From positions 62,001 through 126,000 of the forward strand of contig NZ_JACHEX010000004.1 of assembly GCF_014201655.1 (NCBI RefSeq): a stretch of DNA of 64,000 nucleotides. Direction: 5' to 3'. The notes below the pieces were generated by a model. The model did not search any database, was not told the DNA's origin, and saw nothing but the letters and a program-made list of their open reading frames with translations. This stretch comes from Thermosipho japonicus. GTDB taxonomy: Bacteria > Thermotogota > Thermotogae > Thermotogales > Fervidobacteriaceae. The translations under genes were made by a program, and so were the position numbers. How positions within the stretch are numbered: the first letter of the stretch is position 1; each line of letters opens with the position of its first letter. Below are positions 1 through 64,000 of this stretch, in pieces.

Positions 1-179
1 TGTCTAGCGCGGTAGATAGCACAACAAGAACTCTTATGGAAGAGGTTAATGAAATTGAAAGAAGTAAACAGATGATTGATAGTCTTGAAAAAGGTGTTCA
101 AAACATAGCCTCATTAAGTGAGGAATTAGGAGAGGTAGTAAATTCGATGGACAGTGTGATAAAGAAATTTAAAATTTAG
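1..179 (+). CDS. Methyl-accepting chemotaxis protein, C-terminal fragment
   Basis: An open frame (codons starting at base 3) runs in from outside the window and ends with TAG at 177-179. The 58 visible residues are a helical, heptad-like tail ending SMDSVIKKFKI, with the pattern SLSEELGEVVNSM. That is the usual end of the cytoplasmic signalling coiled coil of methyl-accepting chemotaxis proteins, where receptors contact CheA/CheW and are methylated. No pentapeptide tether for CheR/CheB is seen at the end. The sensor and membrane parts lie outside the window, so the ligand cannot be guessed. The family call rests on a short stretch only. Confidence 0.6.
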   Translation, partial: SSAVDSTTRTLMEEVNEIERSKQMIDSLEKGVQNIASLSEELGEVVNSMDSVIKKFKI

Positions 180-184
180 TTTGT

Positions 185-213
185 TTAAGGCCCCTTAAAC
201 TAAGGGGCCTTAA
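185..213. terminator. Bidirectional intrinsic terminator
   Basis: A perfect 13-bp stem (TTAAGGCCCCTTA / TAAGGGGCCTTAA) with a 3-nt loop lies six bases after the chemotaxis gene stop. It also overlaps the stop codon of the reverse-strand dehydrogenase remnant, so it can serve both convergent units. A T-rich tract follows at 223-230 on the + strand. Confidence 0.8.
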
Positions 214-930
214 ATATATATCATTTTTTTAGTCATTCCACCATCAGTAACTATATTTTGCCCTGTAATAAATCCCGCCTTTTTTTTTATCTGCAGGAAA
301 TAATGCAAGTTCTAAAATATAATTTGATGTACCTGCTCTGCCAACAAGGTGTTGCATATGTTCTTTTTGACTTATTTACTCGCCTTCATGGAATATCCAT
401 CCTGGAATTAATTGCATTAACTCTAGTATTGGGGCCTAATGAATTTGAAAGCGCGAGTGTAACTCCAAGGATTCCTGGTTTTGAAGCGCTATATGCTTCA
501 TTACCTTTTTCAGACATAATAGCTCTTGTTATGTAATATTTATAATAGAACCTTTTCCTGAGGTTTTAAGTATTAGGGGTACACCGTATTTTGTAATTAG
601 AAAATACCCTGTCAGGTTTACTTTAATTACTTTTCCCATTTTTCCAATGTAATTTCAAGAAAATTTTTAAAGTTTAAGATTGCTGTGTTGTTAATTATTA
701 CATTTAATTTTTTAAAGTTTTTTTCTGTATATTTTATGAATTTTATAACCTTTTTTTATTAGATACATCACTGTAAAATTTTAAAAGATTTTTGTTTTCC
801 GATAATTTATCAAGTAATTCTCTGTTGTAATCTATTACAGCACTTTGTAGCCGTTATTTAGAAAACATATCGTAAGGCTTTTTCCAATATTTCTTGCACC
901 ACCAGTTATTAAAGCAGCTTTATTTTCCAA
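210..930 (-). pseudogene. Degenerate short-chain dehydrogenase/reductase (SDR)
   Basis: Read on the minus strand, the stretch begins with a TTG (930) behind an AAGGAGGTAA ribosome site (937-946). It encodes an N-terminus with the SDR nucleotide-binding motif TGGARNIGKSL. It then breaks with tandem stops at about residue 33 (around 828-835). Later pieces in different frames still read as SDR: INNTAI, a YSASK-like active-site region, INPGW, LVGRAGT, and a C-terminus ITGQNIVTDGGMTKKM ending at 210-212. Several frameshifts and stops are needed to join them, so this is a decayed NAD(P)-dependent oxidoreductase gene, not a sequencing slip. A 92-codon + strand ORF over 258-536 is only its antisense shadow. 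Confidence 0.85.
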
Positions 931-970
931 TGGAAATTACCTCCTTAAATCTTTAAAAAATTTTTTTCTA

Positions 971-979
971 TGTTATACT
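971..979 (+). promoter_or_regulatory. Extended -10 promoter for the amylase gene
   Basis: TGTTATACT fits the extended -10 pattern TGnTATAAT with one mismatch. It lies about 35 bases upstream of the amylase start, and no convincing -35 box is seen. The same TGn-10 style recurs at other genes in the window. Confidence 0.5.
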
Positions 980-1013
980 CTTTAATGTAATTTTTAATTT
1001 GGAGGTATTAAAT

Positions 1014-2447
1014 ATGAGGCATTTATTTCCAATACCATCTTGGGTTTATGATACAGTAATTTATCAAATTTTTCCAGATAGATTTTTTATAGGAAAAGGA
1101 AAAACTGTTGAGGATAAACGTCATTTGTACGAAAAACGCGGAGGTAAAATTGAAAAATGGGGAGTTCCTCCAAAAAGATCAGACGATGGTTCTCACGTAA
1201 AAATATTTTATGGCGGTGATTTATGGGGGATTTCTGAGAAAATAGAATATTTGAAAGATTTAGGGGTAAATGCAATTTATTTAACTCCGATATTTATGGC
1301 ACAGTCAAATCATAAATACGATACGATGGATTATTTTAAAGTTGATCCACAATTTGGAGGTTTAAAGGCATTAAAAAATTTAATAAATAACTTACATAAG
1401 AATGATATGAAGCTTATCCTTGATGGGGTTTTCAATCATGTTGGAAAAGAACATGTCTTGTTTAGAAAAGCTCTAAAAGGTAGTAAAAAGTATAGAAATA
1501 TGTTTGTATTTTATGAGAACCATTACAGAGGCTGGTGGGGAACGAGAAGTTTGCCAGAACTTGTTTTAGAGGAAACATTTGTTAAAGATTATATTTCAGA
1601 AATTCTTTGGAAATATTTAGAGCTTGGTATTGATGGTTGGCGCCTTGATTGTGGGCAAGATTTAGGACCTGAAATAAATAGATTTATAACTGCGAAAGTA
1701 AAAGAATTTTCTTCGGAAAAATATGTTGTAAGTGAGCTATGGACATATCCGTCGTACTGGAGTATGGTTGATGGAATAATGAACTATCATTTCAGAGAAA
1801 ATGTGATTTCATATTTAAATGATAAAAATCCAAATTGCGGATTTTATCTTGAAAAAACATATAACGAAACTGAAAATATTCATGCATGTTGGAATATGCT
1901 AGATAGTCATGATAGCGAAAGACTTTTTACAGTTTTAAGAGATAAATTTCAGAGAAAAGCTGCAATTTTATTGCAATTTACATATCCTGGTGTTCCAGTA
2001 GTTTATTATGGAACAGAAATAGGTATTGATGGCGGGAATGATCCAGAATGTAGAAAAACAATGGAATGGGATAGAAAGAAATGGGATAATGAACTAAGAG
2101 AATTCTATAAAAAATTGATTAATTTAAGAAAGAAAGAGCCGGCTCTAAGATATGGTGGATTTGAGCTTTTATCAAATGAACCGTTAATATTTATGAGAAA
2201 ATCTCAAATGGTTTTAGATAATATTATTGTTTATGTAAATAAGAATGATAAAGAAATTGAAATGGTAGTAAATGTTCCTGATGGAAGGATATTAAGTGGA
2301 ACGGAGTTTATTGATTTATTATCCGATGAAAAATTTCATGTTTCTGGTGGAACACTAAAATTATATATGAAAGGTCGCAGTTTTGGAGTGTTAAAGATAA
2401 ATAATAAAATAGTCCGAAACTATGATCAATATAAAAGGATAAGATAG
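1014..2447 (+). CDS. GH13 alpha-amylase family glycosidase (neopullulanase/cyclomaltodextrinase-like)
   Basis: This 477-residue glycoside hydrolase family 13 enzyme is expected to cleave alpha-1,4 (and possibly alpha-1,6) linkages of maltodextrins by a retaining mechanism. All family motifs are visible: YQIFPDRF (17-24), DGVFNHVG (region I, about 137-144), GIDGWRLDCG with the nucleophile Asp212 (region II), VVSELW with acid/base Glu241 (region III), and MLDSHD with Asp300 (region IV). There is no signal peptide and no N-terminal starch-binding domain, so it is probably a cytoplasmic maltodextrin hydrolase, shorter than typical neopullulanases (about 580 aa). I chose ATG 1014 because GGAGGT sits at 1001-1006 with good spacing; an in-frame TTG at 999 overlaps that site. 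A methyltransferase gene follows one base after the stop. Exact linkage specificity cannot be read from sequence. Confidence 0.88.
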   Translation: MRHLFPIPSWVYDTVIYQIFPDRFFIGKGKTVEDKRHLYEKRGGKIEKWGVPPKRSDDGSHVKIFYGGDLWGISEKIEYLKDLGVNAIYLTPIFMAQSNHKYDTMDYFKVDPQFGGLKALKNLINNLHKNDMKLILDGVFNHVGKEHVLFRKALKGSKKYRNMFVFYENHYRGWWGTRSLPELVLEETFVKDYISEILWKYLELGIDGWRLDCGQDLGPEINRFITAKVKEFSSEKYVVSELWTYPSYWSMVDGIMNYHFRENVISYLNDKNPNCGFYLEKTYNETENIHACWNMLDSHDSERLFTVLRDKFQRKAAILLQFTYPGVPVVYYGTEIGIDGGNDPECRKTMEWDRKKWDNELREFYKKLINLRKKEPALRYGGFELLSNEPLIFMRKSQMVLDNIIVYVNKNDKEIEMVVNVPDGRILSGTEFIDLLSDEKFHVSGGTLKLYMKGRSFGVLKINNKIVRNYDQYKRIR

Positions 2448-2448
2448 T

Positions 2449-3153
2449 ATGATGAAATCATATGAATACTATGACAGAATAGCTTATATGTATGATGAAA
2501 TGTATAATAACAAGAAATGGTTAACATTGCGAAAAGCTGTAGAGCACTATATGGATAAAACTATAAATATGAAAAATGCTAAAGTTCTTGATGTTGGAAG
2601 TGGTACAGGTTATTGGCTTGAATATTTTTTAAATAAGGATTTTTCTGTGTATGCTCTTGAGCCATCTGCAAAAATGATAGAGTTTGCAAAGGAAAAATTT
2701 AAAGATAAAGTAAAATATTTCAATACTACTATAGAAAATTTTGATACTTATGATAAATTTGATGTTTTAAATATTCAGGGGGATGTACTAAGTTATGTTG
2801 AAGACTTAGATTTAGTTATGAAAAAACTCTCTAATATTATTAACAAAGATGGATTGTTATTTGCGACTGTAGATAGTTATTACTATATGAGAAAGTTAGT
2901 GAAGAAATATGGAAGTAGACGTGAAATGGAAATATTTGAAAAATATCATATAACTACTGTTGGTTCACAATACGGCGTTTTTAATTCTAGATGCTTTACA
3001 TTAGAAGATATAAAAGATCTTGAAAAATACGGTTTCCAAGTTTTAGAAATTCGTGGTTGTGGTTATTCGAATAATTTAGAAGAAGAAATTGAAAAGTCAT
3101 ATAATATTGTGCTTGGAGAACATATTTATTTTTCGCTGCGATATTTAAAATAG
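2449..3153 (+). CDS. SAM-dependent methyltransferase (class I, Methyltransf_11/25 type)
   Basis: This 234-residue protein has the glycine-rich SAM-binding motif VLDVGSGTGYW at about residues 45-55. An acidic residue ends the next strand (VYALEPS), and a later motif ADVLSYVED-like stretch (NIQGDVLSYVEDLD) stands in the position of motif III. The N-terminal YYDRIAYMYDEMY is typical of small-molecule or UbiE-like methyltransferases. The substrate is unknown. The gene starts one base after the amylase stop behind AAGGATAAG, so the two are probably co-transcribed. Its 3' end overlaps the convergent permease gene by 28 bases. Confidence 0.85.
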   Translation: MMKSYEYYDRIAYMYDEMYNNKKWLTLRKAVEHYMDKTINMKNAKVLDVGSGTGYWLEYFLNKDFSVYALEPSAKMIEFAKEKFKDKVKYFNTTIENFDTYDKFDVLNIQGDVLSYVEDLDLVMKKLSNIINKDGLLFATVDSYYYMRKLVKKYGSRREMEIFEKYHITTVGSQYGVFNSRCFTLEDIKDLEKYGFQVLEIRGCGYSNNLEEEIEKSYNIVLGEHIYFSLRYLK

Positions 3154-3962
3154 TTTACTCCCCAAACACCTAATATAATTAGCGACATTCCAATAATATG
3201 ATTAAAAGTTATTCTTTCGTTTCTAATAAAAAATCCAGCGATAACAGAGACAACAGTAGTTAAATTTGAAAATATTGATGATTGAACAGGAGAGACTTTT
3301 GAAAGCATATAATTAATTAAAAAAAATGCAATTGTTGATGAAAAAATGCCCAGGTATATAGCTGAACTTAAAATGTTTTTATTTGATATTACACTATAGT
3401 CTAATTCTCTGTTTATTAAAGCAAGAATTGTGAAAAATACCCAACCAGTTATCATCATAACAAATGTTACTTCTTGTGGTGTAAATTCTTTAGAAGAATA
3501 TTTTGAAGCAAAATTGTAAAAAACAGCGGAAAGCACTGCAAATAAGATTAAAATCTTTCCTTTAAATTCTTCATTAACATTTAATCCCATTATTAGTAGT
3601 ACACCAGAAAAGCTTAAAAATACAAATAAGTAATTTATTTTGGGAACTTTTTCTTTCAAAATAAACGGTGATAAAAATGTTATAAAAATTGGTATTGTAG
3701 CAATTAAAATTCCTGCTTCAGATGAAGTAGCAAATTTTAAACCATTCGTTTCGAAAATAAAATATAGAATCGATTGAAAGAACGCAACGATAAGTAATTT
3801 ATATAATTTTTTAGCATTTTTAATCTTTATTATTTTTAAAGCGAATAATATTAAAAATGATAAAGATGCAAATAAAAACCTTATTGATAAAAAGTTATAT
3901 GGAGTTGTAAAGTCAAGTGCATTTTTTGTAAATAAAAACGAAAGTCCAAAAATTACTGACAT
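3126..3962 (-). CDS. EamA/DMT-superfamily transporter
   Basis: This hydrophobic protein of about 278 residues has roughly ten predicted membrane helices in two EamA repeats. It begins SVIFGLSFLFTKNAL, a form of the usual GxxFxxxK first helix, and has a PxxxFLSPFILKEK-type loop at the end of repeat one. Members move small metabolites across the inner membrane; the substrate is unknown. Start choice is uncertain. ATG 3962 would cut into the first membrane helix and has only a weak GGGA site, whereas a stronger AAGGGGAG (about 3997-4005) is spaced for a non-standard ATA codon at 3989 in the same frame. That upstream start would add nine residues and complete helix 1. The gene lies 53 bases downstream of the ArsB/NhaD-type gene on the same strand. 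Confidence 0.82.
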   Translation of the reverse strand: MSVIFGLSFLFTKNALDFTTPYNFLSIRFLFASLSFLILFALKIIKIKNAKKLYKLLIVAFFQSILYFIFETNGLKFATSSEAGILIATIPIFITFLSPFILKEKVPKINYLFVFLSFSGVLLIMGLNVNEEFKGKILILFAVLSAVFYNFASKYSSKEFTPQEVTFVMMITGWVFFTILALINRELDYSVISNKNILSSAIYLGIFSSTIAFFLINYMLSKVSPVQSSIFSNLTTVVSVIAGFFIRNERITFNHIIGMSLIILGVWGVNYFKYRSEK

Positions 3963-4015
3963 CGCAATTCCCGATATTATAACCTTTATATTAACTCTCC
4001 CCTTTTGTCGTAATT

Positions 4016-5293
4016 TTATAATTTTAACAAAAGATATAGATAAAGTGATGATACTAATAGTCCTAATGTTGCAATTTTCATACCGAGTTTCATAAATTTA
4101 GCAAATTTTATTTTTCTATTAAAATTGTTTTCTATCATTCCAACTATAACCATATTTGATGCAGCACCACTAATAGTACCATTACCACCAAAGCTTGCCC
4201 CTAAAGCTAGGGCCCACCATAGAAGATCACTATTAGGAAAAGTTCCGGTTAGTGCTTTTACAATAGGTATGAAAATAGTTACGACAGGTACAGCTCCCAT
4301 AAAAGCTGCTAATATACCTGCTCCCCAAAGTACAATTAATATTAAAATATAGGGATGTGAAGTAAAATTAAATATTAAATTTGTTATATCTTGAATAACA
4401 TGAACATCTTCAAGAGCCTTTACAATTGCAAAAAGTCCAACAAAGAAGAAAAGTGTATCCCATTCTATTTCACTTGAAATTTCATCAAAGTCTTTTTTTG
4501 ATATCATTAACATTACTGCTCCACCAGTTAAGGCTATAAGAGCTGCCTCATAATCAAGGTATTCATGTATGAAAAATCCGACTATAACTAGTACAAAAAT
4601 TAATAATCCTTTTTTTAATAAATTATAATCAACTATGGCTTTTTTGGGATCTGATTCCATGACTCTGTTTAATTTATCTTTTTTTACAAGTTTGAGTTCT
4701 TTATGAGTGTATAAAAAGTACAAAATTGTTAGAAAAAGAGAAATTAATGAAGGAACAATCATAACAAGTAGAAATTTTAAAAAACTTGTTCCAGAAGCGC
4801 TACCTACTAAGATATTTGGTGGATCACCTATCATAGTAGCAGTTCCACCTATATTAGCTGCAAAGATCATTGGAAATAAAAAAGTCTCTGGTTTTATTTC
4901 AATTTCCTGACAGATGTATATGATAATTGGAGAAAACAGCAATAAAGTAGTAACGTTATCTAAAACACTAGATAATATTGCAACCGCTAATAATGTAGAG
5001 ACAAATATATACACAATATTTCCGTTTGACTTTTTAACTATATATATCGCTATTGCTTGAAATAAGCCAGTCGTTTTAAGTATGCCAACAACTATCATCA
5101 TTCCAAGTAAAATGCCTAATGTATTAAAATCTATAAAGCTTCCAACATTAGATACACGCAAAGTATCAGAAACTTTAACAAGGGAAATTAAAAGCCCCAT
5201 GCTAAAGGCGATAACTGCTTTGTTACCTTTTCCAAAAATAATTAAGTAATATGTCAAAAAGAAAATAACTAACGATATGATTTTAGGAATCAT
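4016..5293 (-). CDS. ArsB/NhaD (SLC13-like) ion permease
   Basis: This is a 425-residue integral membrane protein with about eleven hydrophobic segments. The hallmark is GGTATMIGDPPNILVGSAS near residues 148-166. It is the first helical-hairpin signature of the ArsB/NhaD/P-protein group, and a second, related GxGxxxSGAASNMV segment lies near 371-384. Family members carry arsenite, sodium/proton exchange or di/tricarboxylates. The sequence alone does not decide between these. The start ATG 5293 has AAGGTG upstream. An EamA permease gene follows on the same strand, and the divergent hcp gene lies 245 bases upstream. I saw no arsenic genes adjacent; the arsR remnant is at 31 kb. Confidence 0.8.
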   Translation of the reverse strand: MIPKIISLVIFFLTYYLIIFGKGNKAVIAFSMGLLISLVKVSDTLRVSNVGSFIDFNTLGILLGMMIVVGILKTTGLFQAIAIYIVKKSNGNIVYIFVSTLLAVAILSSVLDNVTTLLLFSPIIIYICQEIEIKPETFLFPMIFAANIGGTATMIGDPPNILVGSASGTSFLKFLLVMIVPSLISLFLTILYFLYTHKELKLVKKDKLNRVMESDPKKAIVDYNLLKKGLLIFVLVIVGFFIHEYLDYEAALIALTGGAVMLMISKKDFDEISSEIEWDTLFFFVGLFAIVKALEDVHVIQDITNLIFNFTSHPYILILIVLWGAGILAAFMGAVPVVTIFIPIVKALTGTFPNSDLLWWALALGASFGGNGTISGAASNMVIVGMIENNFNRKIKFAKFMKLGMKIATLGLLVSSLYLYLLLKL

Positions 5294-5457
5294 ATCCTTA
5301 CACCTTCTTGGAAAATAAGTTTTGTAATTAAAAATAATTCTGTATATTGTAGTTGCAATTTTTTGACTATCATCTCATATATTCTGCTCCATTTTCTATA
5401 CCACTATTATACCATTATTATTTTTAGCGGATAAAAAATTAAAAAACTTCTTTTTCC

Positions 5458-5499
5458 GTAACTAATGTTACAGACATTAGTAAATTAGTCTAGTATAAT
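5458..5499 (+). promoter_or_regulatory. hcp promoter with nested palindromic operator
   Basis: Two overlapping dyads lie upstream of hcp: GTAAC-TAAT-GTTAC (5458-5471) and ACTAATGT-TACAG-ACATTAGT (5461-5481). A consensus -10 box TATAAT follows at 5494-5499, so the dyads cover the -35 region. Palindromic boxes before hcp genes are typical of Crp/Fnr-family HcpR regulators responding to nitric oxide. The match to a specific HcpR consensus is inference. A Crp-type gene is present at 19532-20212, but I cannot tie it to this site. Confidence 0.6.
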
Positions 5500-5538
5500 T
5501 AAATTGAAAACGCTACAATGCAAATGGAGGTGGAAGAT

Positions 5539-7197
5539 ATGTTTTGTTTTCAATGTTCAGAAGCATCAAAGGGTATAGGTTGTACAACAATTGGTGTATG
5601 TGGCAAAAAACCAGAAGTCGCTACACTACAAGATATGTTAATTTGGGTTACTAAGGGGCTTTCTTTTTGGAGCCTTAAAGCTAAAGATTTAGGGATAAAA
5701 GATGACGAAGCAAATCTATTTGTTGCTGAAGCATTATTTGCAACAATTACTAATGTGAACTTTTCAGCAGAGAGAATTTCAAAATTTATTGACAGGGCAA
5801 TTGAGCTTAGAAACAGAGTTAGGGAGAAATTTTTAAAAACATATGAAGAAAAATATGGAAAAAAATTTGATGAGGAAGTTCCAGAAGCAGCTATTTGGTT
5901 TGAAAATGGAGGAAAAGTTGCTTATCTTAAAAAAGGGGAACAAGTTGGTATTTTGTCTGAAGAAAATGAGGATGTAAGGTCATTAAAAGAGTTTTTAATC
6001 TATGGATTAAAAGGTATAGCAGCATATGCAGATCATGCTTATATATTAAAACACACTAAAGATGAGATTTTGTACTTCATTGAAAAGGGACTTGTAGAAA
6101 CATTAAGAAAGGATATTACTGCAGATGAATTGCAAGCGCTTGTTTTGGAAGCTGGAAAATATGCAGTTGAAGTTATGGCATTACTTGATCAAGCAAATAC
6201 TTCAACTTTCGGGCATCCTGAAATTACCGAAGTGTATACTGGAACATATAATGCACCTGCAATTTTAGTTAGTGGGCACGATTTGCTTGACCTTGAAGAA
6301 TTACTCAAACAAACTGAAGGAACAGGTATAATGATTTACACTCATGGAGAAATGCTTCCTGCACATGCATATCCTAAGCTAAAAAAGTATAAACACCTTG
6401 CAGGAAATTTTGGTAGTGCATGGTGGAAACAAACAAAAGAATTTGAAGAGTTTGGCGGGGCAATTTTAATGACTACAAATTGTTTAGTGCCACCAAAAGA
6501 TAGTTATAAAGACAGAGTATTTACAACAGGACTAGTTGGTTTTGATGGAGTAACTCATATTCCAAATAGGGTTGATGGCAAACCAAAAGATTTTACACCC
6601 GTAATTAAAAAAGCTCTTGAACTTGGTCCAATACCAGAAAGAAAAGGGAAGAAAATTGTTATAGGTTTTGCAAGAAATCAGGTAGAAAAGGTATTAGATT
6701 CAGTTTTAAAAGCTGTAAACGAAGGAAAAATAAAAAAATTCTTTGTAATGGCAGGTTGTGATGGAAGAGCTAAAGAAAGGGAATATTACACAGAATTTGC
6801 ACTTAAATTACCAAAAGATACAGTCATTCTTACAGCAGGATGTGCAAAATATAGATATAACATGCTTGATTTAGGAGATATTGATGGAATTCCTAGAGTT
6901 TTGGATGCAGGACAATGTAACGACTCATACTCTTTAGCGGTTACTGCATTAAAACTTAAAGAAATATTAAAGGTAGATGATATTAATGACCTTCCGATAG
7001 AATATAACATTGCTTGGTATGAACAAAAAGCTGTAGCAGTGTTACTTGCATTACTTTATCTTGGAGTTAGAAAGATAAAACTTGGACCAGTACTTCCAGC
7101 ATTTCTTTCCAAAAATGTTTTGAATGTTGTTGCAGAAAAATTCAATATTTCAACAATTTCAACAGTTGAAGAAGATATGAAACAAATGCTCGCATAA
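5539..7197 (+). CDS. hcp: Hybrid-cluster protein / hydroxylamine reductase
   Basis: This 552-residue iron-sulfur protein (prismane) reduces hydroxylamine and is linked to nitric-oxide and nitrosative-stress detoxification in anaerobes. The N-terminal cysteines are C3-x2-C6-x8-C15-x5-C21, the arrangement that binds a [4Fe-4S] cluster in hybrid-cluster proteins of strict anaerobes. Candidate hybrid-cluster ligands are visible in [36 protein letters not shown] and DAGQCNDS. Overall length is normal for the class. I chose ATG 5539 because GGAGGTGG (5526-5533) precedes it; the upstream in-frame ATG at 5518 lies before that site. The gene is monocistronic, with its own palindrome-controlled promoter and a strong terminator. 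Confidence 0.96.
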
Positions 7198-7217
7198 AAA
7201 TTTTCTATTCTAAAATT

Positions 7218-7250
7218 GGCGCTCGTTTTCGAGCGCCTTTTATTATTTTT
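7218..7250 (+). terminator. Intrinsic terminator of hcp
   Basis: A perfect 8-bp GC-rich stem, GGCGCTCG (7218-7225) and CGAGCGCC (7230-7237), encloses a TTTT loop. It is followed by TTTTATTATTTTT. Confidence 0.92.
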
Positions 7251-7256
7251 ATTGTA

Positions 7257-7285
7257 TTGACAGATGTAATTGACAAGTGTAAAAT
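7257..7285 (+). promoter_or_regulatory. nad operon promoter with tandem-repeat operator (NiaR candidate)
   Basis: A perfect -35 box TTGACA (7257-7262) is 17 bp from a -10 TAAAAT (7280-7285). The promoter lies inside a 13-bp tandem direct repeat, TTGACAGATGTAA then TTGACAAGTGTAA (7257-7282, 11 of 13 bases identical). In Thermotogales and Firmicutes the 3H-domain repressor NiaR (YrxA) controls nad biosynthetic genes in response to niacin. The sequence is a good candidate for its site, by position and repeat structure rather than a measured match. Confidence 0.6.
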
Positions 7286-7304
7286 AACAATGGAGGTGTT
7301 GAGA

Positions 7305-8039
7305 ATGAAGCCATTATTTTTAGGATTTGGAAATGCAGCAAATGTTATTTTAAAAGAGCTGGAAGGTTATATTCAGGATTTTTATTATTTTGATGAGAAA
7401 AATATCACAAATTCTAAAGGAAAAAAACTTGACAGATTTTTTATTCCCAATGATTGTTCATTTGTAATTGAATGTGCATCTGTTGAAGCGGTAAAAGAGT
7501 ATTACAGGGAAATAATTATTGCAAATAAGGATTTTTACATTTTGAGTACAGGTGCTTTTGCTGATGAAAATTTTAGGAATGCTTTTTTTAGATTGTTAGA
7601 AAATTCAACTTCTAAGGTTTATATTCCTTCTGGAGCTATAGGTGGAATAGATGTAATTAATGCAATAAAGAAATATATTGAAAAAGTAGTTTTAAGAACT
7701 CGCAAACCTCCTAAAGCTTTTTCAAGGGACGATAAAGAAAAGGTGTTAATTTTTAGTGGAGATAGTATAGAGGCAATTAAGAAATTTCCAAAAAATACAA
7801 ATGTTTCTGTTACCCTTGCTCTTTCTGTGGGAGATTTTAGAAAAGTTCATGTTGAAATTTATTCTGATCCGAACGTAAAAAAGAATATTCACGAGGTTGA
7901 AGTTGTGTCAAGTGTTGGAAATTATAAATTTATTTTTTCTAATAATCCTTCAAATAATCCAAAAACAAGTTTACTGGCTCCATTATCTCTTGCAGCATTA
8001 ATAAAGAAAAATTTTGAAAATGTTAAGATAGGAGGATAA
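7305..8039 (+). CDS. nadX: L-aspartate dehydrogenase
   Basis: This 244-residue NAD(P)-dependent enzyme converts L-aspartate to iminoaspartate, the first step of de novo NAD synthesis in organisms that use it in place of the oxygen-dependent oxidase NadB. The N-terminal Rossmann motif GFGNAAN (about 6-12) and the family segments IECASVEAVKEY, STGAF and PSGAIGGIDVI are visible. The last contains the conserved GAxxGxD that lines the active site. It resembles the Thermotoga maritima enzyme that defined the family. I chose ATG 7305, behind GGAGGTG. The upstream TTG at 7257 would start inside the -35 box and is rejected. nadA follows after 3 bases. Confidence 0.93.
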   Translation: MKPLFLGFGNAANVILKELEGYIQDFYYFDEKNITNSKGKKLDRFFIPNDCSFVIECASVEAVKEYYREIIIANKDFYILSTGAFADENFRNAFFRLLENSTSKVYIPSGAIGGIDVINAIKKYIEKVVLRTRKPPKAFSRDDKEKVLIFSGDSIEAIKKFPKNTNVSVTLALSVGDFRKVHVEIYSDPNVKKNIHEVEVVSSVGNYKFIFSNNPSNNPKTSLLAPLSLAALIKKNFENVKIGG

Positions 8040-8042
8040 AAA

Positions 8043-8954
8043 ATGGAGAAAATACAGGAAAAGATCAGACAGCTTGCAAAAGAAAAAGGTTATACAATTT
8101 TGGCACATAACTATCAAATGCAAGAAATACAAGAAATTGCAGATTACTTAGGCGATTCATTACAACTTGCAAGACTTGCTACTAAACTTGATACTGAAAA
8201 AATTTTATTTTTGGGTGTGGATTTTATGGCAGAAACTATAAAAATGTTAAATCCAGAGAAAAAGGTTATAGTTCCAGTGAAAGCTGCAACTTGTCCTATG
8301 GCAAATTCATTGGAACCGGAAATGATTATTGAAGCCAAGAAAAAATATAATGCACCATTTGTTATATATGTAAATAGTACAATAAAATCAAAAATGTATG
8401 CAGATGTTGCATGTACTTCTGCTAATGCAGTAGAGATAGTTAAAAAACTAAATAGCGATATAGTTCTTTTTGGACCTGACAAAAATCTTGCGGCTTATGT
8501 AGCCCGAAAAACTGGTAAAAAAGTTATTTCTGTGCCTGGAGAAACTGGCTACTGTTATGTGCATAACTATATAAAGATTGATGATATTTTAAAATTAAAA
8601 CAGAAGTATCCTGATGCCAAAGTAATTTCGCATCCAGAGGTTTCTGAAGAAATTCAAAAAATATCTGATTATATAGGTAGTACTTCTCAAATGGAAAAAA
8701 TTCCAGGAGAAGTTGAAGATAAAACATTCATAATTGTTACAGAAAAAGATATGGTTAATAAATTAAAAAATAAGTATAAAGAGAAAGAATTCATACCATT
8801 ATATACAGCTATTTGTAATAACATGAAGAAAAATACACTTAAAAATGTTTTAAAAGCTTTGGAAAATGAGGAATTTGAAATAGAAATTGATAAAGAAATT
8901 GCAGATAAGGCAGTCTTGCCTATTAAAAAGATGTTTGAGCTAATGGAGGCATAA
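8043..8954 (+). CDS. nadA: Quinolinate synthase A
   Basis: This 303-residue oxygen-sensitive [4Fe-4S] enzyme condenses iminoaspartate with dihydroxyacetone phosphate to quinolinate. The three cluster cysteines stand out as Cys84 (AATCPMAN), Cys171 (GETGYCYVH) and Cys258 (YTAICNNM). This is the spacing of the short Thermotoga/Pyrococcus-type NadA. Other conserved pieces are AHNYQ (21-25) and GDSLQLA (37-43), expected to bind substrate phosphate and carboxylates. It sits between nadX and nadC with 3-base gaps, GGAGG precedes its ATG, and the three proteins form a complete aspartate-to-nicotinate-mononucleotide route. Confidence 0.96.
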
Positions 8955-8957
8955 TTT

Positions 8958-9773
8958 ATGGTAGAAAAGATTATTGAATGGATAAGAAAAGATGAAGGTC
9001 TTGTTGATTTTTCAGCGTATCCTTTAAAAGGAAAAGTTGCAAAATCTATTATAATTTTAAAAGATTCTGCGGTTTTGTCAGGGCTTGAACTTGTAAAAGA
9101 AGTTTTTAGAAAATTTAATATTGAATTTGAAACAAGTTATGAAGATGGAATGTATGTAAATGAAAATAGTATAATTTTTACATTAAGGGGAGATGCTTAT
9201 AACTTATTGGTAATTGAGAGAAGTGTACTAAATCTTCTTTCACTTATGAGTGGTGTTGCAACAAAAGTAGCTAAGTTGTCTAAAAAAGCAAAAGAATATA
9301 ATATTATAATTGCTGCTACAAGGAAAACTATACCTTTTGTTGGAGATTTGCAAAAGATTGCAGTTTTACATGGCGGAGGTAATACTCACAGATTGAATCT
9401 TTCTGATACTGTAATGATTAAAGATAATCATAAGAAAATATATAAAGGTATAAAGAATGCTGTAGAGGCCGTAAAAGTTATAAAGTCCTTTACATCAAAA
9501 ATAGAAGTAGAAGTTGAGGATTTTGAAGAATTGAAAGAATGTCTTGATCTAGAAGTAAATATAATTATGCTTGATAATTTCTCGCCTGAAGATATAAAAG
9601 AAGCTATTAAAATTATTAAAGAAAAAAGGAAGGATATAATAATAGAAATTTCGGGTGGAATAAACGAGAAAAATCTTGATAAATATTTAATAAAGGGTGT
9701 TGATGTTATTTCAATAGGGAAATTAACCAGTGAAGTTCAATATGTTGATTTTTCTATGGAAGTCATTGATTAA
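8958..9773 (+). CDS. nadC: Nicotinate-nucleotide pyrophosphorylase (quinolinate phosphoribosyltransferase)
   Basis: This 271-residue type II phosphoribosyltransferase converts quinolinate and PRPP to nicotinate mononucleotide and CO2. Family landmarks are RSVLNLLSLMSGVAT (about 92-106), the ATRKTIPF substrate-binding segment with conserved Arg-Lys, HGGGNTHRLNLSDTVMIKDNH, VEVEDFEE, IMLDNFSPEDI and ISGGINEKNL. The length is normal. It is the last gene of the nadX-nadA-nadC operon. Its last 11 bases overlap the end of the degenerate reverse-strand GGDEF gene. No separate terminator is obvious. Confidence 0.95.
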   Translation: MVEKIIEWIRKDEGLVDFSAYPLKGKVAKSIIILKDSAVLSGLELVKEVFRKFNIEFETSYEDGMYVNENSIIFTLRGDAYNLLVIERSVLNLLSLMSGVATKVAKLSKKAKEYNIIIAATRKTIPFVGDLQKIAVLHGGGNTHRLNLSDTVMIKDNHKKIYKGIKNAVEAVKVIKSFTSKIEVEVEDFEELKECLDLEVNIIMLDNFSPEDIKEAIKIIKEKRKDIIIEISGGINEKNLDKYLIKGVDVISIGKLTSEVQYVDFSMEVID

Positions 9774-11257
9774 TAATTATTCTATTTCTTCCTAGATTTT
9801 TGGCTATGTATAAATTTTCATCGGCTTTTTTAATAATTTTGTTATAATCTTTTTCTTGTGGAATTTTACTTACAGCACCAATACTAATTGTAAGTTGAAT
9901 GCTTTTTTCATCAATTAGTATTGGTGTTTCTTTTACTTTCTTTCTAAGATTTTCAAGAAGTTCAAAGAAGTTTTCTTTGTTCTTTGAAAGGTAATATATT
10001 ACAAATTCTTCACCACCGTATCTGAAAATGTTATCTGAAACTCTTTGAAAGTTTAATTTGAAAATTTCTGAAATTTTTTCAGATAAGTATCACCTACAAG
10101 ATGCCCATAGTAATCATTTATTTTTTTGAAGTGATCAATATCTATAATTGCAAAATTGAGGTACATGTTTTCTCTTTTTGATAAGGAAAAATCTTTTGGA
10201 AATTTTTGATTAAATTCTCTTCTGTTGTACAAATTAGTCAATGGATCTCTTATTGAAAGTTCACTTAACATCTTGTTTTTTTCTTTAAGTTCATTTGTTT
10301 TTTGAAAGATTATGTTTTCCTTATTTTAAAGAGTATATTTTAATTTATTGCTAACGCTGTTGAAAGTATTTACGAAAACTTTAATTTCTTCTTCCATACC
10401 TTCCTCAAGCTCAACTGCTTCAAAGTGTTTTTCTGAAAATTTTGATAAAGTACTGGATATTTTATTTAAATAATAACCGATGTTTTTTGATAATTTTTTT
10501 GATAAAAAGTATGAAATAAGTATTGCAACAAAAAACATTAGTAAATAATATAAAACGTATGAAAATAGTATTCTTAGTAAATAGTATTTATCTTTCACTA
10601 TGTAAAATTTTTCGTTTAAATCAAAAACTCCGAAACATTCAAGATTTGTAGTTTTTTTTTTATAATATCTTTTTCTGGATTATAACAAATATAGTTTTCA
10701 TTCTTTTTAATCATAAGTTGTGAATCTAGTGGAAGATTATTTGATATTAAAAACTTTTTGTATAAATTGCCAAGATCTATTATCGTTATATAGTTAACAT
10801 TTTCAATTATTGCTATTTTATTTTTTAAGATGTAATGAATTTCATTTTTATTTATATAGTAATTTTTGGATAAATCAATATTGTTATCGATTTTGCCAAA
10901 AATGTAGTTAGGTTTATTATTAACGTTAATGAAAATATTTTTAATAAATTCATTTTTGTTTATTAATTCATTGATGCTTTTTTTAATTGATATAATGGAA
11001 AAATTTTTTAGTATTTTATTTTGCCCAAATAAAAATACAAAATCGTTACTGTAAATTACTTTATTATTATTTTGTTTTATGTATTGTTCAATGCTATTAA
11101 AGTATGAGTTAAAATTCTTGGTTAAAAGAATTAATTCTTCTTTTTCTCGCTTTATTGTTCTTGAGATTTCATATATTGATGTAATAATTAAAATAATAGA
11201 TGATGTTATAAAAATTGAAAATAAAAGTGCTCTAAAAATCTTTTTTTGTAAAGTCAT
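9763..11257 (-). pseudogene. Degenerate membrane-bound diguanylate cyclase (GGDEF)
   Basis: The intact protein would have had an N-terminal membrane helix (residues about 8-28), an extracytoplasmic region, a second helix near 10520-10590, a HAMP-like linker and a C-terminal GGDEF domain making cyclic di-GMP. The catalytic signature still reads RYGGEEF (10006-10026), and RDPLTNLYNRREF and NDYYGHLVGD are preserved. The reading frame is broken three times: a slip in a long T run near 10651-10661, an in-frame TAA at 10326-10328, and a frameshift near 10075-10090. It starts with ATGA overlapping the end of the solute-binding gene, so the pair was once a sensor unit. Breaks at homopolymers could partly be sequencing errors, but the TAA argues for real decay. 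Confidence 0.85.
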
Positions 11258-12157
11258 TTTATCAGTCCAATTATGCTTAAGTATTCATAATAACTTATAT
11301 TGAAATACTTTTTAAATAGCTTATCAAACTTTCCACTATTTTTGTAATAATCTAAAGGCTTTTCAAATTGAGATGATAGTAATGTAGCATCTTTTGGGAA
11401 ACAAAAAGAAAGATATTCAACTTCTTTTGTCAAAGGAAATATAGGTTTTAAATTTTGTTTCATAAATAAAGTATTAAAATATTTTTGAACAAAAGAAAAA
11501 GAATCAATAATAGTGAAATCTGCTTTATTTTCAATGAGTTGTAAATATAAAAAGTATGGTGAATAATTTATATTTCTTTTTATTAATAATATTTCAACTT
11601 GCTCATTGCTAACTTTACTTTTATTAATATAAGCCAGTTTATTATTCTTGATTGTAACATTACTAATATCATAATCGATATTGTTTTCATTTAATATTTT
11701 TTGTAGAGTTTTAAAATAAGTAAAGTTTTCAAAAGTAATTATTTTTTTACCAACTAAATCTTTGATATTAGTAATTTCTTCGCCTTTTCTGCCAATTAAT
11801 ATCTCAACAATTTCAACAAATTTGATCATAGTTAAAGTTTTACTTCTTTCTTCAGTTATAGTAATAATATCAGCGATCATATCAATGGAATTAAAAATTG
11901 TATTTTCAAAATATTTTGAAAACTTATCAACTATTTTAAATTCAGGGTTTACTCCAAGATATTTTTGCAAATTCTGTGGCAATTTCATAGCAAAATCCAG
12001 TTTTTTCTTTGTTACTAGGGAAATAGACAACTTCACTTGGAATATTTCTAATTCCAATAGACATATTTCCTGTATCAAGTATTTTCATGAGATGTTGAGA
12101 AAATCCAATTAGACTAAATAGTATAAATAAAACTGTAAAGGTATGAAAAATTTTCAC
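11254..12157 (-). pseudogene. Frameshifted periplasmic solute-binding (family 3-like) sensor protein
   Basis: A GTG at 12157 with an upstream AGAAGGGA site opens a protein with a signal peptide (KIFHTFTVLFILFSLIGFS). It continues with GFCYEIATEFAK, the pattern seen in SBP_bac_3 amino-acid-binding proteins (usually EIAKxLG). One frameshift in the run of A residues near 11965-11975 then moves it to the frame that reads YLGVNPEF and on to the stop at 11254. Total length is about 300 residues. It lies five bases after bglA and overlaps the GGDEF gene by ATGA, so it probably supplied an extracytoplasmic sensor for that cyclase. The single homopolymer break may be a sequencing error. Confidence 0.7.
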
Positions 12158-12162
12158 AAGAT

Positions 12163-13479
12163 TTATTTCCCTTCTAAAAATTTTTTTAGCCATATAGCAC
12201 TATCTTTTAAATATCTTTTTTGAGTAGTATAATCAGTGTATACTATTCCAAATCTTTTTGAATATCCTTCTGCCCATTCAAAATTATCCATTAAAGTCCA
12301 GATAAAGTAACCTTTTAAATCTACTCCATCTTTTATCGCTTTAAGAGCATTTTCAAAATGAGATTTTAGATAGTTTATTCTGTATGTATCATGCACTTTT
12401 CCATTTTCAATCTTGTCTGGGCCAGCCATTCCATTTTCGGTTATATAAAGTGGGGTTTTGTATCTGTTGTAAATCTTTAAAAGCATATCGTATAATCCTT
12501 CAGGATAAATTTCCCAACCCATTTCTGTTTTTTCTAATTCACCTTCTATAGTTCTAAACATGAACGGTTCCTCAGGAGCATATTTGACTAGTTGTCTAGT
12601 GTAATAATTTATTCCGAAAAAGTCGATCTTTTTTGAAATAATATTCATATCATTTTCGAAAATTTCTATACCATTTCTTTGTAAAATTGCTCTTGCATTT
12701 TCTGGATACCTTCCAAAAATTATTGGATCATAAAACCATCCATTTGTTAATTCGTCAACTAAAAGAGCGACATAAAAATCTTCTTCTGTTTCATCAGCAG
12801 GCTCTACTTTAGTTGTAACATTTGTTATTCCTATTTTTCCATCTTTAACTAGATCCCTAAATGCTTCTACAGAATAACCATGAGCTCTTAATAAATTATG
12901 GTCAGTTTTAATAGCTTCTTGCAGATTTTTATGTCCTGGGGCATGAATTCCATAGAAATACCCAAGAAATGAAGAACACCATGGTTCATTTAATGTAATC
13001 CAGTGTTTTACTCTATCTCCAAAGTTTTGAAATAAAATTGATGAATAGTCTTGAAAATAAAGTGCTATGTCATCATTTAGCCAGCCGCCTTTTTCATATA
13101 AAAATAACGGAAGATCCCAGTGATAGATTGTAATAAACGGAGTTATATTATTTTCAAGTAATTTGTCAATTAGTTTGTTATAAAAGTCAAGGCCTTTTTC
13201 GTTTTTTTCTTTTGTATTTTTCATAACCCTTGGCCAAGATATTGAAAATCTATAGGCATCAAACCCTATATCCTTAATTATTTTTATATCTTCTTCGTAT
13301 CTATGATAATGGTCACAAGCAACATCACCGTTTTCATTATTTTTAATTTTTCCTGGAGTGTGTGAAAATACATCCCATATTGAAGGGACTTTTCCATCTT
13401 CATTATATGCACCTTCTATTTGATATGAAGCTGTTGCAACACCAAAAATAAAATCTTTTGGAAAATCGTTTCTTTCCAT
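12163..13479 (-). CDS. bglA: GH1 beta-glucosidase
   Basis: This 438-residue cytoplasmic family 1 glycosidase hydrolyses cello-oligosaccharides and other beta-glucosides with retention. The acid/base Glu165 is in TLNEPW and the nucleophile Glu348 is in YITENG. The N-terminal FPKDFIFGVATASYQIEGA and the SISWPRV segment are characteristic. Near the C-terminus WTLMDNFEWAEGY carries the subsite -1 tryptophan and glutamate. The start ATG 13479 has GAGGTGA upstream. It is the first gene of a unit that continues into the broken solute-binding and GGDEF genes. Its leader is partly duplicated at 16.9-17.05 kb. Confidence 0.95.
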   Translation of the reverse strand: MERNDFPKDFIFGVATASYQIEGAYNEDGKVPSIWDVFSHTPGKIKNNENGDVACDHYHRYEEDIKIIKDIGFDAYRFSISWPRVMKNTKEKNEKGLDFYNKLIDKLLENNITPFITIYHWDLPLFLYEKGGWLNDDIALYFQDYSSILFQNFGDRVKHWITLNEPWCSSFLGYFYGIHAPGHKNLQEAIKTDHNLLRAHGYSVEAFRDLVKDGKIGITNVTTKVEPADETEEDFYVALLVDELTNGWFYDPIIFGRYPENARAILQRNGIEIFENDMNIISKKIDFFGINYYTRQLVKYAPEEPFMFRTIEGELEKTEMGWEIYPEGLYDMLLKIYNRYKTPLYITENGMAGPDKIENGKVHDTYRINYLKSHFENALKAIKDGVDLKGYFIWTLMDNFEWAEGYSKRFGIVYTDYTTQKRYLKDSAIWLKKFLEGK

Positions 13480-13630
13480 TTTTTCACCTCATTTCTTCTT
13501 GTTTATTAATTCTATTATATCACTATAACTAAAAAATTTTTTCGACATGTAGATATATTTATATGTGAAGTAAATTACGATTACAATTAATAATATTATA
13601 TGTGTTTGTTCAACAATTTTTTAATATCAT
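13477..13630 (-). repeat. bglA leader, copy B of a diverged duplicated 5' region
   Basis: The bglA upstream region shares blocks in the same order with 16905-17046. The clearest shared block is TTTGTTCAAC-(1-2 nt)-TTTTTTAATATCAT at 13605-13630. Weaker blocks cover an AAATTTTTT run and the ATGAG-purine-ATGGA start region. Confidence 0.5.
13514..13522 (-). promoter_or_regulatory. Extended -10 promoter of bglA
   Basis: On the minus strand the sequence is TGATATAAT, a perfect TGnTATAAT extended -10 element, 35 bases upstream of the bglA start. Confidence 0.65.
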
Positions 13631-13657
13631 AACAGTTCAAAAAAATGAAAAAAGTAG

Positions 13658-13663
13658 TATAAT
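13658..13663 (+). promoter_or_regulatory. -10 box upstream of the TauE-family gene
   Basis: TATAAT lies 35 bases before the TTG start. A poor -35 (GTTCAA, 13635-13640) is spaced 17 bp upstream. Confidence 0.45.
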
Positions 13664-13698
13664 TAGTTAGGAATAAAAACAAAAAGGAGTTGACAAAA

Positions 13699-14463
13699 TT
13701 GCATTTATCAATTTTTGAATACTTATTTTTGTTTTTCATGATATTTTTCGCAGGTTTTGTAGATTCTATAGCAGGTGGTGGAGGACTTATCTCACTTCCT
13801 GCTTACTTATTTTTAGGTATCCCTTCTCATAATGCACTTGCAACTAATAAACTCTCATCTTCGATTGGGAGCATATTTAGCGCATTTAGGTATTCTAAAG
13901 AAAAGTATGTTATATTTGATGTTGGTATTATTTCAGCTATTTTTTCAATTTTGGGTTCTTTTCTTGGTGCTAAACTTGCTCTTTTAATTTCAGACTCTTA
14001 TTTAAAAGTAATGATTTCTGTTTTAATTGTCATTGCTGGTGTTTTTATGTTATTGAATAAAGGAAGAAAGGTAATTAGTAAAATGCCAGAAATTTCGTTT
14101 AAAAAGAAATTTTTTATTTCAAGTTCTATAGGTTTTATAATTGGAATGTATGATGGCTTTTTTGGGCCTGGAACAGGTACATTTTTGATAATTATGTATA
14201 CTAGCTTTCTTTCATTTGATTCAATAAGTGCTAGTGCCACAGCAAAAATTGTTAATTTATCTTCCAACATTAGTGCACTTATTACTTTTCTAATTAATGA
14301 TAAGGTACTTTTTTATATAGGGCTTCCCGCAGCATTTTTTGGAATTTTAGGAAATTGGATTGGTTCAGGATTAGCTATAAAGAAAGGAGATAAAATAATA
14401 AAACCAATTGTGTTAGTAATATTATTTTTGGTAGTTTTTAAATCTTTAAGAGAGTTAATTTAA
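13699..14463 (+). CDS. TauE/SafE-family membrane permease
   Basis: This integral membrane protein of about 254 residues has roughly eight hydrophobic helices. Its two half-repeats start with the family pattern AGFVDSIAGGGGLISLP (about 18-34) and GMYDGFFGPGTGTF. These proteins are linked to export of sulfite, sulfonates or other organic anions. No substrate can be assigned here. I chose TTG 13699 because AAGGAG (13684-13689) is spaced nine bases from it; the TTG at 13690 directly abuts the ribosome site. The gene is divergent from bglA. Confidence 0.85.
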   Translation: MHLSIFEYLFLFFMIFFAGFVDSIAGGGGLISLPAYLFLGIPSHNALATNKLSSSIGSIFSAFRYSKEKYVIFDVGIISAIFSILGSFLGAKLALLISDSYLKVMISVLIVIAGVFMLLNKGRKVISKMPEISFKKKFFISSSIGFIIGMYDGFFGPGTGTFLIIMYTSFLSFDSISASATAKIVNLSSNISALITFLINDKVLFYIGLPAAFFGILGNWIGSGLAIKKGDKIIKPIVLVILFLVVFKSLRELI

Positions 14464-14488
14464 TAATTTTATTTTAATGCCTCCGTTA

Positions 14489-14497
14489 TGATATAAT
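14489..14497 (+). promoter_or_regulatory. Extended -10 promoter of the 14.5-kb secreted protein gene
   Basis: TGATATAAT is a perfect extended -10 element 31 bases before the ATG. A GGAGGCGAT ribosome site follows. Confidence 0.6.
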
Positions 14498-14527
14498 TTT
14501 AGTAACTTATTTTTTGGAGGCGATATT

Positions 14528-15148
14528 ATGAAAAAAATCATAGTTTTTTTATTACTTGTTTTTACTATATTTTTATTTTCAACAACAATAAATTATGTTT
14601 TAGTTGTTCCAAGTGATATTTTAGTTTCTGAAATAACAAGTTTGATTAATAATTTAGAAAGTTATGATTTTAAAATTTCTCTTACAGATTATGGTTTGAG
14701 TAAAAAAAATTATGAATATCTTTATTCGCCATACGATGAGTATTTTAAAAATCATATTTTGACACTTTTAAGTTATTTTTCTAATAGGGATGTTAATTCT
14801 GATTATATATTACCATTAGATTTTGTATCTGAGTATCAAGTACAGGGTGATCTATATCTATATTCAGTATCTTTATTTGACTCGGATTTGAATTTGCTTT
14901 ATAATGCTTTTAATAAAATTGCTTATGATTCAAATAATTCAATAAATTCTGAAGCGTTAACCATTTATAGTTATCTATCTAGTTTGTTAAATTCAATGTT
15001 TGATGATGACTCTCCAAAAAACTATGATATAGACTATGTAATAGCATCAGTTTATATTGATACACATGATGAAGGTTATCTAGTTTTTGAAATTGGATTT
15101 ATTTCTCAAAATAATAGAAAAATTGATTTAATATATTATACTTTTTAG
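14528..15148 (+). CDS. Secreted protein of unknown function
   Basis: I do not recognise this 206-residue protein. It begins with a clear signal peptide (KKIIVFLLLVFTIFLFSTT), so it is exported to the periplasm or the toga space. The mature part is acidic and rich in Ser, Asn, Asp and Tyr, with no cysteine and no obvious motif or repeat. It starts with ATG behind GGAGGCG and has its own extended -10 promoter. The PepV gene begins 36 bases after its stop, so it may be co-transcribed with that peptidase. It is probably lineage-specific. Confidence 0.7.
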   Translation: MKKIIVFLLLVFTIFLFSTTINYVLVVPSDILVSEITSLINNLESYDFKISLTDYGLSKKNYEYLYSPYDEYFKNHILTLLSYFSNRDVNSDYILPLDFVSEYQVQGDLYLYSVSLFDSDLNLLYNAFNKIAYDSNNSINSEALTIYSYLSSLLNSMFDDDSPKNYDIDYVIASVYIDTHDEGYLVFEIGFISQNNRKIDLIYYTF

Positions 15149-15184
15149 TTTTTAAAAAGAATTTGTAAAATAAGGGGGATGACT

Positions 15185-16579
15185 ATGGAAAAAATTGTTG
15201 AAGATGCGATTGATAAACTTGTTGATAAGTATTTTGATGAAATATTAGAAAATCTTGAAAAGCTAATTGAAATTAAGTCGGTGATGGGACCGGCAAGTCA
15301 AGATGCACCATTTGGAGTAGGGCCTGCAATGGCATTAAGTGAAGCATTAAAGATTTCAAAAAAGTTAGGTTTTGAAACTAAAAATATTGATTTTTATGCT
15401 GGGCATGTCACTTTTGGAAATACAGGCAAACTTTACGGGATATTAGGACACTTAGATGTAGTTCCTGAAGGAGATCTAGAAAAATGGGAAACAGATCCTT
15501 ATAAACTTGTAATTAGAGATGGAAAAATGTTTGGAAGAGGAGTTTCAGATGACAAAGGTCCAACTATTGGAGCTTTGTATGCTTTAAAGATAGCATCTGA
15601 GCTAGTAAAAACTCCAAGAAACACTGTTAGGTTAATTTTTGGAACAAATGAGGAAAACGGTTCAAAATGTTTAAAATATTATTTCAAAAATGAACCATAT
15701 CCAGATGTTGCAGTAACACCTGATGGAACATTTCCACTTGTTTTTGCAGAAAAAGGAAATACAACTTATAAAATAAGTACTTATCTTGGTAATGATTATA
15801 ATACTAAATTAATAAAGATGAAAGCGGGGACTGCAGTTAATGTTGTTCCAGAAGAGTGTAACGTAGTTATAGAAACTGATAAGGTAAATGAAATAGCTTA
15901 TCTTGTTGAAAACTTTAGTACAAAGTGTAAATTAAAATATGAAGTTAATGGAAATAGAATATCAATAACAACTATTGGAAAATCTGCACATGCTTCAACT
16001 CCACAACTTGGCTTAAATTCTATTGCATGTATGTTAAATCTTTTATCAAACATTGATTTTGGTAAGGATAATTTTGTAATAAGAGTTTTGAATGAAAAAC
16101 TTGGTTTGGATATTAATGGTATCGGTCTTGGTATTTATGCTAAAGATATTGCAAGTGGAGAACTTACCTGTAATTTAGGAACAATTAACCTTGAAAATGG
16201 ATATTTAGAAGCCAAAATTAATATAAGGTATCCAATATTTATGAATGTAGAAATGATTACTAATCAGATTAAAGAAGCTTTTAAAGAATTTGATGTTATT
16301 CAAATTTCACACAGTAAATCATTATATGTTTCTAAAGACAGTGAACTTGTAAAGATGTTACTTAAGGTGTACAGAGATGTTACTAAAGATGAAACAGAAC
16401 CTATAGCATTGGGGGGAGGAACTTATGCTAAATCTGTGCCTTATGGAGTAGCGTTTGGTGCAGTATTTCCAGGAGAAGATACAGGTATGCATCAACCTAA
16501 TGAACATTGGTCACTAGAATCTTATAAGAAATTTATTAGAATATATGCAAGACTGATTTATAAGTGGTTATCTGAATAA
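15185..16579 (+). CDS. pepV: Dipeptidase PepV-like (M20 metallopeptidase)
   Basis: This 464-residue zinc peptidase of family M20 cleaves dipeptides and N-terminal residues of short peptides in the cytoplasm. Metal-binding and catalytic segments are visible: GHLDVVPEGD (first metal His and catalytic Asp), GVSDDKGP (bridging Asp), GTNEENGS (catalytic Glu and metal Glu), and a late GMHQPNE. Between the halves lies a long lid domain typical of PepV. I prefer ATG 15185, which is seven bases from GGGGG (15173-15177); ATG 15179 is too close. A strong bidirectional terminator follows. It lies convergent to the peptide-related reverse-strand cluster at 17.1-20.9 kb. Confidence 0.9.
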   Translation: MEKIVEDAIDKLVDKYFDEILENLEKLIEIKSVMGPASQDAPFGVGPAMALSEALKISKKLGFETKNIDFYAGHVTFGNTGKLYGILGHLDVVPEGDLEKWETDPYKLVIRDGKMFGRGVSDDKGPTIGALYALKIASELVKTPRNTVRLIFGTNEENGSKCLKYYFKNEPYPDVAVTPDGTFPLVFAEKGNTTYKISTYLGNDYNTKLIKMKAGTAVNVVPEECNVVIETDKVNEIAYLVENFSTKCKLKYEVNGNRISITTIGKSAHASTPQLGLNSIACMLNLLSNIDFGKDNFVIRVLNEKLGLDINGIGLGIYAKDIASGELTCNLGTINLENGYLEAKINIRYPIFMNVEMITNQIKEAFKEFDVIQISHSKSLYVSKDSELVKMLLKVYRDVTKDETEPIALGGGTYAKSVPYGVAFGAVFPGEDTGMHQPNEHWSLESYKKFIRIYARLIYKWLSE

Positions 16580-16597
16580 ATTTATTTTATGCTGATT

Positions 16598-16632
16598 AAA
16601 CTACCCTACTAAATTTAGTGGGGTAGTTTTTG
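16598..16632. terminator. Intrinsic terminator after pepV
   Basis: Arms AAACTACCC and GGGTAGTTT enclose ACTAAATTTAGT with one mismatched pair. The whole forms a long hairpin followed by TTTTTG on the + strand. Confidence 0.85.
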
Positions 16633-16754
16633 TTAAAGGTGATTTTAAGTTGATTATACATTATGAGTTTGCTCTGATTGTGTAATGTTGTAAAATGCTG
16701 GAAAATCTCATGATTAAATAATTTTAAATAATCCACTCTCGCTAACTTCTCTTC

Positions 16755-16907
16755 TTACCTCACCGGTATTATGTCTTCTATCTCACTTGTATAGAGTATT
16801 TCATATGGGGAAGAATTTACCTGTTTATCCACGTTTAAATTTCTGACAAGTAAAACAATTGATAAAAAATTTAAAACTGAAAATACTACACCTTTTTTAT
16901 TCTCCAT
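16755..16907 (-). CDS. Possible 50-residue membrane peptide behind a bglA-like leader
   Basis: This is an unrecognised 50-codon reading frame. From ATG 16907 it encodes ENKKGVVFSVLNFLSIVLLV, a single hydrophobic segment, then a polar tail ending EIEDIIPVR. The only argument for its being real is the upstream sequence, which resembles the bglA leader down to the ATGAG-purine-ATGGA start region. The ribosome site (GAGAGGA) is close to the ATG. The rest of the 16633-17145 gap holds no gene I can support, only AT-rich sequence with a short TA run at 17010-17021. It may be the residue of a decayed gene. Confidence 0.25.
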   Translation of the reverse strand: MENKKGVVFSVLNFLSIVLLVRNLNVDKQVNSSPYEILYTSEIEDIIPVR

Positions 16908-17046
16908 TTCCTCTCTCATTTTTGTTATATGTACAAAAAATTTCTTAAAACGTGGATATATATTATGTAAAAGAAAGTAAGATTGTAAAAAATAGAAAAC
17001 AATACATAGTATATATATATATTTGTTCAACGTTTTTTAATATCAT
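16905..17046 (-). repeat. Diverged copy A of the bglA leader
   Basis: The core TTTGTTCAACGTTTTTT plus AATATCAT (17022-17046) matches 13605-13630 except at a 1-2-nt indel. The sequence toward the ATG aligns loosely with the bglA leader in block order. Confidence 0.5.
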
Positions 17047-17145
17047 TCAAAAACAAAAAAACACACTAAAAAAACTGACCAAATTATCACCCTTTTTTAT
17101 ATGATAAACATAGTGATGGTTTAATTTACAAAAATTTTTTACATA

Positions 17146-18180
17146 CTACTGTATTGCTATATAATAAGGAATTTCTGTTTTGTATTTTCCCCTAAATTTT
17201 TTTTCCTTTATCATTAATGCACTGTCAAGGTCGTGAAATTCAAAAGCACCAATTCCAAGTGCAAAATGAACACTTTGATTTATTCCTAAACTTGATTCTC
17301 CCATGCATCCAATCATTAAATGTAAATTTGCTGCTTTTACAATTTCGACTATAGCCAATGCATCAGAAATTCCACTTTTCATGAGCTTAATGTTTATATA
17401 GTCAACTGCTTCTTCTTTTATTAACCTCATAACGTCATATTTTGTTTTTGCGCTTTCATCAGCTCCAACAGGAAATGGCGAATGGAACCTAACAAATTTT
17501 AATCCTTCTATATCATGTGCTTTTACTGGTTGCTCAAAAACATTTATATCTATTCCTTTTTTGTATAATTCATTCACAAAAATAATAGCTTCTTTTGGAG
17601 TATATCCCATATTAGCATCGACAATATATTTTGCACCTTTTGTTTTTTCATAAATTCTTTCAAGGGCTTCGATATCTTCTTTTAAATTTTCACCAACTTT
17701 TATTTTTATTATTCTAAAACCTTCTTTGAAAATTTTCACTGCATCATTTACTCTGTCATCTATTTTGCCAATTGAAACTGTTTTATCAGTTTCAATCTTT
17801 TCTCTAGCACCACCTAATAATTTATAAACTGGTAAGCCTATTTCTTCAGATAACGCATCTAAAACGGCATATTGAACTGCTGCTTTAATGCTTGGAAAGG
17901 CAAAAAATTTATCCAAAATATCGAAAATTTGTCTGTAATTTTTGACATCATACCCTTTTATCATGTCATTTATAATGGATTCAAGTGCAGGCAAAGTTTC
18001 TACTTTTTCTCCATTTACTCTAAAAGACGGAGATGCTTCTCCAAAACCAAGTATACCGTTTTCTAATTCGATACATATCTCAATGTTGCTTGTTTTAGTT
18101 GAGATACTATTTGTAATATGAAATGGTTTTTCATATTCGAAAGTATTTAATTTGAATTTTACTGATTTTATTTTACCCAT
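17146..18180 (-). CDS. L-Ala-D/L-Glu epimerase (enolase superfamily)
   Basis: This 344-residue member of the mandelate-racemase/muconate-lactonising group resembles the dipeptide epimerase known from Thermotoga maritima and B. subtilis YkfB. That enzyme interconverts L-Ala-D-Glu and L-Ala-L-Glu from murein peptides. Catalytic and metal residues are in place: the KxK at Lys159/Lys161 (IIKIKVG), metal ligands Asp188 (VDANMGY), Glu216 (FEQP) and Asp241 (GADES), and the second catalytic Lys265 (INIKLMKSG). Start ATG 18180 follows AAAGGGGGAA. It is the last gene of a reverse-strand cluster with a transglutaminase-like protein, a Crp-type regulator and pyroglutamyl peptidase, which fits peptide salvage. 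Substrate specificity is inferred from family and context. Confidence 0.85.
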   Translation of the reverse strand: MGKIKSVKFKLNTFEYEKPFHITNSISTKTSNIEICIELENGILGFGEASPSFRVNGEKVETLPALESIINDMIKGYDVKNYRQIFDILDKFFAFPSIKAAVQYAVLDALSEEIGLPVYKLLGGAREKIETDKTVSIGKIDDRVNDAVKIFKEGFRIIKIKVGENLKEDIEALERIYEKTKGAKYIVDANMGYTPKEAIIFVNELYKKGIDINVFEQPVKAHDIEGLKFVRFHSPFPVGADESAKTKYDVMRLIKEEAVDYINIKLMKSGISDALAIVEIVKAANLHLMIGCMGESSLGINQSVHFALGIGAFEFHDLDSALMIKEKKFRGKYKTEIPYYIAIQ

Positions 18181-18194
18181 TTTTTATTCCCCCT

Positions 18195-19514
18195 TTATTT
18201 AATTTCTTTGAATGTTAAAATTTCAATTTTATATTCTGTGTCTATAATATAGCCATCTTTACTTTCCATTTCGCCAACCTGGTTATCATATGGATCGTTT
18301 CTGAAGTAGTTTTTCTTTGGATAAAAGTCAGCCTGAAAATCAAGATTTGCAAACATCCTAAATCCATCTAAATTTCCAAAATAGAACATTCTCATTTCTT
18401 CGTTATCTCTTCTGCTTCCTCCAAAAGATAAATCTACTGGGATCCATCCAAAATCTTTAAGGTATATTAATGCCCAATCATGAGGAGATGCACCGGAAGG
18501 GGTTGCGAACCATCCTGATTGCCATTTTGCAGGTATACCAGCAAGTCTACATAACGTTATGAATGTAATTGCATAAAATCCACAATCTCCTCTAAATACT
18601 GTTGTAACGTATTCAGGAATATTGTCATAAAGAGCGTAAGGAAGAACATAGGAATAACAAACGTTTTTGGTGAGATAATCATATATGCTTTTTGCTATTT
18701 CATGATCATTCTTGGGTTTTACACCTTTTAATATTTTTTGGAAAACTTCTTTCAAATATGGTGTAAATAAAACATGAGGTGGTTTTTCAGATAAATCAGC
18801 TTTTGTAGGTTTGTATTTGTACTTTGAATTTTCTCCAATCCATTCTGAAATATTATAGCTAAATTCAACCCAAAAAGTTTCTGTATCTTTTCCTTTCATG
18901 TGTACTGTTTTTTGTAAAGTTCTTGGAGAAGACAAAATATAATCATGGCTTGCATTAGTTATTTTTACTGATGTTTGTTGAAATTTTTCAAATGGTATAG
19001 GAAGCCAAACAGAAACATCTTCGTTTTTGGGATTTTTTCTTCTAATTGAGATTTTAGCAGAAACAGAGTAAGTTTTTTCTTGCTTGGTTTTTAATAATCT
19101 TGCTATTGCTTCATTAGTTAATTTTCTAAGATCGCTTCTACTTTTATCTTCTTTCTGTCTTTTTTTGTATTCGTTTAGTGTAAACTCTATATTGTAATGA
19201 AATCTTTCCTGAAACCTTTTTTTCCCGTTAATAAATCTAAAATCAATATATCCAATTTCTTGAAGAGTTTCAAATTCTTGCTTTTTTGCACTTTTAAAAT
19301 TCTTTTTAAAAAGTTCAAAAGCTTCTTTTTCACTATATGGATAAGTTTTTTCTAAAAGGTCTAATCTAAAAAGTTCAAACTTCAAACGTTTTTTCAATGA
19401 TTCTGGAATAGGTTTTTTGAGTCTCTTTAAAATATTTTCTTTAGCTTGCTTATGCATACCAAGATTTATAAGTTTTTCAATATCCTTTGGTATGGGTGTT
19501 GTCAAAAATTTCAT
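18195..19514 (-). CDS. Transglutaminase-like (papain-fold) protein
   Basis: This 439-residue protein has an N-terminal charged helical part (1-150), a beta-rich middle and a C-terminal transglutaminase-like domain. The Cys-His-Asp triad is visible as Cys311 (FRGDCGFYA), His345 (SPHDWALI) and Asp361 (PVDLSFG). Bacterial members are mostly peptidases or amidases rather than crosslinking enzymes. There is no signal peptide, so it is cytoplasmic. ATG 19514 follows AGGAGG. It sits 14 bases from the Ala-Glu epimerase and 17 bases from the Crp-type regulator. Together with pepV and pcp this suggests breakdown of peptides, perhaps murein fragments. The actual substrate is unknown. Confidence 0.8.
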   Translation of the reverse strand: MKFLTTPIPKDIEKLINLGMHKQAKENILKRLKKPIPESLKKRLKFELFRLDLLEKTYPYSEKEAFELFKKNFKSAKKQEFETLQEIGYIDFRFINGKKRFQERFHYNIEFTLNEYKKRQKEDKSRSDLRKLTNEAIARLLKTKQEKTYSVSAKISIRRKNPKNEDVSVWLPIPFEKFQQTSVKITNASHDYILSSPRTLQKTVHMKGKDTETFWVEFSYNISEWIGENSKYKYKPTKADLSEKPPHVLFTPYLKEVFQKILKGVKPKNDHEIAKSIYDYLTKNVCYSYVLPYALYDNIPEYVTTVFRGDCGFYAITFITLCRLAGIPAKWQSGWFATPSGASPHDWALIYLKDFGWIPVDLSFGGSRRDNEEMRMFYFGNLDGFRMFANLDFQADFYPKKNYFRNDPYDNQVGEMESKDGYIIDTEYKIEILTFKEIK

Positions 19515-19531
19515 GTTTTTTCCTCCTATTT

Positions 19532-20212
19532 TTAAAATGATTTATCAAGTTTTTCAAGTTCTTTTAGATTTTTTATAATTATTTTTTTGTGATCTATTGA
19601 AATTATTCCTTTTGAAATTAATTCATTTAACGTTCTTGATACAGTAATGCGTGAACATCCAATTATATTTGCTAATTCTTGTTGGGTTAGAGGAAAGTTG
19701 ATTACAATTTCATTCCCTTTTTTTATTCCCTGTTGAGCTGCTAGTCTAAGTATGGTATTTGAAATTCTACCAGTTGAGTCGTTAAAAGTCATATTTAACA
19801 TTTGAAGTTCAATTATCCTTAGCTTTCTAATAATACTTTTCATAAAAAATCTGTAAAGTATAGGATTTTTTGATAAATGTTCTTCAATTACATTTTTTCC
19901 AAGAATTGAAATTTTTGAATTTTCTACTGCTGTAGTAATTATATTAAATTTACTTTCACCGAAATAATCAATTTCACCAAATATTTCTCCAGGTTGAAGA
20001 TAAAATAAAATTTTTTCTAATCCTTCTTTGCTTGTAAGAAACTGTTTGATTTTTCCTTCAATGACTATAGCAATAGTTAAAATAGGAAGTTCTATTTCGT
20101 TATTTTTTTTAACATCCGCTATTTTCCCACTTTTTGCTAATAAAATAAAAGTTTTTCTTAGCTCTTTTTGTTTTTCTTTATCGAATATTGATTTGTATAA
20201 AAAAGTCTGCAT
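19532..20212 (-). CDS. Crp/Fnr-family transcriptional regulator
   Basis: This 226-residue protein has a cyclic-nucleotide-binding-like beta-barrel (about 20-120, with LQPGEIFGEIDYFGES as the family turn), a long dimer helix, and a C-terminal winged helix. The winged helix reads TQQELANIIGCSRITVSRTLNEL. No cysteine cluster for iron-sulfur or haem binding is obvious. I chose ATG 20212 behind CGGAGGA, eight bases away; a longer frame to 20248 overlaps the end of pcp. It lies in the middle of the peptide-related cluster, so local control is plausible. It could also be an HcpR-type regulator acting on hcp, but nothing here proves that. Confidence 0.88.
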   Translation of the reverse strand: MQTFLYKSIFDKEKQKELRKTFILLAKSGKIADVKKNNEIELPILTIAIVIEGKIKQFLTSKEGLEKILFYLQPGEIFGEIDYFGESKFNIITTAVENSKISILGKNVIEEHLSKNPILYRFFMKSIIRKLRIIELQMLNMTFNDSTGRISNTILRLAAQQGIKKGNEIVINFPLTQQELANIIGCSRITVSRTLNELISKGIISIDHKKIIIKNLKELEKLDKSF

Positions 20213-20240
20213 ATTAAAATCCTCCGAAGTAGTTAGTATA

Positions 20241-20855
20241 TCAAACATTTGTTTCTCTAATTATTGATTTTATAGCACAAGTTAGAGCTGTAACAATGTT
20301 ATCTAGAGACATACTAGGGATATTTTTCTTATTAATTACTTGTTGTGGTAAATATGGAACATGAATAAACCCACCTTTCATATTTTTGTATTTTTTGTTT
20401 ATAAGATAAAGCAGCCCATACATTAGGTGATTACATACAAAAGTACCAGCAGAATTTGAAATCGAGGCTGGAATGTTGCAATTTTTTATTTCTTCAACCA
20501 TTTTTTTTATTGGTAAGTTAGAAAAATAAGCATTTTCACCATCTTCGAAAATAACTTTATCTTTTGGATTGTTTCCTTCATTGTCCGGGATATTTGCATC
20601 ATCAATATTTATTGCAACTCTTTCTACAGTTATTTCATATCTTCCAGCTGCTTGACCTACACAGATTACAATATCTGGCTGTTCTTTTACAATTAATTGT
20701 TCAAGAACTTCAATGCTTTTTCTAAATACAGTTGGAATTGATGTTTTAATTATTTGTGCATTATCAATATTGTTTGGTAATTTTTTTACTGCTTCAAAAG
20801 AAGGATTGATTTTTTCTCCACCAAAGGGTTCAAATCCAGTAATTAAAATCTTCAT
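20241..20855 (-). CDS. pcp: Pyroglutamyl-peptidase I
   Basis: This 204-residue cysteine peptidase (family C15) removes N-terminal pyroglutamate from peptides. Its triad is present: Glu78 ([12 protein letters not shown]), Cys141 ([15 protein letters not shown]) and His165 ([10 protein letters not shown]). The N-terminal [11 protein letters not shown] is the family signature. I chose ATG 20855, behind GGAGGTAAG; the upstream frame to 20885 lacks a site. It is the first gene of the reverse-strand cluster pcp, Crp-type regulator, transglutaminase-like protein, epimerase. Confidence 0.95.
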
Positions 20856-20970
20856 ACAACTTACCTCCAAATGTAATATTTTCAATTAAATTATATACAA
20901 ATTTTTAAAGAAATTTTGTATCTTGTGATACAGAATAAAAAATAATTTAAAGAAAACACATAACAAATTA

Positions 20971-20984
20971 TGTAATCGTTTACA
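20971..20984 (+). promoter_or_regulatory. LacI-type operator, distal copy
   Basis: TGTAATCGTTTACA is a 14-bp dyad with a central CG, typical of LacI/GalR-family regulators. It lies 170 bases upstream of the sugar-binding-protein start. Confidence 0.65.
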
Positions 20985-21106
20985 AAAAAATTAGTTATTT
21001 AAAGCGAAATTAAGAATTTTAATAATAATTTTAATTAATTATTTGTAATTATAAGAGAACAAATTTGGAATTTTTGTTTGAAATATGATAATCTTCTATC
21101 GATAGA

Positions 21107-21120
21107 TGTAAACGCTTACA
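21107..21120 (+). promoter_or_regulatory. LacI-type operator, proximal copy
   Basis: TGTAAACGCTTACA has one mismatched pair around the central CG and ends 20 bases before the start codon. A possible -10 (GATAAT, 21087-21092) lies just upstream, so binding here would block transcription. The two operators are 136 bp apart, about 13 helical turns. Confidence 0.75.
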
Positions 21121-21140
21121 ATAAGCAAGGAGGTGGGAGT

Positions 21141-22394
21141 ATGAAAAAGTTTTTGGTTATTTTTTTATTTTTCCTAGGTTTAGTTGTATTTTCTAGCAAG
21201 ATTGTTTTTTGGACGGCACCAAATCCACTGCAAGAAGAATTCTGGAAACCTTTAGTTGAAGAATGGAATAATAGTCATCCTAATGCACAAATTGATTGGA
21301 AGACTATTCCAGCTGCTGGAAGTTCTGAGGAAGCAATTTTGACAGCTGTTGCTGCTGGAAGTGCTCCAGACTTCTGTACAAATATCTTTAGTGGGTTTGC
21401 AGCACAACTTGCTGAGCAAGGAATTATTATTGCGTTAGATCAAGAGTATGGCCAGGAATTTTTTAATTTGGTAAAAGTAAGACACATGGAAAGTATTATT
21501 GAAGGTTGGAAATTGAATAATCATTATTATGTTTTTCCAATTTATTCTAATCCAATTTTAATGTGGTGGCGAAAAGATAAACTCCAAGAACTTGGTTTTG
21601 ATAAGCCTCCAAGAACATATTCCGATATTTATAAAATTGCTGAAAAATATGCAAATCCACCTGATAAATATGCAATGCAAGTTGTTCAAGGTAGAAATTG
21701 GTGGGATAGATGGTTTGATTTCATAACATATTACTATGCTGCAAGTTCTGGAAAATCCTACATTGATACAAAACGTTATAGAGCATCATTTAATGATGAA
21801 TATGGGAAAGCTGTTGTTGATTTTATTTATACGATGTTTAAAAATAAATGGACAGCAGTTGAAATGGGAAATCAATTTTCATTATCAACAGGAAAAGCCT
21901 TAGGAGTTTTGCAAGGGCCCTGGTCGCTAAATTGGGCAAAAAAAACTTATCCAGAAGTTTATAAAAATTTATGGATTAGTTCACCACCTGTTCCAGATAA
22001 CTATAGTGGAGGGTCAATAAAAACATTTGCTGATACAAAGGGATTAGTTGTATTTAGACACTCAAAGTATAAAAAAGAAATTTTTGAATTTATTAAATGG
22101 GTATTTGAAAATCCTGACAACGATGTCAGATGGATTGAAATAACAAAAATGCCACCTGCAAGAGAAGACTTGACGACAAATCCTTTATTTGAAAGATTTA
22201 TGAAAGAAGATCCGTATTTTTCAACTTATGCTAAAGAAGTTGGGAATGCTATTCCGCCAGCCTTAGTCTCAAGTACGATTGATGTTCAAGATGCAATGAC
22301 AGTTTACCTAATTGAACCTTTAATGTACTTGAAGAGTACTCCAGAAGATGTTCTCAACAAATGTGTAAAGGAAATTAATAAAATACTATATTAA
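21141..22394 (+). CDS. Sugar ABC transporter substrate-binding protein (family 1)
   Basis: This 417-residue exported binding protein has a signal peptide (KKFLVIFLFFLGLVVFSS) followed by KIVFWTAPNP, then GSAPDFCTN and YVFPIYSNPILMWWRKD segments typical of family-1 (MalE/UgpB-like) binding proteins. It captures oligosaccharides and hands them to the two permeases at 24761 and 25636. I chose ATG 21141 behind AAGGAGGTGGGA. It is the first gene of the LacI-controlled operon and follows two operator boxes. Neighbouring GH130 and GH4 genes suggest a mannoside or related ligand, but the ligand is inference. Confidence 0.88.
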   Translation: MKKFLVIFLFFLGLVVFSSKIVFWTAPNPLQEEFWKPLVEEWNNSHPNAQIDWKTIPAAGSSEEAILTAVAAGSAPDFCTNIFSGFAAQLAEQGIIIALDQEYGQEFFNLVKVRHMESIIEGWKLNNHYYVFPIYSNPILMWWRKDKLQELGFDKPPRTYSDIYKIAEKYANPPDKYAMQVVQGRNWWDRWFDFITYYYAASSGKSYIDTKRYRASFNDEYGKAVVDFIYTMFKNKWTAVEMGNQFSLSTGKALGVLQGPWSLNWAKKTYPEVYKNLWISSPPVPDNYSGGSIKTFADTKGLVVFRHSKYKKEIFEFIKWVFENPDNDVRWIEITKMPPAREDLTTNPLFERFMKEDPYFSTYAKEVGNAIPPALVSSTIDVQDAMTVYLIEPLMYLKSTPEDVLNKCVKEINKILY

Positions 22395-22409
22395 TGGGAG
22401 GGATAGAAA

Positions 22410-23717
22410 ATGAAAAAGTATTTAATTTTAATTATGTTTTTTATGTCTGTTTTGGCTTTATCCTTTACCTTAAAGGTTGAGGCTGGTAAAATAGAAGTTC
22501 CATTTGTTATGAAAATGTCAGACTTTCTTGATTATCTACCAGAAGATGTAGATCCTTACTGGGATGCAATTAGAGTAAAAGTTGAAGGAAATTATGTTCC
22601 TTTCCAAATTGATGATGTAGATGGTAATGGAAGAATTTCTGGTAATGATTATTTAATGTTCCTTGCAAAAGGAAGTTGTGAAATAATTATACCTGAGAAT
22701 GAAATGGGGAAAATAAAATTTGAAAGTTATTTTAAAGTGAGTAAAAATGAAAAAAGCTGGATGATTAGTGGAAAAAATGGTGAAACTTACAAAGTAGATG
22801 AACATGGAATTGTTCATGTTACGAAATATGCCAATGTGGAGGGAACACTTCTGGATGAGATAGGAATTTTGAGAGTTGCTGGATTTGCCAATAGTACTTA
22901 TTATATTAACGGTGAACTCGGAAAACATTTCGAAGAAGTTTCGTATGCTTTTGAACCCGTATCAATTAAAGTGGTGCCTGGCCCTGTTGCTTTCAGCGTT
23001 TATACAAAATTAAGATCAGTCACTTTTTCAGGACTTGATCAATATGTTATTACCCATGTATTTAAAAATGGAGATATACTTGTGAATAACAATATTTCTT
23101 TCAGAAATTATGCTGATTTAATGAAGTTACAACATATGGTAACAAGAGTTCTTACAAGTATTGATGGAGATGCAGTTCATGTATTACCTGTATTTAGAAG
23201 ATTGGTTTGGGCAGATCAACTCAATATAACGCCATATGAATACTGGCTTGAAAGAAATGCAATTAAGATGGTGGATAACAAGCCGTATATTGTATTTCCA
23301 GCAAAAGATTCAATGAAACCGTTATGGTGGGGCGCAACATACATTTTTGCGTCTGAAGAAAGATGGAGAGGAAACTATTCTGAAAAATTTAAATTGGGAA
23401 TTGCAGAAATTTTACCAGAAATTCCTGTGGTAAAAGATAATTTTGTAGATTGGATTAATGGAAATACATGGGTATTTGAGTCACAAGAATTTAGGGATGG
23501 TGTATTTAAGTGGATTCCTGGAGAATTTGAGGCGTTTGATGCAACAAAAGGTGCGTATCCAAGTGATATGAGTTCATGGCCAAATAGATATTTTGCAGGT
23601 CAACAAGTGAAATTTGAAAGATTGTATAGTATTAATAAATCAAATAGTCTTGAAGAGTGGATTAATTTCTTAGAAGTTAAAAGTGATTCTTTTAGAAGCT
23701 TAAAAATAGTAAAATAG
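22410..23717 (+). CDS. Secreted protein of unknown function with a calcium-loop-like motif
   Basis: I do not recognise this 435-residue protein. It has a signal peptide (KKYLILIMFFMSVLALSFT) and a beta-rich mature part. Residues 69-80 read DVDGNGRISGND, matching the 12-residue EF-hand/dockerin-type calcium loop DxDxNGxIxxxD. Only one such loop is seen. The C-terminal half is rich in Trp and Tyr (YWLERN, WWGATYIF, WINGNTWVFES), as in carbohydrate-binding or carbohydrate-active proteins. It lies between the binding protein and the LacI regulator of the mannoside-type operon, 15 bases after the former, so a role outside the cell in handling the same sugar is likely. A DUF4861-like or lyase-like identity is possible but unproved. 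Confidence 0.7.
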   Translation: MKKYLILIMFFMSVLALSFTLKVEAGKIEVPFVMKMSDFLDYLPEDVDPYWDAIRVKVEGNYVPFQIDDVDGNGRISGNDYLMFLAKGSCEIIIPENEMGKIKFESYFKVSKNEKSWMISGKNGETYKVDEHGIVHVTKYANVEGTLLDEIGILRVAGFANSTYYINGELGKHFEEVSYAFEPVSIKVVPGPVAFSVYTKLRSVTFSGLDQYVITHVFKNGDILVNNNISFRNYADLMKLQHMVTRVLTSIDGDAVHVLPVFRRLVWADQLNITPYEYWLERNAIKMVDNKPYIVFPAKDSMKPLWWGATYIFASEERWRGNYSEKFKLGIAEILPEIPVVKDNFVDWINGNTWVFESQEFRDGVFKWIPGEFEAFDATKGAYPSDMSSWPNRYFAGQQVKFERLYSINKSNSLEEWINFLEVKSDSFRSLKIVK

Positions 23718-23721
23718 AGTA

Positions 23722-23745
23722 TTGCGGGGGAATTTTCCTCCGCAA
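23722..23745 (+). terminator. Hairpin between the unknown secreted protein and the LacI gene
   Basis: TTGCGG-G-GGAA / TTCC-T-CCGCAA forms a stem with a G-T pair. It is followed by CTTTAAAAA rather than a long T run. It may act as a partial terminator or as an mRNA stabiliser within the operon. Confidence 0.55.
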
Positions 23746-23773
23746 CTTTAAAAATGAAGAAGGAGGAATAAAA

Positions 23774-24748
23774 TTGTCAACAATTAAAGATGTAGCAAAA
23801 AAAGCAGGAGTTTCCACTGCAACAGTATCTAGAGTTCTAAATAACGCAAAGAATGTTTCTGAGAAAACAAAACTTAAAGTATGGAATGCTATAGAAGAAT
23901 TAAATTACAAGCCTAAAATTCTTGCATCCGCTCTTGCAAGACACAAGGAAAAATTTAGAGTTGGAATATGTGAAAGTAAGAGATTGATTGATATGGAAAA
24001 AGAAAAAGTAGTTCCAGAATTTTATAGTGTAATTCTTACTGCACTTGAAAAAACAGGTGAAGCTTACGGAATTAGATTTTGCAAAATGGATTTGTTTAAT
24101 CCAAATGAGTGTGATGGTTATATCTTGGTTGGTGGAGATACAACCAAAGAGTTAATAAAAGAATATAAAAGTCTAAAAAAACCTTTTTTACTTTTAGACC
24201 ATTACATTCCTGGAGAAAAAGTTGATTGTATTGTTACAAATGGATATGATGGAGCGTATTTTGCAACAGAATATTTAATAAAAAAAGGATTAAGAAAAAT
24301 TTATCATATACATGGGCCTTTGAATTCATATGGATTTAAAGGAAGGTTTGATGGATACACAAGTGCAATGCAAGAAGCAGGTATTCTTCCAAAATATTAT
24401 GAATATGACGATGTTAAAGATAATATGTCCGATGTAATAGACTTTATGTTAAGAAAAAATGAAATGCCTGAAGCGATATTTGCATCAAATGATATAACTG
24501 CGATGAGGGTAATAAGGGAGTTGAAGAATAGAAACATTGAAGTTCCAAAAGAAGTTTCAGTAATAGGTTTTGATGATATTATAAGTGCTGAAAGTTTTGA
24601 TCCACCTTTGACGACTTTAAAAGTTTTTAAAGATGAAATGGGATCCCTAGCTGCTAAAAGAATTTATGAACTTTTGGTGGGACATGATTTGCATCCTGTA
24701 ATGATGTCACTATTCACAAAATTTATTAAGAGAAAAAGTTCTATTTAG
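23774..24748 (+). CDS. LacI-family transcriptional regulator
   Basis: This 324-residue repressor has an N-terminal LacI helix-turn-helix (STIKDVAKKAGVSTATVSRVLNN), then a periplasmic-binding-like effector domain containing ASNDITAMRVIREL and VSVIGFDDI. It starts with TTG 23774, behind AAGGAGGA. It sits inside the sugar operon it probably controls. The two TGTAA-CG-TTACA operators at 20971 and 21107 fit this family, giving autoregulated, sugar-induced expression. The inducer is not known. Confidence 0.92.
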   Translation: MSTIKDVAKKAGVSTATVSRVLNNAKNVSEKTKLKVWNAIEELNYKPKILASALARHKEKFRVGICESKRLIDMEKEKVVPEFYSVILTALEKTGEAYGIRFCKMDLFNPNECDGYILVGGDTTKELIKEYKSLKKPFLLLDHYIPGEKVDCIVTNGYDGAYFATEYLIKKGLRKIYHIHGPLNSYGFKGRFDGYTSAMQEAGILPKYYEYDDVKDNMSDVIDFMLRKNEMPEAIFASNDITAMRVIRELKNRNIEVPKEVSVIGFDDIISAESFDPPLTTLKVFKDEMGSLAAKRIYELLVGHDLHPVMMSLFTKFIKRKSSI

Positions 24749-24760
24749 GGGGGGATATAT

Positions 24761-25639
24761 TTGGCTTCTAAATTAAGAAAAAGAGAAAATTATCTTGGAT
24801 GGGGATTTTCTTCCATCTATTTAATATACACGGCGATTTTTTGGGGTTATCCATTTGTATGGCTAGTAATCCTTTCATTTTCAAAATGGAATTTTTTTGG
24901 TTCACCACGTCTTGTTGGATTTAAAAATTTTGTAAGGCTTTTCAGTGATCCAATTTTTTGGAGAATTTTTTTAAATACAGTTAATTTTATGGTTTATTTT
25001 ATTCCAATGGTTCTTACATTATCAATGCTTTTTGCACTTGCTTTATACAGAGTAAGTATATTTAGAACTTTTTTTGCTTTGAGTTTTTTAGTGGCTAATG
25101 TTTCATCCGGTGTAGCGTATTCAATTCTTTTTTCCAATCTTTTTTCTGAAAGTGGTCCAATAAATAGTTTTTTGTATAAAAGTTTTGGCTTTACTATTCC
25201 TTGGTTTAGTGATCCACAACTTGCACTTCTCTCAATTTCAATTATGGTAACGTGGAAGTTTGTTGGTTATTATGGATTAATTTTATTTGCGGGCTTGAAT
25301 GCTATTCCTAAATCTCTTTATGAAGCTGCAGAACTTGATGGTGCTACTAATTGGCAGAAATTCTGGAAAATAACATTTCCATTGATTAATCCTGCTTTGA
25401 CTACAGTTCTTGTTTTTGCAGTTAATTTAACTTTTGGAATATTTACAGAACCTTATATGATTACTGGTGGAGGTCCGATGAGGAGAACTCTTACATTTAT
25501 GATGCACATTTATACGACAGCCTTTCAGAGAATGAATCCTTCATATGCAGCAAGTTTGGCCGTAATAACTGGACTTTTAAGTTATGGATGTGTTTTACTT
25601 GTTCGCTTCTTAGTTGAAAGAGAGGTGTCGCTTGTATGA
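24761..25639 (+). CDS. Sugar ABC transporter permease (MalF-like)
   Basis: This 292-residue inner-membrane protein has about six helices and the ABC-permease EAA loop AAELDGATNWQKFWKITFPLINPAL. It pairs with the next gene to form the channel. It starts with TTG 24761 after GGGGGG. The operon has no ATP-binding gene, so it must borrow a MalK/MsmK-type ATPase; the nearest is at 37223. Confidence 0.9.
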   Translation: MASKLRKRENYLGWGFSSIYLIYTAIFWGYPFVWLVILSFSKWNFFGSPRLVGFKNFVRLFSDPIFWRIFLNTVNFMVYFIPMVLTLSMLFALALYRVSIFRTFFALSFLVANVSSGVAYSILFSNLFSESGPINSFLYKSFGFTIPWFSDPQLALLSISIMVTWKFVGYYGLILFAGLNAIPKSLYEAAELDGATNWQKFWKITFPLINPALTTVLVFAVNLTFGIFTEPYMITGGGPMRRTLTFMMHIYTTAFQRMNPSYAASLAVITGLLSYGCVLLVRFLVEREVSLV

Positions 25640-26466
25640 CAAGAGCTAAGAGAAAGAGGTTTCCTTACATTACTTTCACATTATTATTTATTGGATCGAT
25701 AATATGGATTTATCCATATTTCTGGCTTCTTTTTTCATCTTTTAAACCAACAAGTGAAATTTATACACGTTTTTGGCCTACCAAATTTACAATAGAGCAT
25801 TATAAATTTATTTTTTTGATGTCAGATAAACTTCAAAGACCTTTTTTAAGAGCACTTTTGAATAGCATTTTTATTTCAGTTTCTATTACCTTTTCTGTAA
25901 TTGTTTCATCTGCTTTTTTTGGATATATCTTATCTAAAGTTCGATTTAAAGGAAGAAAAAGCGTTTTTAATTTTATTCTTTTTCAAATGCTTTTTCCTGG
26001 ATTTATGTTTATTGTTCCGCTATTTGTTTTAATTAAAACTCTTGGATTGTTAAATACATATTCAGCAATAATTTTACCCTCAATAATAAGTGCATGGGGA
26101 AGTTTTATGTTTGCTCAAACATTTAAATCAATTCCAGATGATTATATTGAAGCAGCTAAGATAGATGGGGCAAACACTTTTTGGATTGTGACAAGAGTTA
26201 TGTTTCCTCTTGCACGTTCTACAGCATCTATTGTTGGTTTATTTACATTTATAGGTGCATGGGATAATTTCATGTGGCCATTAATTGTTATGAAAGATTA
26301 TAACAAAATGCCATTGTCTGTTTTGTTGGCAAGTTTCAACCATGAATATAGTAGCTATGTTGGCCCGATACTTGCTGGTTCAGTGATTCAGACAATACCT
26401 ATGGTTTTGATTTTCTTGATTTTTAGAAAATATTTCTTGCAGGGAATTTCAGTATCTTTAAAATAA
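25636..26466 (+). CDS. Sugar ABC transporter permease (MalG-like)
   Basis: This 276-residue permease has six predicted helices, an EAA loop (AAKIDGANTFWIVTRVMFPLARS) and the C-terminal RKYFLQGISVSLK-type tail seen in MalG partners. Its ATG overlaps the stop of the preceding permease (ATGA), which suggests translational coupling and 1:1 expression. Confidence 0.9.
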   Translation: MTRAKRKRFPYITFTLLFIGSIIWIYPYFWLLFSSFKPTSEIYTRFWPTKFTIEHYKFIFLMSDKLQRPFLRALLNSIFISVSITFSVIVSSAFFGYILSKVRFKGRKSVFNFILFQMLFPGFMFIVPLFVLIKTLGLLNTYSAIILPSIISAWGSFMFAQTFKSIPDDYIEAAKIDGANTFWIVTRVMFPLARSTASIVGLFTFIGAWDNFMWPLIVMKDYNKMPLSVLLASFNHEYSSYVGPILAGSVIQTIPMVLIFLIFRKYFLQGISVSLK

Positions 26467-26488
26467 ATTAATGAGAGGAGGATTTTTT

Positions 26489-28802
<2,314 letters not shown>

Positions 28803-28806
28803 TTAT

Positions 28807-30891
28807 GTGAAAAAGATTTTAATTTATATATTCTTATTTTTTGAAATGCTTTTGTTTTCGCAAATTAATACAAACCATTTGGAATTTTTAGGAGAAGATT
28901 TTATATTAAATGGAGAAATGGTAAGGGGATATTTTGTATATGCAGACAAAACTTCAGATGGTTATAGGAAAATTCCTGCAAAGGGTGAAGGCGATATATG
29001 TGTTGATGATGTTGCAAGAGTAGTTGTCACATATGTTGAAATGTATGAATTTACTCGAGATAGTGAATATCTTGATTTTGCAAAAAAAGCAGCAAAATTT
29101 ATTGTTCAAATGCAAGATTATGATGGGGATTTTTATAACTTTGCATATGTTGATGGTACTATAAACAAGACTGGTACAACAAGTTCAAAACAACATTCAT
29201 GGTGGGCCGTTAGAGCGTTTTGGGCTTTATCAAAAATTTCGAAATATGATTCTACATTCCTTGAATATGCTAAGAAGGCTTATGATTTACTATTTAACTA
29301 TGTTGATGCTGGATTATTAAATAGAGTGGGTGATCAAACATCAGTTTACATTCTTGGCTTGTGTGCACTATATGATTTGGGAATTGATGTTAAAAATGAA
29401 ATCAGGAATTCTGCAGATGCCATATTGGGACTTTATAAGTATGGATTTTTTAAAACTTATCAAGATAAAATACTTTGGCATGGATGGGGAAATAGGTATG
29501 TAGAAGCTCTTGTAGAAAGTTACAGAGTTTTAAAAGATAAAAAATATTTAAAATACGCAAGAAAAGCTCTTGAAATTGAAGGACCAATTTTCTTATCTAC
29601 AGGATTTATATATGAAATTTCAAACAAAGTAAAACTATTTCCTGAACTTTCTTATGCAGTTGAAAGTATTACAGTTGGAGCTATTAAATACTATCTTGAA
29701 ACAAAAGATGAAGAAATTGGTATTTTGGCTTCTCTAATGGCAGGATGGTACAAAGGGTTAAATAAGCTTGGAAAACCAATGTATGGTCCCAATGGTGAAG
29801 GATATGACGGAATGGAATTTGCTCATATAAACTATAATGCTGGTGCTGAATCAACGATATCAGCAGTTAGAACTATGTTATTTTTAGAAATGATGCCTGA
29901 TAAATTAAAGAAATTATCTGAAGGAAAGCTTTTAAAATCATATCCTCTACAAGTTTTGGAAGCAGAAGCTGGCGACTGGGGATTATCAGATGTTAAAGTT
30001 ATAGTCGATGGGAAATTTGGTGGTTCAAGTGCCCTTTCATTTGAAGATAACTTAAGACTCAAGTTTGATGTTTCACCTGGAATTTATGATGTTGTAATAC
30101 TCGGAAATGGTGGATACGATTGTACGGTTGTATATGGTAATGGTAAAGTAACTGGAACTCTAAATGGAAGTTATGTTCATCTTGGAAAATTAGAACTAGA
30201 TCAATTTAGGATTGTATTAAAAGGTACAGGGATTATTGATCAAGTAGTTTTAATTCCAGGAAAAATCGGAATTTCAACATCAGATATTTCTGTTTTATAC
30301 GAAAACGGGAAGTTAACACTCAAAAAAGAAAAAGTAGAAATTAAAGAGGTTGAAAACAATACGGAAAGTTTTGTGACATTCGAAAAATCTGACAGTTTTA
30401 TTTTGTTTAATCTTGAAAATGTTTTAAACAACAACGGAATAGCTGATTCAATAAATGAAAAGGGAAATTTTGATAACCTTGGTTCAATTCTTGGAAGTTA
30501 TCTTCCACAAGAAATAATTGAAAAGATAAAAAATTATAAAACACCATTTAAGATTTATAAAAATGGAAGTGACAATATAAGGTGTAATGGGCAAGTTATA
30601 AGGTTTAAGAGAAGATTTGTGAAAAATTTATATCTTTTAGTTGCTGCAAATCATGGAAATTATAATGTAACATTCAAAGTTAATGATAAAGATTTTGAAG
30701 TAAATGTTCCTGATTGGTGTTCTGAAAAGATTGATATTATTTCAGATTATAGATTTATTTCAACAGGAGAAAGACAATTTATTAAATGTGGTTTAAAAGT
30801 CATTAAATTTGAGATGAACGACTTGATAGATGAAATAATTCTTCCAAACGAAATAAATGTTCACGTGTTTGCCATTACAGGAGAACAATAA
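28807..30891 (+). CDS. Secreted alpha/alpha-barrel-like protein with a carbohydrate-binding-like domain
   Basis: This 694-residue protein has a signal peptide (KKILIYIFLFFEMLLFS). The first 370 residues are helix-rich with Trp and Gly-Asp motifs (CVDDVARVVVTYVEMYEFT, SKQHSWWAVRAFWAL, WHGWGNRYVEAL, DGMEFAHINYNAG), as in (alpha/alpha)6-barrel glycosidases or lyases. Residues about 378-485 (LEAEAGDWG, GSSALSFED, FDVSPGIYDVVI) look like a CBM6/35-type beta-sandwich. The C-terminal part is beta-rich and unassigned. It starts GTG 28807 behind AGAGGTGA, which overlaps the GH4 stop. As the last gene of the mannoside-type operon, it probably attacks the polymer or a side chain outside the cell. I cannot place it in a GH family. 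Confidence 0.7.
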   Translation: MKKILIYIFLFFEMLLFSQINTNHLEFLGEDFILNGEMVRGYFVYADKTSDGYRKIPAKGEGDICVDDVARVVVTYVEMYEFTRDSEYLDFAKKAAKFIVQMQDYDGDFYNFAYVDGTINKTGTTSSKQHSWWAVRAFWALSKISKYDSTFLEYAKKAYDLLFNYVDAGLLNRVGDQTSVYILGLCALYDLGIDVKNEIRNSADAILGLYKYGFFKTYQDKILWHGWGNRYVEALVESYRVLKDKKYLKYARKALEIEGPIFLSTGFIYEISNKVKLFPELSYAVESITVGAIKYYLETKDEEIGILASLMAGWYKGLNKLGKPMYGPNGEGYDGMEFAHINYNAGAESTISAVRTMLFLEMMPDKLKKLSEGKLLKSYPLQVLEAEAGDWGLSDVKVIVDGKFGGSSALSFEDNLRLKFDVSPGIYDVVILGNGGYDCTVVYGNGKVTGTLNGSYVHLGKLELDQFRIVLKGTGIIDQVVLIPGKIGISTSDISVLYENGKLTLKKEKVEIKEVENNTESFVTFEKSDSFILFNLENVLNNNGIADSINEKGNFDNLGSILGSYLPQEIIEKIKNYKTPFKIYKNGSDNIRCNGQVIRFKRRFVKNLYLLVAANHGNYNVTFKVNDKDFEVNVPDWCSEKIDIISDYRFISTGERQFIKCGLKVIKFEMNDLIDEIILPNEINVHVFAITGEQ

Positions 30892-30911
30892 TTAAAAAGT
30901 AAAAAACTTTT

Positions 30912-30941
30912 ATTCCCGTACATATGTGCGGGAATTTTTTG
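30912..30941 (+). terminator. Terminator of the mannoside-type operon
   Basis: ATTCCCG and CGGGAAT arms enclose an inner ACATATGT dyad, giving an almost fully paired 24-nt hairpin followed by TTTTTTG. Confidence 0.85.
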
Positions 30942-30992
30942 ACATATATAGAAATAAAAATTATAATTATATCTTCATATGGTCATATAATT
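30939..30992 (+). promoter_or_regulatory. arsR promoter and operator
   Basis: A consensus promoter, TTGACA (30939-30944) with a 17-bp spacer and TATAAT (30962-30967), is followed by a dyad. ATATG-GT-CATAT (30977-30988) lies within AATTATAT-N12-ATATAATT (30965-30992). ArsR/SmtB repressors bind such AT-rich dyads over the promoter, so self-repression is likely. Confidence 0.7.
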
Positions 30993-31005
30993 AAGAGGTG
31001 ATTAT

Positions 31006-31374
31006 ATGATTGAGGTTATAGAAATTATAAAGTTATTTTCAAACAAAACCAGGTCAAGGATACTGTTTTTAATTTCTAATATAGAAGTATGCAATTGTGA
31101 TATTGAAAATGTTCTTAATATAACACAATCTAATATTTCTAAACATTTAAAACAGGCTGAGTTTTTGAATTTAGTTAATAAAAGAAAAAGCTCTTATTGG
31201 ATATACTATAGTTTAAACAAGGAAATTTTAAAAAAATATAGCTTTATAAATGAGATATTAAAAGAATTAGGTAAAATTGAACCATTTAGAAAAGATTTAA
31301 AAGAATTAAAGGAGTATTTAAAAATCCTGGTAGATGTGAAAGGAGGTAAAGTTTGGCACGGAGTTTTCATCTGA
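31006..31374 (+). CDS. arsR: ArsR-family metalloregulator
   Basis: This 122-residue winged-helix repressor begins FSNKTRSRILFLISN and has the recognition region NITQSNISKHLKQAEFLNLVNKRK. The motif VCNCD (about 30-34) resembles the ELCVCDL metal/arsenite-binding signature of classical ArsR proteins, giving two nearby cysteines. ATG 31006 follows AAGAGGTGA and a strong promoter with a dyad operator. The C-terminal residues after about 112 run into the start of the truncated ACR3 gene and may be altered. Its target is presumably the adjacent, now broken, arsenite exporter. Confidence 0.85.
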   Translation: MIEVIEIIKLFSNKTRSRILFLISNIEVCNCDIENVLNITQSNISKHLKQAEFLNLVNKRKSSYWIYYSLNKEILKKYSFINEILKELGKIEPFRKDLKELKEYLKILVDVKGGKVWHGVFI

Positions 31375-31732
31375 ATATGTAACAGGAGCTGTTTTGCTTG
31401 GCGCAGCACCTTGTACAGCTATGGTTTTTGTATGGAGTTATTTAACAAATGGTGATGCCTTATATACTCTTGTTCAGGTAGCTATTAATGATCTTGTTAT
31501 ATTATTTGCTTTTGCACCTATTGTTTCATTTTTGTTGAAAGTTGGAAATATTATATTACCTTTCAAAACACTTATGTTTTCAGTAATTATTTTTGTTTTT
31601 GTTCCTTTAATTGCGGCAATAATTACAAGGAATTATGTAATTAAAAATAATGGAGAAGATTATCTTGAAAGTAGGTTTATTCTAAGGTTTTCAACAATTT
31701 CTATTAATGGTATAAATAATAATGGAGGTTGA
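31340..31732 (+). pseudogene. Truncated ACR3 arsenite exporter
   Basis: The frame reads KFGTEFSSEYVTGAVLLGAAPCTAMVFVW in overlapping pieces. It contains GAAPCTAMVF, with the conserved cysteine of ACR3-type arsenite carriers, then YTLVQVAINDLVILFAFAP and LIAAIITRNYV. ACR3 proteins have about 340-360 residues and ten helices; only about 130 remain. The first 100 or so and the last 120 residues are missing. A GGAGGT site (31342-31347) survives with no start codon in this frame, which fits a deletion soon after the original start. It overlaps the 3' end of arsR. Arsenite efflux by this protein is therefore lost. Confidence 0.85.
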
Positions 31733-31736
31733 TAAG

Positions 31737-32516
31737 ATGGTGAAAATAGCATTTATTTCAGATATTCACTCAAATTTGGAAGCTTTAGAAAGAGTCTTAG
31801 AAGATATTAAAAAGGAAAAGGTTAGTAAAATATTTTGCCTTGGGGATCTTGTAGGTTATGGTCCAAATCCAAACGAGGTTATAGAAAAAATAAAAAATGA
31901 AAATATTATTTCGGTAATGGGAAATTATGATGATGCAGTTGGATTTGAAAAAACAAGTTGCGGTTGTTCTTATAATCCTGGAAGAGAAACTGAGGTTGGT
32001 GATGAATCATTATTTTGGACGATTAAAGTAACAAGTAAAGATAACAAAGAATTTTTAAAAAGTCTTCCAAAAAAACTTTCATTAGAAATTGAAAGTGTCA
32101 AAATTTTACTTGTACATGGTAGTCCTTTGAATCACTTATTAGAATATGTAAAACCGTCTACCGATCCTGAAAGATTAAAATTAATTGCAAAATCAGTTGA
32201 AGAGGATATCATAGTAAATGGTCATACTCATTTGGTTATGGCAAAGCATTTGTATAGAAAAACAATTTTGAATCCTGGAAGTGTTGGAAGAACTAAGAAT
32301 GGAAAACCAGGAGCTACTTATTTAATACTTGAAATTGATGAAGGTGTATTTAGTTATAGATTTAAATTTGTTGAATACGATGTTAAAAAAACAGTTGAAA
32401 AAATAGTTAAAGTAGGTCTTCCAATTGAACTTGCAACCGTTTTAGCTCTTGGTTCAGCATATAGTATGGGACCTTCAAAAAATAGTAAAAATAATCTAGG
32501 TGTTTTTAAGGTTTAA
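31737..32516 (+). CDS. Metallophosphoesterase (YfcE/MJ0936-like)
   Basis: This 259-residue calcineurin-like phosphoesterase carries the full dimetal motif set: DIHSN (9-13), GDLVGYGPNP, GNYDDAV (with His replaced by Asp in the usual GNHD), VHGSP and NGHTH, ending LNPGSVGRTKNG. Members hydrolyse phosphodiesters such as cyclic nucleotides, or act as phosphatases; the substrate is unknown. I chose ATG 31737 because GGAGG lies at 31724-31728. It follows the ACR3 remnant by four bases. A pair of close cysteines in SCGCSYNPG is unusual for the family. Confidence 0.85.
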   Translation: MVKIAFISDIHSNLEALERVLEDIKKEKVSKIFCLGDLVGYGPNPNEVIEKIKNENIISVMGNYDDAVGFEKTSCGCSYNPGRETEVGDESLFWTIKVTSKDNKEFLKSLPKKLSLEIESVKILLVHGSPLNHLLEYVKPSTDPERLKLIAKSVEEDIIVNGHTHLVMAKHLYRKTILNPGSVGRTKNGKPGATYLILEIDEGVFSYRFKFVEYDVKKTVEKIVKVGLPIELATVLALGSAYSMGPSKNSKNNLGVFKV

Positions 32517-32810
32517 TTTGAAGTGAAATTATACCAAAGTTTCAAAAAAGTAAGTGAAGTTAAATAGCAAGTGGTTCACCAAGATTAGATAAGGAATTTT
32601 ATCATCTTGCTTAAAAAGTGTAAGTTTTATTTTAGAAAGTAAAAGTAGACAGAAAATTGAGAATATAAATAGAAAACATTAATAAACACCCATGACTTAT
32701 AAAAATCATGTTTTTGTGCTTTAATTCATGATGTTTCGTTTACCACTTTCAGGTTATACATATATTGCATGTTTTACATGTTACTGGGAGTAAGGCCAAA
32801 AAAAGGATTT

Positions 32811-33503
32811 TTAATATTGTAATTTATATATATCCATATTTTCAAAAATTACATATTCTAAATTTTTAAAATTTAGTACTATTTCAAGATCAGCGTTAAT
32901 TTGAACTAACGTATTGTATATTTTTCTTCTAACTTTGTCATTATATTCAATTGGCAAATAATATCCTAGTGTTACATGTGGAATGTAAAAATCATTTTGT
33001 TTGATCAAGGTATCAAATTTTTTCCTAGTATCTAATAGCAAATTTAGTTCCTCTTCATTTGTTGGAGAAAACATTATTCCAATAGCTGAACCACCATTGT
33101 AGAGACCTAAAGATTTCATCTTGATTTTTTTGATTGATTTTACTTCTTTTAGTATTTTTCTTGCTTTTTCTTTATTATTTTTCAAGCAATTTTCAATTTC
33201 TTTAGTTATATTATAATTACAAAGATCATGTAATGTCATATGAAAATATTTTTCTGATAAAGGTCGTGCTAAATAATCACCTAACAGAGAATATAATTTT
33301 TTTTGAATATTCAAAACTTTTTTTCTATCTTCTTCTTCCAAGAAAAAAATAATTGTATCCCCCTTGAAATTCTTATAGTTGCCTTTTTCATCTACTTTTA
33401 AAAAAAGTTCATTTTTTGGATTCCATTCTTTTAGTAAATTAACCAATGACTTTTCCTTCAATTCTTTTAACTTTTCAATAAATTTATCAAGATTTGGTTT
33501 CAT
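32811..33503 (-). CDS. 2H phosphoesterase superfamily protein
   Basis: This 230-residue cytoplasmic protein has the two HxT motifs of the 2H (RNA ligase/cyclic phosphodiesterase) fold: FHMTLHDL near residues 102-109 and YIPHVTLGYY near 184-193. Members act on 2',3'-cyclic phosphates or 2'-5' linkages in RNA. I chose ATG 33503 because GGAGGTGTG precedes it; the longer frame to 33632 lacks a site. It is divergent from the sugar ABC operon at 33780. The 294-base gap on its other side (32517-32810) contains no gene I can support. Confidence 0.75.
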   Translation of the reverse strand: MKPNLDKFIEKLKELKEKSLVNLLKEWNPKNELFLKVDEKGNYKNFKGDTIIFFLEEEDRKKVLNIQKKLYSLLGDYLARPLSEKYFHMTLHDLCNYNITKEIENCLKNNKEKARKILKEVKSIKKIKMKSLGLYNGGSAIGIMFSPTNEEELNLLLDTRKKFDTLIKQNDFYIPHVTLGYYLPIEYNDKVRRKIYNTLVQINADLEIVLNFKNLEYVIFENMDIYKLQY

Positions 33504-33779
33504 AACACACCTCCATAAAAGAAAGTTTTTTTCAAATTTTAGGATATAACGGAGATTATTTCCATAAAATTGAAATAAATAATATTTTTTTACAAAATTT
33601 AAATATGGTATTATCAAATTGAAACCGACCATGACTTTATTAAAAAACTATCCATCAATATTTCAGAAAAATACTAGATGATTATAAAGAATCTTGTAAT
33701 TATTTTAACATATTTGACAACATAATTTGTTTTCTAACTAATTGTATATTTCAAACTTATTTTATGAGGAGGTGGGGTT

Positions 33780-34988
33780 ATGAAAAGATTATTTGTTTTG
33801 TTATTAGTAATTTCAGTTATTATGGCCTTTAGTGTTGAAACGTTGGTTGTTAGTTCAAGACTTTGGACTCCTCCGACAGAAAAGGAATTTATTTTAAATG
33901 AGATTATCAAGCCATTTGAGAAAATGTATAACGTTAAGGTTGTTTTCCAAACAATGGATGATGAAACAATGTTGAAACAAGTTAAAGTGCAAATGGAAAC
34001 TGGAAAAATTACCACAGATGTTATTATTGCATATGCAACAAAAATGCCTGAATGGGTTAAAAACGATTTAGTTGTTGATCTTACACCTTATGTTAACAAA
34101 TGGACTGATAGACATTTTTCTAAAGGTTTTGATTCAATGACAGTATTTGATGGTAAAAGATATTTCCTTCCTGTTGGAGCAGACGTCTACCTTACTCTTA
34201 TTAATAAAAAAGCGTTGCAATATAAACCAGCTAATGTAGATATTCAAAATCTCACTTGGGAACAACTGGCAGAATGGGCTAATCTTGTTGCTCAAGGTGA
34301 AGGAGAAGGTAAGTTTGCCGTAACTGGTGTTCCAATGAAATCTCTTATTTACCAAATCGGTGCAATTTCTTTATCATATGGTGGCCATTGGCCAAATTTA
34401 GATAATCCTGGAGCAGTTGCTGCATGGTATTTGATTTATAAAATGAAAGATGCCTTTTCACCTGCAGTTAAAACATATGACGATACGAGACCTCCTATGA
34501 AGAGAGAAGAAACTTGGATGACTGTTGCACATTGTGCACGTGTTGGTGAAGTTTACAAGAGTAATCCAACTCAATTTATTATTGCACCAGCTCCAAAAGG
34601 ACCTGCGGGCATTGGTTCTGTTGCTGGCACAAGTGGACTTGCAATTGTAAAAGGAACAAAACATTTTGATATTGCTTTAAAATTCTTAGAATACATGACA
34701 AGACCAGATATCATGGTAAAATCACATAAAGGTACTGGCGGATTCATACCTCCAGTTGATGAAGCAATTAAATACTTAGGTAACGATGAACAAGACCAAG
34801 TTATTAAAAATGCTATTAAAGTTATGAATCAAGGAGTTCTTTCTTACATTGCTCCAATTTGGAAAGATTGGGGACAAGTAAAGCTTGTCTATGACGAACT
34901 TTTCAAAAAGATGATACTTGAAGAAGGAAAATTGGATGTTGATATGCTTGAGCTTTATCAACTTCAAATTGATGCACAAAGAAAATAA
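33780..34988 (+). CDS. Sugar ABC transporter substrate-binding protein (family 1)
   Basis: This 402-residue exported protein starts ATG 33780 behind GAGGAGGTGG and has a signal peptide (KRLFVLLLVISVIMAFS). Family-1 segments include LWTPPTEKEFILNEIIKPFE, RYFLPVGADVYLTLINK and GTSGLAIVKGTKHFDIALKFLEYM. It is the first gene of an operon with two permeases, an ATPase, a glycosyltransferase and an RpiR regulator. A GC-rich hairpin follows immediately, a common way to obtain excess binding protein. The ligand is not evident. A TTGACA at 33714-33719 may be its -35 box. Confidence 0.88.
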   Translation: MKRLFVLLLVISVIMAFSVETLVVSSRLWTPPTEKEFILNEIIKPFEKMYNVKVVFQTMDDETMLKQVKVQMETGKITTDVIIAYATKMPEWVKNDLVVDLTPYVNKWTDRHFSKGFDSMTVFDGKRYFLPVGADVYLTLINKKALQYKPANVDIQNLTWEQLAEWANLVAQGEGEGKFAVTGVPMKSLIYQIGAISLSYGGHWPNLDNPGAVAAWYLIYKMKDAFSPAVKTYDDTRPPMKREETWMTVAHCARVGEVYKSNPTQFIIAPAPKGPAGIGSVAGTSGLAIVKGTKHFDIALKFLEYMTRPDIMVKSHKGTGGFIPPVDEAIKYLGNDEQDQVIKNAIKVMNQGVLSYIAPIWKDWGQVKLVYDELFKKMILEEGKLDVDMLELYQLQIDAQRK

Positions 34989-35000
34989 AAATAAATTTTT

Positions 35001-35017
35001 GGGGGCTGTATGCCCCC
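35001..35017 (+). terminator. Intercistronic hairpin after the binding-protein gene
   Basis: GGGGGC-TGTAT-GCCCCC is a perfect 6-bp GC stem 12 bases after the stop. It is followed by TTAATTAAG rather than a T run. It more likely protects the upstream mRNA or partly attenuates than terminates fully. Confidence 0.6.
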
Positions 35018-35042
35018 TTAATTAAGTGAGAGGTGATTAATT

Positions 35043-35912
35043 TTGCCAAAGACTTTTTCGAAAAAATGGATTCCATACTTTCTCATTGCCCCAACGTTAA
35101 TCTACTACATAGTTTTTTGGTTAAGGCCAGTTGTTTCTGCAATTTACTATAGTTTTTTTGATGACAACAATGTCTTTACACTTAATAATTATTTGACAAT
35201 TTTTAGAGATGAGTACTTCAAAAAAGCTGTTATTAATACTTCTATTTTTGTAGTTATATCGGTAACTCTTGAATTTGTTGTTGCTCTTGGGCTTGCATTG
35301 ATAATTAACAAAAAATTTAAAGGTGCCCAAGTCTTATTGTCTATAGCGCTCATTCCTATGGCACTTCCTGCTGTTGCAGTAGGCGCAATGTGGTCAAGTG
35401 GTTTTGCCACATATGGATGGGTTAACAGTTTATTATACCATTTAGGATTGATTTCTGCAGATGGTAAAATTGCATTTTTAGCTGGGAATGATTTTCAATC
35501 GTTGATGTTGATAATTCTTATTGACGCGTGGCAAGTTATTCCTTTTATGATGGTTATTCTTCTTGCTGGACTTCAAGGTCTTTCTAAAGAAGCAATAGAA
35601 GCAGGGTACATTTTTGGTGGTTCAAGATTTACAGTTTTAAGAAAAATTACTTTGCCTATGCTTAAACCAAGTATTCAAACTGCTTTAATTTTAAGAATAA
35701 TATCCGCAATTCAAGTGTGGTTAATAATAGTAATGATTTATGGTTATAGAAGAATTCCTGTATTGCTAGAAGAAGTAGTATTTTATAAAGAGCAATTATT
35801 AGGTTTCTATAGAGTTGCTCTTGCCTATTCCGTTATTGTTGCTGCAATTGTTTCTGTTGTTTCAATAATTTATTTGAAAGTCTCTGGTGCCTTTGAAAGG
35901 GAGGAGCAATGA
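35043..35912 (+). CDS. Sugar ABC transporter permease (MalF/UgpA-like)
   Basis: This 289-residue six-helix permease starts at TTG 35043 behind GAGGTGATT. The EAA loop is EAIEAGYIFGGSRFTVLRKITLPMLKPS. It forms the channel with the adjacent long permease; the two genes are one base apart, with the next GGGAGGAG ribosome site lying inside the end of this gene. Confidence 0.9.
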   Translation: MPKTFSKKWIPYFLIAPTLIYYIVFWLRPVVSAIYYSFFDDNNVFTLNNYLTIFRDEYFKKAVINTSIFVVISVTLEFVVALGLALIINKKFKGAQVLLSIALIPMALPAVAVGAMWSSGFATYGWVNSLLYHLGLISADGKIAFLAGNDFQSLMLIILIDAWQVIPFMMVILLAGLQGLSKEAIEAGYIFGGSRFTVLRKITLPMLKPSIQTALILRIISAIQVWLIIVMIYGYRRIPVLLEEVVFYKEQLLGFYRVALAYSVIVAAIVSVVSIIYLKVSGAFEREEQ

Positions 35913-35913
35913 T

Positions 35914-37194
35914 ATGAGAGTAAATAAAATTTTAAAACAAACACTTTTTTATCTTGTTGTTGCTGGAATTATTCTTGTAATATTAACTCCGATATACTTT
36001 TTAGTAGTAATTTCACTAATGTCGGACCAGGAAGCTTACGATTGGCCTACTCAATTAGTACCTTCTTTTTTTAATAATTATAAACTTGAAATAGTTGACG
36101 GAAAATTTTTGATCAGCGTTTATAGTTCTGCAAAGAAAAAATATTCTACACTAATTAAAACAAATGATTTTGAAGAATTGCAAAAATTTGTAAGGAATAA
36201 AACAAATTCAACTATAAAGAAAGGAATATTTGATATTCAGGTTAAAAAGCTGAATGAATTGATAAGTAAAAACAGTGAAGAAATAAGCAATTTAAGAAAC
36301 CAAATTGCAAGTTTAGAGTCTAAATTAAATACAGTAACGGTTAACCTAGTAAGATATAAAACTCAATTAGAAAAGGCAAAAAAAGCTAATATGAATAATT
36401 TAATTTCAATAATTAATGAGAAAATTATTGAATTTGAAAATGAAAAGAGAGAATATGAAAAACAAATAAAAAAGTTGAGTGAAAGACTTGATGAAATAGG
36501 TTCTGTAAAATTTTCAGTTTCTAAGCATTTATTTGATAATTATGTTAATTTTTTCAGAGTAACAAGTGATGCTCTTCCAGCTCTATTTAGAAGTATTCAA
36601 GTAGCAATTTTAACTGTTCTTATTTCCTTAACTATTGGTGGAATGGCAGGTTATGCATTTGCAAGATATAATTTTAAAGGGAAAAATTTGCTGAAGTTGA
36701 GTGTTCTATTTGTGAGAATGTTTCCAGGAATTTCAATTGCAATGCCAATGGTTATAATTCTTATAAATATGGGATTTTATGATAAGCCTATTGGTCTTTC
36801 ATTAGTTTATTCTGTTGGGCAAATTGGAATGACAATATGGATAACAGCAAGTATTTTTATGGGAATTTCTAAAGAATTAGAAGAAGCTGCTATGATATTT
36901 GGAACAACAAGGTGGGGAGCATTTTTTAAGGTTACATTACCTCTGGCACTTCCTGGATTGGCAGCAAGTGCAATGTATGCCTTCATAGGTAGTTGGTCTG
37001 AGACTGCTCAAGCAATTGTTTTAACTCAGTTTAATCCTACCTTTCCGGTTGTTGTCTATCAAACACTTGTAGGTGCAAAAGGATTAATAAATTTGACTGC
37101 TGCTGGGGGTGTTTCACTTGCACTTCCTGCTGTTATTTTTACCCTGATTATTAGAAGGTACATTTTGCAAATGTGGGGTGGAGTAAAAGTATAA
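35914..37194 (+). CDS. Sugar ABC transporter permease (MalG-like) with coiled-coil insertion
   Basis: This permease has 426 residues, about 150 more than a normal MalG-type partner. The first helix (about 10-35) is followed by a polar extracytoplasmic region. Residues about 105-197 are a strongly predicted coiled coil (KLNELISKNSEEISNLRNQ, then ASLESKLNTVTVNLVRYK and further heptads) before the normal core resumes at NYVNFFRVTSDALPALFRSI. The EAA loop (EEAAMIFGTTRWGAFFKVTL) and the C-terminus (RRYILQMWGGVKV) are normal. I chose ATG 35914 behind GGGAGGAG. The insertion faces the periplasm, where it could reach the binding protein, the peptidoglycan or the toga. Confidence 0.9.
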   Translation: MRVNKILKQTLFYLVVAGIILVILTPIYFLVVISLMSDQEAYDWPTQLVPSFFNNYKLEIVDGKFLISVYSSAKKKYSTLIKTNDFEELQKFVRNKTNSTIKKGIFDIQVKKLNELISKNSEEISNLRNQIASLESKLNTVTVNLVRYKTQLEKAKKANMNNLISIINEKIIEFENEKREYEKQIKKLSERLDEIGSVKFSVSKHLFDNYVNFFRVTSDALPALFRSIQVAILTVLISLTIGGMAGYAFARYNFKGKNLLKLSVLFVRMFPGISIAMPMVIILINMGFYDKPIGLSLVYSVGQIGMTIWITASIFMGISKELEEAAMIFGTTRWGAFFKVTLPLALPGLAASAMYAFIGSWSETAQAIVLTQFNPTFPVVVYQTLVGAKGLINLTAAGGVSLALPAVIFTLIIRRYILQMWGGVKV

Positions 37195-37222
37195 AAACAA
37201 TAATAAAAAGGAGAGATGATAC

Positions 37223-38320
37223 ATGGCTACACTTGAGCTTATAAATCTTTCAAAAAGATATGGGAAGAATGTTTGGGGAGCAAAAAATGTAAATCTTAAA
37301 GTAAATAATGGAGAGTTTATAGTTTTTCTAGGACCCTCTGGGTGTGGAAAGACAACTACTTTAAGAATGATTGCAGGGCTTGAAGAAGTTACTGAAGGAA
37401 AAGTGATTATTGATGGTAAAGATGTAACATATTTAGAACCAAGAAAAAGAGAAGTTAGTATGGTTTTTCAAAGCTATGCGGTTTGGCCTCATATGACAGT
37501 ATATGATAATATTGCATTTCCATTAAGATTAAGAAAAATGCCTATGGATGAAATTGATAAAATTGTCAAAGAAGTTGCTGAAATGGTAAAAATCGAAGAA
37601 CTTCTAAAAAGATTTCCATCCCAATTATCTGGTGGACAAAGACAAAGAGTTGCTCTTGCTAGAGCTCTTGCAGTAAAACCAAAAATATTTTTAATGGATG
37701 AACCACTTTCAAATTTAGATGCAAAATTAAGAGTTAAAATGAGGACAGAATTGAAAGCAATACACCATAGAACAGGAGCTACTACCATTTTTGTTACACA
37801 TGATCAATCAGAAGCAATGTCTATGGCAGATAGAATAGTTGTTATGAGGAATGGTAAAATAGAACAAGTTGGAACGCCAGATGATGTTTATTTTTACAGT
37901 GCAAATGTATTTGTTGCTGGTTTTATTGGAACACCTCCTACAAATTTCTTTAAAATGAGTATAGTCAGAAATAACGGAGAAATACATTTGAAAAATAATT
38001 ATATTGACATTAAAGTATCAGAAAAAATTAAAAATGTAATTGAAGAATACAATAAAAACGAAATAATTGTAGGAGTACGCCCTGAAAATTTGCTTATAAC
38101 TGATGATGAAAAAAATGCTATTTTTAGGGAGAAAATTTTAGTTGTTGAGCCTCAAGGTTCTCACCAAGTTATTGCTGTTGAATTGGGAGATCAAATTGTA
38201 AAAATCGTTGCACCAGCTTTCCCAAAATATTCTGCTGATCAGATCATTAAGGTAACATTGGACCATGAAAGAATGATGCTGTTTGACGTTGATACAGAAA
38301 GTAGATTGGAGGGAATTTGA
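37223..38320 (+). CDS. Sugar ABC transporter ATP-binding protein (MalK/MsmK/UgpC type)
   Basis: This 365-residue ATPase has Walker A GPSGCGKTT (about 38-46), a Q-loop in FQSYAVWPHM, signature LSGGQRQRVALARAL, Walker B IFLMDEPLSNLDAK and the switch histidine in FVTHDQ. A C-terminal MalK-type regulatory OB domain follows (VGVRPENLL). MalK-like ATPases of this class often serve several transporters, so this one could also energise the ATPase-less operon at 21-31 kb. It starts ATG 37223 behind AAAGGAGAG. Confidence 0.93.
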   Translation: MATLELINLSKRYGKNVWGAKNVNLKVNNGEFIVFLGPSGCGKTTTLRMIAGLEEVTEGKVIIDGKDVTYLEPRKREVSMVFQSYAVWPHMTVYDNIAFPLRLRKMPMDEIDKIVKEVAEMVKIEELLKRFPSQLSGGQRQRVALARALAVKPKIFLMDEPLSNLDAKLRVKMRTELKAIHHRTGATTIFVTHDQSEAMSMADRIVVMRNGKIEQVGTPDDVYFYSANVFVAGFIGTPPTNFFKMSIVRNNGEIHLKNNYIDIKVSEKIKNVIEEYNKNEIIVGVRPENLLITDDEKNAIFREKILVVEPQGSHQVIAVELGDQIVKIVAPAFPKYSADQIIKVTLDHERMMLFDVDTESRLEGI

Positions 38321-39627
38321 TGAAAGTTGCACTGGTTCACTATAGAGCTGGTTTAATGGACGGAGTATCACTTGAAATGGAAAAATGGAAAAAGGTATTA
38401 AAAAGAATGGGGCATGAAGTTGATATAGTAGCAGGGAATAACAAAGAAGGTGTAGATGTTGTTGTTACATCGATTGGTTTTGAAAATCCAAAATATAGAT
38501 TAATAAATAAAAATGCTTTTGAAAGACTTGAAGATTTTGATATAAATGGATTATTGAATATAATTTTTGAAGAAAGTGATAAAGTTTATAATGACATTGT
38601 TCACGTTCTTAAAAAGTATGATGTAATTATTCCAAATAATATTTGGTCCTTAGGAGCTTTTTTGCCATCAGCGATTGCGCTCTTTAGATTTGCTAAAGAA
38701 CATTCAGAAAAATTATTCATAGGACATCATCACGATTTTTGGTGGGAGAGAGAATATTTTTTGAATTATACAGATGAAAAGATTAAAGAACTTTTAGAAA
38801 TGTATTGTCCTCCACTTGGTGATAATATAAAACATGTTGTGATAAATTCACTTGCTAGGAATGCTCTATATTTGAAAAAGAATGTTGAATCTACAATTGT
38901 ACCAAATGTAATGGATTTCAACGAACCTCTATTTACAAATGAAGATGTAAATTTAAAAATAAGAGATGCATATAATATATCTGAAAATTCGATTGTTCTA
39001 CTTCAGGCTACTAGAATAACAGAAAGAAAAGCAATTGAATTGGCAATTGAACTGGTTAATCAGATGTCAAAACTTTCTAAAAAATATGTTGGTAAAAAAT
39101 TATATAATGGGAAAATATTTAACGGAGAAATAGCTTTAGCATTTTCTGGAATGTGTGAAAGTGAAAATTATAAATACAAATTATTAGATTTGGCATTTAA
39201 ATATGGTATTCGTACAATAGATCTTTATCCTAATGTTGAGAATAAAATATGGACTTTTTGGGATTTGTATAGTGTTGCAGATGCTATTACATATCCATCT
39301 ATTCTTGAAGGTTGGGGGAATCAATTGCTAGAAGCAATTATTGTAAAAAAACCTATAGTTTTATTTGAATACAAAGTTTTTGAATCTGACATAAAAATGT
39401 CAGGACTAAAATATATAAGCCTTGGAAATAGTTATTTCAAAAAAGATGGTTTGGTTAATGTCGATGAAGGAATTGAAATAAAAGCTGCTGAAAAATTGTT
39501 TGAAATTTTGTTTGATAAAGAATCGTATGAAAAAACTGTAAATGAAAATTTTGAAATTGGTAAGAAATTTTATAGCTTGGAGAGTTTACAAAAAATTATT
39601 CAAGGTATTTTAAATGATAAAGTATAA
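38320..39627 (+). CDS. Glycosyltransferase (GT4-like, GT-B fold)
   Basis: This 435-residue cytoplasmic protein begins MKVALVHYRAGLMDGVSLEME, the usual first strand and glycine/aspartate turn of GT-B glycosyltransferases. It ends with a donor-binding region YPSILEGWGNQLLEAI, a variant of the ExxGxxxxEA motif of family GT4. The segment GHHHDFWWEREYF is distinctive. Its ATG shares one base with the ATPase stop (TGATG), so it is translationally coupled to the sugar transporter. It may use the imported sugar or make a related compatible solute, but no product can be named. Confidence 0.78.
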   Translation: MKVALVHYRAGLMDGVSLEMEKWKKVLKRMGHEVDIVAGNNKEGVDVVVTSIGFENPKYRLINKNAFERLEDFDINGLLNIIFEESDKVYNDIVHVLKKYDVIIPNNIWSLGAFLPSAIALFRFAKEHSEKLFIGHHHDFWWEREYFLNYTDEKIKELLEMYCPPLGDNIKHVVINSLARNALYLKKNVESTIVPNVMDFNEPLFTNEDVNLKIRDAYNISENSIVLLQATRITERKAIELAIELVNQMSKLSKKYVGKKLYNGKIFNGEIALAFSGMCESENYKYKLLDLAFKYGIRTIDLYPNVENKIWTFWDLYSVADAITYPSILEGWGNQLLEAIIVKKPIVLFEYKVFESDIKMSGLKYISLGNSYFKKDGLVNVDEGIEIKAAEKLFEILFDKESYEKTVNENFEIGKKFYSLESLQKIIQGILNDKV

Positions 39628-39656
39628 ATTTGATAAGGAAGGTGAATAGATAATAT

Positions 39657-40496
39657 ATGGAAGATGTTAAATTAGGAATTATAGAAAAATTAAAAGCTAT
39701 TTATGACCAATTAAAACCTGCTGAAAGAAAAATTGCAAGATATATTATCAACTATCCAGATGATGTAATACATCATTCGATAAGCGAATTATCTGAACTT
39801 GCAAAAGTAGGAGAAGCAACTATTTCCAGGATTAGTCGAAAACTTGGATATAAAGGGTTTCAAGCATTAAAAATAGAACTTGCAAAAGAACTTTCTTCGA
39901 TATCATTTGAAGAAACTAAAACTAATTCTGTAATTTCAGAAGTCATTGAATCATTGAACAAATTATCAAAGATTATAAATGAAAATGAAATAGAACAGAT
40001 CGCAAAAAAAGTAGTTGAATCAAATAAAATATTCTTTTTTGGTGTAGGTTCTAGTGGAGTAGTAGCTGAATATGGAGCATTATTATTTACAAGAAGTGGA
40101 TTCTTTGCAAATTATTATAACGATCCTCATATGCAGGTTATAAGTGCAGCAGGGATGGATAATAAAACAGTAGTTTTTGGGATTTCCTCAAGTGGAAATA
40201 TTAGAGATACAGTTAAATCTATGAAAGTTGCAAAAGATTCAAAAGCATTTACTGTTGCTATAACAGGAGGGTATGAATCGAAAATTACTGAAGTTGTGGA
40301 TAAAACTCTCTATATTCCTCCTGCTGGATTAGAACGCGGTATGCCAAAAATTTCTCCGATTGTTTCTCAAATTTCAATTCTTCATATGATTTTTGAAGAA
40401 GTTTTATCTTTGAAAAAAGAAGCTATAGAAATTATTAAAAAGGCTAACACAACTTTAAAAACGAAAAAATATTTAAGTAAAAATGAAAAAATTTAA
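39657..40496 (+). CDS. RpiR-family transcriptional regulator
   Basis: This 279-residue regulator has an N-terminal RpiR helix-turn-helix (LKPAERKIARYIINYP, then ISELSELAKVGEATISRISRKLGYKGFQ). The C-terminal SIS sugar-phosphate domain shows FFFGVGSSGVVAEYGALLF and FGISSSGNIRDTVKSM. It ends the ABC/glycosyltransferase operon and is the likely local regulator, sensing a sugar phosphate. Start ATG 39657; AAGGTGA-like sites lie 10-15 bases upstream. Confidence 0.92.
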   Translation: MEDVKLGIIEKLKAIYDQLKPAERKIARYIINYPDDVIHHSISELSELAKVGEATISRISRKLGYKGFQALKIELAKELSSISFEETKTNSVISEVIESLNKLSKIINENEIEQIAKKVVESNKIFFFGVGSSGVVAEYGALLFTRSGFFANYYNDPHMQVISAAGMDNKTVVFGISSSGNIRDTVKSMKVAKDSKAFTVAITGGYESKITEVVDKTLYIPPAGLERGMPKISPIVSQISILHMIFEEVLSLKKEAIEIIKKANTTLKTKKYLSKNEKI

Positions 40497-40661
40497 ATAA
40501 TGAAAAATAGAAAATTAAATTTTATTTTTTATAATTAAACTCTTTCTAATATAGCAGCATCTGGAGAACTTTAACTATATGTTCTTGGATGTTGTTCTTT
40601 TCAGTATTAAAAAGCGATTAAAGGCAATGGTGCTTTATTAAGTTAAGAATTAGGATCTTTT

Positions 40662-41876
40662 TTAATTTGTTTTTATTTTATTTAAAAATACTAGACTTAG
40701 AAGTATAAAAACTGAAACTGACAAAAATATTATTTCATAACCGGTAATTTTCAATATAATTCCAATAATTAATGGTAGAGTAGCTGTTACGATATTTAAT
40801 GCTCCTGAAATACCTACGTATAATGCACGGTTTTCACTATTGCTTATTTCTATTAATAGCCCTTCAAATGACATTTGTCTAGCACTTAAAGTGAATCCTG
40901 AAATTAGAAAAACAATAGAATAAATCTTTGAGGAAAAATTACTTAAAATTAATGCAAGAATCGGTGTAATACTTCCAATCATAACACAATATTTTAGAAC
41001 GTTTTTAAATCCTTTGTTATGCAATAATTTTTTCCAAAGGAAACTAGCTAAAATAATTCCAAACATTTGCAAAAACAAAAAATTTCCAACAATTTTATTA
41101 TCTAAAGCGAATGAATTTTTTGCTAGAGTGACATAAAACGGAATAATAATTAGCCCAAAACCGGTAAGATTATTGAAAATAACATAATTTAGTAAATTTT
41201 TATCATTTAAAATATATTTTGGGATATTTTTAAAGATATTAATAAATGAGGGGAATTTCTTATGAAATGCTATTTTTTCTTCTTCAATTAACCAAAAACC
41301 AATTGAAGCAATAAAAAGTGAAAAAGAAGAAATATAAAACATAACAGCATAGTTAACAGGATATCCAAAGGCATTTAGTACAATTTTTGCGGTAAAAGCT
41401 CCTGTTAAGGCAAAAATACTTCTTAGTATTTGTCTAGTGCTCATAAATTTTCTTAGATTTTCTTTTGAAATTGATTTTCCAAGTAAGTCAGTATAGCTGA
41501 CACCTGCAAAAACTCCACTAAAAGAAAAAATTGTAAGGCCAAGAATTGTAAAAAGTAAAACAAATTTATTTGAAAAATGTACTGAAAGAACAAGAGCAAT
41601 TAGAAAAAGTGAAGAAATTCTAAGATATATTCCAATTAAAAGATATGGTTTTTTTAGAGGCTTTGAAACTAATAAACTAGCAAATAAAAGTTGAGCTATA
41701 AGGGGAATTCCAACTGTTATACCTGTTACAAGTCCAACAATAAATTCAGAACCACCGGCTTTTAAAATCAGTGATGGAACAACTGTATTTATTTCAATAA
41801 AAGAGGAAGCAAAAGCAAGAAATATAGCATGCCATATAAAAGCAAAGAAGTTTTTTCTTTCAATATTTATTTTCAT
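40662..41876 (-). CDS. MFS transporter
   Basis: This 404-residue membrane protein has about twelve hydrophobic segments in two halves separated by a charged loop (EEEKIAFHKKFPSFINIFK). It starts FFAFIWHAIFLAFASSFIEIN, and the helix 2-3 loop contains SKPLKKPYLLIG in place of the usual RxGRR. The transported compound is unknown. ATG 41876 follows AGGAGGAATT. It stands alone, convergent to the RpiR gene. The 165-base gap between the two contains nothing I recognise. Confidence 0.85.
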   Translation of the reverse strand: MKINIERKNFFAFIWHAIFLAFASSFIEINTVVPSLILKAGGSEFIVGLVTGITVGIPLIAQLLFASLLVSKPLKKPYLLIGIYLRISSLFLIALVLSVHFSNKFVLLFTILGLTIFSFSGVFAGVSYTDLLGKSISKENLRKFMSTRQILRSIFALTGAFTAKIVLNAFGYPVNYAVMFYISSFSLFIASIGFWLIEEEKIAFHKKFPSFINIFKNIPKYILNDKNLLNYVIFNNLTGFGLIIIPFYVTLAKNSFALDNKIVGNFLFLQMFGIILASFLWKKLLHNKGFKNVLKYCVMIGSITPILALILSNFSSKIYSIVFLISGFTLSARQMSFEGLLIEISNSENRALYVGISGALNIVTATLPLIIGIILKITGYEIIFLSVSVFILLSLVFLNKIKTN

Positions 41877-42071
41877 ATAATTCCTCCTCCTATTTTTGAT
41901 GAAAAAATTATATCATATAGTTTAAGAAATATTTTTACAATTTAGGATTTATAATTAAAAAAATCTTTTGAACTTCTATTATTTGCACTTATCTTCTTTT
42001 TTTTATTCTTAAATATTTAACTATAGTTATGTTATGATATTACCACATCTGTATGGGAGGAGGGGTTAGTT

Positions 42072-43007
42072 ATGAAAAAGTTATTAGTGATTTTTGCTAT
42101 TCTTCTATCTATTTCATTATTATTTGCTGGTGAATACTACATTGTTCAAAAAGGGGATACTTTGTCAAAAATTGCAAAAGAAACTGGTTTAACAGTTGAA
42201 GAGTTGGTAAAATATAATAATCTTAAAAATCCTGATTTGATAATAGTAGGTCAAAGATTAAGATTAACTCCTCAATATACGCAAAAAGATCTAAATGAAC
42301 AATTAGTAATGGCTGCTCTATGGTATCAAAACGCAGGAGAAGCGCGAGCGATTGCATATCAAGCATATAATTTTGCAAAAATTCTTTATGATATGGATTT
42401 AAAAGAAGAGTCGACTTTAAAACGGGCAGTAATTGTTGATGTTGATGAGACAGTACTTGATAATTCTCCATATGATGCTGGAACAATTGATACAAATAAT
42501 GCTTATCCAATTGGTTGGAATGAATGGTGTGAAGCAAAACTTGCTACACCTATTCCAGGAGCATTAGAATTTCTAAATTATGTAGCAAAAAACAATGGAG
42601 AAGTATTTTACATAACTAATAGAAGCGATAGTTTGAAAAAAGCAACTATTGAAAACCTTAAAAATCTTGGTTTTCCATTTGCGGATGAAAAGCATGTATT
42701 AACTAAATCTACAACTTCTGACAAAGAGCCAAGGAGAAAAATGGTAGCAGAAAATTACAGAATAGTTCTTCTTATTGGTGATAATTTGAACGACTTTTCA
42801 TCTGTATTTAGGCATAAGACAACATCTGAAAGAAATGAACTTGTAGACGAAATGAAAGATAAATGGGGGACAAAATTTATAATACTTCCGAATCCAATCT
42901 ATGGAGATTGGGAAGGAGCAGTATATAACTATAATTGGGGAATGTCTCCTGAAGAAAAGAGTAAGGTAAGAAAAGAGAATCTTATAAGATGGAGACCTCA
43001 AAAATAA
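42072..43007 (+). CDS. Exported LysM-HAD acid phosphatase (class IIIB, P4-type) fusion
   Basis: This 311-residue protein has a signal peptide (1-19), then a LysM domain at about 21-66 (EYYIVQKGDTLSKIAKETGL, then LVKYNNLKNPDLIIVGQRL), which binds peptidoglycan glycan strands. A class IIIB acid phosphatase domain follows, with the HAD motif DVDETVLDNS at 123-132 (nucleophile Asp123), ITNRSD and GDNLNDF. P4-type enzymes release phosphate from nucleotides outside the cell and are usually lipoproteins. Here a LysM domain appears to do the anchoring instead, and no lipobox cysteine is seen. ATG 42072 follows GGAGGAGGGG. A strong terminator follows the gene. Confidence 0.9.
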   Translation: MKKLLVIFAILLSISLLFAGEYYIVQKGDTLSKIAKETGLTVEELVKYNNLKNPDLIIVGQRLRLTPQYTQKDLNEQLVMAALWYQNAGEARAIAYQAYNFAKILYDMDLKEESTLKRAVIVDVDETVLDNSPYDAGTIDTNNAYPIGWNEWCEAKLATPIPGALEFLNYVAKNNGEVFYITNRSDSLKKATIENLKNLGFPFADEKHVLTKSTTSDKEPRRKMVAENYRIVLLIGDNLNDFSSVFRHKTTSERNELVDEMKDKWGTKFIILPNPIYGDWEGAVYNYNWGMSPEEKSKVRKENLIRWRPQK

Positions 43008-43041
43008 TTTTAATAAAAGATAAAATATATTAATAATGAAA

Positions 43042-43070
43042 GGGCTTTGGTATTCTACCAAAGCCCGTTT
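43042..43070 (+). terminator. Intrinsic terminator after the LysM-phosphatase gene
   Basis: A perfect 11-bp stem (GGGCTTTGGTA / TACCAAAGCCC) with a 3-nt loop is followed by GTTTTTG. Confidence 0.93.
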
Positions 43071-43129
43071 TTGTTTATACTATGGCATAAAATGATTATA
43101 CAATTACAAAATTTTTTGAACAAAACAAA

Positions 43130-43155
43130 TGCAATATAAGAAACATTATATTGCA
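43130..43155. repeat. 26-bp dyad repeat, copy 1
   Basis: TGCAATATAA-N6-TTATATTGCA is a perfect 10-bp inverted repeat. The same dyad with the same spacing occurs at 47610-47635. The remaining gap to 43516 is AT-rich and holds no gene I can support. Confidence 0.75.
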
Positions 43156-43516
43156 GTTCCAATTCCTTCTTGTATGTGTTTTATTGTTCTATAATAAAAA
43201 AATTTTGGCAGGTATATCCCTTTTTTATGTTTTAATTTAACCTATTTTTATATTAGCCATGGTCTGAATAATTTTAAACAATATTAGTACATCCTACGTA
43301 CTTTTAAATCTATTTACATTAATTAACTGATAATCATATACTTCGTTGAAATACGGGATGTCATAAGTTCTTGAATAACTGTTACAATGCATATTAAAAA
43401 AAGTAAGAAAATCAAACATATTTGGAAAAATAAAAAAATTGCTATATAATCTAACAGATAATGAAAAATAAATGAATCTTTCCTACAAAATCTGTAAAGT
43501 ACATGGAGGTATTTAC

Positions 43517-43918
43517 ATGAATTATTTTTACTTTGATATCGACAAAATAATGCCAAGTCAACTTTATATTTCAAAAGAAAAACTCAAAAATGTAATGAGA
43601 CATATAAAAAATAAAGGTTTTAATAACCTTGACCCTGTTCCTATTAAAAAAATTAATGATATTATTTTTTATACAGATGGTCACACAAGGGCATATGCCC
43701 TCTGGAAAATGGGGTTTAAAAAAGTTAAAGTAGAATGGGAAACAGAAGAACTTGATTGGGAACTTTATTTAATTTGCATAGACTGGTGTAAAAACGAAAA
43801 AATAAGTAACATTTCACATTTAAAAGTTATTTCACATAATCAATACAAAAAATGGTGGATAAAAAGGTGTGAAGACATGCATAAACTTTTATATTCTTCT
43901 CCTCATAAGTTGAAATAG
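43517..43918 (+). CDS. ParB-like nuclease-domain small protein
   Basis: This 133-residue protein contains FYTDGHTRAYALWKMG, the ParB/sulfiredoxin-type motif (DGHxR) of the ParB N-terminal fold. It is preceded by a PVPIKKINDI strand and an N-terminal IMPSQLYISKEKL helix. No helix-turn-helix or partner ParA is present, so it is not a partition protein. Stand-alone ParB-fold proteins of this length occur in Firmicutes as uncharacterised genes. I chose ATG 43517 behind GGAGGTATT. A strong terminator follows. It lies inside the segment bracketed by the two 26-bp dyads. Confidence 0.75.
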   Translation: MNYFYFDIDKIMPSQLYISKEKLKNVMRHIKNKGFNNLDPVPIKKINDIIFYTDGHTRAYALWKMGFKKVKVEWETEELDWELYLICIDWCKNEKISNISHLKVISHNQYKKWWIKRCEDMHKLLYSSPHKLK

Positions 43919-44023
43919 TAATGTTATATTTTTCTTAAAGAACTTTTCGTACTCTTAAGAAATTTAGTAGAACTTTACAAGGTAAAAATGATCTGTAGAT
44001 AGTGCATAATCTATTTAGTTATT

Positions 44024-44060
44024 AAAAACTCCATGGGTTGTCCAACTCATGGAGTTTTTT
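44024..44060 (+). terminator. Intrinsic terminator after the ParB-like gene
   Basis: Arms AAAAACTCCATG and CATGGAGTTTTT enclose an inner GTTG/CAAC pair. This is a strong, A/T-flanked bidirectional hairpin ending in a T run. Confidence 0.9.
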
Positions 44061-44185
44061 ATTTAAAGAAGGGGGGGCAAATCCATAACAAGCAATTTCT
44101 TTTTTGGATCATTTAACCGCTTTTTATTTTCAATCAGTAAGAATATAAATTTTGATGAATTATTTGTTATCATTTAATATAAAAG

Positions 44186-44194
44186 TGATATAAT
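44186..44194 (+). promoter_or_regulatory. Extended -10 promoter
   Basis: TGATATAAT, a perfect TGnTATAAT element, lies 21 bases before the ATG at 44216. Confidence 0.6.
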
Positions 44195-44215
44195 AAATTA
44201 TAAGGAGGTGACATT

Positions 44216-45040
44216 ATGAAGAAAAGAATTGTGATTTTCTTTTTAATAATCATAGTAATTCAAGCTTTCTCATTACCATTTTTAAACATTAGACCAAAAC
44301 ACGAGGAAGGCCCTTTTGTTGAATTTACTTCTCTAGGATATGCTTTTAAAAATTCGGAAATTTTGACACAGCCTCTACTTGATATATTAGGTATTTTTAA
44401 CTTAAATTACAGATATTATGTTAATAATAATGGAGTTTTTTCAACACAGAACTATTTCATAGATCCATTCTTCGTTTCTAGAGTATACATGAACGAACCA
44501 ATTGAAGGTACTCCTACCTATATTTTCGCAACGAGAAATTATTATTTTTCGAATTATTATCTTCTTGATAGAATTTCAATTAAATCTTATTTTGAAATGA
44601 TTTTTCCAGGGATAACAGACTTTTCAGATTGTGTTTTTGCTATAGTGCCTAGAGGATTTATCAATGTTGGTTATTTTGTTTTAGACAAAATAGAAATTTT
44701 TAGCTCGCTAGAAGGTGGAGTTATACTTAATTTAATTACATCATCTAGGACTAAAGATATTAATTGGGATAATTTTATTCAGGAATTAAGGCAAGAATCA
44801 ATTTATTCTACCTTTAAATTTGGGGTCTCTTGGTATTATGATAATTATTCTGGAATCGAAGTCGGATATAGGTTATTTTTATGGGGAAAGGAAAGTCCTT
44901 TGAGATTTATCCAAGGATTTACTATAACTGACTGGATTTATAATTATATCAGTTACACTTTATATACTGAAAACAGCCAAGAAATATTTATCCCATTTAT
45001 AACTACAGATTACTACATTAGTTTTTCTACAAAATTCTAA
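44216..45040 (+). CDS. Exported protein, possibly an outer-membrane beta-barrel
   Basis: I do not recognise this 274-residue protein. It has a signal peptide (KKRIVIFFLIIIVIQAFS) and then many alternating polar/aromatic stretches (NYRYYVNNNGVF, YSTFKFGVSWYYDNYSGIEVGYRLFLWG) of the kind found in beta-barrel proteins. It ends in a C-terminal phenylalanine after YYISFSTKF, as outer-membrane barrels often do. Thermotogales have such barrels in their outer toga. It has its own extended -10 promoter and GGAGGTGA site, with terminators on both sides, so it is monocistronic. Confidence 0.6.
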   Translation: MKKRIVIFFLIIIVIQAFSLPFLNIRPKHEEGPFVEFTSLGYAFKNSEILTQPLLDILGIFNLNYRYYVNNNGVFSTQNYFIDPFFVSRVYMNEPIEGTPTYIFATRNYYFSNYYLLDRISIKSYFEMIFPGITDFSDCVFAIVPRGFINVGYFVLDKIEIFSSLEGGVILNLITSSRTKDINWDNFIQELRQESIYSTFKFGVSWYYDNYSGIEVGYRLFLWGKESPLRFIQGFTITDWIYNYISYTLYTENSQEIFIPFITTDYYISFSTKF

Positions 45041-45296
45041 GTATGATTCTTAAACGAACCTTCCTTTAACCCATCAAATATACTTAGTTGTGGATTGCTA
45101 TTTTAATAAATACAACAATATTTTATAAAGTTTCTAAAATAAATGGAATTTTGTAGATTCTTATATATTGTGGGTTTCATTTGTTGGTATTTTAAATAAA
45201 TCTTGCTATAGCCCTTTTGAATTAATAGCTTTAATTTATTGTATGTTTCAAAATAAAATTAAAGGTTCAATAATCCCTTTATTTATACTAATTAAC

Positions 45297-45333
45297 AAAA
45301 ACGCCTTTATTTTCAAAAATAAAGACGTTTTTT
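45297..45333. terminator. A/T-rich terminator-like hairpin
   Basis: AAAAACG-C-CTTTATTTT pairs with AAAATAAAG-A-CGTTTTT (one mismatch) and works in either direction. It separates the 44.2-kb gene from the reverse-strand MFS remnant. Confidence 0.65.
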
Positions 45334-45440
45334 GATAATATATATATCTATTTACATATTAGCCTAAAAAACACGCCTTATTTTTAAATATAAACGGTCT
45401 TTCGGAATGCTAACTATCTATAAAAACATTCTTATCTATT

Positions 45441-46050
45441 CTAATTTTCTTTAAAAATTAAAATAATCATTAATTCTAAAATATTAGAAATAAGTATAAG
45501 TAAAAAGTCAAAAAATATTTCAAAATATTGTTCAAGAAGTCCAATTAGATATAAAGTTCCACCTGAATAAAGAGAAGTGATGGATGATGCTAAAAAACAA
45601 TAACCACTTCTTATAACCAAATTTTTCTGGCATTTTTGTAAAAAAATCTTCCGATAAACAAACTTAAGCACAAAATTAAATGAAAATTGCTAATCTTGAA
45701 ACACTAAAACTTCTTACTTCATGTAAAAACACAGAAATCTATGAAGAAAAGTTCATTTCATAGCTAGCATAGAAGAATAGTACTAAAATCAAAATTACAA
45801 GTGAAAAATTTATAGGATTTTTAAAAGGCATTTGTTCTTTAACATATTCAGAATGGATTCTTTTATGGTATTTTTTATCAAATAAAGAAAAAAATGGCAG
45901 CAAATTTGTTATAAACCAATTGCAAAAGTAGACAATACTATAATAAAAACTTTCTCCTATATTTTTTGTAAAAGTCTTATTTAAGAAGATAGTTTTATTT
46001 ATAAAATTAACGAAAGACTCTGGTAATAGAAATTAATTAATAGATCGTAG
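45441..46050 (-). pseudogene. Degenerate MFS transporter remnant
   Basis: Pieces in different minus-strand frames read as a major-facilitator protein: LLPFFSLFDKKYHKR near the start, FKNPINFSLVILILVLFFYASYEMNF, the loop FIGRFFTKMPEKFGYKKW, and SGGTLYLIGLL, ending at 45441. Multiple stops and frame changes are needed, and the N-terminal half is missing. The remaining sequence from 45041 to 46228 holds no other gene I can support. The protein would have been a sugar or drug exporter; the substrate is unknown. Confidence 0.7.
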
Positions 46051-46172
46051 ATTGCAACAAAATAAAATCAGATAATGATATTTCCATATTCTTTTTGGTG
46101 ATTGTAGAATTATTATGATTATGTTAGCTATGTTTAAAATACCTCTGCTTCTGGGAAATAAACACATAATTG

Positions 46173-46189
46173 TTTCCTTTTAATAAGGA
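46173..46189. repeat. TTTCCTTT-AAGGA dyad, copy 1
   Basis: TTTCCTTTTAATAAGGA lies 40 bases downstream of the DUF4143 gene end. Confidence 0.5.
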
Positions 46190-46205
46190 CAATTATTCGA
46201 ATATA

Positions 46206-46224
46206 TTTCCTTTATAAAAGGAAA
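46206..46224. repeat. TTTCCTTT-AAAGGAAA dyad, copy 2
   Basis: TTTCCTTTATAAAAGGAAA is a near-perfect dyad followed by TTTTTT. It could also act as the terminator of a + strand transcript. Confidence 0.55.
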
Positions 46225-46228
46225 TTTT

Positions 46229-47509
46229 TTATGATAGAAGCCACTTCCATATAGGTAAAACTTTAATTTTTTTACCGTCAATTTCTAATGTATCTTCTTG
46301 TTCATATGTTAATACATTTAAATTATCTATATTTAAATATTTAGCTGCCGACAATATTCCTTTAATCTCTCTCGATTTATTTTTTTCGTTTAACTCCCAA
46401 GTTACTTGATATGCTACTAGCAAATTGTCTTTTTTAGCAATAAAATCACACTCACTTTTCTCATAAAAATAAAATATTTCAAAACCTTTTCTTTTTAACT
46501 CAATATATACAATATTTTCTAAAATTCTTCCATAATCTTCCGAAGTTACTTTTTTTGCAAGACCATGGTCAACGAGGTAAATTTTCACAGGATTTCTTAC
46601 TCGCTTATATGAAGATTCAGAGAATTTTCTTACTTCATAAACAAGCATACTATTAAGAAAATATTTATAATAAGCATATAAACTATCTTTAGAAAATGGA
46701 ATAAGTTCTTTATAGTGTTTATAAAAACTATGCAGTGAAAATCTAGTGGAAAATGATGAAAATAACTTATCCCAGAGAGCATCAAGTAACTGAATATTTT
46801 TAATTTGATATCTTTCAACTATATCTCTAAAATACATTGAATTAATATATTCCTTTAAAATTTTCTTCTTATCAAATTCGTTTTCTAAAAAAGACAATTC
46901 AGGTAACCCTCCAAATTTGAGATAATCTATAAATAATTTTTTAATAATTATTTTGTTTTCTCCATAAACTAATTGCGAAGGATCAAGATTATTAGTTTTT
47001 AAAGACACAAACTCTTTGAATGAAAAAGGTAAAATTTCAATACTCCAAGAACGTCCTCTAAGAGAAGTATGAATTTCATAAGGAGTGATCTTTGAAGAAG
47101 AACCTGCACAAAAAACTGTAATATTATTTCTTTCTATTAATCTTCTAACATATTTTTCCCACGAAGGAACATTTTGAATTTCATCGAATAAGAATATAAC
47201 TTTATCATTATTTAAACAGTTAGGTTTTAATTCAAAGAATGCTTCTTTGATTTTTTCTAAATCTTCAGGTTGAAGATCATTAAGTCTCTCATCTTCAAAA
47301 TCTATATATAAAGCATTATTAGAATTTTTTTTATATATGTCAAGAAGAATATAACTTTTTCCACTTCTTCTAACTCCGTATAAAATTACAGCCTTTTTTA
47401 AGTATTTTAAATCAGGCAAATTTATGTTTCTAGGAAAAATATAGTCGAGTTTAGAAATGAAATTTTCATTCTCAATAATAATTTCTTTTAAAATTTCTGA
47501 TGATACCAT
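46229..47509 (-). CDS. AAA ATPase with DUF4143 (AAA_14 family)
   Basis: This 426-residue ATPase is of the AAA_14/DUF4143 type, common in archaea and thermophilic bacteria and of unknown cellular role. Walker A is GVRRSGKSYILLD (about 44-56) and Walker B is VIFLFDEIQNVPSWEKYVRRL; sensor-like CAGSSSK follows. The C-terminal half carries the DUF4143 region with YFYEKSECDFIAKK, a D-x10-ExK-like nuclease-fold stretch (ECDFIA then QVTWEL). ATG 47509 follows GGGGTGAG. The TTTCCTTT dyad is repeated at both flanks. These genes are often mobile and strain-variable. Confidence 0.88.
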   Translation of the reverse strand: MVSSEILKEIIIENENFISKLDYIFPRNINLPDLKYLKKAVILYGVRRSGKSYILLDIYKKNSNNALYIDFEDERLNDLQPEDLEKIKEAFFELKPNCLNNDKVIFLFDEIQNVPSWEKYVRRLIERNNITVFCAGSSSKITPYEIHTSLRGRSWSIEILPFSFKEFVSLKTNNLDPSQLVYGENKIIIKKLFIDYLKFGGLPELSFLENEFDKKKILKEYINSMYFRDIVERYQIKNIQLLDALWDKLFSSFSTRFSLHSFYKHYKELIPFSKDSLYAYYKYFLNSMLVYEVRKFSESSYKRVRNPVKIYLVDHGLAKKVTSEDYGRILENIVYIELKRKGFEIFYFYEKSECDFIAKKDNLLVAYQVTWELNEKNKSREIKGILSAAKYLNIDNLNVLTYEQEDTLEIDGKKIKVLPIWKWLLS

Positions 47510-47528
47510 AATTACTCACCCCTAAAAA

Positions 47529-47537
47529 ATTATAGCA
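47529..47537 (-). promoter_or_regulatory. Extended -10 promoter of the DUF4143 gene
   Basis: On the minus strand TGCTATAAT is a perfect extended -10 element, directly downstream of the TTTTCCTTT dyad at 47540-47560. Confidence 0.6.
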
Positions 47538-47539
47538 TA

Positions 47540-47560
47540 TTTTCCTTTAAAAAAGGATAA
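47540..47560. repeat. TTTTCCTTT-AAAGGATAA dyad, copy 3
   Basis: This dyad occupies the -35 position of the DUF4143 promoter and is the third occurrence around this gene, so it could be an operator. Confidence 0.55.
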
Positions 47561-47609
47561 TTTTATTATTTTATTTCTTTTTTCGAAGGAAATATTTATC
47601 AAAAATAAA

Positions 47610-47635
47610 TGCAATATAATAGTTATTATATTGCA
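47610..47635. repeat. 26-bp dyad repeat, copy 2
   Basis: TGCAATATAA-N6-TTATATTGCA is identical in both arms and spacing to 43130-43155; the outer bases (AAATG before, T after) partly match too. Confidence 0.75.
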
Positions 47636-47644
47636 TAGTAGAAT

Positions 47645-47681
47645 TCAAATAAAAAATAAAAAGGAGTCTAAAGACTCCTTT
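47645..47681 (-). terminator. Intrinsic terminator for the reverse-strand island
   Basis: AAAGGAGTC / GACTCCTTT with a 4-nt loop is followed, on the minus strand, by TTTATTTTTTATTTG. It closes the transcript that ends with the broken nuclease-like gene. Confidence 0.85.
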
Positions 47682-47720
47682 CATTTGTTTTATCTTATAT
47701 TTAGTTTAGAATATTTTAAA

Positions 47721-48388
47721 TTACTTGTTTTCTAACTCAGCTTTCCAACTTTTTACAGAGAAGAATATTACGGAAATACCTTCGTGGTTAATATTTTTTA
47801 TTTTCTTTTTAGCACTTTCTAAATTATTATCATTTCCAATTACGATTTCCACAAGATTTTTATAATGCAACTTTTTAAACTCATTCAATTTTTGAAAATC
47901 CTTTTCAATATTTCTTAAATTATTTGCTAATTTCATTTCTACTACTACAAATTTTTTTGCGTATTCGGAATATGAATTATAAAATCTGGTACTTTTCCTT
48001 TGCTGAAATAATATTGATATCTTTTATCCACTTCACCTTGTATAACAAATTTCTCTTCTTCAATCAACTTTCTAAATTGATGATAAAATTCATATGCTAT
48101 AGGCCTCTCTAAATATTTAATTCTTCCTAAATGGTTTGAAAGTATACAAAAATTTTTGTTCATATTTTCTAAGGCTTCAATTATTAAATCTATTAATCTT
48201 TTCATGTATAAACCATCCTTCAAAATCAAGTTTTTAAATTTTCTCTTAAGTAAAAAATTTGGACTTTCTAATTTTATATTTTCAGTTATCTTCCGAATTC
48301 CTTTTTTAGTGAATAAAAATAAAATACCTTCTTTAATAATCGTATTTCTATATAAGCTTGAATATTTCTTATATCGATTTTTGCTATT
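47721..48388 (-). pseudogene. Disrupted PD-(D/E)XK nuclease-like protein
   Basis: Two reverse-strand frames join across a 7-A run near 47945. The first ends KGKVPDFIIHIPN and the second continues KFVVVEMKLANNLRNIEKDFQKLNEF. Together they give PDFIIH-x9-VVVEMK, the D...ExK core of PD-(D/E)XK nucleases, followed by helices that end in ELENK. The frame also stays open upstream of ATG 48205 as far as 48388 (NTIIKEGILFLFTKKGI, then NIKLESPNFLLKRKFKNL) with no usual start codon, so the N-terminus is also damaged or uses a rare start. It lies downstream of the Res gene in the same direction and may belong to the defence island. The internal break could be a sequencing error. Confidence 0.6.
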
Positions 48389-48517
48389 TCAATAATTTTG
48401 TCGATTTTTTATCTTATTAATTTTTCTATACTATTTATTTTATTAAAATCATGAATTTTTTTGCAAAATTGTATTATGTTTAATCACATTATAATTTTAA
48501 GAAGTTTTATACTTATA

Positions 48518-51451
48518 TTATTTATCAATTTCAAATCTTTTAAGTAATCTATTTATAAATTCATCAACACTTCCTACCCAAAATTCTTGATATTTTTCTG
48601 GACTACCAAAATTCTTATTAAATAAATATAAATCAAAAATAATTTTTGATCCATCTTTTTCAAAAATTTTAGTTTTTTTACTTTCATAAAATAGTTTTAC
48701 AAAACCATCAATTTTTCTATATCCATCTGCATACTCAGTTGATTTAGGATCAACAAAAACAACAAAATAATTATTAGCTTTTTTAAACCAAAAAACAAAA
48801 TCAGGATAAAATTTTTCTGTATTTCCTTCTTTGTTTGTATATGGTATGTAGATGTTGTCAATTTTTTGAACAATTTTACTAAATAACCACCAATCAAAAA
48901 TTTCAAAATAATTAGATTTTTTCTTTAATTCATTAATAAACTCTATCTCGCTTCTTTCGTTAAGAATGTTGACCAATAAGTTTTTTACAACTTCCCTATC
49001 GAGAGCTTTTATAACAGGAATAAAATAATGTTCTTTAATAAAGTCTAGTTCTATTTCATCTCTATCTTTTCCTGTTATACTTATTCTTTTTTCATCATGT
49101 TCACTATAAACCTTTTCTATTGTTTCCTTTACTTTGTTGACTTCTTCTTCTTTTGGTATTCTTATCTTAATTCCTTTATAATGAATTATAGGTTCCTCAC
49201 TTTCTTCAACAGCAGAAATTGTATCAGAAATAACAAAATTGTTTATATACCTAATAATATCTTTAATGCATTCATGCCAGCCTAATCTTTTTTTATCATC
49301 TCTAATCTTAAAAAATTTATCTTTATTTTTATCTTCAAATAGTTCTCTTAGTAGTTCTATTTTTTCTATTGGTTTATCATCTTTAGTTAAATAGAATAAA
49401 TATAATAGTTCATCAGAAATGTTTTCAAGTAAATTTTTTACATCATTAAAATCAATAGTATTAATAATATATTTTTGTATGTTTTCATTCTTTAATACAT
49501 CAATGTTTATACTTCTTTTTACTTTTTTGTAATAAGGAACAAACAACTTATTTCCATTAATTCTTTCTATATTTTTCTTTAATTCAATTTTTATACCAGA
49601 ATTCTTAATTATTTCTCTAGTGCTTTCAATAACTTGTTTTATTACATTTGGTTTTGTTCCCCATACAAATAGAGTTTCAATTGGCAATATAAACTTTTTG
49701 TGTATGTTAAATTTTGTATTTATTCCTAATCTCTTTCTATCACCATTTTTAACAGGTTGTACTCTCAAACCTCTTCCAATAGATTGCAAAACAAACTTTT
49801 TGGTAGATTCGCCTTTTCCAATATTGATGAAAACTATAACATTAGGTCTATTTGAATCCCAACCTTCATAAAATGCTCTGGATCCCAATAGCATATTTAT
49901 GTGTTCTTTCTCATCTAAATCTGAAAAATAATCTTCATCATCAAAAGTTTCTTGAACTTTTAACTTGAATTCTTCAACCAGAGATTTAAATAATTTGTTA
50001 GCATCTCCTACTTTAATTAAAGCAAATGGTTTTTCACTTGTCATAAGTTTAAGTGCTAATTCTTTTTCAGATTTTGATTTTACTATTTCAATTTCACCAG
50101 GAGTTTCTGAATTAAATACTTCTTTTAGAACATCTAAAGGAGTAATGTTTGATAGAAAATTTCTGTCAATATTTGCTCCAGAAAAGCTTTTACTTTCATC
50201 AAAAGGATTAATAGGGTTATTAAAACTTTCAATAGCTATTTTAAAAATTTGAGAATTTAATATTTTTTCATAACCTTCTATTGATGTTATTTCTTTTATA
50301 AGCTTAAATAATAACTTCAAATCTGAATCAATTGTATTAACTGAATTAACTAGGAATACTGCTAGTGGTGAATGATATTCCAAACTAAGTTCTTTGTTAT
50401 TTCTTAATTCTTTTGATATCTTTTTTAAATATGTAAGTAAAATCAATGTTTTCAAAATTATCAAGTATTTTTTATTCTCTTCAAAATCCTTAATACTTTT
50501 ATCTTTTATTTTCAATTTTTCATCAAAAATTCTAATTTCTTTGCCATATCCCTTTTCAATAAAAGATGATAAGTTGAATTCAAAAATTGTAGTTAAAATG
50601 TCTCTTTCATCTGTAAATGTTGCAGAAAAATTAAATAAAAATCCATTTCTTGATAAAATAGAAAAATACTGTTGCGATTTACTAGACTCTTTGTCACCTT
50701 TGTGAGCCTCATCTAAAATAACATACCAATTTCCACCATTATCATAGTTTTCATAATTAATTATTTTATCTTTTTGAACATCTGAAATATTATCAGAACG
50801 ATAATAAAAAATTGGATATTCAAAAAAACTTTTGTAATTAAGCACACTATTAAAATCTTTTAACTCATATAATTTTAGAATTTTTCCACTTTGAGATTTA
50901 TTAAATTCTTCAAAATGAATTTTAAATTGCTCAATTAAATCATCTCTATATGTTAAGAAAAGGATATTTGTTTTTGGTATTAGACCTCTTTCCATATATG
51001 TTATTAAAGTATCAATTAGCTTAACAATTACTAATGTTTTTCCACTTCCAGTAGCCATCCAAAATCCCATTCGGTTAATAAAATTACTATACGGTATCTT
51101 ATCCCCTTCATTATAAAAATATCTATTTAGAATTTTCCAGACATCACTTTCAGAATTTCTAATATTCATAATAGATGATAAATCTAAATCTACGGAATAT
51201 TCTTCCAATTCATTCCAAAATTTTTGTTTATCTGCATTTAGAATTTCATAATAATAATACAATGCTCGTATAGCATATTTTAATGCTTCAATTTGAAAAT
51301 CCCATAATTTTTTGATATCGGAAAATGACTCTAAATCTACATTTCTCCAATCATATGGCAATTCTTCAAAAATTGGTGCTTTTTCATCTATAAAATTCAT
51401 CAAAAGAGGATAAATATTTATATTGTTCGAACTTTTTGTTTTACTTGCCAT
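48518..51451 (-). CDS. Type III-like restriction subunit (SF2 helicase + nuclease)
   Basis: This 977-residue protein of Res type has an SF2 helicase core with Walker A ATGSGKT (about 134-140), DEAH box (VILDEAHKG), the SAT motif (FNFSATF) and motif VI QSIGRGLRVQP. The C-terminal end has a PD-(D/E)XK-like nuclease core: FYPDFVFWF, then FVVFVDPKS (D...D-P-K). In type III systems Res translocates on DNA and cuts when bound to the Mod methyltransferase. I chose ATG 51451 because GGTGGTGA lies just upstream; ATG 51466 lies inside the Mod end. The frame overlaps Mod, so the two are coupled. It is the last gene of the six-gene cassette. Confidence 0.85.
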   Translation of the reverse strand: MASKTKSSNNINIYPLLMNFIDEKAPIFEELPYDWRNVDLESFSDIKKLWDFQIEALKYAIRALYYYYEILNADKQKFWNELEEYSVDLDLSSIMNIRNSESDVWKILNRYFYNEGDKIPYSNFINRMGFWMATGSGKTLVIVKLIDTLITYMERGLIPKTNILFLTYRDDLIEQFKIHFEEFNKSQSGKILKLYELKDFNSVLNYKSFFEYPIFYYRSDNISDVQKDKIINYENYDNGGNWYVILDEAHKGDKESSKSQQYFSILSRNGFLFNFSATFTDERDILTTIFEFNLSSFIEKGYGKEIRIFDEKLKIKDKSIKDFEENKKYLIILKTLILLTYLKKISKELRNNKELSLEYHSPLAVFLVNSVNTIDSDLKLLFKLIKEITSIEGYEKILNSQIFKIAIESFNNPINPFDESKSFSGANIDRNFLSNITPLDVLKEVFNSETPGEIEIVKSKSEKELALKLMTSEKPFALIKVGDANKLFKSLVEEFKLKVQETFDDEDYFSDLDEKEHINMLLGSRAFYEGWDSNRPNVIVFINIGKGESTKKFVLQSIGRGLRVQPVKNGDRKRLGINTKFNIHKKFILPIETLFVWGTKPNVIKQVIESTREIIKNSGIKIELKKNIERINGNKLFVPYYKKVKRSINIDVLKNENIQKYIINTIDFNDVKNLLENISDELLYLFYLTKDDKPIEKIELLRELFEDKNKDKFFKIRDDKKRLGWHECIKDIIRYINNFVISDTISAVEESEEPIIHYKGIKIRIPKEEEVNKVKETIEKVYSEHDEKRISITGKDRDEIELDFIKEHYFIPVIKALDREVVKNLLVNILNERSEIEFINELKKKSNYFEIFDWWLFSKIVQKIDNIYIPYTNKEGNTEKFYPDFVFWFKKANNYFVVFVDPKSTEYADGYRKIDGFVKLFYESKKTKIFEKDGSKIIFDLYLFNKNFGSPEKYQEFWVGSVDEFINRLLKRFEIDK

Positions 51452-51456
51452 TGTTT

Positions 51457-53997
51457 TCACCACCATATTAGAGGTTTAATATATTCTACTGGTATATTAT
51501 CATACCTTATTTCTCCTATGTCTTCTAATTCAAAACTTTCTTTACTTATTTTCTTTATTTTCTTTCCTAATACATTAGACAATGTTTCTACTATGTCTAT
51601 TCTCATTTCAGGATATAGTTTTGTTAAATTAACTTTGTATTCATTCCCTTCCCTTTTTAATACTGTTTCTACAAATTTCGTTGATCTCATAAATATATAT
51701 TCATTAAATACATCTTTTCCTGGTGATGGTTGTAAATTTAAATTTCCATGCTCATATTTTGCATTACGCAATACATCTTCATATTGCTCTAGTTCATAGT
51801 ATTTGAAAAAACCACCAGCATTTTTTTCATTATATGATTCTTTAACATCCTTCTCTTTTGAAATACCTGATTTATCATATGCTAATACTTTTTTCATTCG
51901 TGGTAAAATAACAGTATAAAAATGATCTCCTAATTCGATTCCAATCCATTTTCTCCTTAACTTATGTGCAACAGCCGTTGTGGTACCGCTTCCTAAAAAG
52001 AAATCCATAACTAAATCTTTTTCCTCCGATGTGGATTCTATAACGCGTTTTAAAAGAATTTCAGAATTTTCAGTAGAAAAATTCCAATTAGAGGTATAAC
52101 CAGAAATGTCCGTCCAATTTGAATCAATTTGTTTTTCTTCAGTAGAAGGTAACAAATATTCTACAACAACATCTACACTATTTTTACAGTTTGGGCAACC
52201 ATTCCAAACACCTTCATAATGTTCATAACCACAATTTTTACATCTGATTCTTATTTTTTTCTTTTTTTCCAAAGTTTTTATCCTTTCCTGACCATACGTC
52301 CAATGTCTCCCTTTTGGAGGATCTAGTAAATAACCAAAAATGTATAGAGGCTTACCTTGACCTTGAGAATCCATCGAATGCCATCGTTCACCTTTAGCTT
52401 TTTTTAATTTTTTAAAAAGTAATTTAAAATAAAAATTTTCAGTTTTAGAAAAAAAATAAATAGAATCTGTAGCTGAATTAAATTTTTTTACTTTTGGATC
52501 TTGTTTGCTAATTCTGCTGACAATAATTTCATTTCTAAAATTTTCATTACCAAAAATTTCATCCATTAAAGGTCTAACAATCCAATTACCATTATAATCA
52601 CATCTTACAAATATACTCCCTTTTTCATTCAACCATTCTCTTGCAAGTCTAATTCTATTCTCCAATAATGTTGCCCAATTAGCGTCTTTATAATTCGTTC
52701 TATACATAAATTGGTCCGATGAATCTAAATTAAACGGTGGATCAATATAAATTGTTTGAATCTTTTCTCTAAATTTTGGTAATATCGTATTCAATGCTTG
52801 ATAGTTCTCGCTCTTTATTAACCATCCATCAAGCGCATCATCTAGATTGTTAAATAATTCCGATATTTCTATCTCTATATCTTTAAAGTATCTCGTATCT
52901 ATCGGTAAATGTTTATATTTCTCATTTATTTCCCACCTTTCACTAAATAAATTACTTTGTTCTTGTTGATATATTTCTTCTTTCTTGAATCCTTCATCAA
53001 CTATTCCTAATTCTTTCCACTCTTCTATTTGTTGGTCTATATTCTTATGATTTAATATCTTTTCAAGTACTTCATATCCCCCTTCTTTTTCTACTATCCT
53101 ATCTATTGTTATTACATAATTACTGTTAAATACAAATTTTGGTTTGTTCCATATCTTTACTAGTTCGTTCTCAAACTGTGCTATAAATTCTATTATCTTA
53201 TTTGCTATTTTTTTGAATACTTGTATCTCTTTTACCCTCTTTATACTCCAAACATTTTCTGAATCAAACATATATTGATATACATACATATCTAATTGTT
53301 CTTTTAAAAATTTCTCTGCATCTTTATTTATAAAGTAATCTACTTCACTTTGCTTGTTAAATATCCTTATCGCTTTTTCTACATCTTCTGTTGTTATGTC
53401 TTTATATTCTTTATTCGCTTGCTTTACTATTTCATCTATTTTTGTTTTTCTTACTCTTTCTGAATATATACATCTTAATACTATCCTTTTTTCTTTGTCT
53501 ATTTCTTTGAATTCAAACATTATATCTTTTCTCTCATTTGCTTTTTTATGTTCTAACTCTGACACATCAAAATAAAACTTTATCTCTTCACCGTTTATCC
53601 CTTTTATCTTTATCTCAACACTTTTGTAGTTTTTTTCTGTTTTGACATAGTACAACATATGTGTTTTCCAGAAAAGTATTACATCTTTTTCTGGGTCATA
53701 TACTCTTTCATATATTCTTTCACTCCATGGTGTGTATGTATAATAAATCGAACCACTTTCTGAAAAATATCTTTTAAAGAATGTGTATAGTTTTTCAAAT
53801 AACTCTTCTCTAAAATCCTCTATACCGTTAATTTCTAATTCTTTATTAATCAATTCTTCTAATTCCGGTTGTACTATTTTTGTATAATATGTGCTTTTTA
53901 TCTTCATTAAATTTACATATCCTGACTTTCCTTCTATCTCTTCTCCTATAAATAAATCATTTAACGCCTTGTAAAACTCTTTTTCATGTCTGTTCAT
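51457..53997 (-). CDS. Type III-like N6-adenine DNA methyltransferase with N-terminal extension and zinc ribbon
   Basis: This 846-residue Mod-type protein has motif IV DPPFN at 419-423 before motif I FFLGSGT at 666-672, the beta-class order of type III Mod and similar enzymes that methylate adenine N6. A zinc-ribbon pair, Cys586/Cys589 and Cys601/Cys604 (CKNC-x11-CPNC), lies between them, where the target-recognition region is expected. Residues 1-400 are an unusually long N-terminal part with no motif I recognise. Typical type III Mod proteins have about 600-700 residues. ATG 53997 follows GAGGAGGAA and overlaps the 154-aa gene by 14 bases. Confidence 0.85.
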   Translation of the reverse strand: MNRHEKEFYKALNDLFIGEEIEGKSGYVNLMKIKSTYYTKIVQPELEELINKELEINGIEDFREELFEKLYTFFKRYFSESGSIYYTYTPWSERIYERVYDPEKDVILFWKTHMLYYVKTEKNYKSVEIKIKGINGEEIKFYFDVSELEHKKANERKDIMFEFKEIDKEKRIVLRCIYSERVRKTKIDEIVKQANKEYKDITTEDVEKAIRIFNKQSEVDYFINKDAEKFLKEQLDMYVYQYMFDSENVWSIKRVKEIQVFKKIANKIIEFIAQFENELVKIWNKPKFVFNSNYVITIDRIVEKEGGYEVLEKILNHKNIDQQIEEWKELGIVDEGFKKEEIYQQEQSNLFSERWEINEKYKHLPIDTRYFKDIEIEISELFNNLDDALDGWLIKSENYQALNTILPKFREKIQTIYIDPPFNLDSSDQFMYRTNYKDANWATLLENRIRLAREWLNEKGSIFVRCDYNGNWIVRPLMDEIFGNENFRNEIIVSRISKQDPKVKKFNSATDSIYFFSKTENFYFKLLFKKLKKAKGERWHSMDSQGQGKPLYIFGYLLDPPKGRHWTYGQERIKTLEKKKKIRIRCKNCGYEHYEGVWNGCPNCKNSVDVVVEYLLPSTEEKQIDSNWTDISGYTSNWNFSTENSEILLKRVIESTSEEKDLVMDFFLGSGTTTAVAHKLRRKWIGIELGDHFYTVILPRMKKVLAYDKSGISKEKDVKESYNEKNAGGFFKYYELEQYEDVLRNAKYEHGNLNLQPSPGKDVFNEYIFMRSTKFVETVLKREGNEYKVNLTKLYPEMRIDIVETLSNVLGKKIKKISKESFELEDIGEIRYDNIPVEYIKPLIWW

Positions 53998-54448
53998 TTT
54001 TTTCTTCCTCCTCTTCTTCTGTAGAAATTCCTAGTGTTTCAATAATTCTTATTACTTCTAATTCTAAGCTTTCAATAAATTCTTCGATGTCACTAGATTC
54101 TGTAAAAATATCGTACAACTTTCTAACTCCTGCATTTGCATATTCTTCAAAAAGTTTATATCTATTAATATTTTCATCTAAATTTTCTTTTTGACTTTGA
54201 CAAATACTATTTAATAATATTTTTTGCACTTTATATTCAGGATTGTTAAGAAATTCTACGCGTGTTACATCAATAGGATTGTTTTGAATTTTTTCTCTTT
54301 TATCGTAAAAATAGCCATATGCACCTGCAAAAAAATACATTTTTGCTTTTGTTATATTTGTTATTTCTTTTAACTTATTCATAATTTCGTTCAATTTATT
54401 ATTATTTTCTTCATTTAACCTTAGCAATAACACACTCGATTCCATCAT
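53984..54448 (-). CDS. Conserved-looking small protein between the SMC ATPase and methyltransferase genes
   Basis: I do not recognise this 154-residue protein. It begins SSVLLLRLNEENNNKLNEIMNKLKEITN, a helical region, then KAKMYFFAGAYGYF. It ends with an acidic tail (EEEEEEKNEQ). Its ATG overlaps the SMC-like gene stop (ATGA) and its end overlaps the methyltransferase start, so it is made in step with both. Position next to a DndD-like ATPase and the LNEE...TKAKMYFFAGAYGY pattern recall DndE, a small partner in phosphorothioation clusters, but the similarity is too weak to claim. It may be an adaptor of the complex. Confidence 0.75.
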   Translation of the reverse strand: MMESSVLLLRLNEENNNKLNEIMNKLKEITNITKAKMYFFAGAYGYFYDKREKIQNNPIDVTRVEFLNNPEYKVQKILLNSICQSQKENLDENINRYKLFEEYANAGVRKLYDIFTESSDIEEFIESLELEVIRIIETLGISTEEEEEEKNEQT

Positions 54449-56376
54449 ATCACCTCTTTTACGTATTTTTCAGCAATTTTTACTTCTGAACTTTCATTCA
54501 TTTCTAAAATATGTATTGTTGTTGCAAGTTCATTCAACAATTTAACAGATTGTTGATATTCTTTATCAGTAATCATTATTATTATTTGCTTTTCTTTGGA
54601 AATTTTTGAAAACATTTCAATTAATTTATCATACGAATCACCAGATATATTTGCTAGAGGTCTATCCAAAATTATAGGAGCATTTACTCCTGAAGCCTTG
54701 TGCATTGCTAGAGCAAAAGATAAAGTTAAAACCGATTTTTCACCACCTGACAAACGATTTAAAATCATGTTTCTATATTTATCATACACATTCAAAGAAA
54801 AATTTGATGAAAATTCTACATCACTAATTAAATCTTTTTTCCACATAAGTTTTTCTAAATTTTCTTTTATATAATCTAGTATCTCTTTTTTTATTTCATC
54901 TCTTCTATTTATTATAGTATTAAGTATTATTTGTTGTAAATTTTCAACAAATTTTATTTTTTCAAAAATTTTATTTGAATCGCCTGTAGCAAGTTTTCCT
55001 AATTCACTTTCAATTTCTTTTTCCTCTTTCTCAAAGAATTTAATTTGATTATTAAATCCTCCAATTTTTTGGTTAATTATTTCAATTTGATTTTCAAGTT
55101 CTTTTTTTTCATTATATAATTTAATAAGTTCCTCGGCATGAATTTCCGAAAGGTTTTTTTCCACACTTTTTAACTTATTGTTGTATTCTTCTATTTTTGT
55201 TAAAACTTCACCTAATTGACTGTTTAAATTCTTTCTTACACTTTCCAATTCTAAAATTTTCTTAGTTAAATAATTATAATCTTTTACACTAATAATAAAA
55301 TCTTTATCAAGTGAAAGATATTTTTCTAAAATATTTCTATGTTTTTCATCTAATGTTGCTTCACATATTGGGCATTTGTTTTCCTTTAGAGCATCTTTTA
55401 TAATTTCAGTAGGTAAATAATCATAGTTAACTTCAATTTCTTTATTTTCATTATAGACTTTTTCAATAGCTGACCAGCCAAATATTATTGTGCTTAACTC
55501 AAAAACAACTTGTGCTTTCTTTTCTAAAATTTCGCGTTTTTTAATTTCAAATTCTTGAATCAAATTTTTTATGCTTTCTAATTGTTTTTTATAAATCTCA
55601 TATTCTTTTAATTTTTCCAATTTGTGGTTGATATCTTGCAACCTTTTTTTAGCTTTTTCAAGATCTAAGATTTGAGATTGAAGTAACTTTTCTGCTTCTT
55701 TTTTATTATCTTTTATACGATCTAACTTCTTTTCTAAATCTTTCTTTTTATTAAGATTATTTTCATTTACTTTTATATCTCTCAAATATCTAGATTTAAT
55801 TTTCTCTAAAGCATCTTTAAAACTTTCTAAAATATCAAGCCCAGACATCTTTTTAATTACATAAGATATTTTTACCCCCTGGATTTCATCAAAATAATTA
55901 TCCAACCTTTCTCCATTAAAGAAAAATTGATCTCTTAAATCTTCAGGTAAAAGATTTTCTATCTCTTTTTTTGCATCAAGATCTTTTAAGATCATACCAA
56001 TATAATTGCTAAAAGAAAGATGACTTTCGTTCAAAGAAATAGCTTTTTTATTATTTACTTTAAACTTTGATTCTCTTAAGATTAAATAATTTACTTTTTC
56101 ATCTAATAAATTCAAATTTACTTTTACAATGTGTTCACCGTCTTCATTTAAACAATTATTGTTTAAAACATCAGGATCAGTGGGTTTTGTTATTTTTCCG
56201 AAAATTTCTTTTCCATATAAACACCAATTAATTGATTCAAGTAAATTACTTTTTCCCACACCCATTTTTGCAACAATTACATGAAAATCATTGTCTTGAT
56301 TATTATTTTTTGTAAATTCAATTTTAAAATCTTTAAATTGTTTGAATTTTGATAACTTTATACTCTCAATTCTCAA
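54445..56376 (-). CDS. DndD-like SMC/Rad50-type AAA ATPase
   Basis: This 643-residue SMC-type ATPase has a split head: N-terminal Walker A AKMGVGKSN at about 36-44 and C-terminal signature LSGGEK at about 542-547. Walker B is PIILDRPLAN, with Arg572 where Rad50/SMC proteins have the catalytic Glu. Between the heads are two coiled-coil stretches (about 195-280 and 370-460) around a CPIC pair at 335/338, like a zinc hook. This layout is nearest to DndD, the ATPase of DNA phosphorothioation clusters, though no DndA, B or C is present. I prefer TTG 56376, eight bases from GGAG; ATG 56385 abuts that site. Confidence 0.85.
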   Translation of the reverse strand: MRIESIKLSKFKQFKDFKIEFTKNNNQDNDFHVIVAKMGVGKSNLLESINWCLYGKEIFGKITKPTDPDVLNNNCLNEDGEHIVKVNLNLLDEKVNYLILRESKFKVNNKKAISLNESHLSFSNYIGMILKDLDAKKEIENLLPEDLRDQFFFNGERLDNYFDEIQGVKISYVIKKMSGLDILESFKDALEKIKSRYLRDIKVNENNLNKKKDLEKKLDRIKDNKKEAEKLLQSQILDLEKAKKRLQDINHKLEKLKEYEIYKKQLESIKNLIQEFEIKKREILEKKAQVVFELSTIIFGWSAIEKVYNENKEIEVNYDYLPTEIIKDALKENKCPICEATLDEKHRNILEKYLSLDKDFIISVKDYNYLTKKILELESVRKNLNSQLGEVLTKIEEYNNKLKSVEKNLSEIHAEELIKLYNEKKELENQIEIINQKIGGFNNQIKFFEKEEKEIESELGKLATGDSNKIFEKIKFVENLQQIILNTIINRRDEIKKEILDYIKENLEKLMWKKDLISDVEFSSNFSLNVYDKYRNMILNRLSGGEKSVLTLSFALAMHKASGVNAPIILDRPLANISGDSYDKLIEMFSKISKEKQIIIMITDKEYQQSVKLLNELATTIHILEMNESSEVKIAEKYVKEVI

Positions 56377-56381
56377 AATTA

Positions 56382-56585
56382 TCATCTCCTATTTTCAAAG
56401 TAATTATCAATTAATTTCTTTGCATAATCTACAAACTTATTTTCATCACTTTCAGTTCTATTAGTATATTCCGAAAAAATTTCCCATAATAGATTAAATA
56501 CTTTTTCCCCTTCTTTTTCTCCAAATTTAGAATATGTCATTTTTTCTAGACTTTCATACAATTTTGGTGCAGAAGATTTAAGCAT
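56382..56585 (-). CDS. 67-residue helical protein of the cassette
   Basis: I do not recognise this short protein. It is charged and helical (LYESLEKMTYSKFGEKEGEKVFNLLWEI in overlapping pieces, then DENKFVDYAKKLIDNYFENRR). ATG 56585 has a good GGAGTGA site. It lies 17 bases after the PLD-helicase and 5 bases before the DndD-like ATPase, so it is probably a subunit or regulator of one of them. It has no metal motif. Confidence 0.7.
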   Translation of the reverse strand: MLKSSAPKLYESLEKMTYSKFGEKEGEKVFNLLWEIFSEYTNRTESDENKFVDYAKKLIDNYFENRR

Positions 56586-56602
56586 GTTTTCACTCCTTTT
56601 CT

Positions 56603-58696
56603 TTATATTTCATTCACTTTGTCCATTACCTCTTTGTAGTTTAAAGCACACTTTGCGATAATTTTTACTCTCTCTTTTTCAGCCTTAAACAAAGAGTCTT
56701 CTAAGTTTAAAGCTGTATCTTCTATATACTTTGGTTTTGTGAATATATCGTAAATATAAGAATATTTTTTATTTTCAGAAATTCTTAATATTCTTCCAAT
56801 TCTTTGTATGAATTCTCTAGGATTTGTACTGCTTGACATTATAATTGCTATTTTAGATTCTGGTACATCAACACCTTCATCAAGTATTTTCATCGCTATA
56901 AGTACCTGAATAATCCCTTTTCCAAAATTTTCCAATACATCAATCCTTTGTTTATTAGACAATTCTTGAGTGAATTTGACTGCATATATATTTTTGGATT
57001 TTAATAAATCAATAGTTTCATTTATTAACTTATCATCTGTAAAAATTATTGTATGACTAATTTCTCCATGATTCTTTTCAATGTCACTAATTATATTTTC
57101 TAAAACTTTTATCTTGTTTCTTGCAGCTTTAATAATCTTACTTCTTTTTATTAAAAACATTTTTAATTTTTCATCAGAATCAATTTCATCAAAAATATTA
57201 TTTGAAGAATTTTTCACTAAATTAAGTATTTTTAAAGTTAAGTAATTATACTTTTTTGTTTCACTATCAGTTAAAGTACACAAATATGGATAATAATAAT
57301 ATGGAGTTAAAAATGTATTATAAGTTAAAGGATTAACCTTATAAATAGCATCACAAAGAGAAAATTCATATACAATTTCACCAAAATATTCTTTTAAAAA
57401 ACTATTACCAAAATCATCGTACATTCTTTTTGGTGTTGCACTAAGTCCAAGCCTATAACGAAAAATATTCGATAGATTCTCACGTCTTTTTAGAGAACCA
57501 ATGCTATGCACTTCGTCAGCAACTAAAATTGTTTCAATATCAGTTTTAATATTTAATAATATATCTTTCATTTTGTCACTTACTAAAGTATCATGTGTAG
57601 AAATTATTAATAAGTTTTTAATTTGCCCCAGTAAAAGCTTTCTTACATATCTTTTAAGATCAGAATGCCATTTTCTGTTCTCAGAAAAACACTTTACTAT
57701 AAAATTAACATTTAAGCCAAATTTTTTAATTGAATTATTCCACTGTTCAATTAAATGAGAATAAGGCACAGATATTACAACAAAATGTTTTTGATTATTC
57801 TTTAAAATTCTATCAATTGCTCCTATTGCTGTATAAGTTTTTCCTGTACCCGTTGCCATTGAAATGATTCCCCTAAAATTATTAGATTCCCAGTTATTTA
57901 TTGCTTCATTCTGGTGTTCAAAAAGAGTTATCTTTTTTACTTTATTATCACTATCTTTTTTATACCATTTTTCAAGAGAGTTAATATCAAAATCTTTGGG
58001 AACTATTTTGACTAATTTTTGCTTAATTGCCTCTGGTATTTCAATAACTTTTAAATTAGTTGCATTATTACTCCAATATTTTTCAAATTTTTTTAGATCT
58101 TCTTTTACATATTCATTTTCAACATCTATCCAACTTCTAAATACCTTAAATTCCTCAACATTTCTTTGCCAACCTAATAATGTTTCATTTATAGAACCAC
58201 TAAAAGAAATCATATTTCCTTCCTTGTCAGTAAATATTCCAATTTTTTGGTGAAATAAACCTGAATCAATTATTTTATCTGAAAGCATAATAATGCCTTC
58301 CTGGTTAGATAATAGTGCAATTTTTATGTCTAATCTATTGTTTGCGATCATCCAGCCTAAAGCAAATAAATGATCTCTAACAAATTCATTTTCCAAAAAT
58401 TCTATATTTTTTTCAAGAATAGAATCTATATATTTTGAAGGTTCCTGATTTGCTTCTTTAATAGTTTCTATATCTTCAAAAGTTAATCTTGGTGATACAA
58501 TTAATTTCATTTTTCCTTCATTCTTTATCAAACCTAATATTCCTCCAGCAGCAATTGCTAAAGATTCCGAAGTAAAAAATCCAGATATTCGAAAATAACT
58601 TATTGATTCTTTTAAAACTGGTATGTAAAAATCATTTAAAATGTCATCAATTTCAGAAGAATAAGTTCTTTTCAAAATCAATTTTTTAAAGCTCAT
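56603..58696 (-). CDS. PLD-like nuclease fused to an SF2 helicase
   Basis: This 697-residue protein starts the cassette. Residues about 1-200 form a phospholipase D-type domain with one HxK motif: His149-x-Lys151 (LFHQKIGIFTD), then FSGSINET with GS at 167-168 and Asn170. This pattern occurs in PLD-family nucleases, which dimerise to build one active site. Residues about 255-690 are an SF2 helicase: Walker A MATGTGKT (280-287), DEVH box (394-397, LVADEVHSIG), LSATPKR (418-424) and IQRIGRILR. Such PLD-DEAD fusions occur in phage-defence islands. ATG 58696 follows GAAGGTGAT. It could cut or unwind DNA recruited by the DndD-like ATPase. Confidence 0.85.
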   Translation of the reverse strand: MSFKKLILKRTYSSEIDDILNDFYIPVLKESISYFRISGFFTSESLAIAAGGILGLIKNEGKMKLIVSPRLTFEDIETIKEANQEPSKYIDSILEKNIEFLENEFVRDHLFALGWMIANNRLDIKIALLSNQEGIIMLSDKIIDSGLFHQKIGIFTDKEGNMISFSGSINETLLGWQRNVEEFKVFRSWIDVENEYVKEDLKKFEKYWSNNATNLKVIEIPEAIKQKLVKIVPKDFDINSLEKWYKKDSDNKVKKITLFEHQNEAINNWESNNFRGIISMATGTGKTYTAIGAIDRILKNNQKHFVVISVPYSHLIEQWNNSIKKFGLNVNFIVKCFSENRKWHSDLKRYVRKLLLGQIKNLLIISTHDTLVSDKMKDILLNIKTDIETILVADEVHSIGSLKRRENLSNIFRYRLGLSATPKRMYDDFGNSFLKEYFGEIVYEFSLCDAIYKVNPLTYNTFLTPYYYYPYLCTLTDSETKKYNYLTLKILNLVKNSSNNIFDEIDSDEKLKMFLIKRSKIIKAARNKIKVLENIISDIEKNHGEISHTIIFTDDKLINETIDLLKSKNIYAVKFTQELSNKQRIDVLENFGKGIIQVLIAMKILDEGVDVPESKIAIIMSSSTNPREFIQRIGRILRISENKKYSYIYDIFTKPKYIEDTALNLEDSLFKAEKERVKIIAKCALNYKEVMDKVNEI

Positions 58697-59066
58697 AGAT
58701 CACCTTCTAAATAAAAAATATTATTAAATTTTGAGGCTTTAGTATTTGTTTTACGGTATTTTTTTAATTTTCATAAAAGATTTCGATTTTGGTTTGTAAT
58801 TACTATAATAAATTTTAATATTTATCAAAAAATATTGGCCAAAGTAAAAACTATTTGTCAGTTAATCTAATCATTTTAGGATGTGCAGAAAGTCTATTTA
58901 TAACATTAGTAACATATATATAATCTATGCTTTCAGCATTCTCTCATTCATTCCTCTCATCTTTATCCTCTGCTTCAGCTTTTCTAAATACCATTCTATT
59001 TTCTATCTTTTACTATTTATCAACTTATTTGTTTCGTTTTTCATAAATTCTTTCCCTTTATTTCCA
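58697..59066. other. Gap upstream of the cassette with a possible coding remnant
   Basis: The reverse strand of about 58851-59030 reads WYLEKLKQRIKMRGMNERMLKA in one frame and ESIDYIYVTNVINRLSAHPKM in another, ending with TAG at 58851-58853. It looks like the end of a decayed protein, weakly reminiscent of the N-terminal helices of tyrosine recombinases, but too short to assign. The promoter of the six-gene cassette must lie between here and 58696. Confidence 0.3.
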
Positions 59067-60032
59067 CTAGGCCTTATATTTAGAAATTAACAATTTTATA
59101 TATTTTTTAGCTATCCACCACTTTTTTCCTTTTTTGGCAGCTATCAATTTTCCTCGCTTTATCATCTTAAGAACACTATCAGGCTTTATTCCAAGCACTT
59201 TAGATGCTTCATTAACATCTATTGTTTGTTCAGTTAAACAAATATAATTGTCTATTGCTCTAATAAGTTGTTCAAATATTAGGTTAGATAGTTCCTTAGT
59301 TTGCTCTTTGGTAAACATTTTATCCAAATATTCTGGTGTAAAATCTTTAGGCGAATGTTTGAATATATTCCTTATTCCCTCTTCAGCTTTTTCAAGCGCA
59401 GTTATATATTCATCTCTCTCACTTTGGTCAATGCCTTTTATTGTTATGTTTATATAACCATTTTTTAGAAGGTAAAAATTGAGAAGAATTCTTCCAATTC
59501 TACCGTTGCCATCTTCAAAAGGATGAATTGATTCAAATAATACATGTATTCTTGCTGCTGCCTCATGAATTGGATGGTGTAAATAAGCATATTCAGTATA
59601 ACTACACTACAATCTAATCCAATCGTTTATATCATATTCAGGCGGTTCAATTTTTGCACCAATTATTTTTATCTTTCCTATACGAAAGATTCCAAGTTTT
59701 TGTGGTTTGATAATCCCATCAAATAACATTTTGTGAGCTGTTTTTACTGCTGCAAGACATGGATAATTTTCACCTGTTTTGTAAAGCTCAATTGCAAAAT
59801 TATATAAAAACTTAGCTGTCCGAAAATGATTTACAACATGAGATGCTGAACGATATTTTCCATTAAGTGCATCAAAAAGTTCGTCTTCATCTACAAAAAT
59901 ACCCTCTATCATTATTGAATTCCTGGTTTCTTCACCTAATATGTAAAGCCATTCTTTGTTAGAAATGTCTATAAAATTCAGTTTAAGTATCTCTTGACGC
60001 TTTTTTAATAATTCGGTTTTGTTTTGTAACAT
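59067..60032 (-). pseudogene. Fic-domain protein with in-frame stop (class II-like) and C-terminal HTH
   Basis: Two collinear frames are separated by a single TAG (59607-59609), with no frameshift between them. The full 321-codon gene would have an N-terminal inhibitory helix with SIMIEG (about 39-44, matching (S/T)xxxE(G/N)) and the catalytic Fic loop HPFEDGNGRIGR after the stop. A C-terminal MerR/excisionase-type helix-turn-helix follows (TIDVNEASKVLGIKPDSVLKMIKRGKL). Fic proteins transfer AMP from ATP to target proteins and can act as toxins, with the inhibitory helix as brake. ATG 60032 follows AAAGGTGATG. As annotated, only a 141-residue piece without the active site would be made, unless the stop is read through or is a sequencing error. 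Confidence 0.85.
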
Positions 60033-60549
60033 AATATCATCACCTTTAAGTCCGTCATTAAAATTAATTTTATATTGGTAAATATCAATTTATATATATA
60101 ATATCACAGTTTAATTACTTGTCCGGAATCGTATCTCAACAATAAAATCGGATATATATTTACAATGACTTAATATAATAGTTGATTTTAATTAGGATTT
60201 GTTGTCTTTTCAAAAGATTCTTCCAGTGCTTATTTTAATGCATAAACAAATCAAAAATATACCCTCAATTATCAAAAAATCCAAAATTAAGCATTTGATT
60301 TACAGATTCAACAGGGAAATGTCATCTCGACTTTCTTTACATAATTAAGTATTCTATTTATTTTTTTTAATCGAAAATAAATTTAGATATTTTTTGATAT
60401 TTCTATGTTAAATAAGAGTTTTTCACTTTTCCTATTTAATAAGTACTATAGAAAATTCTATTGATATAGATTGAAATAAAATATCATAATCTATACTAGT
60501 TAAAATAAATTCAATAAAAATCGACTCTAAATGCCGTCATTTTTGATAT
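60033..60549. other. AT-rich intergenic region
   Basis: No gene, RNA or repeat that I can support is seen in these 517 bases. It separates the accessory island from the pgeF group and may be an island boundary. A loosely symmetric stretch, ATTGG-TAAATATCAAT, lies near 60074-60089 in the Fic gene upstream region. Confidence 0.4.
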
Positions 60550-61341
60550 TTAAGGTATTAATCCAACAATCGCAGCAAATCTTTTTTTCGTATTCTCTTT
60601 CCTATAGGAATAAAAATAATCTGTATTACTGCAAGTATCAATTAGTGATATTTCAATATTTCTAACTCCAATTTCATATATTTGATTTTCGGCTATTCTC
60701 CATAGATTAACAAAGTATTTATTATTACGTACTTTGATAAACATATCACCAAATTTTTTTTCAAACTTTTCTGCTACATCTTTGCCCACTTCAAAGCTTT
60801 CAGGCCCTATAGATGGGCCTATGCTTACAAAAATATTTTCAGGATTACTACCAAATTCATCTATCATTTTGATAATAAGATGTTTTGGCATATCAATCAA
60901 AGTTCCACGCCATCCTGAATGGGCAACACCTAAAACATTTTTAATAGGATCATATGCAATTATTGGCATACAATCTGCATATTTGGTGACTAAAAATATT
61001 CCCTTTTCATCTGTAATAAGACCATCTGTTGTAATAATTACATTTTCATAAAATTCACCTTTTAAGTCTTTACGAGTTACATATTCAACTCTGTTCTTAT
61101 GAACTTGATTTGTAAAGATAAATTTGTTTAAATCTAGTCCTAAATTGTCTGAAAGTAAAATATAATGATCTTTAAAATTTTCATTATTAAAAGACATGTC
61201 AAGCTCCTCAATATTAAATTGATTTTCACTTACTTTTCGTGTTGTAACTATATGAAATAATTTATTAAACTGGCATAAAAGGCTTGATCTACAAAGAAAA
61301 AGTCCATTTATTTCTTTGCAAACATAATTTCCTATTTGCAT
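60550..61341 (-). CDS. pgeF: Multicopper-oxidase-like laccase-domain protein / purine nucleoside phosphorylase (YfiH)
   Basis: This 263-residue cytoplasmic protein is of the YfiH/PgeF family, once called laccase-like and now shown in several bacteria to phosphorolyse purine nucleosides, with roles in editing of muropeptides. Zinc ligands are visible in the QVHKNRV region, ADCMPIIAYD and AHSGWRGTL, in the usual order. Length is normal. ATG 61341 follows GGGGGAATA. It is 11 bases from the C69 peptidase gene and appears to be the last gene of the reverse-strand group. Confidence 0.9.
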   Translation of the reverse strand: MQIGNYVCKEINGLFLCRSSLLCQFNKLFHIVTTRKVSENQFNIEELDMSFNNENFKDHYILLSDNLGLDLNKFIFTNQVHKNRVEYVTRKDLKGEFYENVIITTDGLITDEKGIFLVTKYADCMPIIAYDPIKNVLGVAHSGWRGTLIDMPKHLIIKMIDEFGSNPENIFVSIGPSIGPESFEVGKDVAEKFEKKFGDMFIKVRNNKYFVNLWRIAENQIYEIGVRNIEISLIDTCSNTDYFYSYRKENTKKRFAAIVGLIP

Positions 61342-61352
61342 GTTATTCCCCC

Positions 61353-62483
61353 TTAAAGTAAAAATTCATTAATTAGCATATCTTCTTTATCCCAAAGCTC
61401 TATTAATGATTTTTCATTCCATTCAGTATTTAGGATTTCATTTTCTAGTTTATCTCTTTCTTGGATAAATTTCTTTTTAAGTTCTGAATTTTTAGAAAGT
61501 TTTTCAACAAGTTTTTTTCTCTTAGACCAATAATTTACAGCACTTTGAACTTCATCTTCAGCGTATAAAAAGTTATTAAATGCAAGTGGTTTAAAGATAG
61601 AAGAACAAGGTCTTGAACTCAAAGTTGCATATATTTTTATTACTCCATCTTTTAATTTAACAACAAAGCTTCCAGTAGTTTCGCTTGAAATCAAGCTTCC
61701 TGAATGCATACATATACTTTTTAATGAACCGTTTATAAAATTCTTTGAATCAGTGTGAATTCTTAAAATTTCTATCATATCTTTCACATCAATTTTTCCA
61801 GATAAATTTTTTAACTTGTTATAAGTTATATTTCTTCGAAAATCACCAGATGCTATTTTGGATAAAAACTTTTTTTCAAATGTCTCTTTGAAATTTATTT
61901 TTTCACTTAATGAGGAGTTGTCATAATTATCTTTTAAAGTTATTGAATTAGAAATAGAGTATACATCTTTTATTTCTTTATATACCCATTCTTTTCCAGC
62001 AGTTTCAAGAACGTAAGCTTCATTAAAATCTGCAATTAGATATGAGTTGTCATAATATAAATTCTTGGAATATCCGCATTTCCCACCTTGACCATATTTT
62101 TCTAAAAGCTTGATAATTGTATCAACAGCTTCTTTTGCAGTTTTTGATCTTTCAAGTGCCAATCTAACATAATCCATTCCTATTAAAGATTCTTCCTTAG
62201 AAATAAGTTTAGTAAACACAGCCTCATTGCCAACAACAACTCCATACTCGTTTACACCCATTTCTGCTCCCCAAATCCAAGAAGGTTTAAATAATATACA
62301 TGAATAAGTTTCCGGTACTTGTTCTATTTCTATATATGTACATTTTACCTTTTTTTCTTGATGTTTTTTCCTTTCAATATAAATTCCTATATGAGGTTCA
62401 TTTGGTTCTCTATCACTGTTTTTTGCAAAGATTATTGAACCATCAACTGTTGCATTTTGCAATGCAACCATAGTATCACACAT
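61353..62483 (-). CDS. Peptidase C69 (secernin/PepD-like) family protein
   Basis: This 376-residue N-terminal-nucleophile protein is of the secernin/dipeptidase C69 type. The start is MCDTMVALQNAT: removal of Met exposes Cys2, the expected nucleophile. Following family segments are GSIIFAKNSDREPNEPH and WIWGAEMGVNEYGVVVGNEAVFTK. Family members cleave dipeptides or amides; the substrate is not known here. ATG 62483 follows GGAGGAATT, so the processing site fits exactly. It lies between pgeF and a YhhN-type membrane gene. Confidence 0.85.
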   Translation of the reverse strand: MCDTMVALQNATVDGSIIFAKNSDREPNEPHIGIYIERKKHQEKKVKCTYIEIEQVPETYSCILFKPSWIWGAEMGVNEYGVVVGNEAVFTKLISKEESLIGMDYVRLALERSKTAKEAVDTIIKLLEKYGQGGKCGYSKNLYYDNSYLIADFNEAYVLETAGKEWVYKEIKDVYSISNSITLKDNYDNSSLSEKINFKETFEKKFLSKIASGDFRRNITYNKLKNLSGKIDVKDMIEILRIHTDSKNFINGSLKSICMHSGSLISSETTGSFVVKLKDGVIKIYATLSSRPCSSIFKPLAFNNFLYAEDEVQSAVNYWSKRKKLVEKLSKNSELKKKFIQERDKLENEILNTEWNEKSLIELWDKEDMLINEFLL

Positions 62484-62507
62484 AAAAATTCCTCCAATTT
62501 ATTCATT

Positions 62508-63647
62508 TTAAAAGATAGTAGATAGAGCTATTATAAGTTGAGCTAAAAAATACGTTCCTAATATAATTATCTCAGAATATTTTATTTTTCTTACAAACTT
62601 TTCAATAGCAATTAAAAAATCGGAGAAAACAAATAATCCACCAGCCAGTGGCAACATAAATCTTAAATAATATATATCTTTAAATGCAGGGGAAAATGTA
62701 AAGGAAAACATTATGCCAATAGCAATTGTGTAGATTAAAATTGGAATTTTAAAGTTTTTTGACTTTTTAAATAATATAACAAAATAGAGAATTAATAAAA
62801 TAGAGAGTATTATAAAAAATACTAAAATATTTGGAAGGCCAAATTTCATTAAAAAGGATAGTAAATAAAAGATATGACCAATTAAAAATGAAACCATTCC
62901 ATGCAAAAATTTATCTTCAAATTCCAAAAGAAAGTCTCCTAACATTCCAAAAAAAAGTCCAGCAACAATTAGAAATTCAACACCTGAGGAGTTCAATAGT
63001 GAAATAAGAAATATCGTAAAAGTTGTTAGTACTTTAAAAATAACCTTACTTTTTGATTTTTTCTTAAAAAAAACTGTTAAAACAAAAAAAAGAAAAACTA
63101 TTAAGGTGAGAACAAACGTAGTAATAAGCTTTTTATTTTTATGCCAACTAAAAAATTGTTCAACATCTCTTCTAGTTCCAACAAGATTAGTGGGGAAATA
63201 AGTTATATAGTTTGTATTAGGAAGAGGTTTATTTGAAAACATATGATTCCAGGTAGAAACGTATATTACTAATTTTTCTCCATCATTTTCAAAAACATCA
63301 GTTGATAATTCCTTATAATTATGCAAATTTTCTGTTTGAAAATATGATTGAGAATTGCAATAATCATCTTCAAAAATCACTCTATCATCTAAAATAAAGA
63401 ATGTTTCAATGTCATAAAATCTTCCCCATTTAAAAAAACGATATATATCATAGATGAAATCAATAAATAAACTGGGATGATCTTCATCCCAGAAAACTAC
63501 AGTTACTTCAAGTTTATCTGGATATTCAAATGTGTAAATTTGATAAACACCATTTTCTTTATCGTAAGCTGGTAATCTAATCTCAAATTGATTTGCGAAA
63601 AAGGTTGTGGTAATTATAACAAATAATATAAAAATGATCTTTTTCAT
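62508..63647 (-). CDS. YhhN-like membrane protein with extracytoplasmic N-terminal domain
   Basis: This 379-residue protein has a signal peptide (KKIIFILFVIITTTFFANQ), then an extracytoplasmic region of about 160 residues (20-175) not seen in usual YhhN proteins. The C-terminal part (about 175-379) has around seven helices with GMLGDFLLEFEDKFLHGMVSFLIGH and FVFSDFLIAIEKF, the conserved Asp motifs of the YhhN/lysoplasmalogenase family. That family hydrolyses vinyl-ether lipids in animals; the bacterial function is uncertain. The extra domain is Trp-, Tyr- and Asp-rich and unidentified. ATG 63647 follows GGGGGG. Confidence 0.75.
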   Translation of the reverse strand: MKKIIFILFVIITTTFFANQFEIRLPAYDKENGVYQIYTFEYPDKLEVTVVFWDEDHPSLFIDFIYDIYRFFKWGRFYDIETFFILDDRVIFEDDYCNSQSYFQTENLHNYKELSTDVFENDGEKLVIYVSTWNHMFSNKPLPNTNYITYFPTNLVGTRRDVEQFFSWHKNKKLITTFVLTLIVFLFFVLTVFFKKKSKSKVIFKVLTTFTIFLISLLNSSGVEFLIVAGLFFGMLGDFLLEFEDKFLHGMVSFLIGHIFYLLSFLMKFGLPNILVFFIILSILLILYFVILFKKSKNFKIPILIYTIAIGIMFSFTFSPAFKDIYYLRFMLPLAGGLFVFSDFLIAIEKFVRKIKYSEIIILGTYFLAQLIIALSTIF

Positions 63648-63676
63648 TCTTTTAACCCCCCTATCCCCGTACGTTA

Positions 63677-63685
63677 ATTATATCA
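63677..63685 (-). promoter_or_regulatory. Extended -10 promoter of the YhhN-like gene
   Basis: TGATATAAT on the minus strand, 30 bases before the start, is a perfect extended -10 element. Confidence 0.6.
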
Positions 63686-63695
63686 AATGCATTAA

Positions 63696-63725
63696 TTTAA
63701 AAAAATTCCTCCTAATTAGGAGGAA
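63696..63725 (-). terminator. Terminator of the 57-aa gene
   Basis: TTCCTCC-TAATTA-GGAGGAA hairpin is followed on the minus strand by TTTTTTTAAATT. It overlaps the last codons of the small gene, and the YhhN promoter follows. Confidence 0.8.
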
Positions 63726-63889
63726 GATTGCTTTTTCCTTTCAGAAAAAACAGAAGTAATATAATCAATTAAAAGTCCAACGCCAGTTCCGATTAATAAT
63801 GAACCAATAAATTTTAAAGGTGAATCAGTAAAAAATCCAATTCCTAACCCTAATAAGGTTGTAGCTCCAACAATTTCTCCCCTTTTCAT
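63716..63889 (-). CDS. 57-residue membrane protein
   Basis: This is a small protein that I do not recognise. It starts with ATG 63889 behind AAGGGGGA and encodes KRGEIVGATTLLGLGIGFF, then DSPLKFIGSLLIGTGVGLLID, two glycine-rich membrane segments, and a basic tail (SERKKQSSS). It has a consensus promoter upstream (63928-63957) and a terminator at its end, so it is an independent unit. The two GxxxG-type helices suggest a small oligomeric or accessory membrane protein. Confidence 0.7.
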   Translation of the reverse strand: MKRGEIVGATTLLGLGIGFFTDSPLKFIGSLLIGTGVGLLIDYITSVFSERKKQSSS

Positions 63890-63927
63890 AACAATCCCCC
63901 TTAATAATTTTTTTGTTAATCAGTTAA

Positions 63928-63957
63928 ATTATAGCAAATTAATTTAATATAAGTCAA
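63928..63957 (-). promoter_or_regulatory. Promoter of the 57-aa membrane protein gene
   Basis: On the minus strand TTGACT and TATAAT are separated by 18 bp, 38 bases before the start. Confidence 0.75.
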
Positions 63958-64000
63958 TTTTTTTAGTTGTTTTGTTTTTTGGATGATATTAAAAATTGTT

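Follow-up and report, generated by a model that had tools for sequence, protein, structure and literature searches.

The MalG-type permease encoded by Thermosipho japonicus at 35914..37194 carries, between its first two membrane helices (TM1 and TM2), an insert of two nested parts: an older α/β domain of ~60 residues and, within it, a coiled coil of ~75–80 residues confined to Thermotogota. The permease belongs to a CUT1 importer linked to a mannosylglucosylglycerate synthase (MggS), and its coiled-coil hairpin is tentatively taken for a stiff spacer or a guide post. The window is a stretch of 64,000 nucleotides of contig NZ_JACHEX010000004.1, in which the operon and the parts of the insert are arranged as follows.

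33780..34988, + strand: substrate-binding protein (SBP), SBP_bac_8/SBP_bac_1 (Pfam 109 bits), signal peptide lacking a lipobox cysteine; conserved as the operon's first gene
35043..35912, + strand: MalF-type permease of 289 aa without a large P2 loop (BPD_transp_1 48.7 bits; six hydrophobic segments)
35914..37194, + strand: MalG-type permease, 426 aa, whose periplasmic insert comprises the nested domain and the coiled-coil arm
36064..36216, + strand: predicted small periplasmic α/β domain, residues 51–101 (AlphaFold2, block pLDDT ~86–91; L014, an orthologue without the coil, has the same elements)
36217..36504, + strand: predicted antiparallel coiled-coil hairpin, residues 102–197 (AlphaFold2, paired heptad insertions in orthologues L112 and L115, conservation)
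37223..38320, + strand: MalK/UgpC-type ATPase (ABC_tran 132 bits, OB_MalK, TOBE_2)
38317..39627, + strand: MggS (NF041101 756 bits, cut-off 640)

The permease gene was judged a real open reading frame. Its ATG at 35914 lies one base past the MalF stop codon and is preceded by a strong Shine–Dalgarno sequence (gggaggag). BPD_transp_1 is the only Pfam domain found (61 bits, cut-off 26.4, residues 241–413); together with the EAA loop ELEEAAMIFGTTRWGAFFKVTLPLALPG and the joint encoding with an SBP, a MalF and a MalK-type ATPase, it places the protein among the MalG components of CUT1 systems. MalG is also its best curated neighbour, but the score against the NF008231 equivalog is 81.3 bits with a cut-off of 261; judged by its sequence, the permease is therefore MalG-like and no maltose equivalog of the E. 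coli type. A hydropathy scan places TM1 at 15–33 and the following membrane segment at 223–241, leaving ~180 aa between them. These results bear out the initial annotation, which had described a MalG-type permease with an arm between TM1 and TM2. Its figure of about 150 extra residues stands as regards a large insert and needs correction in detail: the alignment to the E. coli MalG profile starts at residue 221, equivalent to profile position 82, which gives ~139 extra residues, and these form two nested parts. The best PDB matches come from the permease's own family, namely SugB of the mycobacterial SugABC and MalG of the E. coli MalFGK2. Both have a short TM1–TM2 loop and lack the arm.

The topology is read from the distribution of charges. 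The N-terminus before TM1 (MRVNKILK) is positive, an acidic stretch follows TM1, and the loop past TM2 (RYNFKGKN) is positive and rich in K and R; the EAA loop shares the side of the N-terminus. This pattern argues that the insert lies outside the cytoplasmic membrane, in agreement with the periplasmic arm proposed at the outset. A cytoplasmic coil was also considered and is ruled out by the charges and by the side of the EAA loop.

AlphaFold2 models residues 51–205 with confidence (block pLDDT ~80–95) as a β-β-β-α…β domain bearing an antiparallel hairpin (103–196). The small domain is predicted to consist of strands 53–61, 64–71 and 76–83, helix 86–97 and a last strand at 198–204. The hairpin is built from helices 103–119, 121–157 and 161–196 (block pLDDT ~90–95), kinked at the invariant N120 and turning at a tip of about residues 158–162, which includes M160; the coiled coil that had been placed at 105–197 agrees with these helices. 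In the Thermosipho permease both arms contain zero proline and zero glycine, and their hydrophobic periodicity (3.4–3.65) was equalled by 62 and 65 of 2000 shuffles. In three orthologues the periodicity of arm 1 was equalled by 0, 1 and 8 of 2000 shuffles, and arm 2 of two orthologues has none. The predicted hairpin thus has a heptad seam along both arms with reversed chain direction, the periodicity of arm 2 being weak in some orthologues. At 1.5 Å per helical residue, the 37-residue arms would measure ~5.5 nm, or at most ~8 nm if helix 103–119 is counted.

Structure searches with the core returned permeases only and those with the arm generic coiled coils only. The N-terminal arm of seryl-tRNA synthetase, for example, is an equally long antiparallel two-helix coiled coil (VIA Z 11.9, 0.7 Å, 75 residues), but it belongs to an unrelated protein and has a generic shape. 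Since many unrelated two-helix coiled coils score alike, the match confirms the hairpin shape only. A search with the coil-less model gave the small domain no fold name, which is not proof of novelty, and Pfam has no domain match inside the insert of this permease or inside the inserts of the longer permeases of the same genome. In both the long and the short form the membrane core is modelled poorly, probably owing to a thin alignment; in the T. japonicus model, built on 19 sequences, many blocks have a pLDDT of 30–60. The model thus does not fix the direction of the arm relative to the membrane or the SBP.

The division of the insert into two parts follows from the orthologues, which came from a scan of species genomes and a second scan of the phylum Thermotogota. 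The initial annotation had proposed a search for permeases sharing the insertion; among the orthologues found here, the coil occurs in those of Thermotogota only. It is present in all intact ones found (18 aligned, 426–451 aa; broken or frameshifted copies in draft contigs are L021, L029, G022 and G041), and it is absent from the ~345–368-aa orthologues of Spirochaetota, Atribacterota and Chloroflexota, which do have the small domain. In the alignments, residues ~45–101 and 198–215 are common to both sizes, while ~105–190 occur in the Thermotogota forms only. The coil-less orthologues (L014–L028) share the operon and the small α/β domain, and their core is 66–76% identical; where the Thermotogota forms have a coiled coil, they have one helix of ~10 residues. 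Accordingly, the AlphaFold2 model of L014 shows the same elements with helix 101–110 in place of the hairpin. In one Spirochaetota sample, the orthologue was found in 1 of 60 genomes, namely the seed genome, so that the gene is patchy there. In three genomes, two from Spirochaetota and one from Clostridium, MalG frames are mostly 273–426 aa, with one of 604.

In a core-only tree, a single, well supported branch (99/96) separates the 18 long forms from the rest, and their nearest coil-less relatives are Atribacterota and Chloroflexota forms. The simplest reading would be a single gain of the coil in the Thermotogota line. Among the long forms, identity to the T. japonicus permease is 83–96% in the core, 31–84% in the small domain and 19–61% in the coil. 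Nevertheless, the seam positions I124, L127, L138, L152, L192 and I195 are kept, N120 is invariant, and the residue at tip position 160 is M in 14 sequences of the 18, F in three and I in one. In L112 and L115 both arms are longer by exactly seven residues in matching register, so that the hairpin stays paired; all other length changes are of one or two residues and fall at the tip. Rough dN/dS values from six close pairs, with synonymous sites near saturation, are 0.14–0.31 for the coil and 0.02–0.05 for the core. Together, the kept seam and length and these ratios point to purifying selection on the coil that is weaker than on the core yet real, mostly for shape and length.

The operon order SBP–MalF–MalG–MalK–MggS suggests what is transported. 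The MggS product pathway yields a sugar compound that protects against heat and salt. Where contigs reach far enough, loci of Thermotogota, Spirochaetota and Chloroflexota again show the SBP–MalF–MalG–MalK set with an MggS-type glycosyltransferase nearby; the synthase is found at nearly all loci of sufficient length, L010/L112 (same contig) being among the few exceptions. At more distant loci it scores 312–444 bits, under the equivalog cut-off, so that its exact product there may be another. We define here an MggS-linked transporter family by the small domain and a nearby gene for an MggS-type synthase, and the T. japonicus permease has both. No glucosyl-3-phosphoglycerate synthase scores above cut-off in the T. 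japonicus genome. Together with the neighbouring genes, this makes a substrate such as glucosylglycerate plausible. The importer would take up glucosylglycerate or a related glyceric-acid glycoside, which MggS would then mannosylate; alternatively, it may recover the MggS product.

Several neighbours deserve mention. In other phyla, genes for a β-1,2-mannobiose phosphorylase and for a GH38 member akin to mannosylglycerate hydrolase also lie beside the synthase. The divergent gene at 32811–33632 (− strand) has a weak match to the 2'-5' RNA ligase superfamily; its product is kept beside the operon in many Thermotogota at 32–59% identity, a similar-looking frame exists in Anaerolineales (L017, 7643–8248), and it is possibly a conserved member of the mannosylglucosylglycerate cluster. 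Further upstream, 28807–30891 encodes 694 aa with a signal-peptide-like start and weak matches to D-glucuronyl C5-epimerase and GH127, and 31006–31732 holds an ArsR-type regulator followed by a 112-aa frame, which we take to resemble the C-terminal part of the Acr3 arsenite permease and which is perhaps a truncated gene. A congener (genome G080) has two copies of the whole operon (L103 and L104), ~10 kb apart and in opposite orientation. In some Spirochaetota the MggS-type glycosyltransferase is fused to an N-terminal HD domain, as seen in L028 (9267–11348); a frame of about the same length exists in L024 (9184–11199).

Large hydrophilic regions between TM1 and TM2 were described in 2008 for MalG1 and MalG2 of Thermotogales, encoded in the mal1 and mal2 operons of T. 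maritima; they comprise ~500 residues, have no known function and were reported from Thermotogales only (PMC2246101). In our search, 31/31 Thermotogota genomes contained an open frame of 790–922 aa that matches MalG, and the initial statement that importer permeases rarely carry such an arm was thus overstated. The T. japonicus permease resembles MalG1 and MalG2 in having a large hydrophilic TM1–TM2 region, but those are proteins of ~800–900 aa from another MalG subfamily, in which the partner MalF carries a P2 loop; with 426 aa and a segment of ~180 aa, it falls outside their size class. Given the different subfamily and an arm born inside an older domain, it appears to be a distinct and smaller instance of the long-insert habit of Thermotogota. 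Our literature search on coiled-coil arms in MalG found nothing beyond the same report (PMC2246101).

Four further permeases of the T. japonicus genome have far larger TM1–TM2 inserts (~260–580 residues). Two of them are MalG types, with 803 aa (L091, 2222–4630) and 721 aa (L088, 2421–4583), one is of the OppC/DppC type (845 aa; L090, 7013–9547), and the fourth has 543 aa (L089, 2236–3864). The inserts of the 803-, 721- and 845-aa permeases contain several stretches with 3.5-residue periodicity. Coiled coils, for their part, match one another by composition. That Thermotogota repeatedly and independently gave MalG-type permeases (426, 721 and 803 aa) rigid helical periplasmic arms, an accessory of sugar importers throughout the phylum which would position soluble SBPs or complexes in a toga-type envelope, is a speculative idea and rather improbable at present.

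As to the role of the arm, we favour, with less than even confidence, a stiff spacer or guide post. By prediction and comparison, the TM1–TM2 loop holds a family-wide small α/β domain, one helix of which was extended in Thermotogota, probably once, to form a rigid antiparallel hairpin projecting into the periplasm. Beside the transporter mouth, its length and direction would outweigh its surface: it would most likely hold neighbouring envelope material or complexes off the docking face, or keep the soluble SBP close to that face, and any contact at the tip would be small. The kept length and seam, combined with a freely changing surface, favour this reading over a long binding surface. On the other hand, low surface conservation is equally expected of a functionless, tolerated insertion.

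A docking arm that grips the soluble SBP, as the P2 loop of E. coli MalF does, is a possible though less probable alternative. The MalF of the operon lacks P2, the SBP looks soluble and could benefit from a tether, and the length of the arm roughly equals the height of a docked binding protein; the nearly always hydrophobic position 160 counts in the same direction and could be a real contact. The earlier suggestion that the arm holds the binding protein retains some merit. However, the SBP is 63–92% identical among Thermotogota loci and the coil falls to 19%, unlike an extended interface, which makes a long SBP-binding surface less likely, and the coil-less orthologues of other phyla retain the same SBP–MalF–MalG–MalK set.

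Somewhat less probable still is a tolerated, largely passive lengthening of a surface helix, which might make the protein more stable at high temperature. The fast divergence of the coil and the long insertions in other Thermotogota permeases would agree with it, but the presence of the arm in all intact Thermotogota orthologues found, its maintained length and seam, the invariant Asn and the purifying selection all speak against mere tolerance. That the arm braces the importer against peptidoglycan, as was also raised initially, or against some other part of the envelope (the toga) is improbable: the coil is limited to a phylum with an unusual envelope in which larger MalG insertions are universal, but Pfam shows no peptidoglycan-binding domain, no partner was seen, and ~5.5–8 nm falls short of the periplasmic width usual in diderms. 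The same arm length makes the initially proposed bridge across the wide Thermotogales periplasm unlikely.

Large periplasmic regions of MalG were already known in Thermotogota; the coiled-coil arm on a MalG of ~426 aa is a new form of them. It offers a small, well-modelled example of these extensions, and the natural coil-less orthologues provide controls with which the role of the arm is directly testable. Beyond the arm, the permease belongs to a transporter family tied to mannosylglucosylglycerate-type synthases across several phyla.
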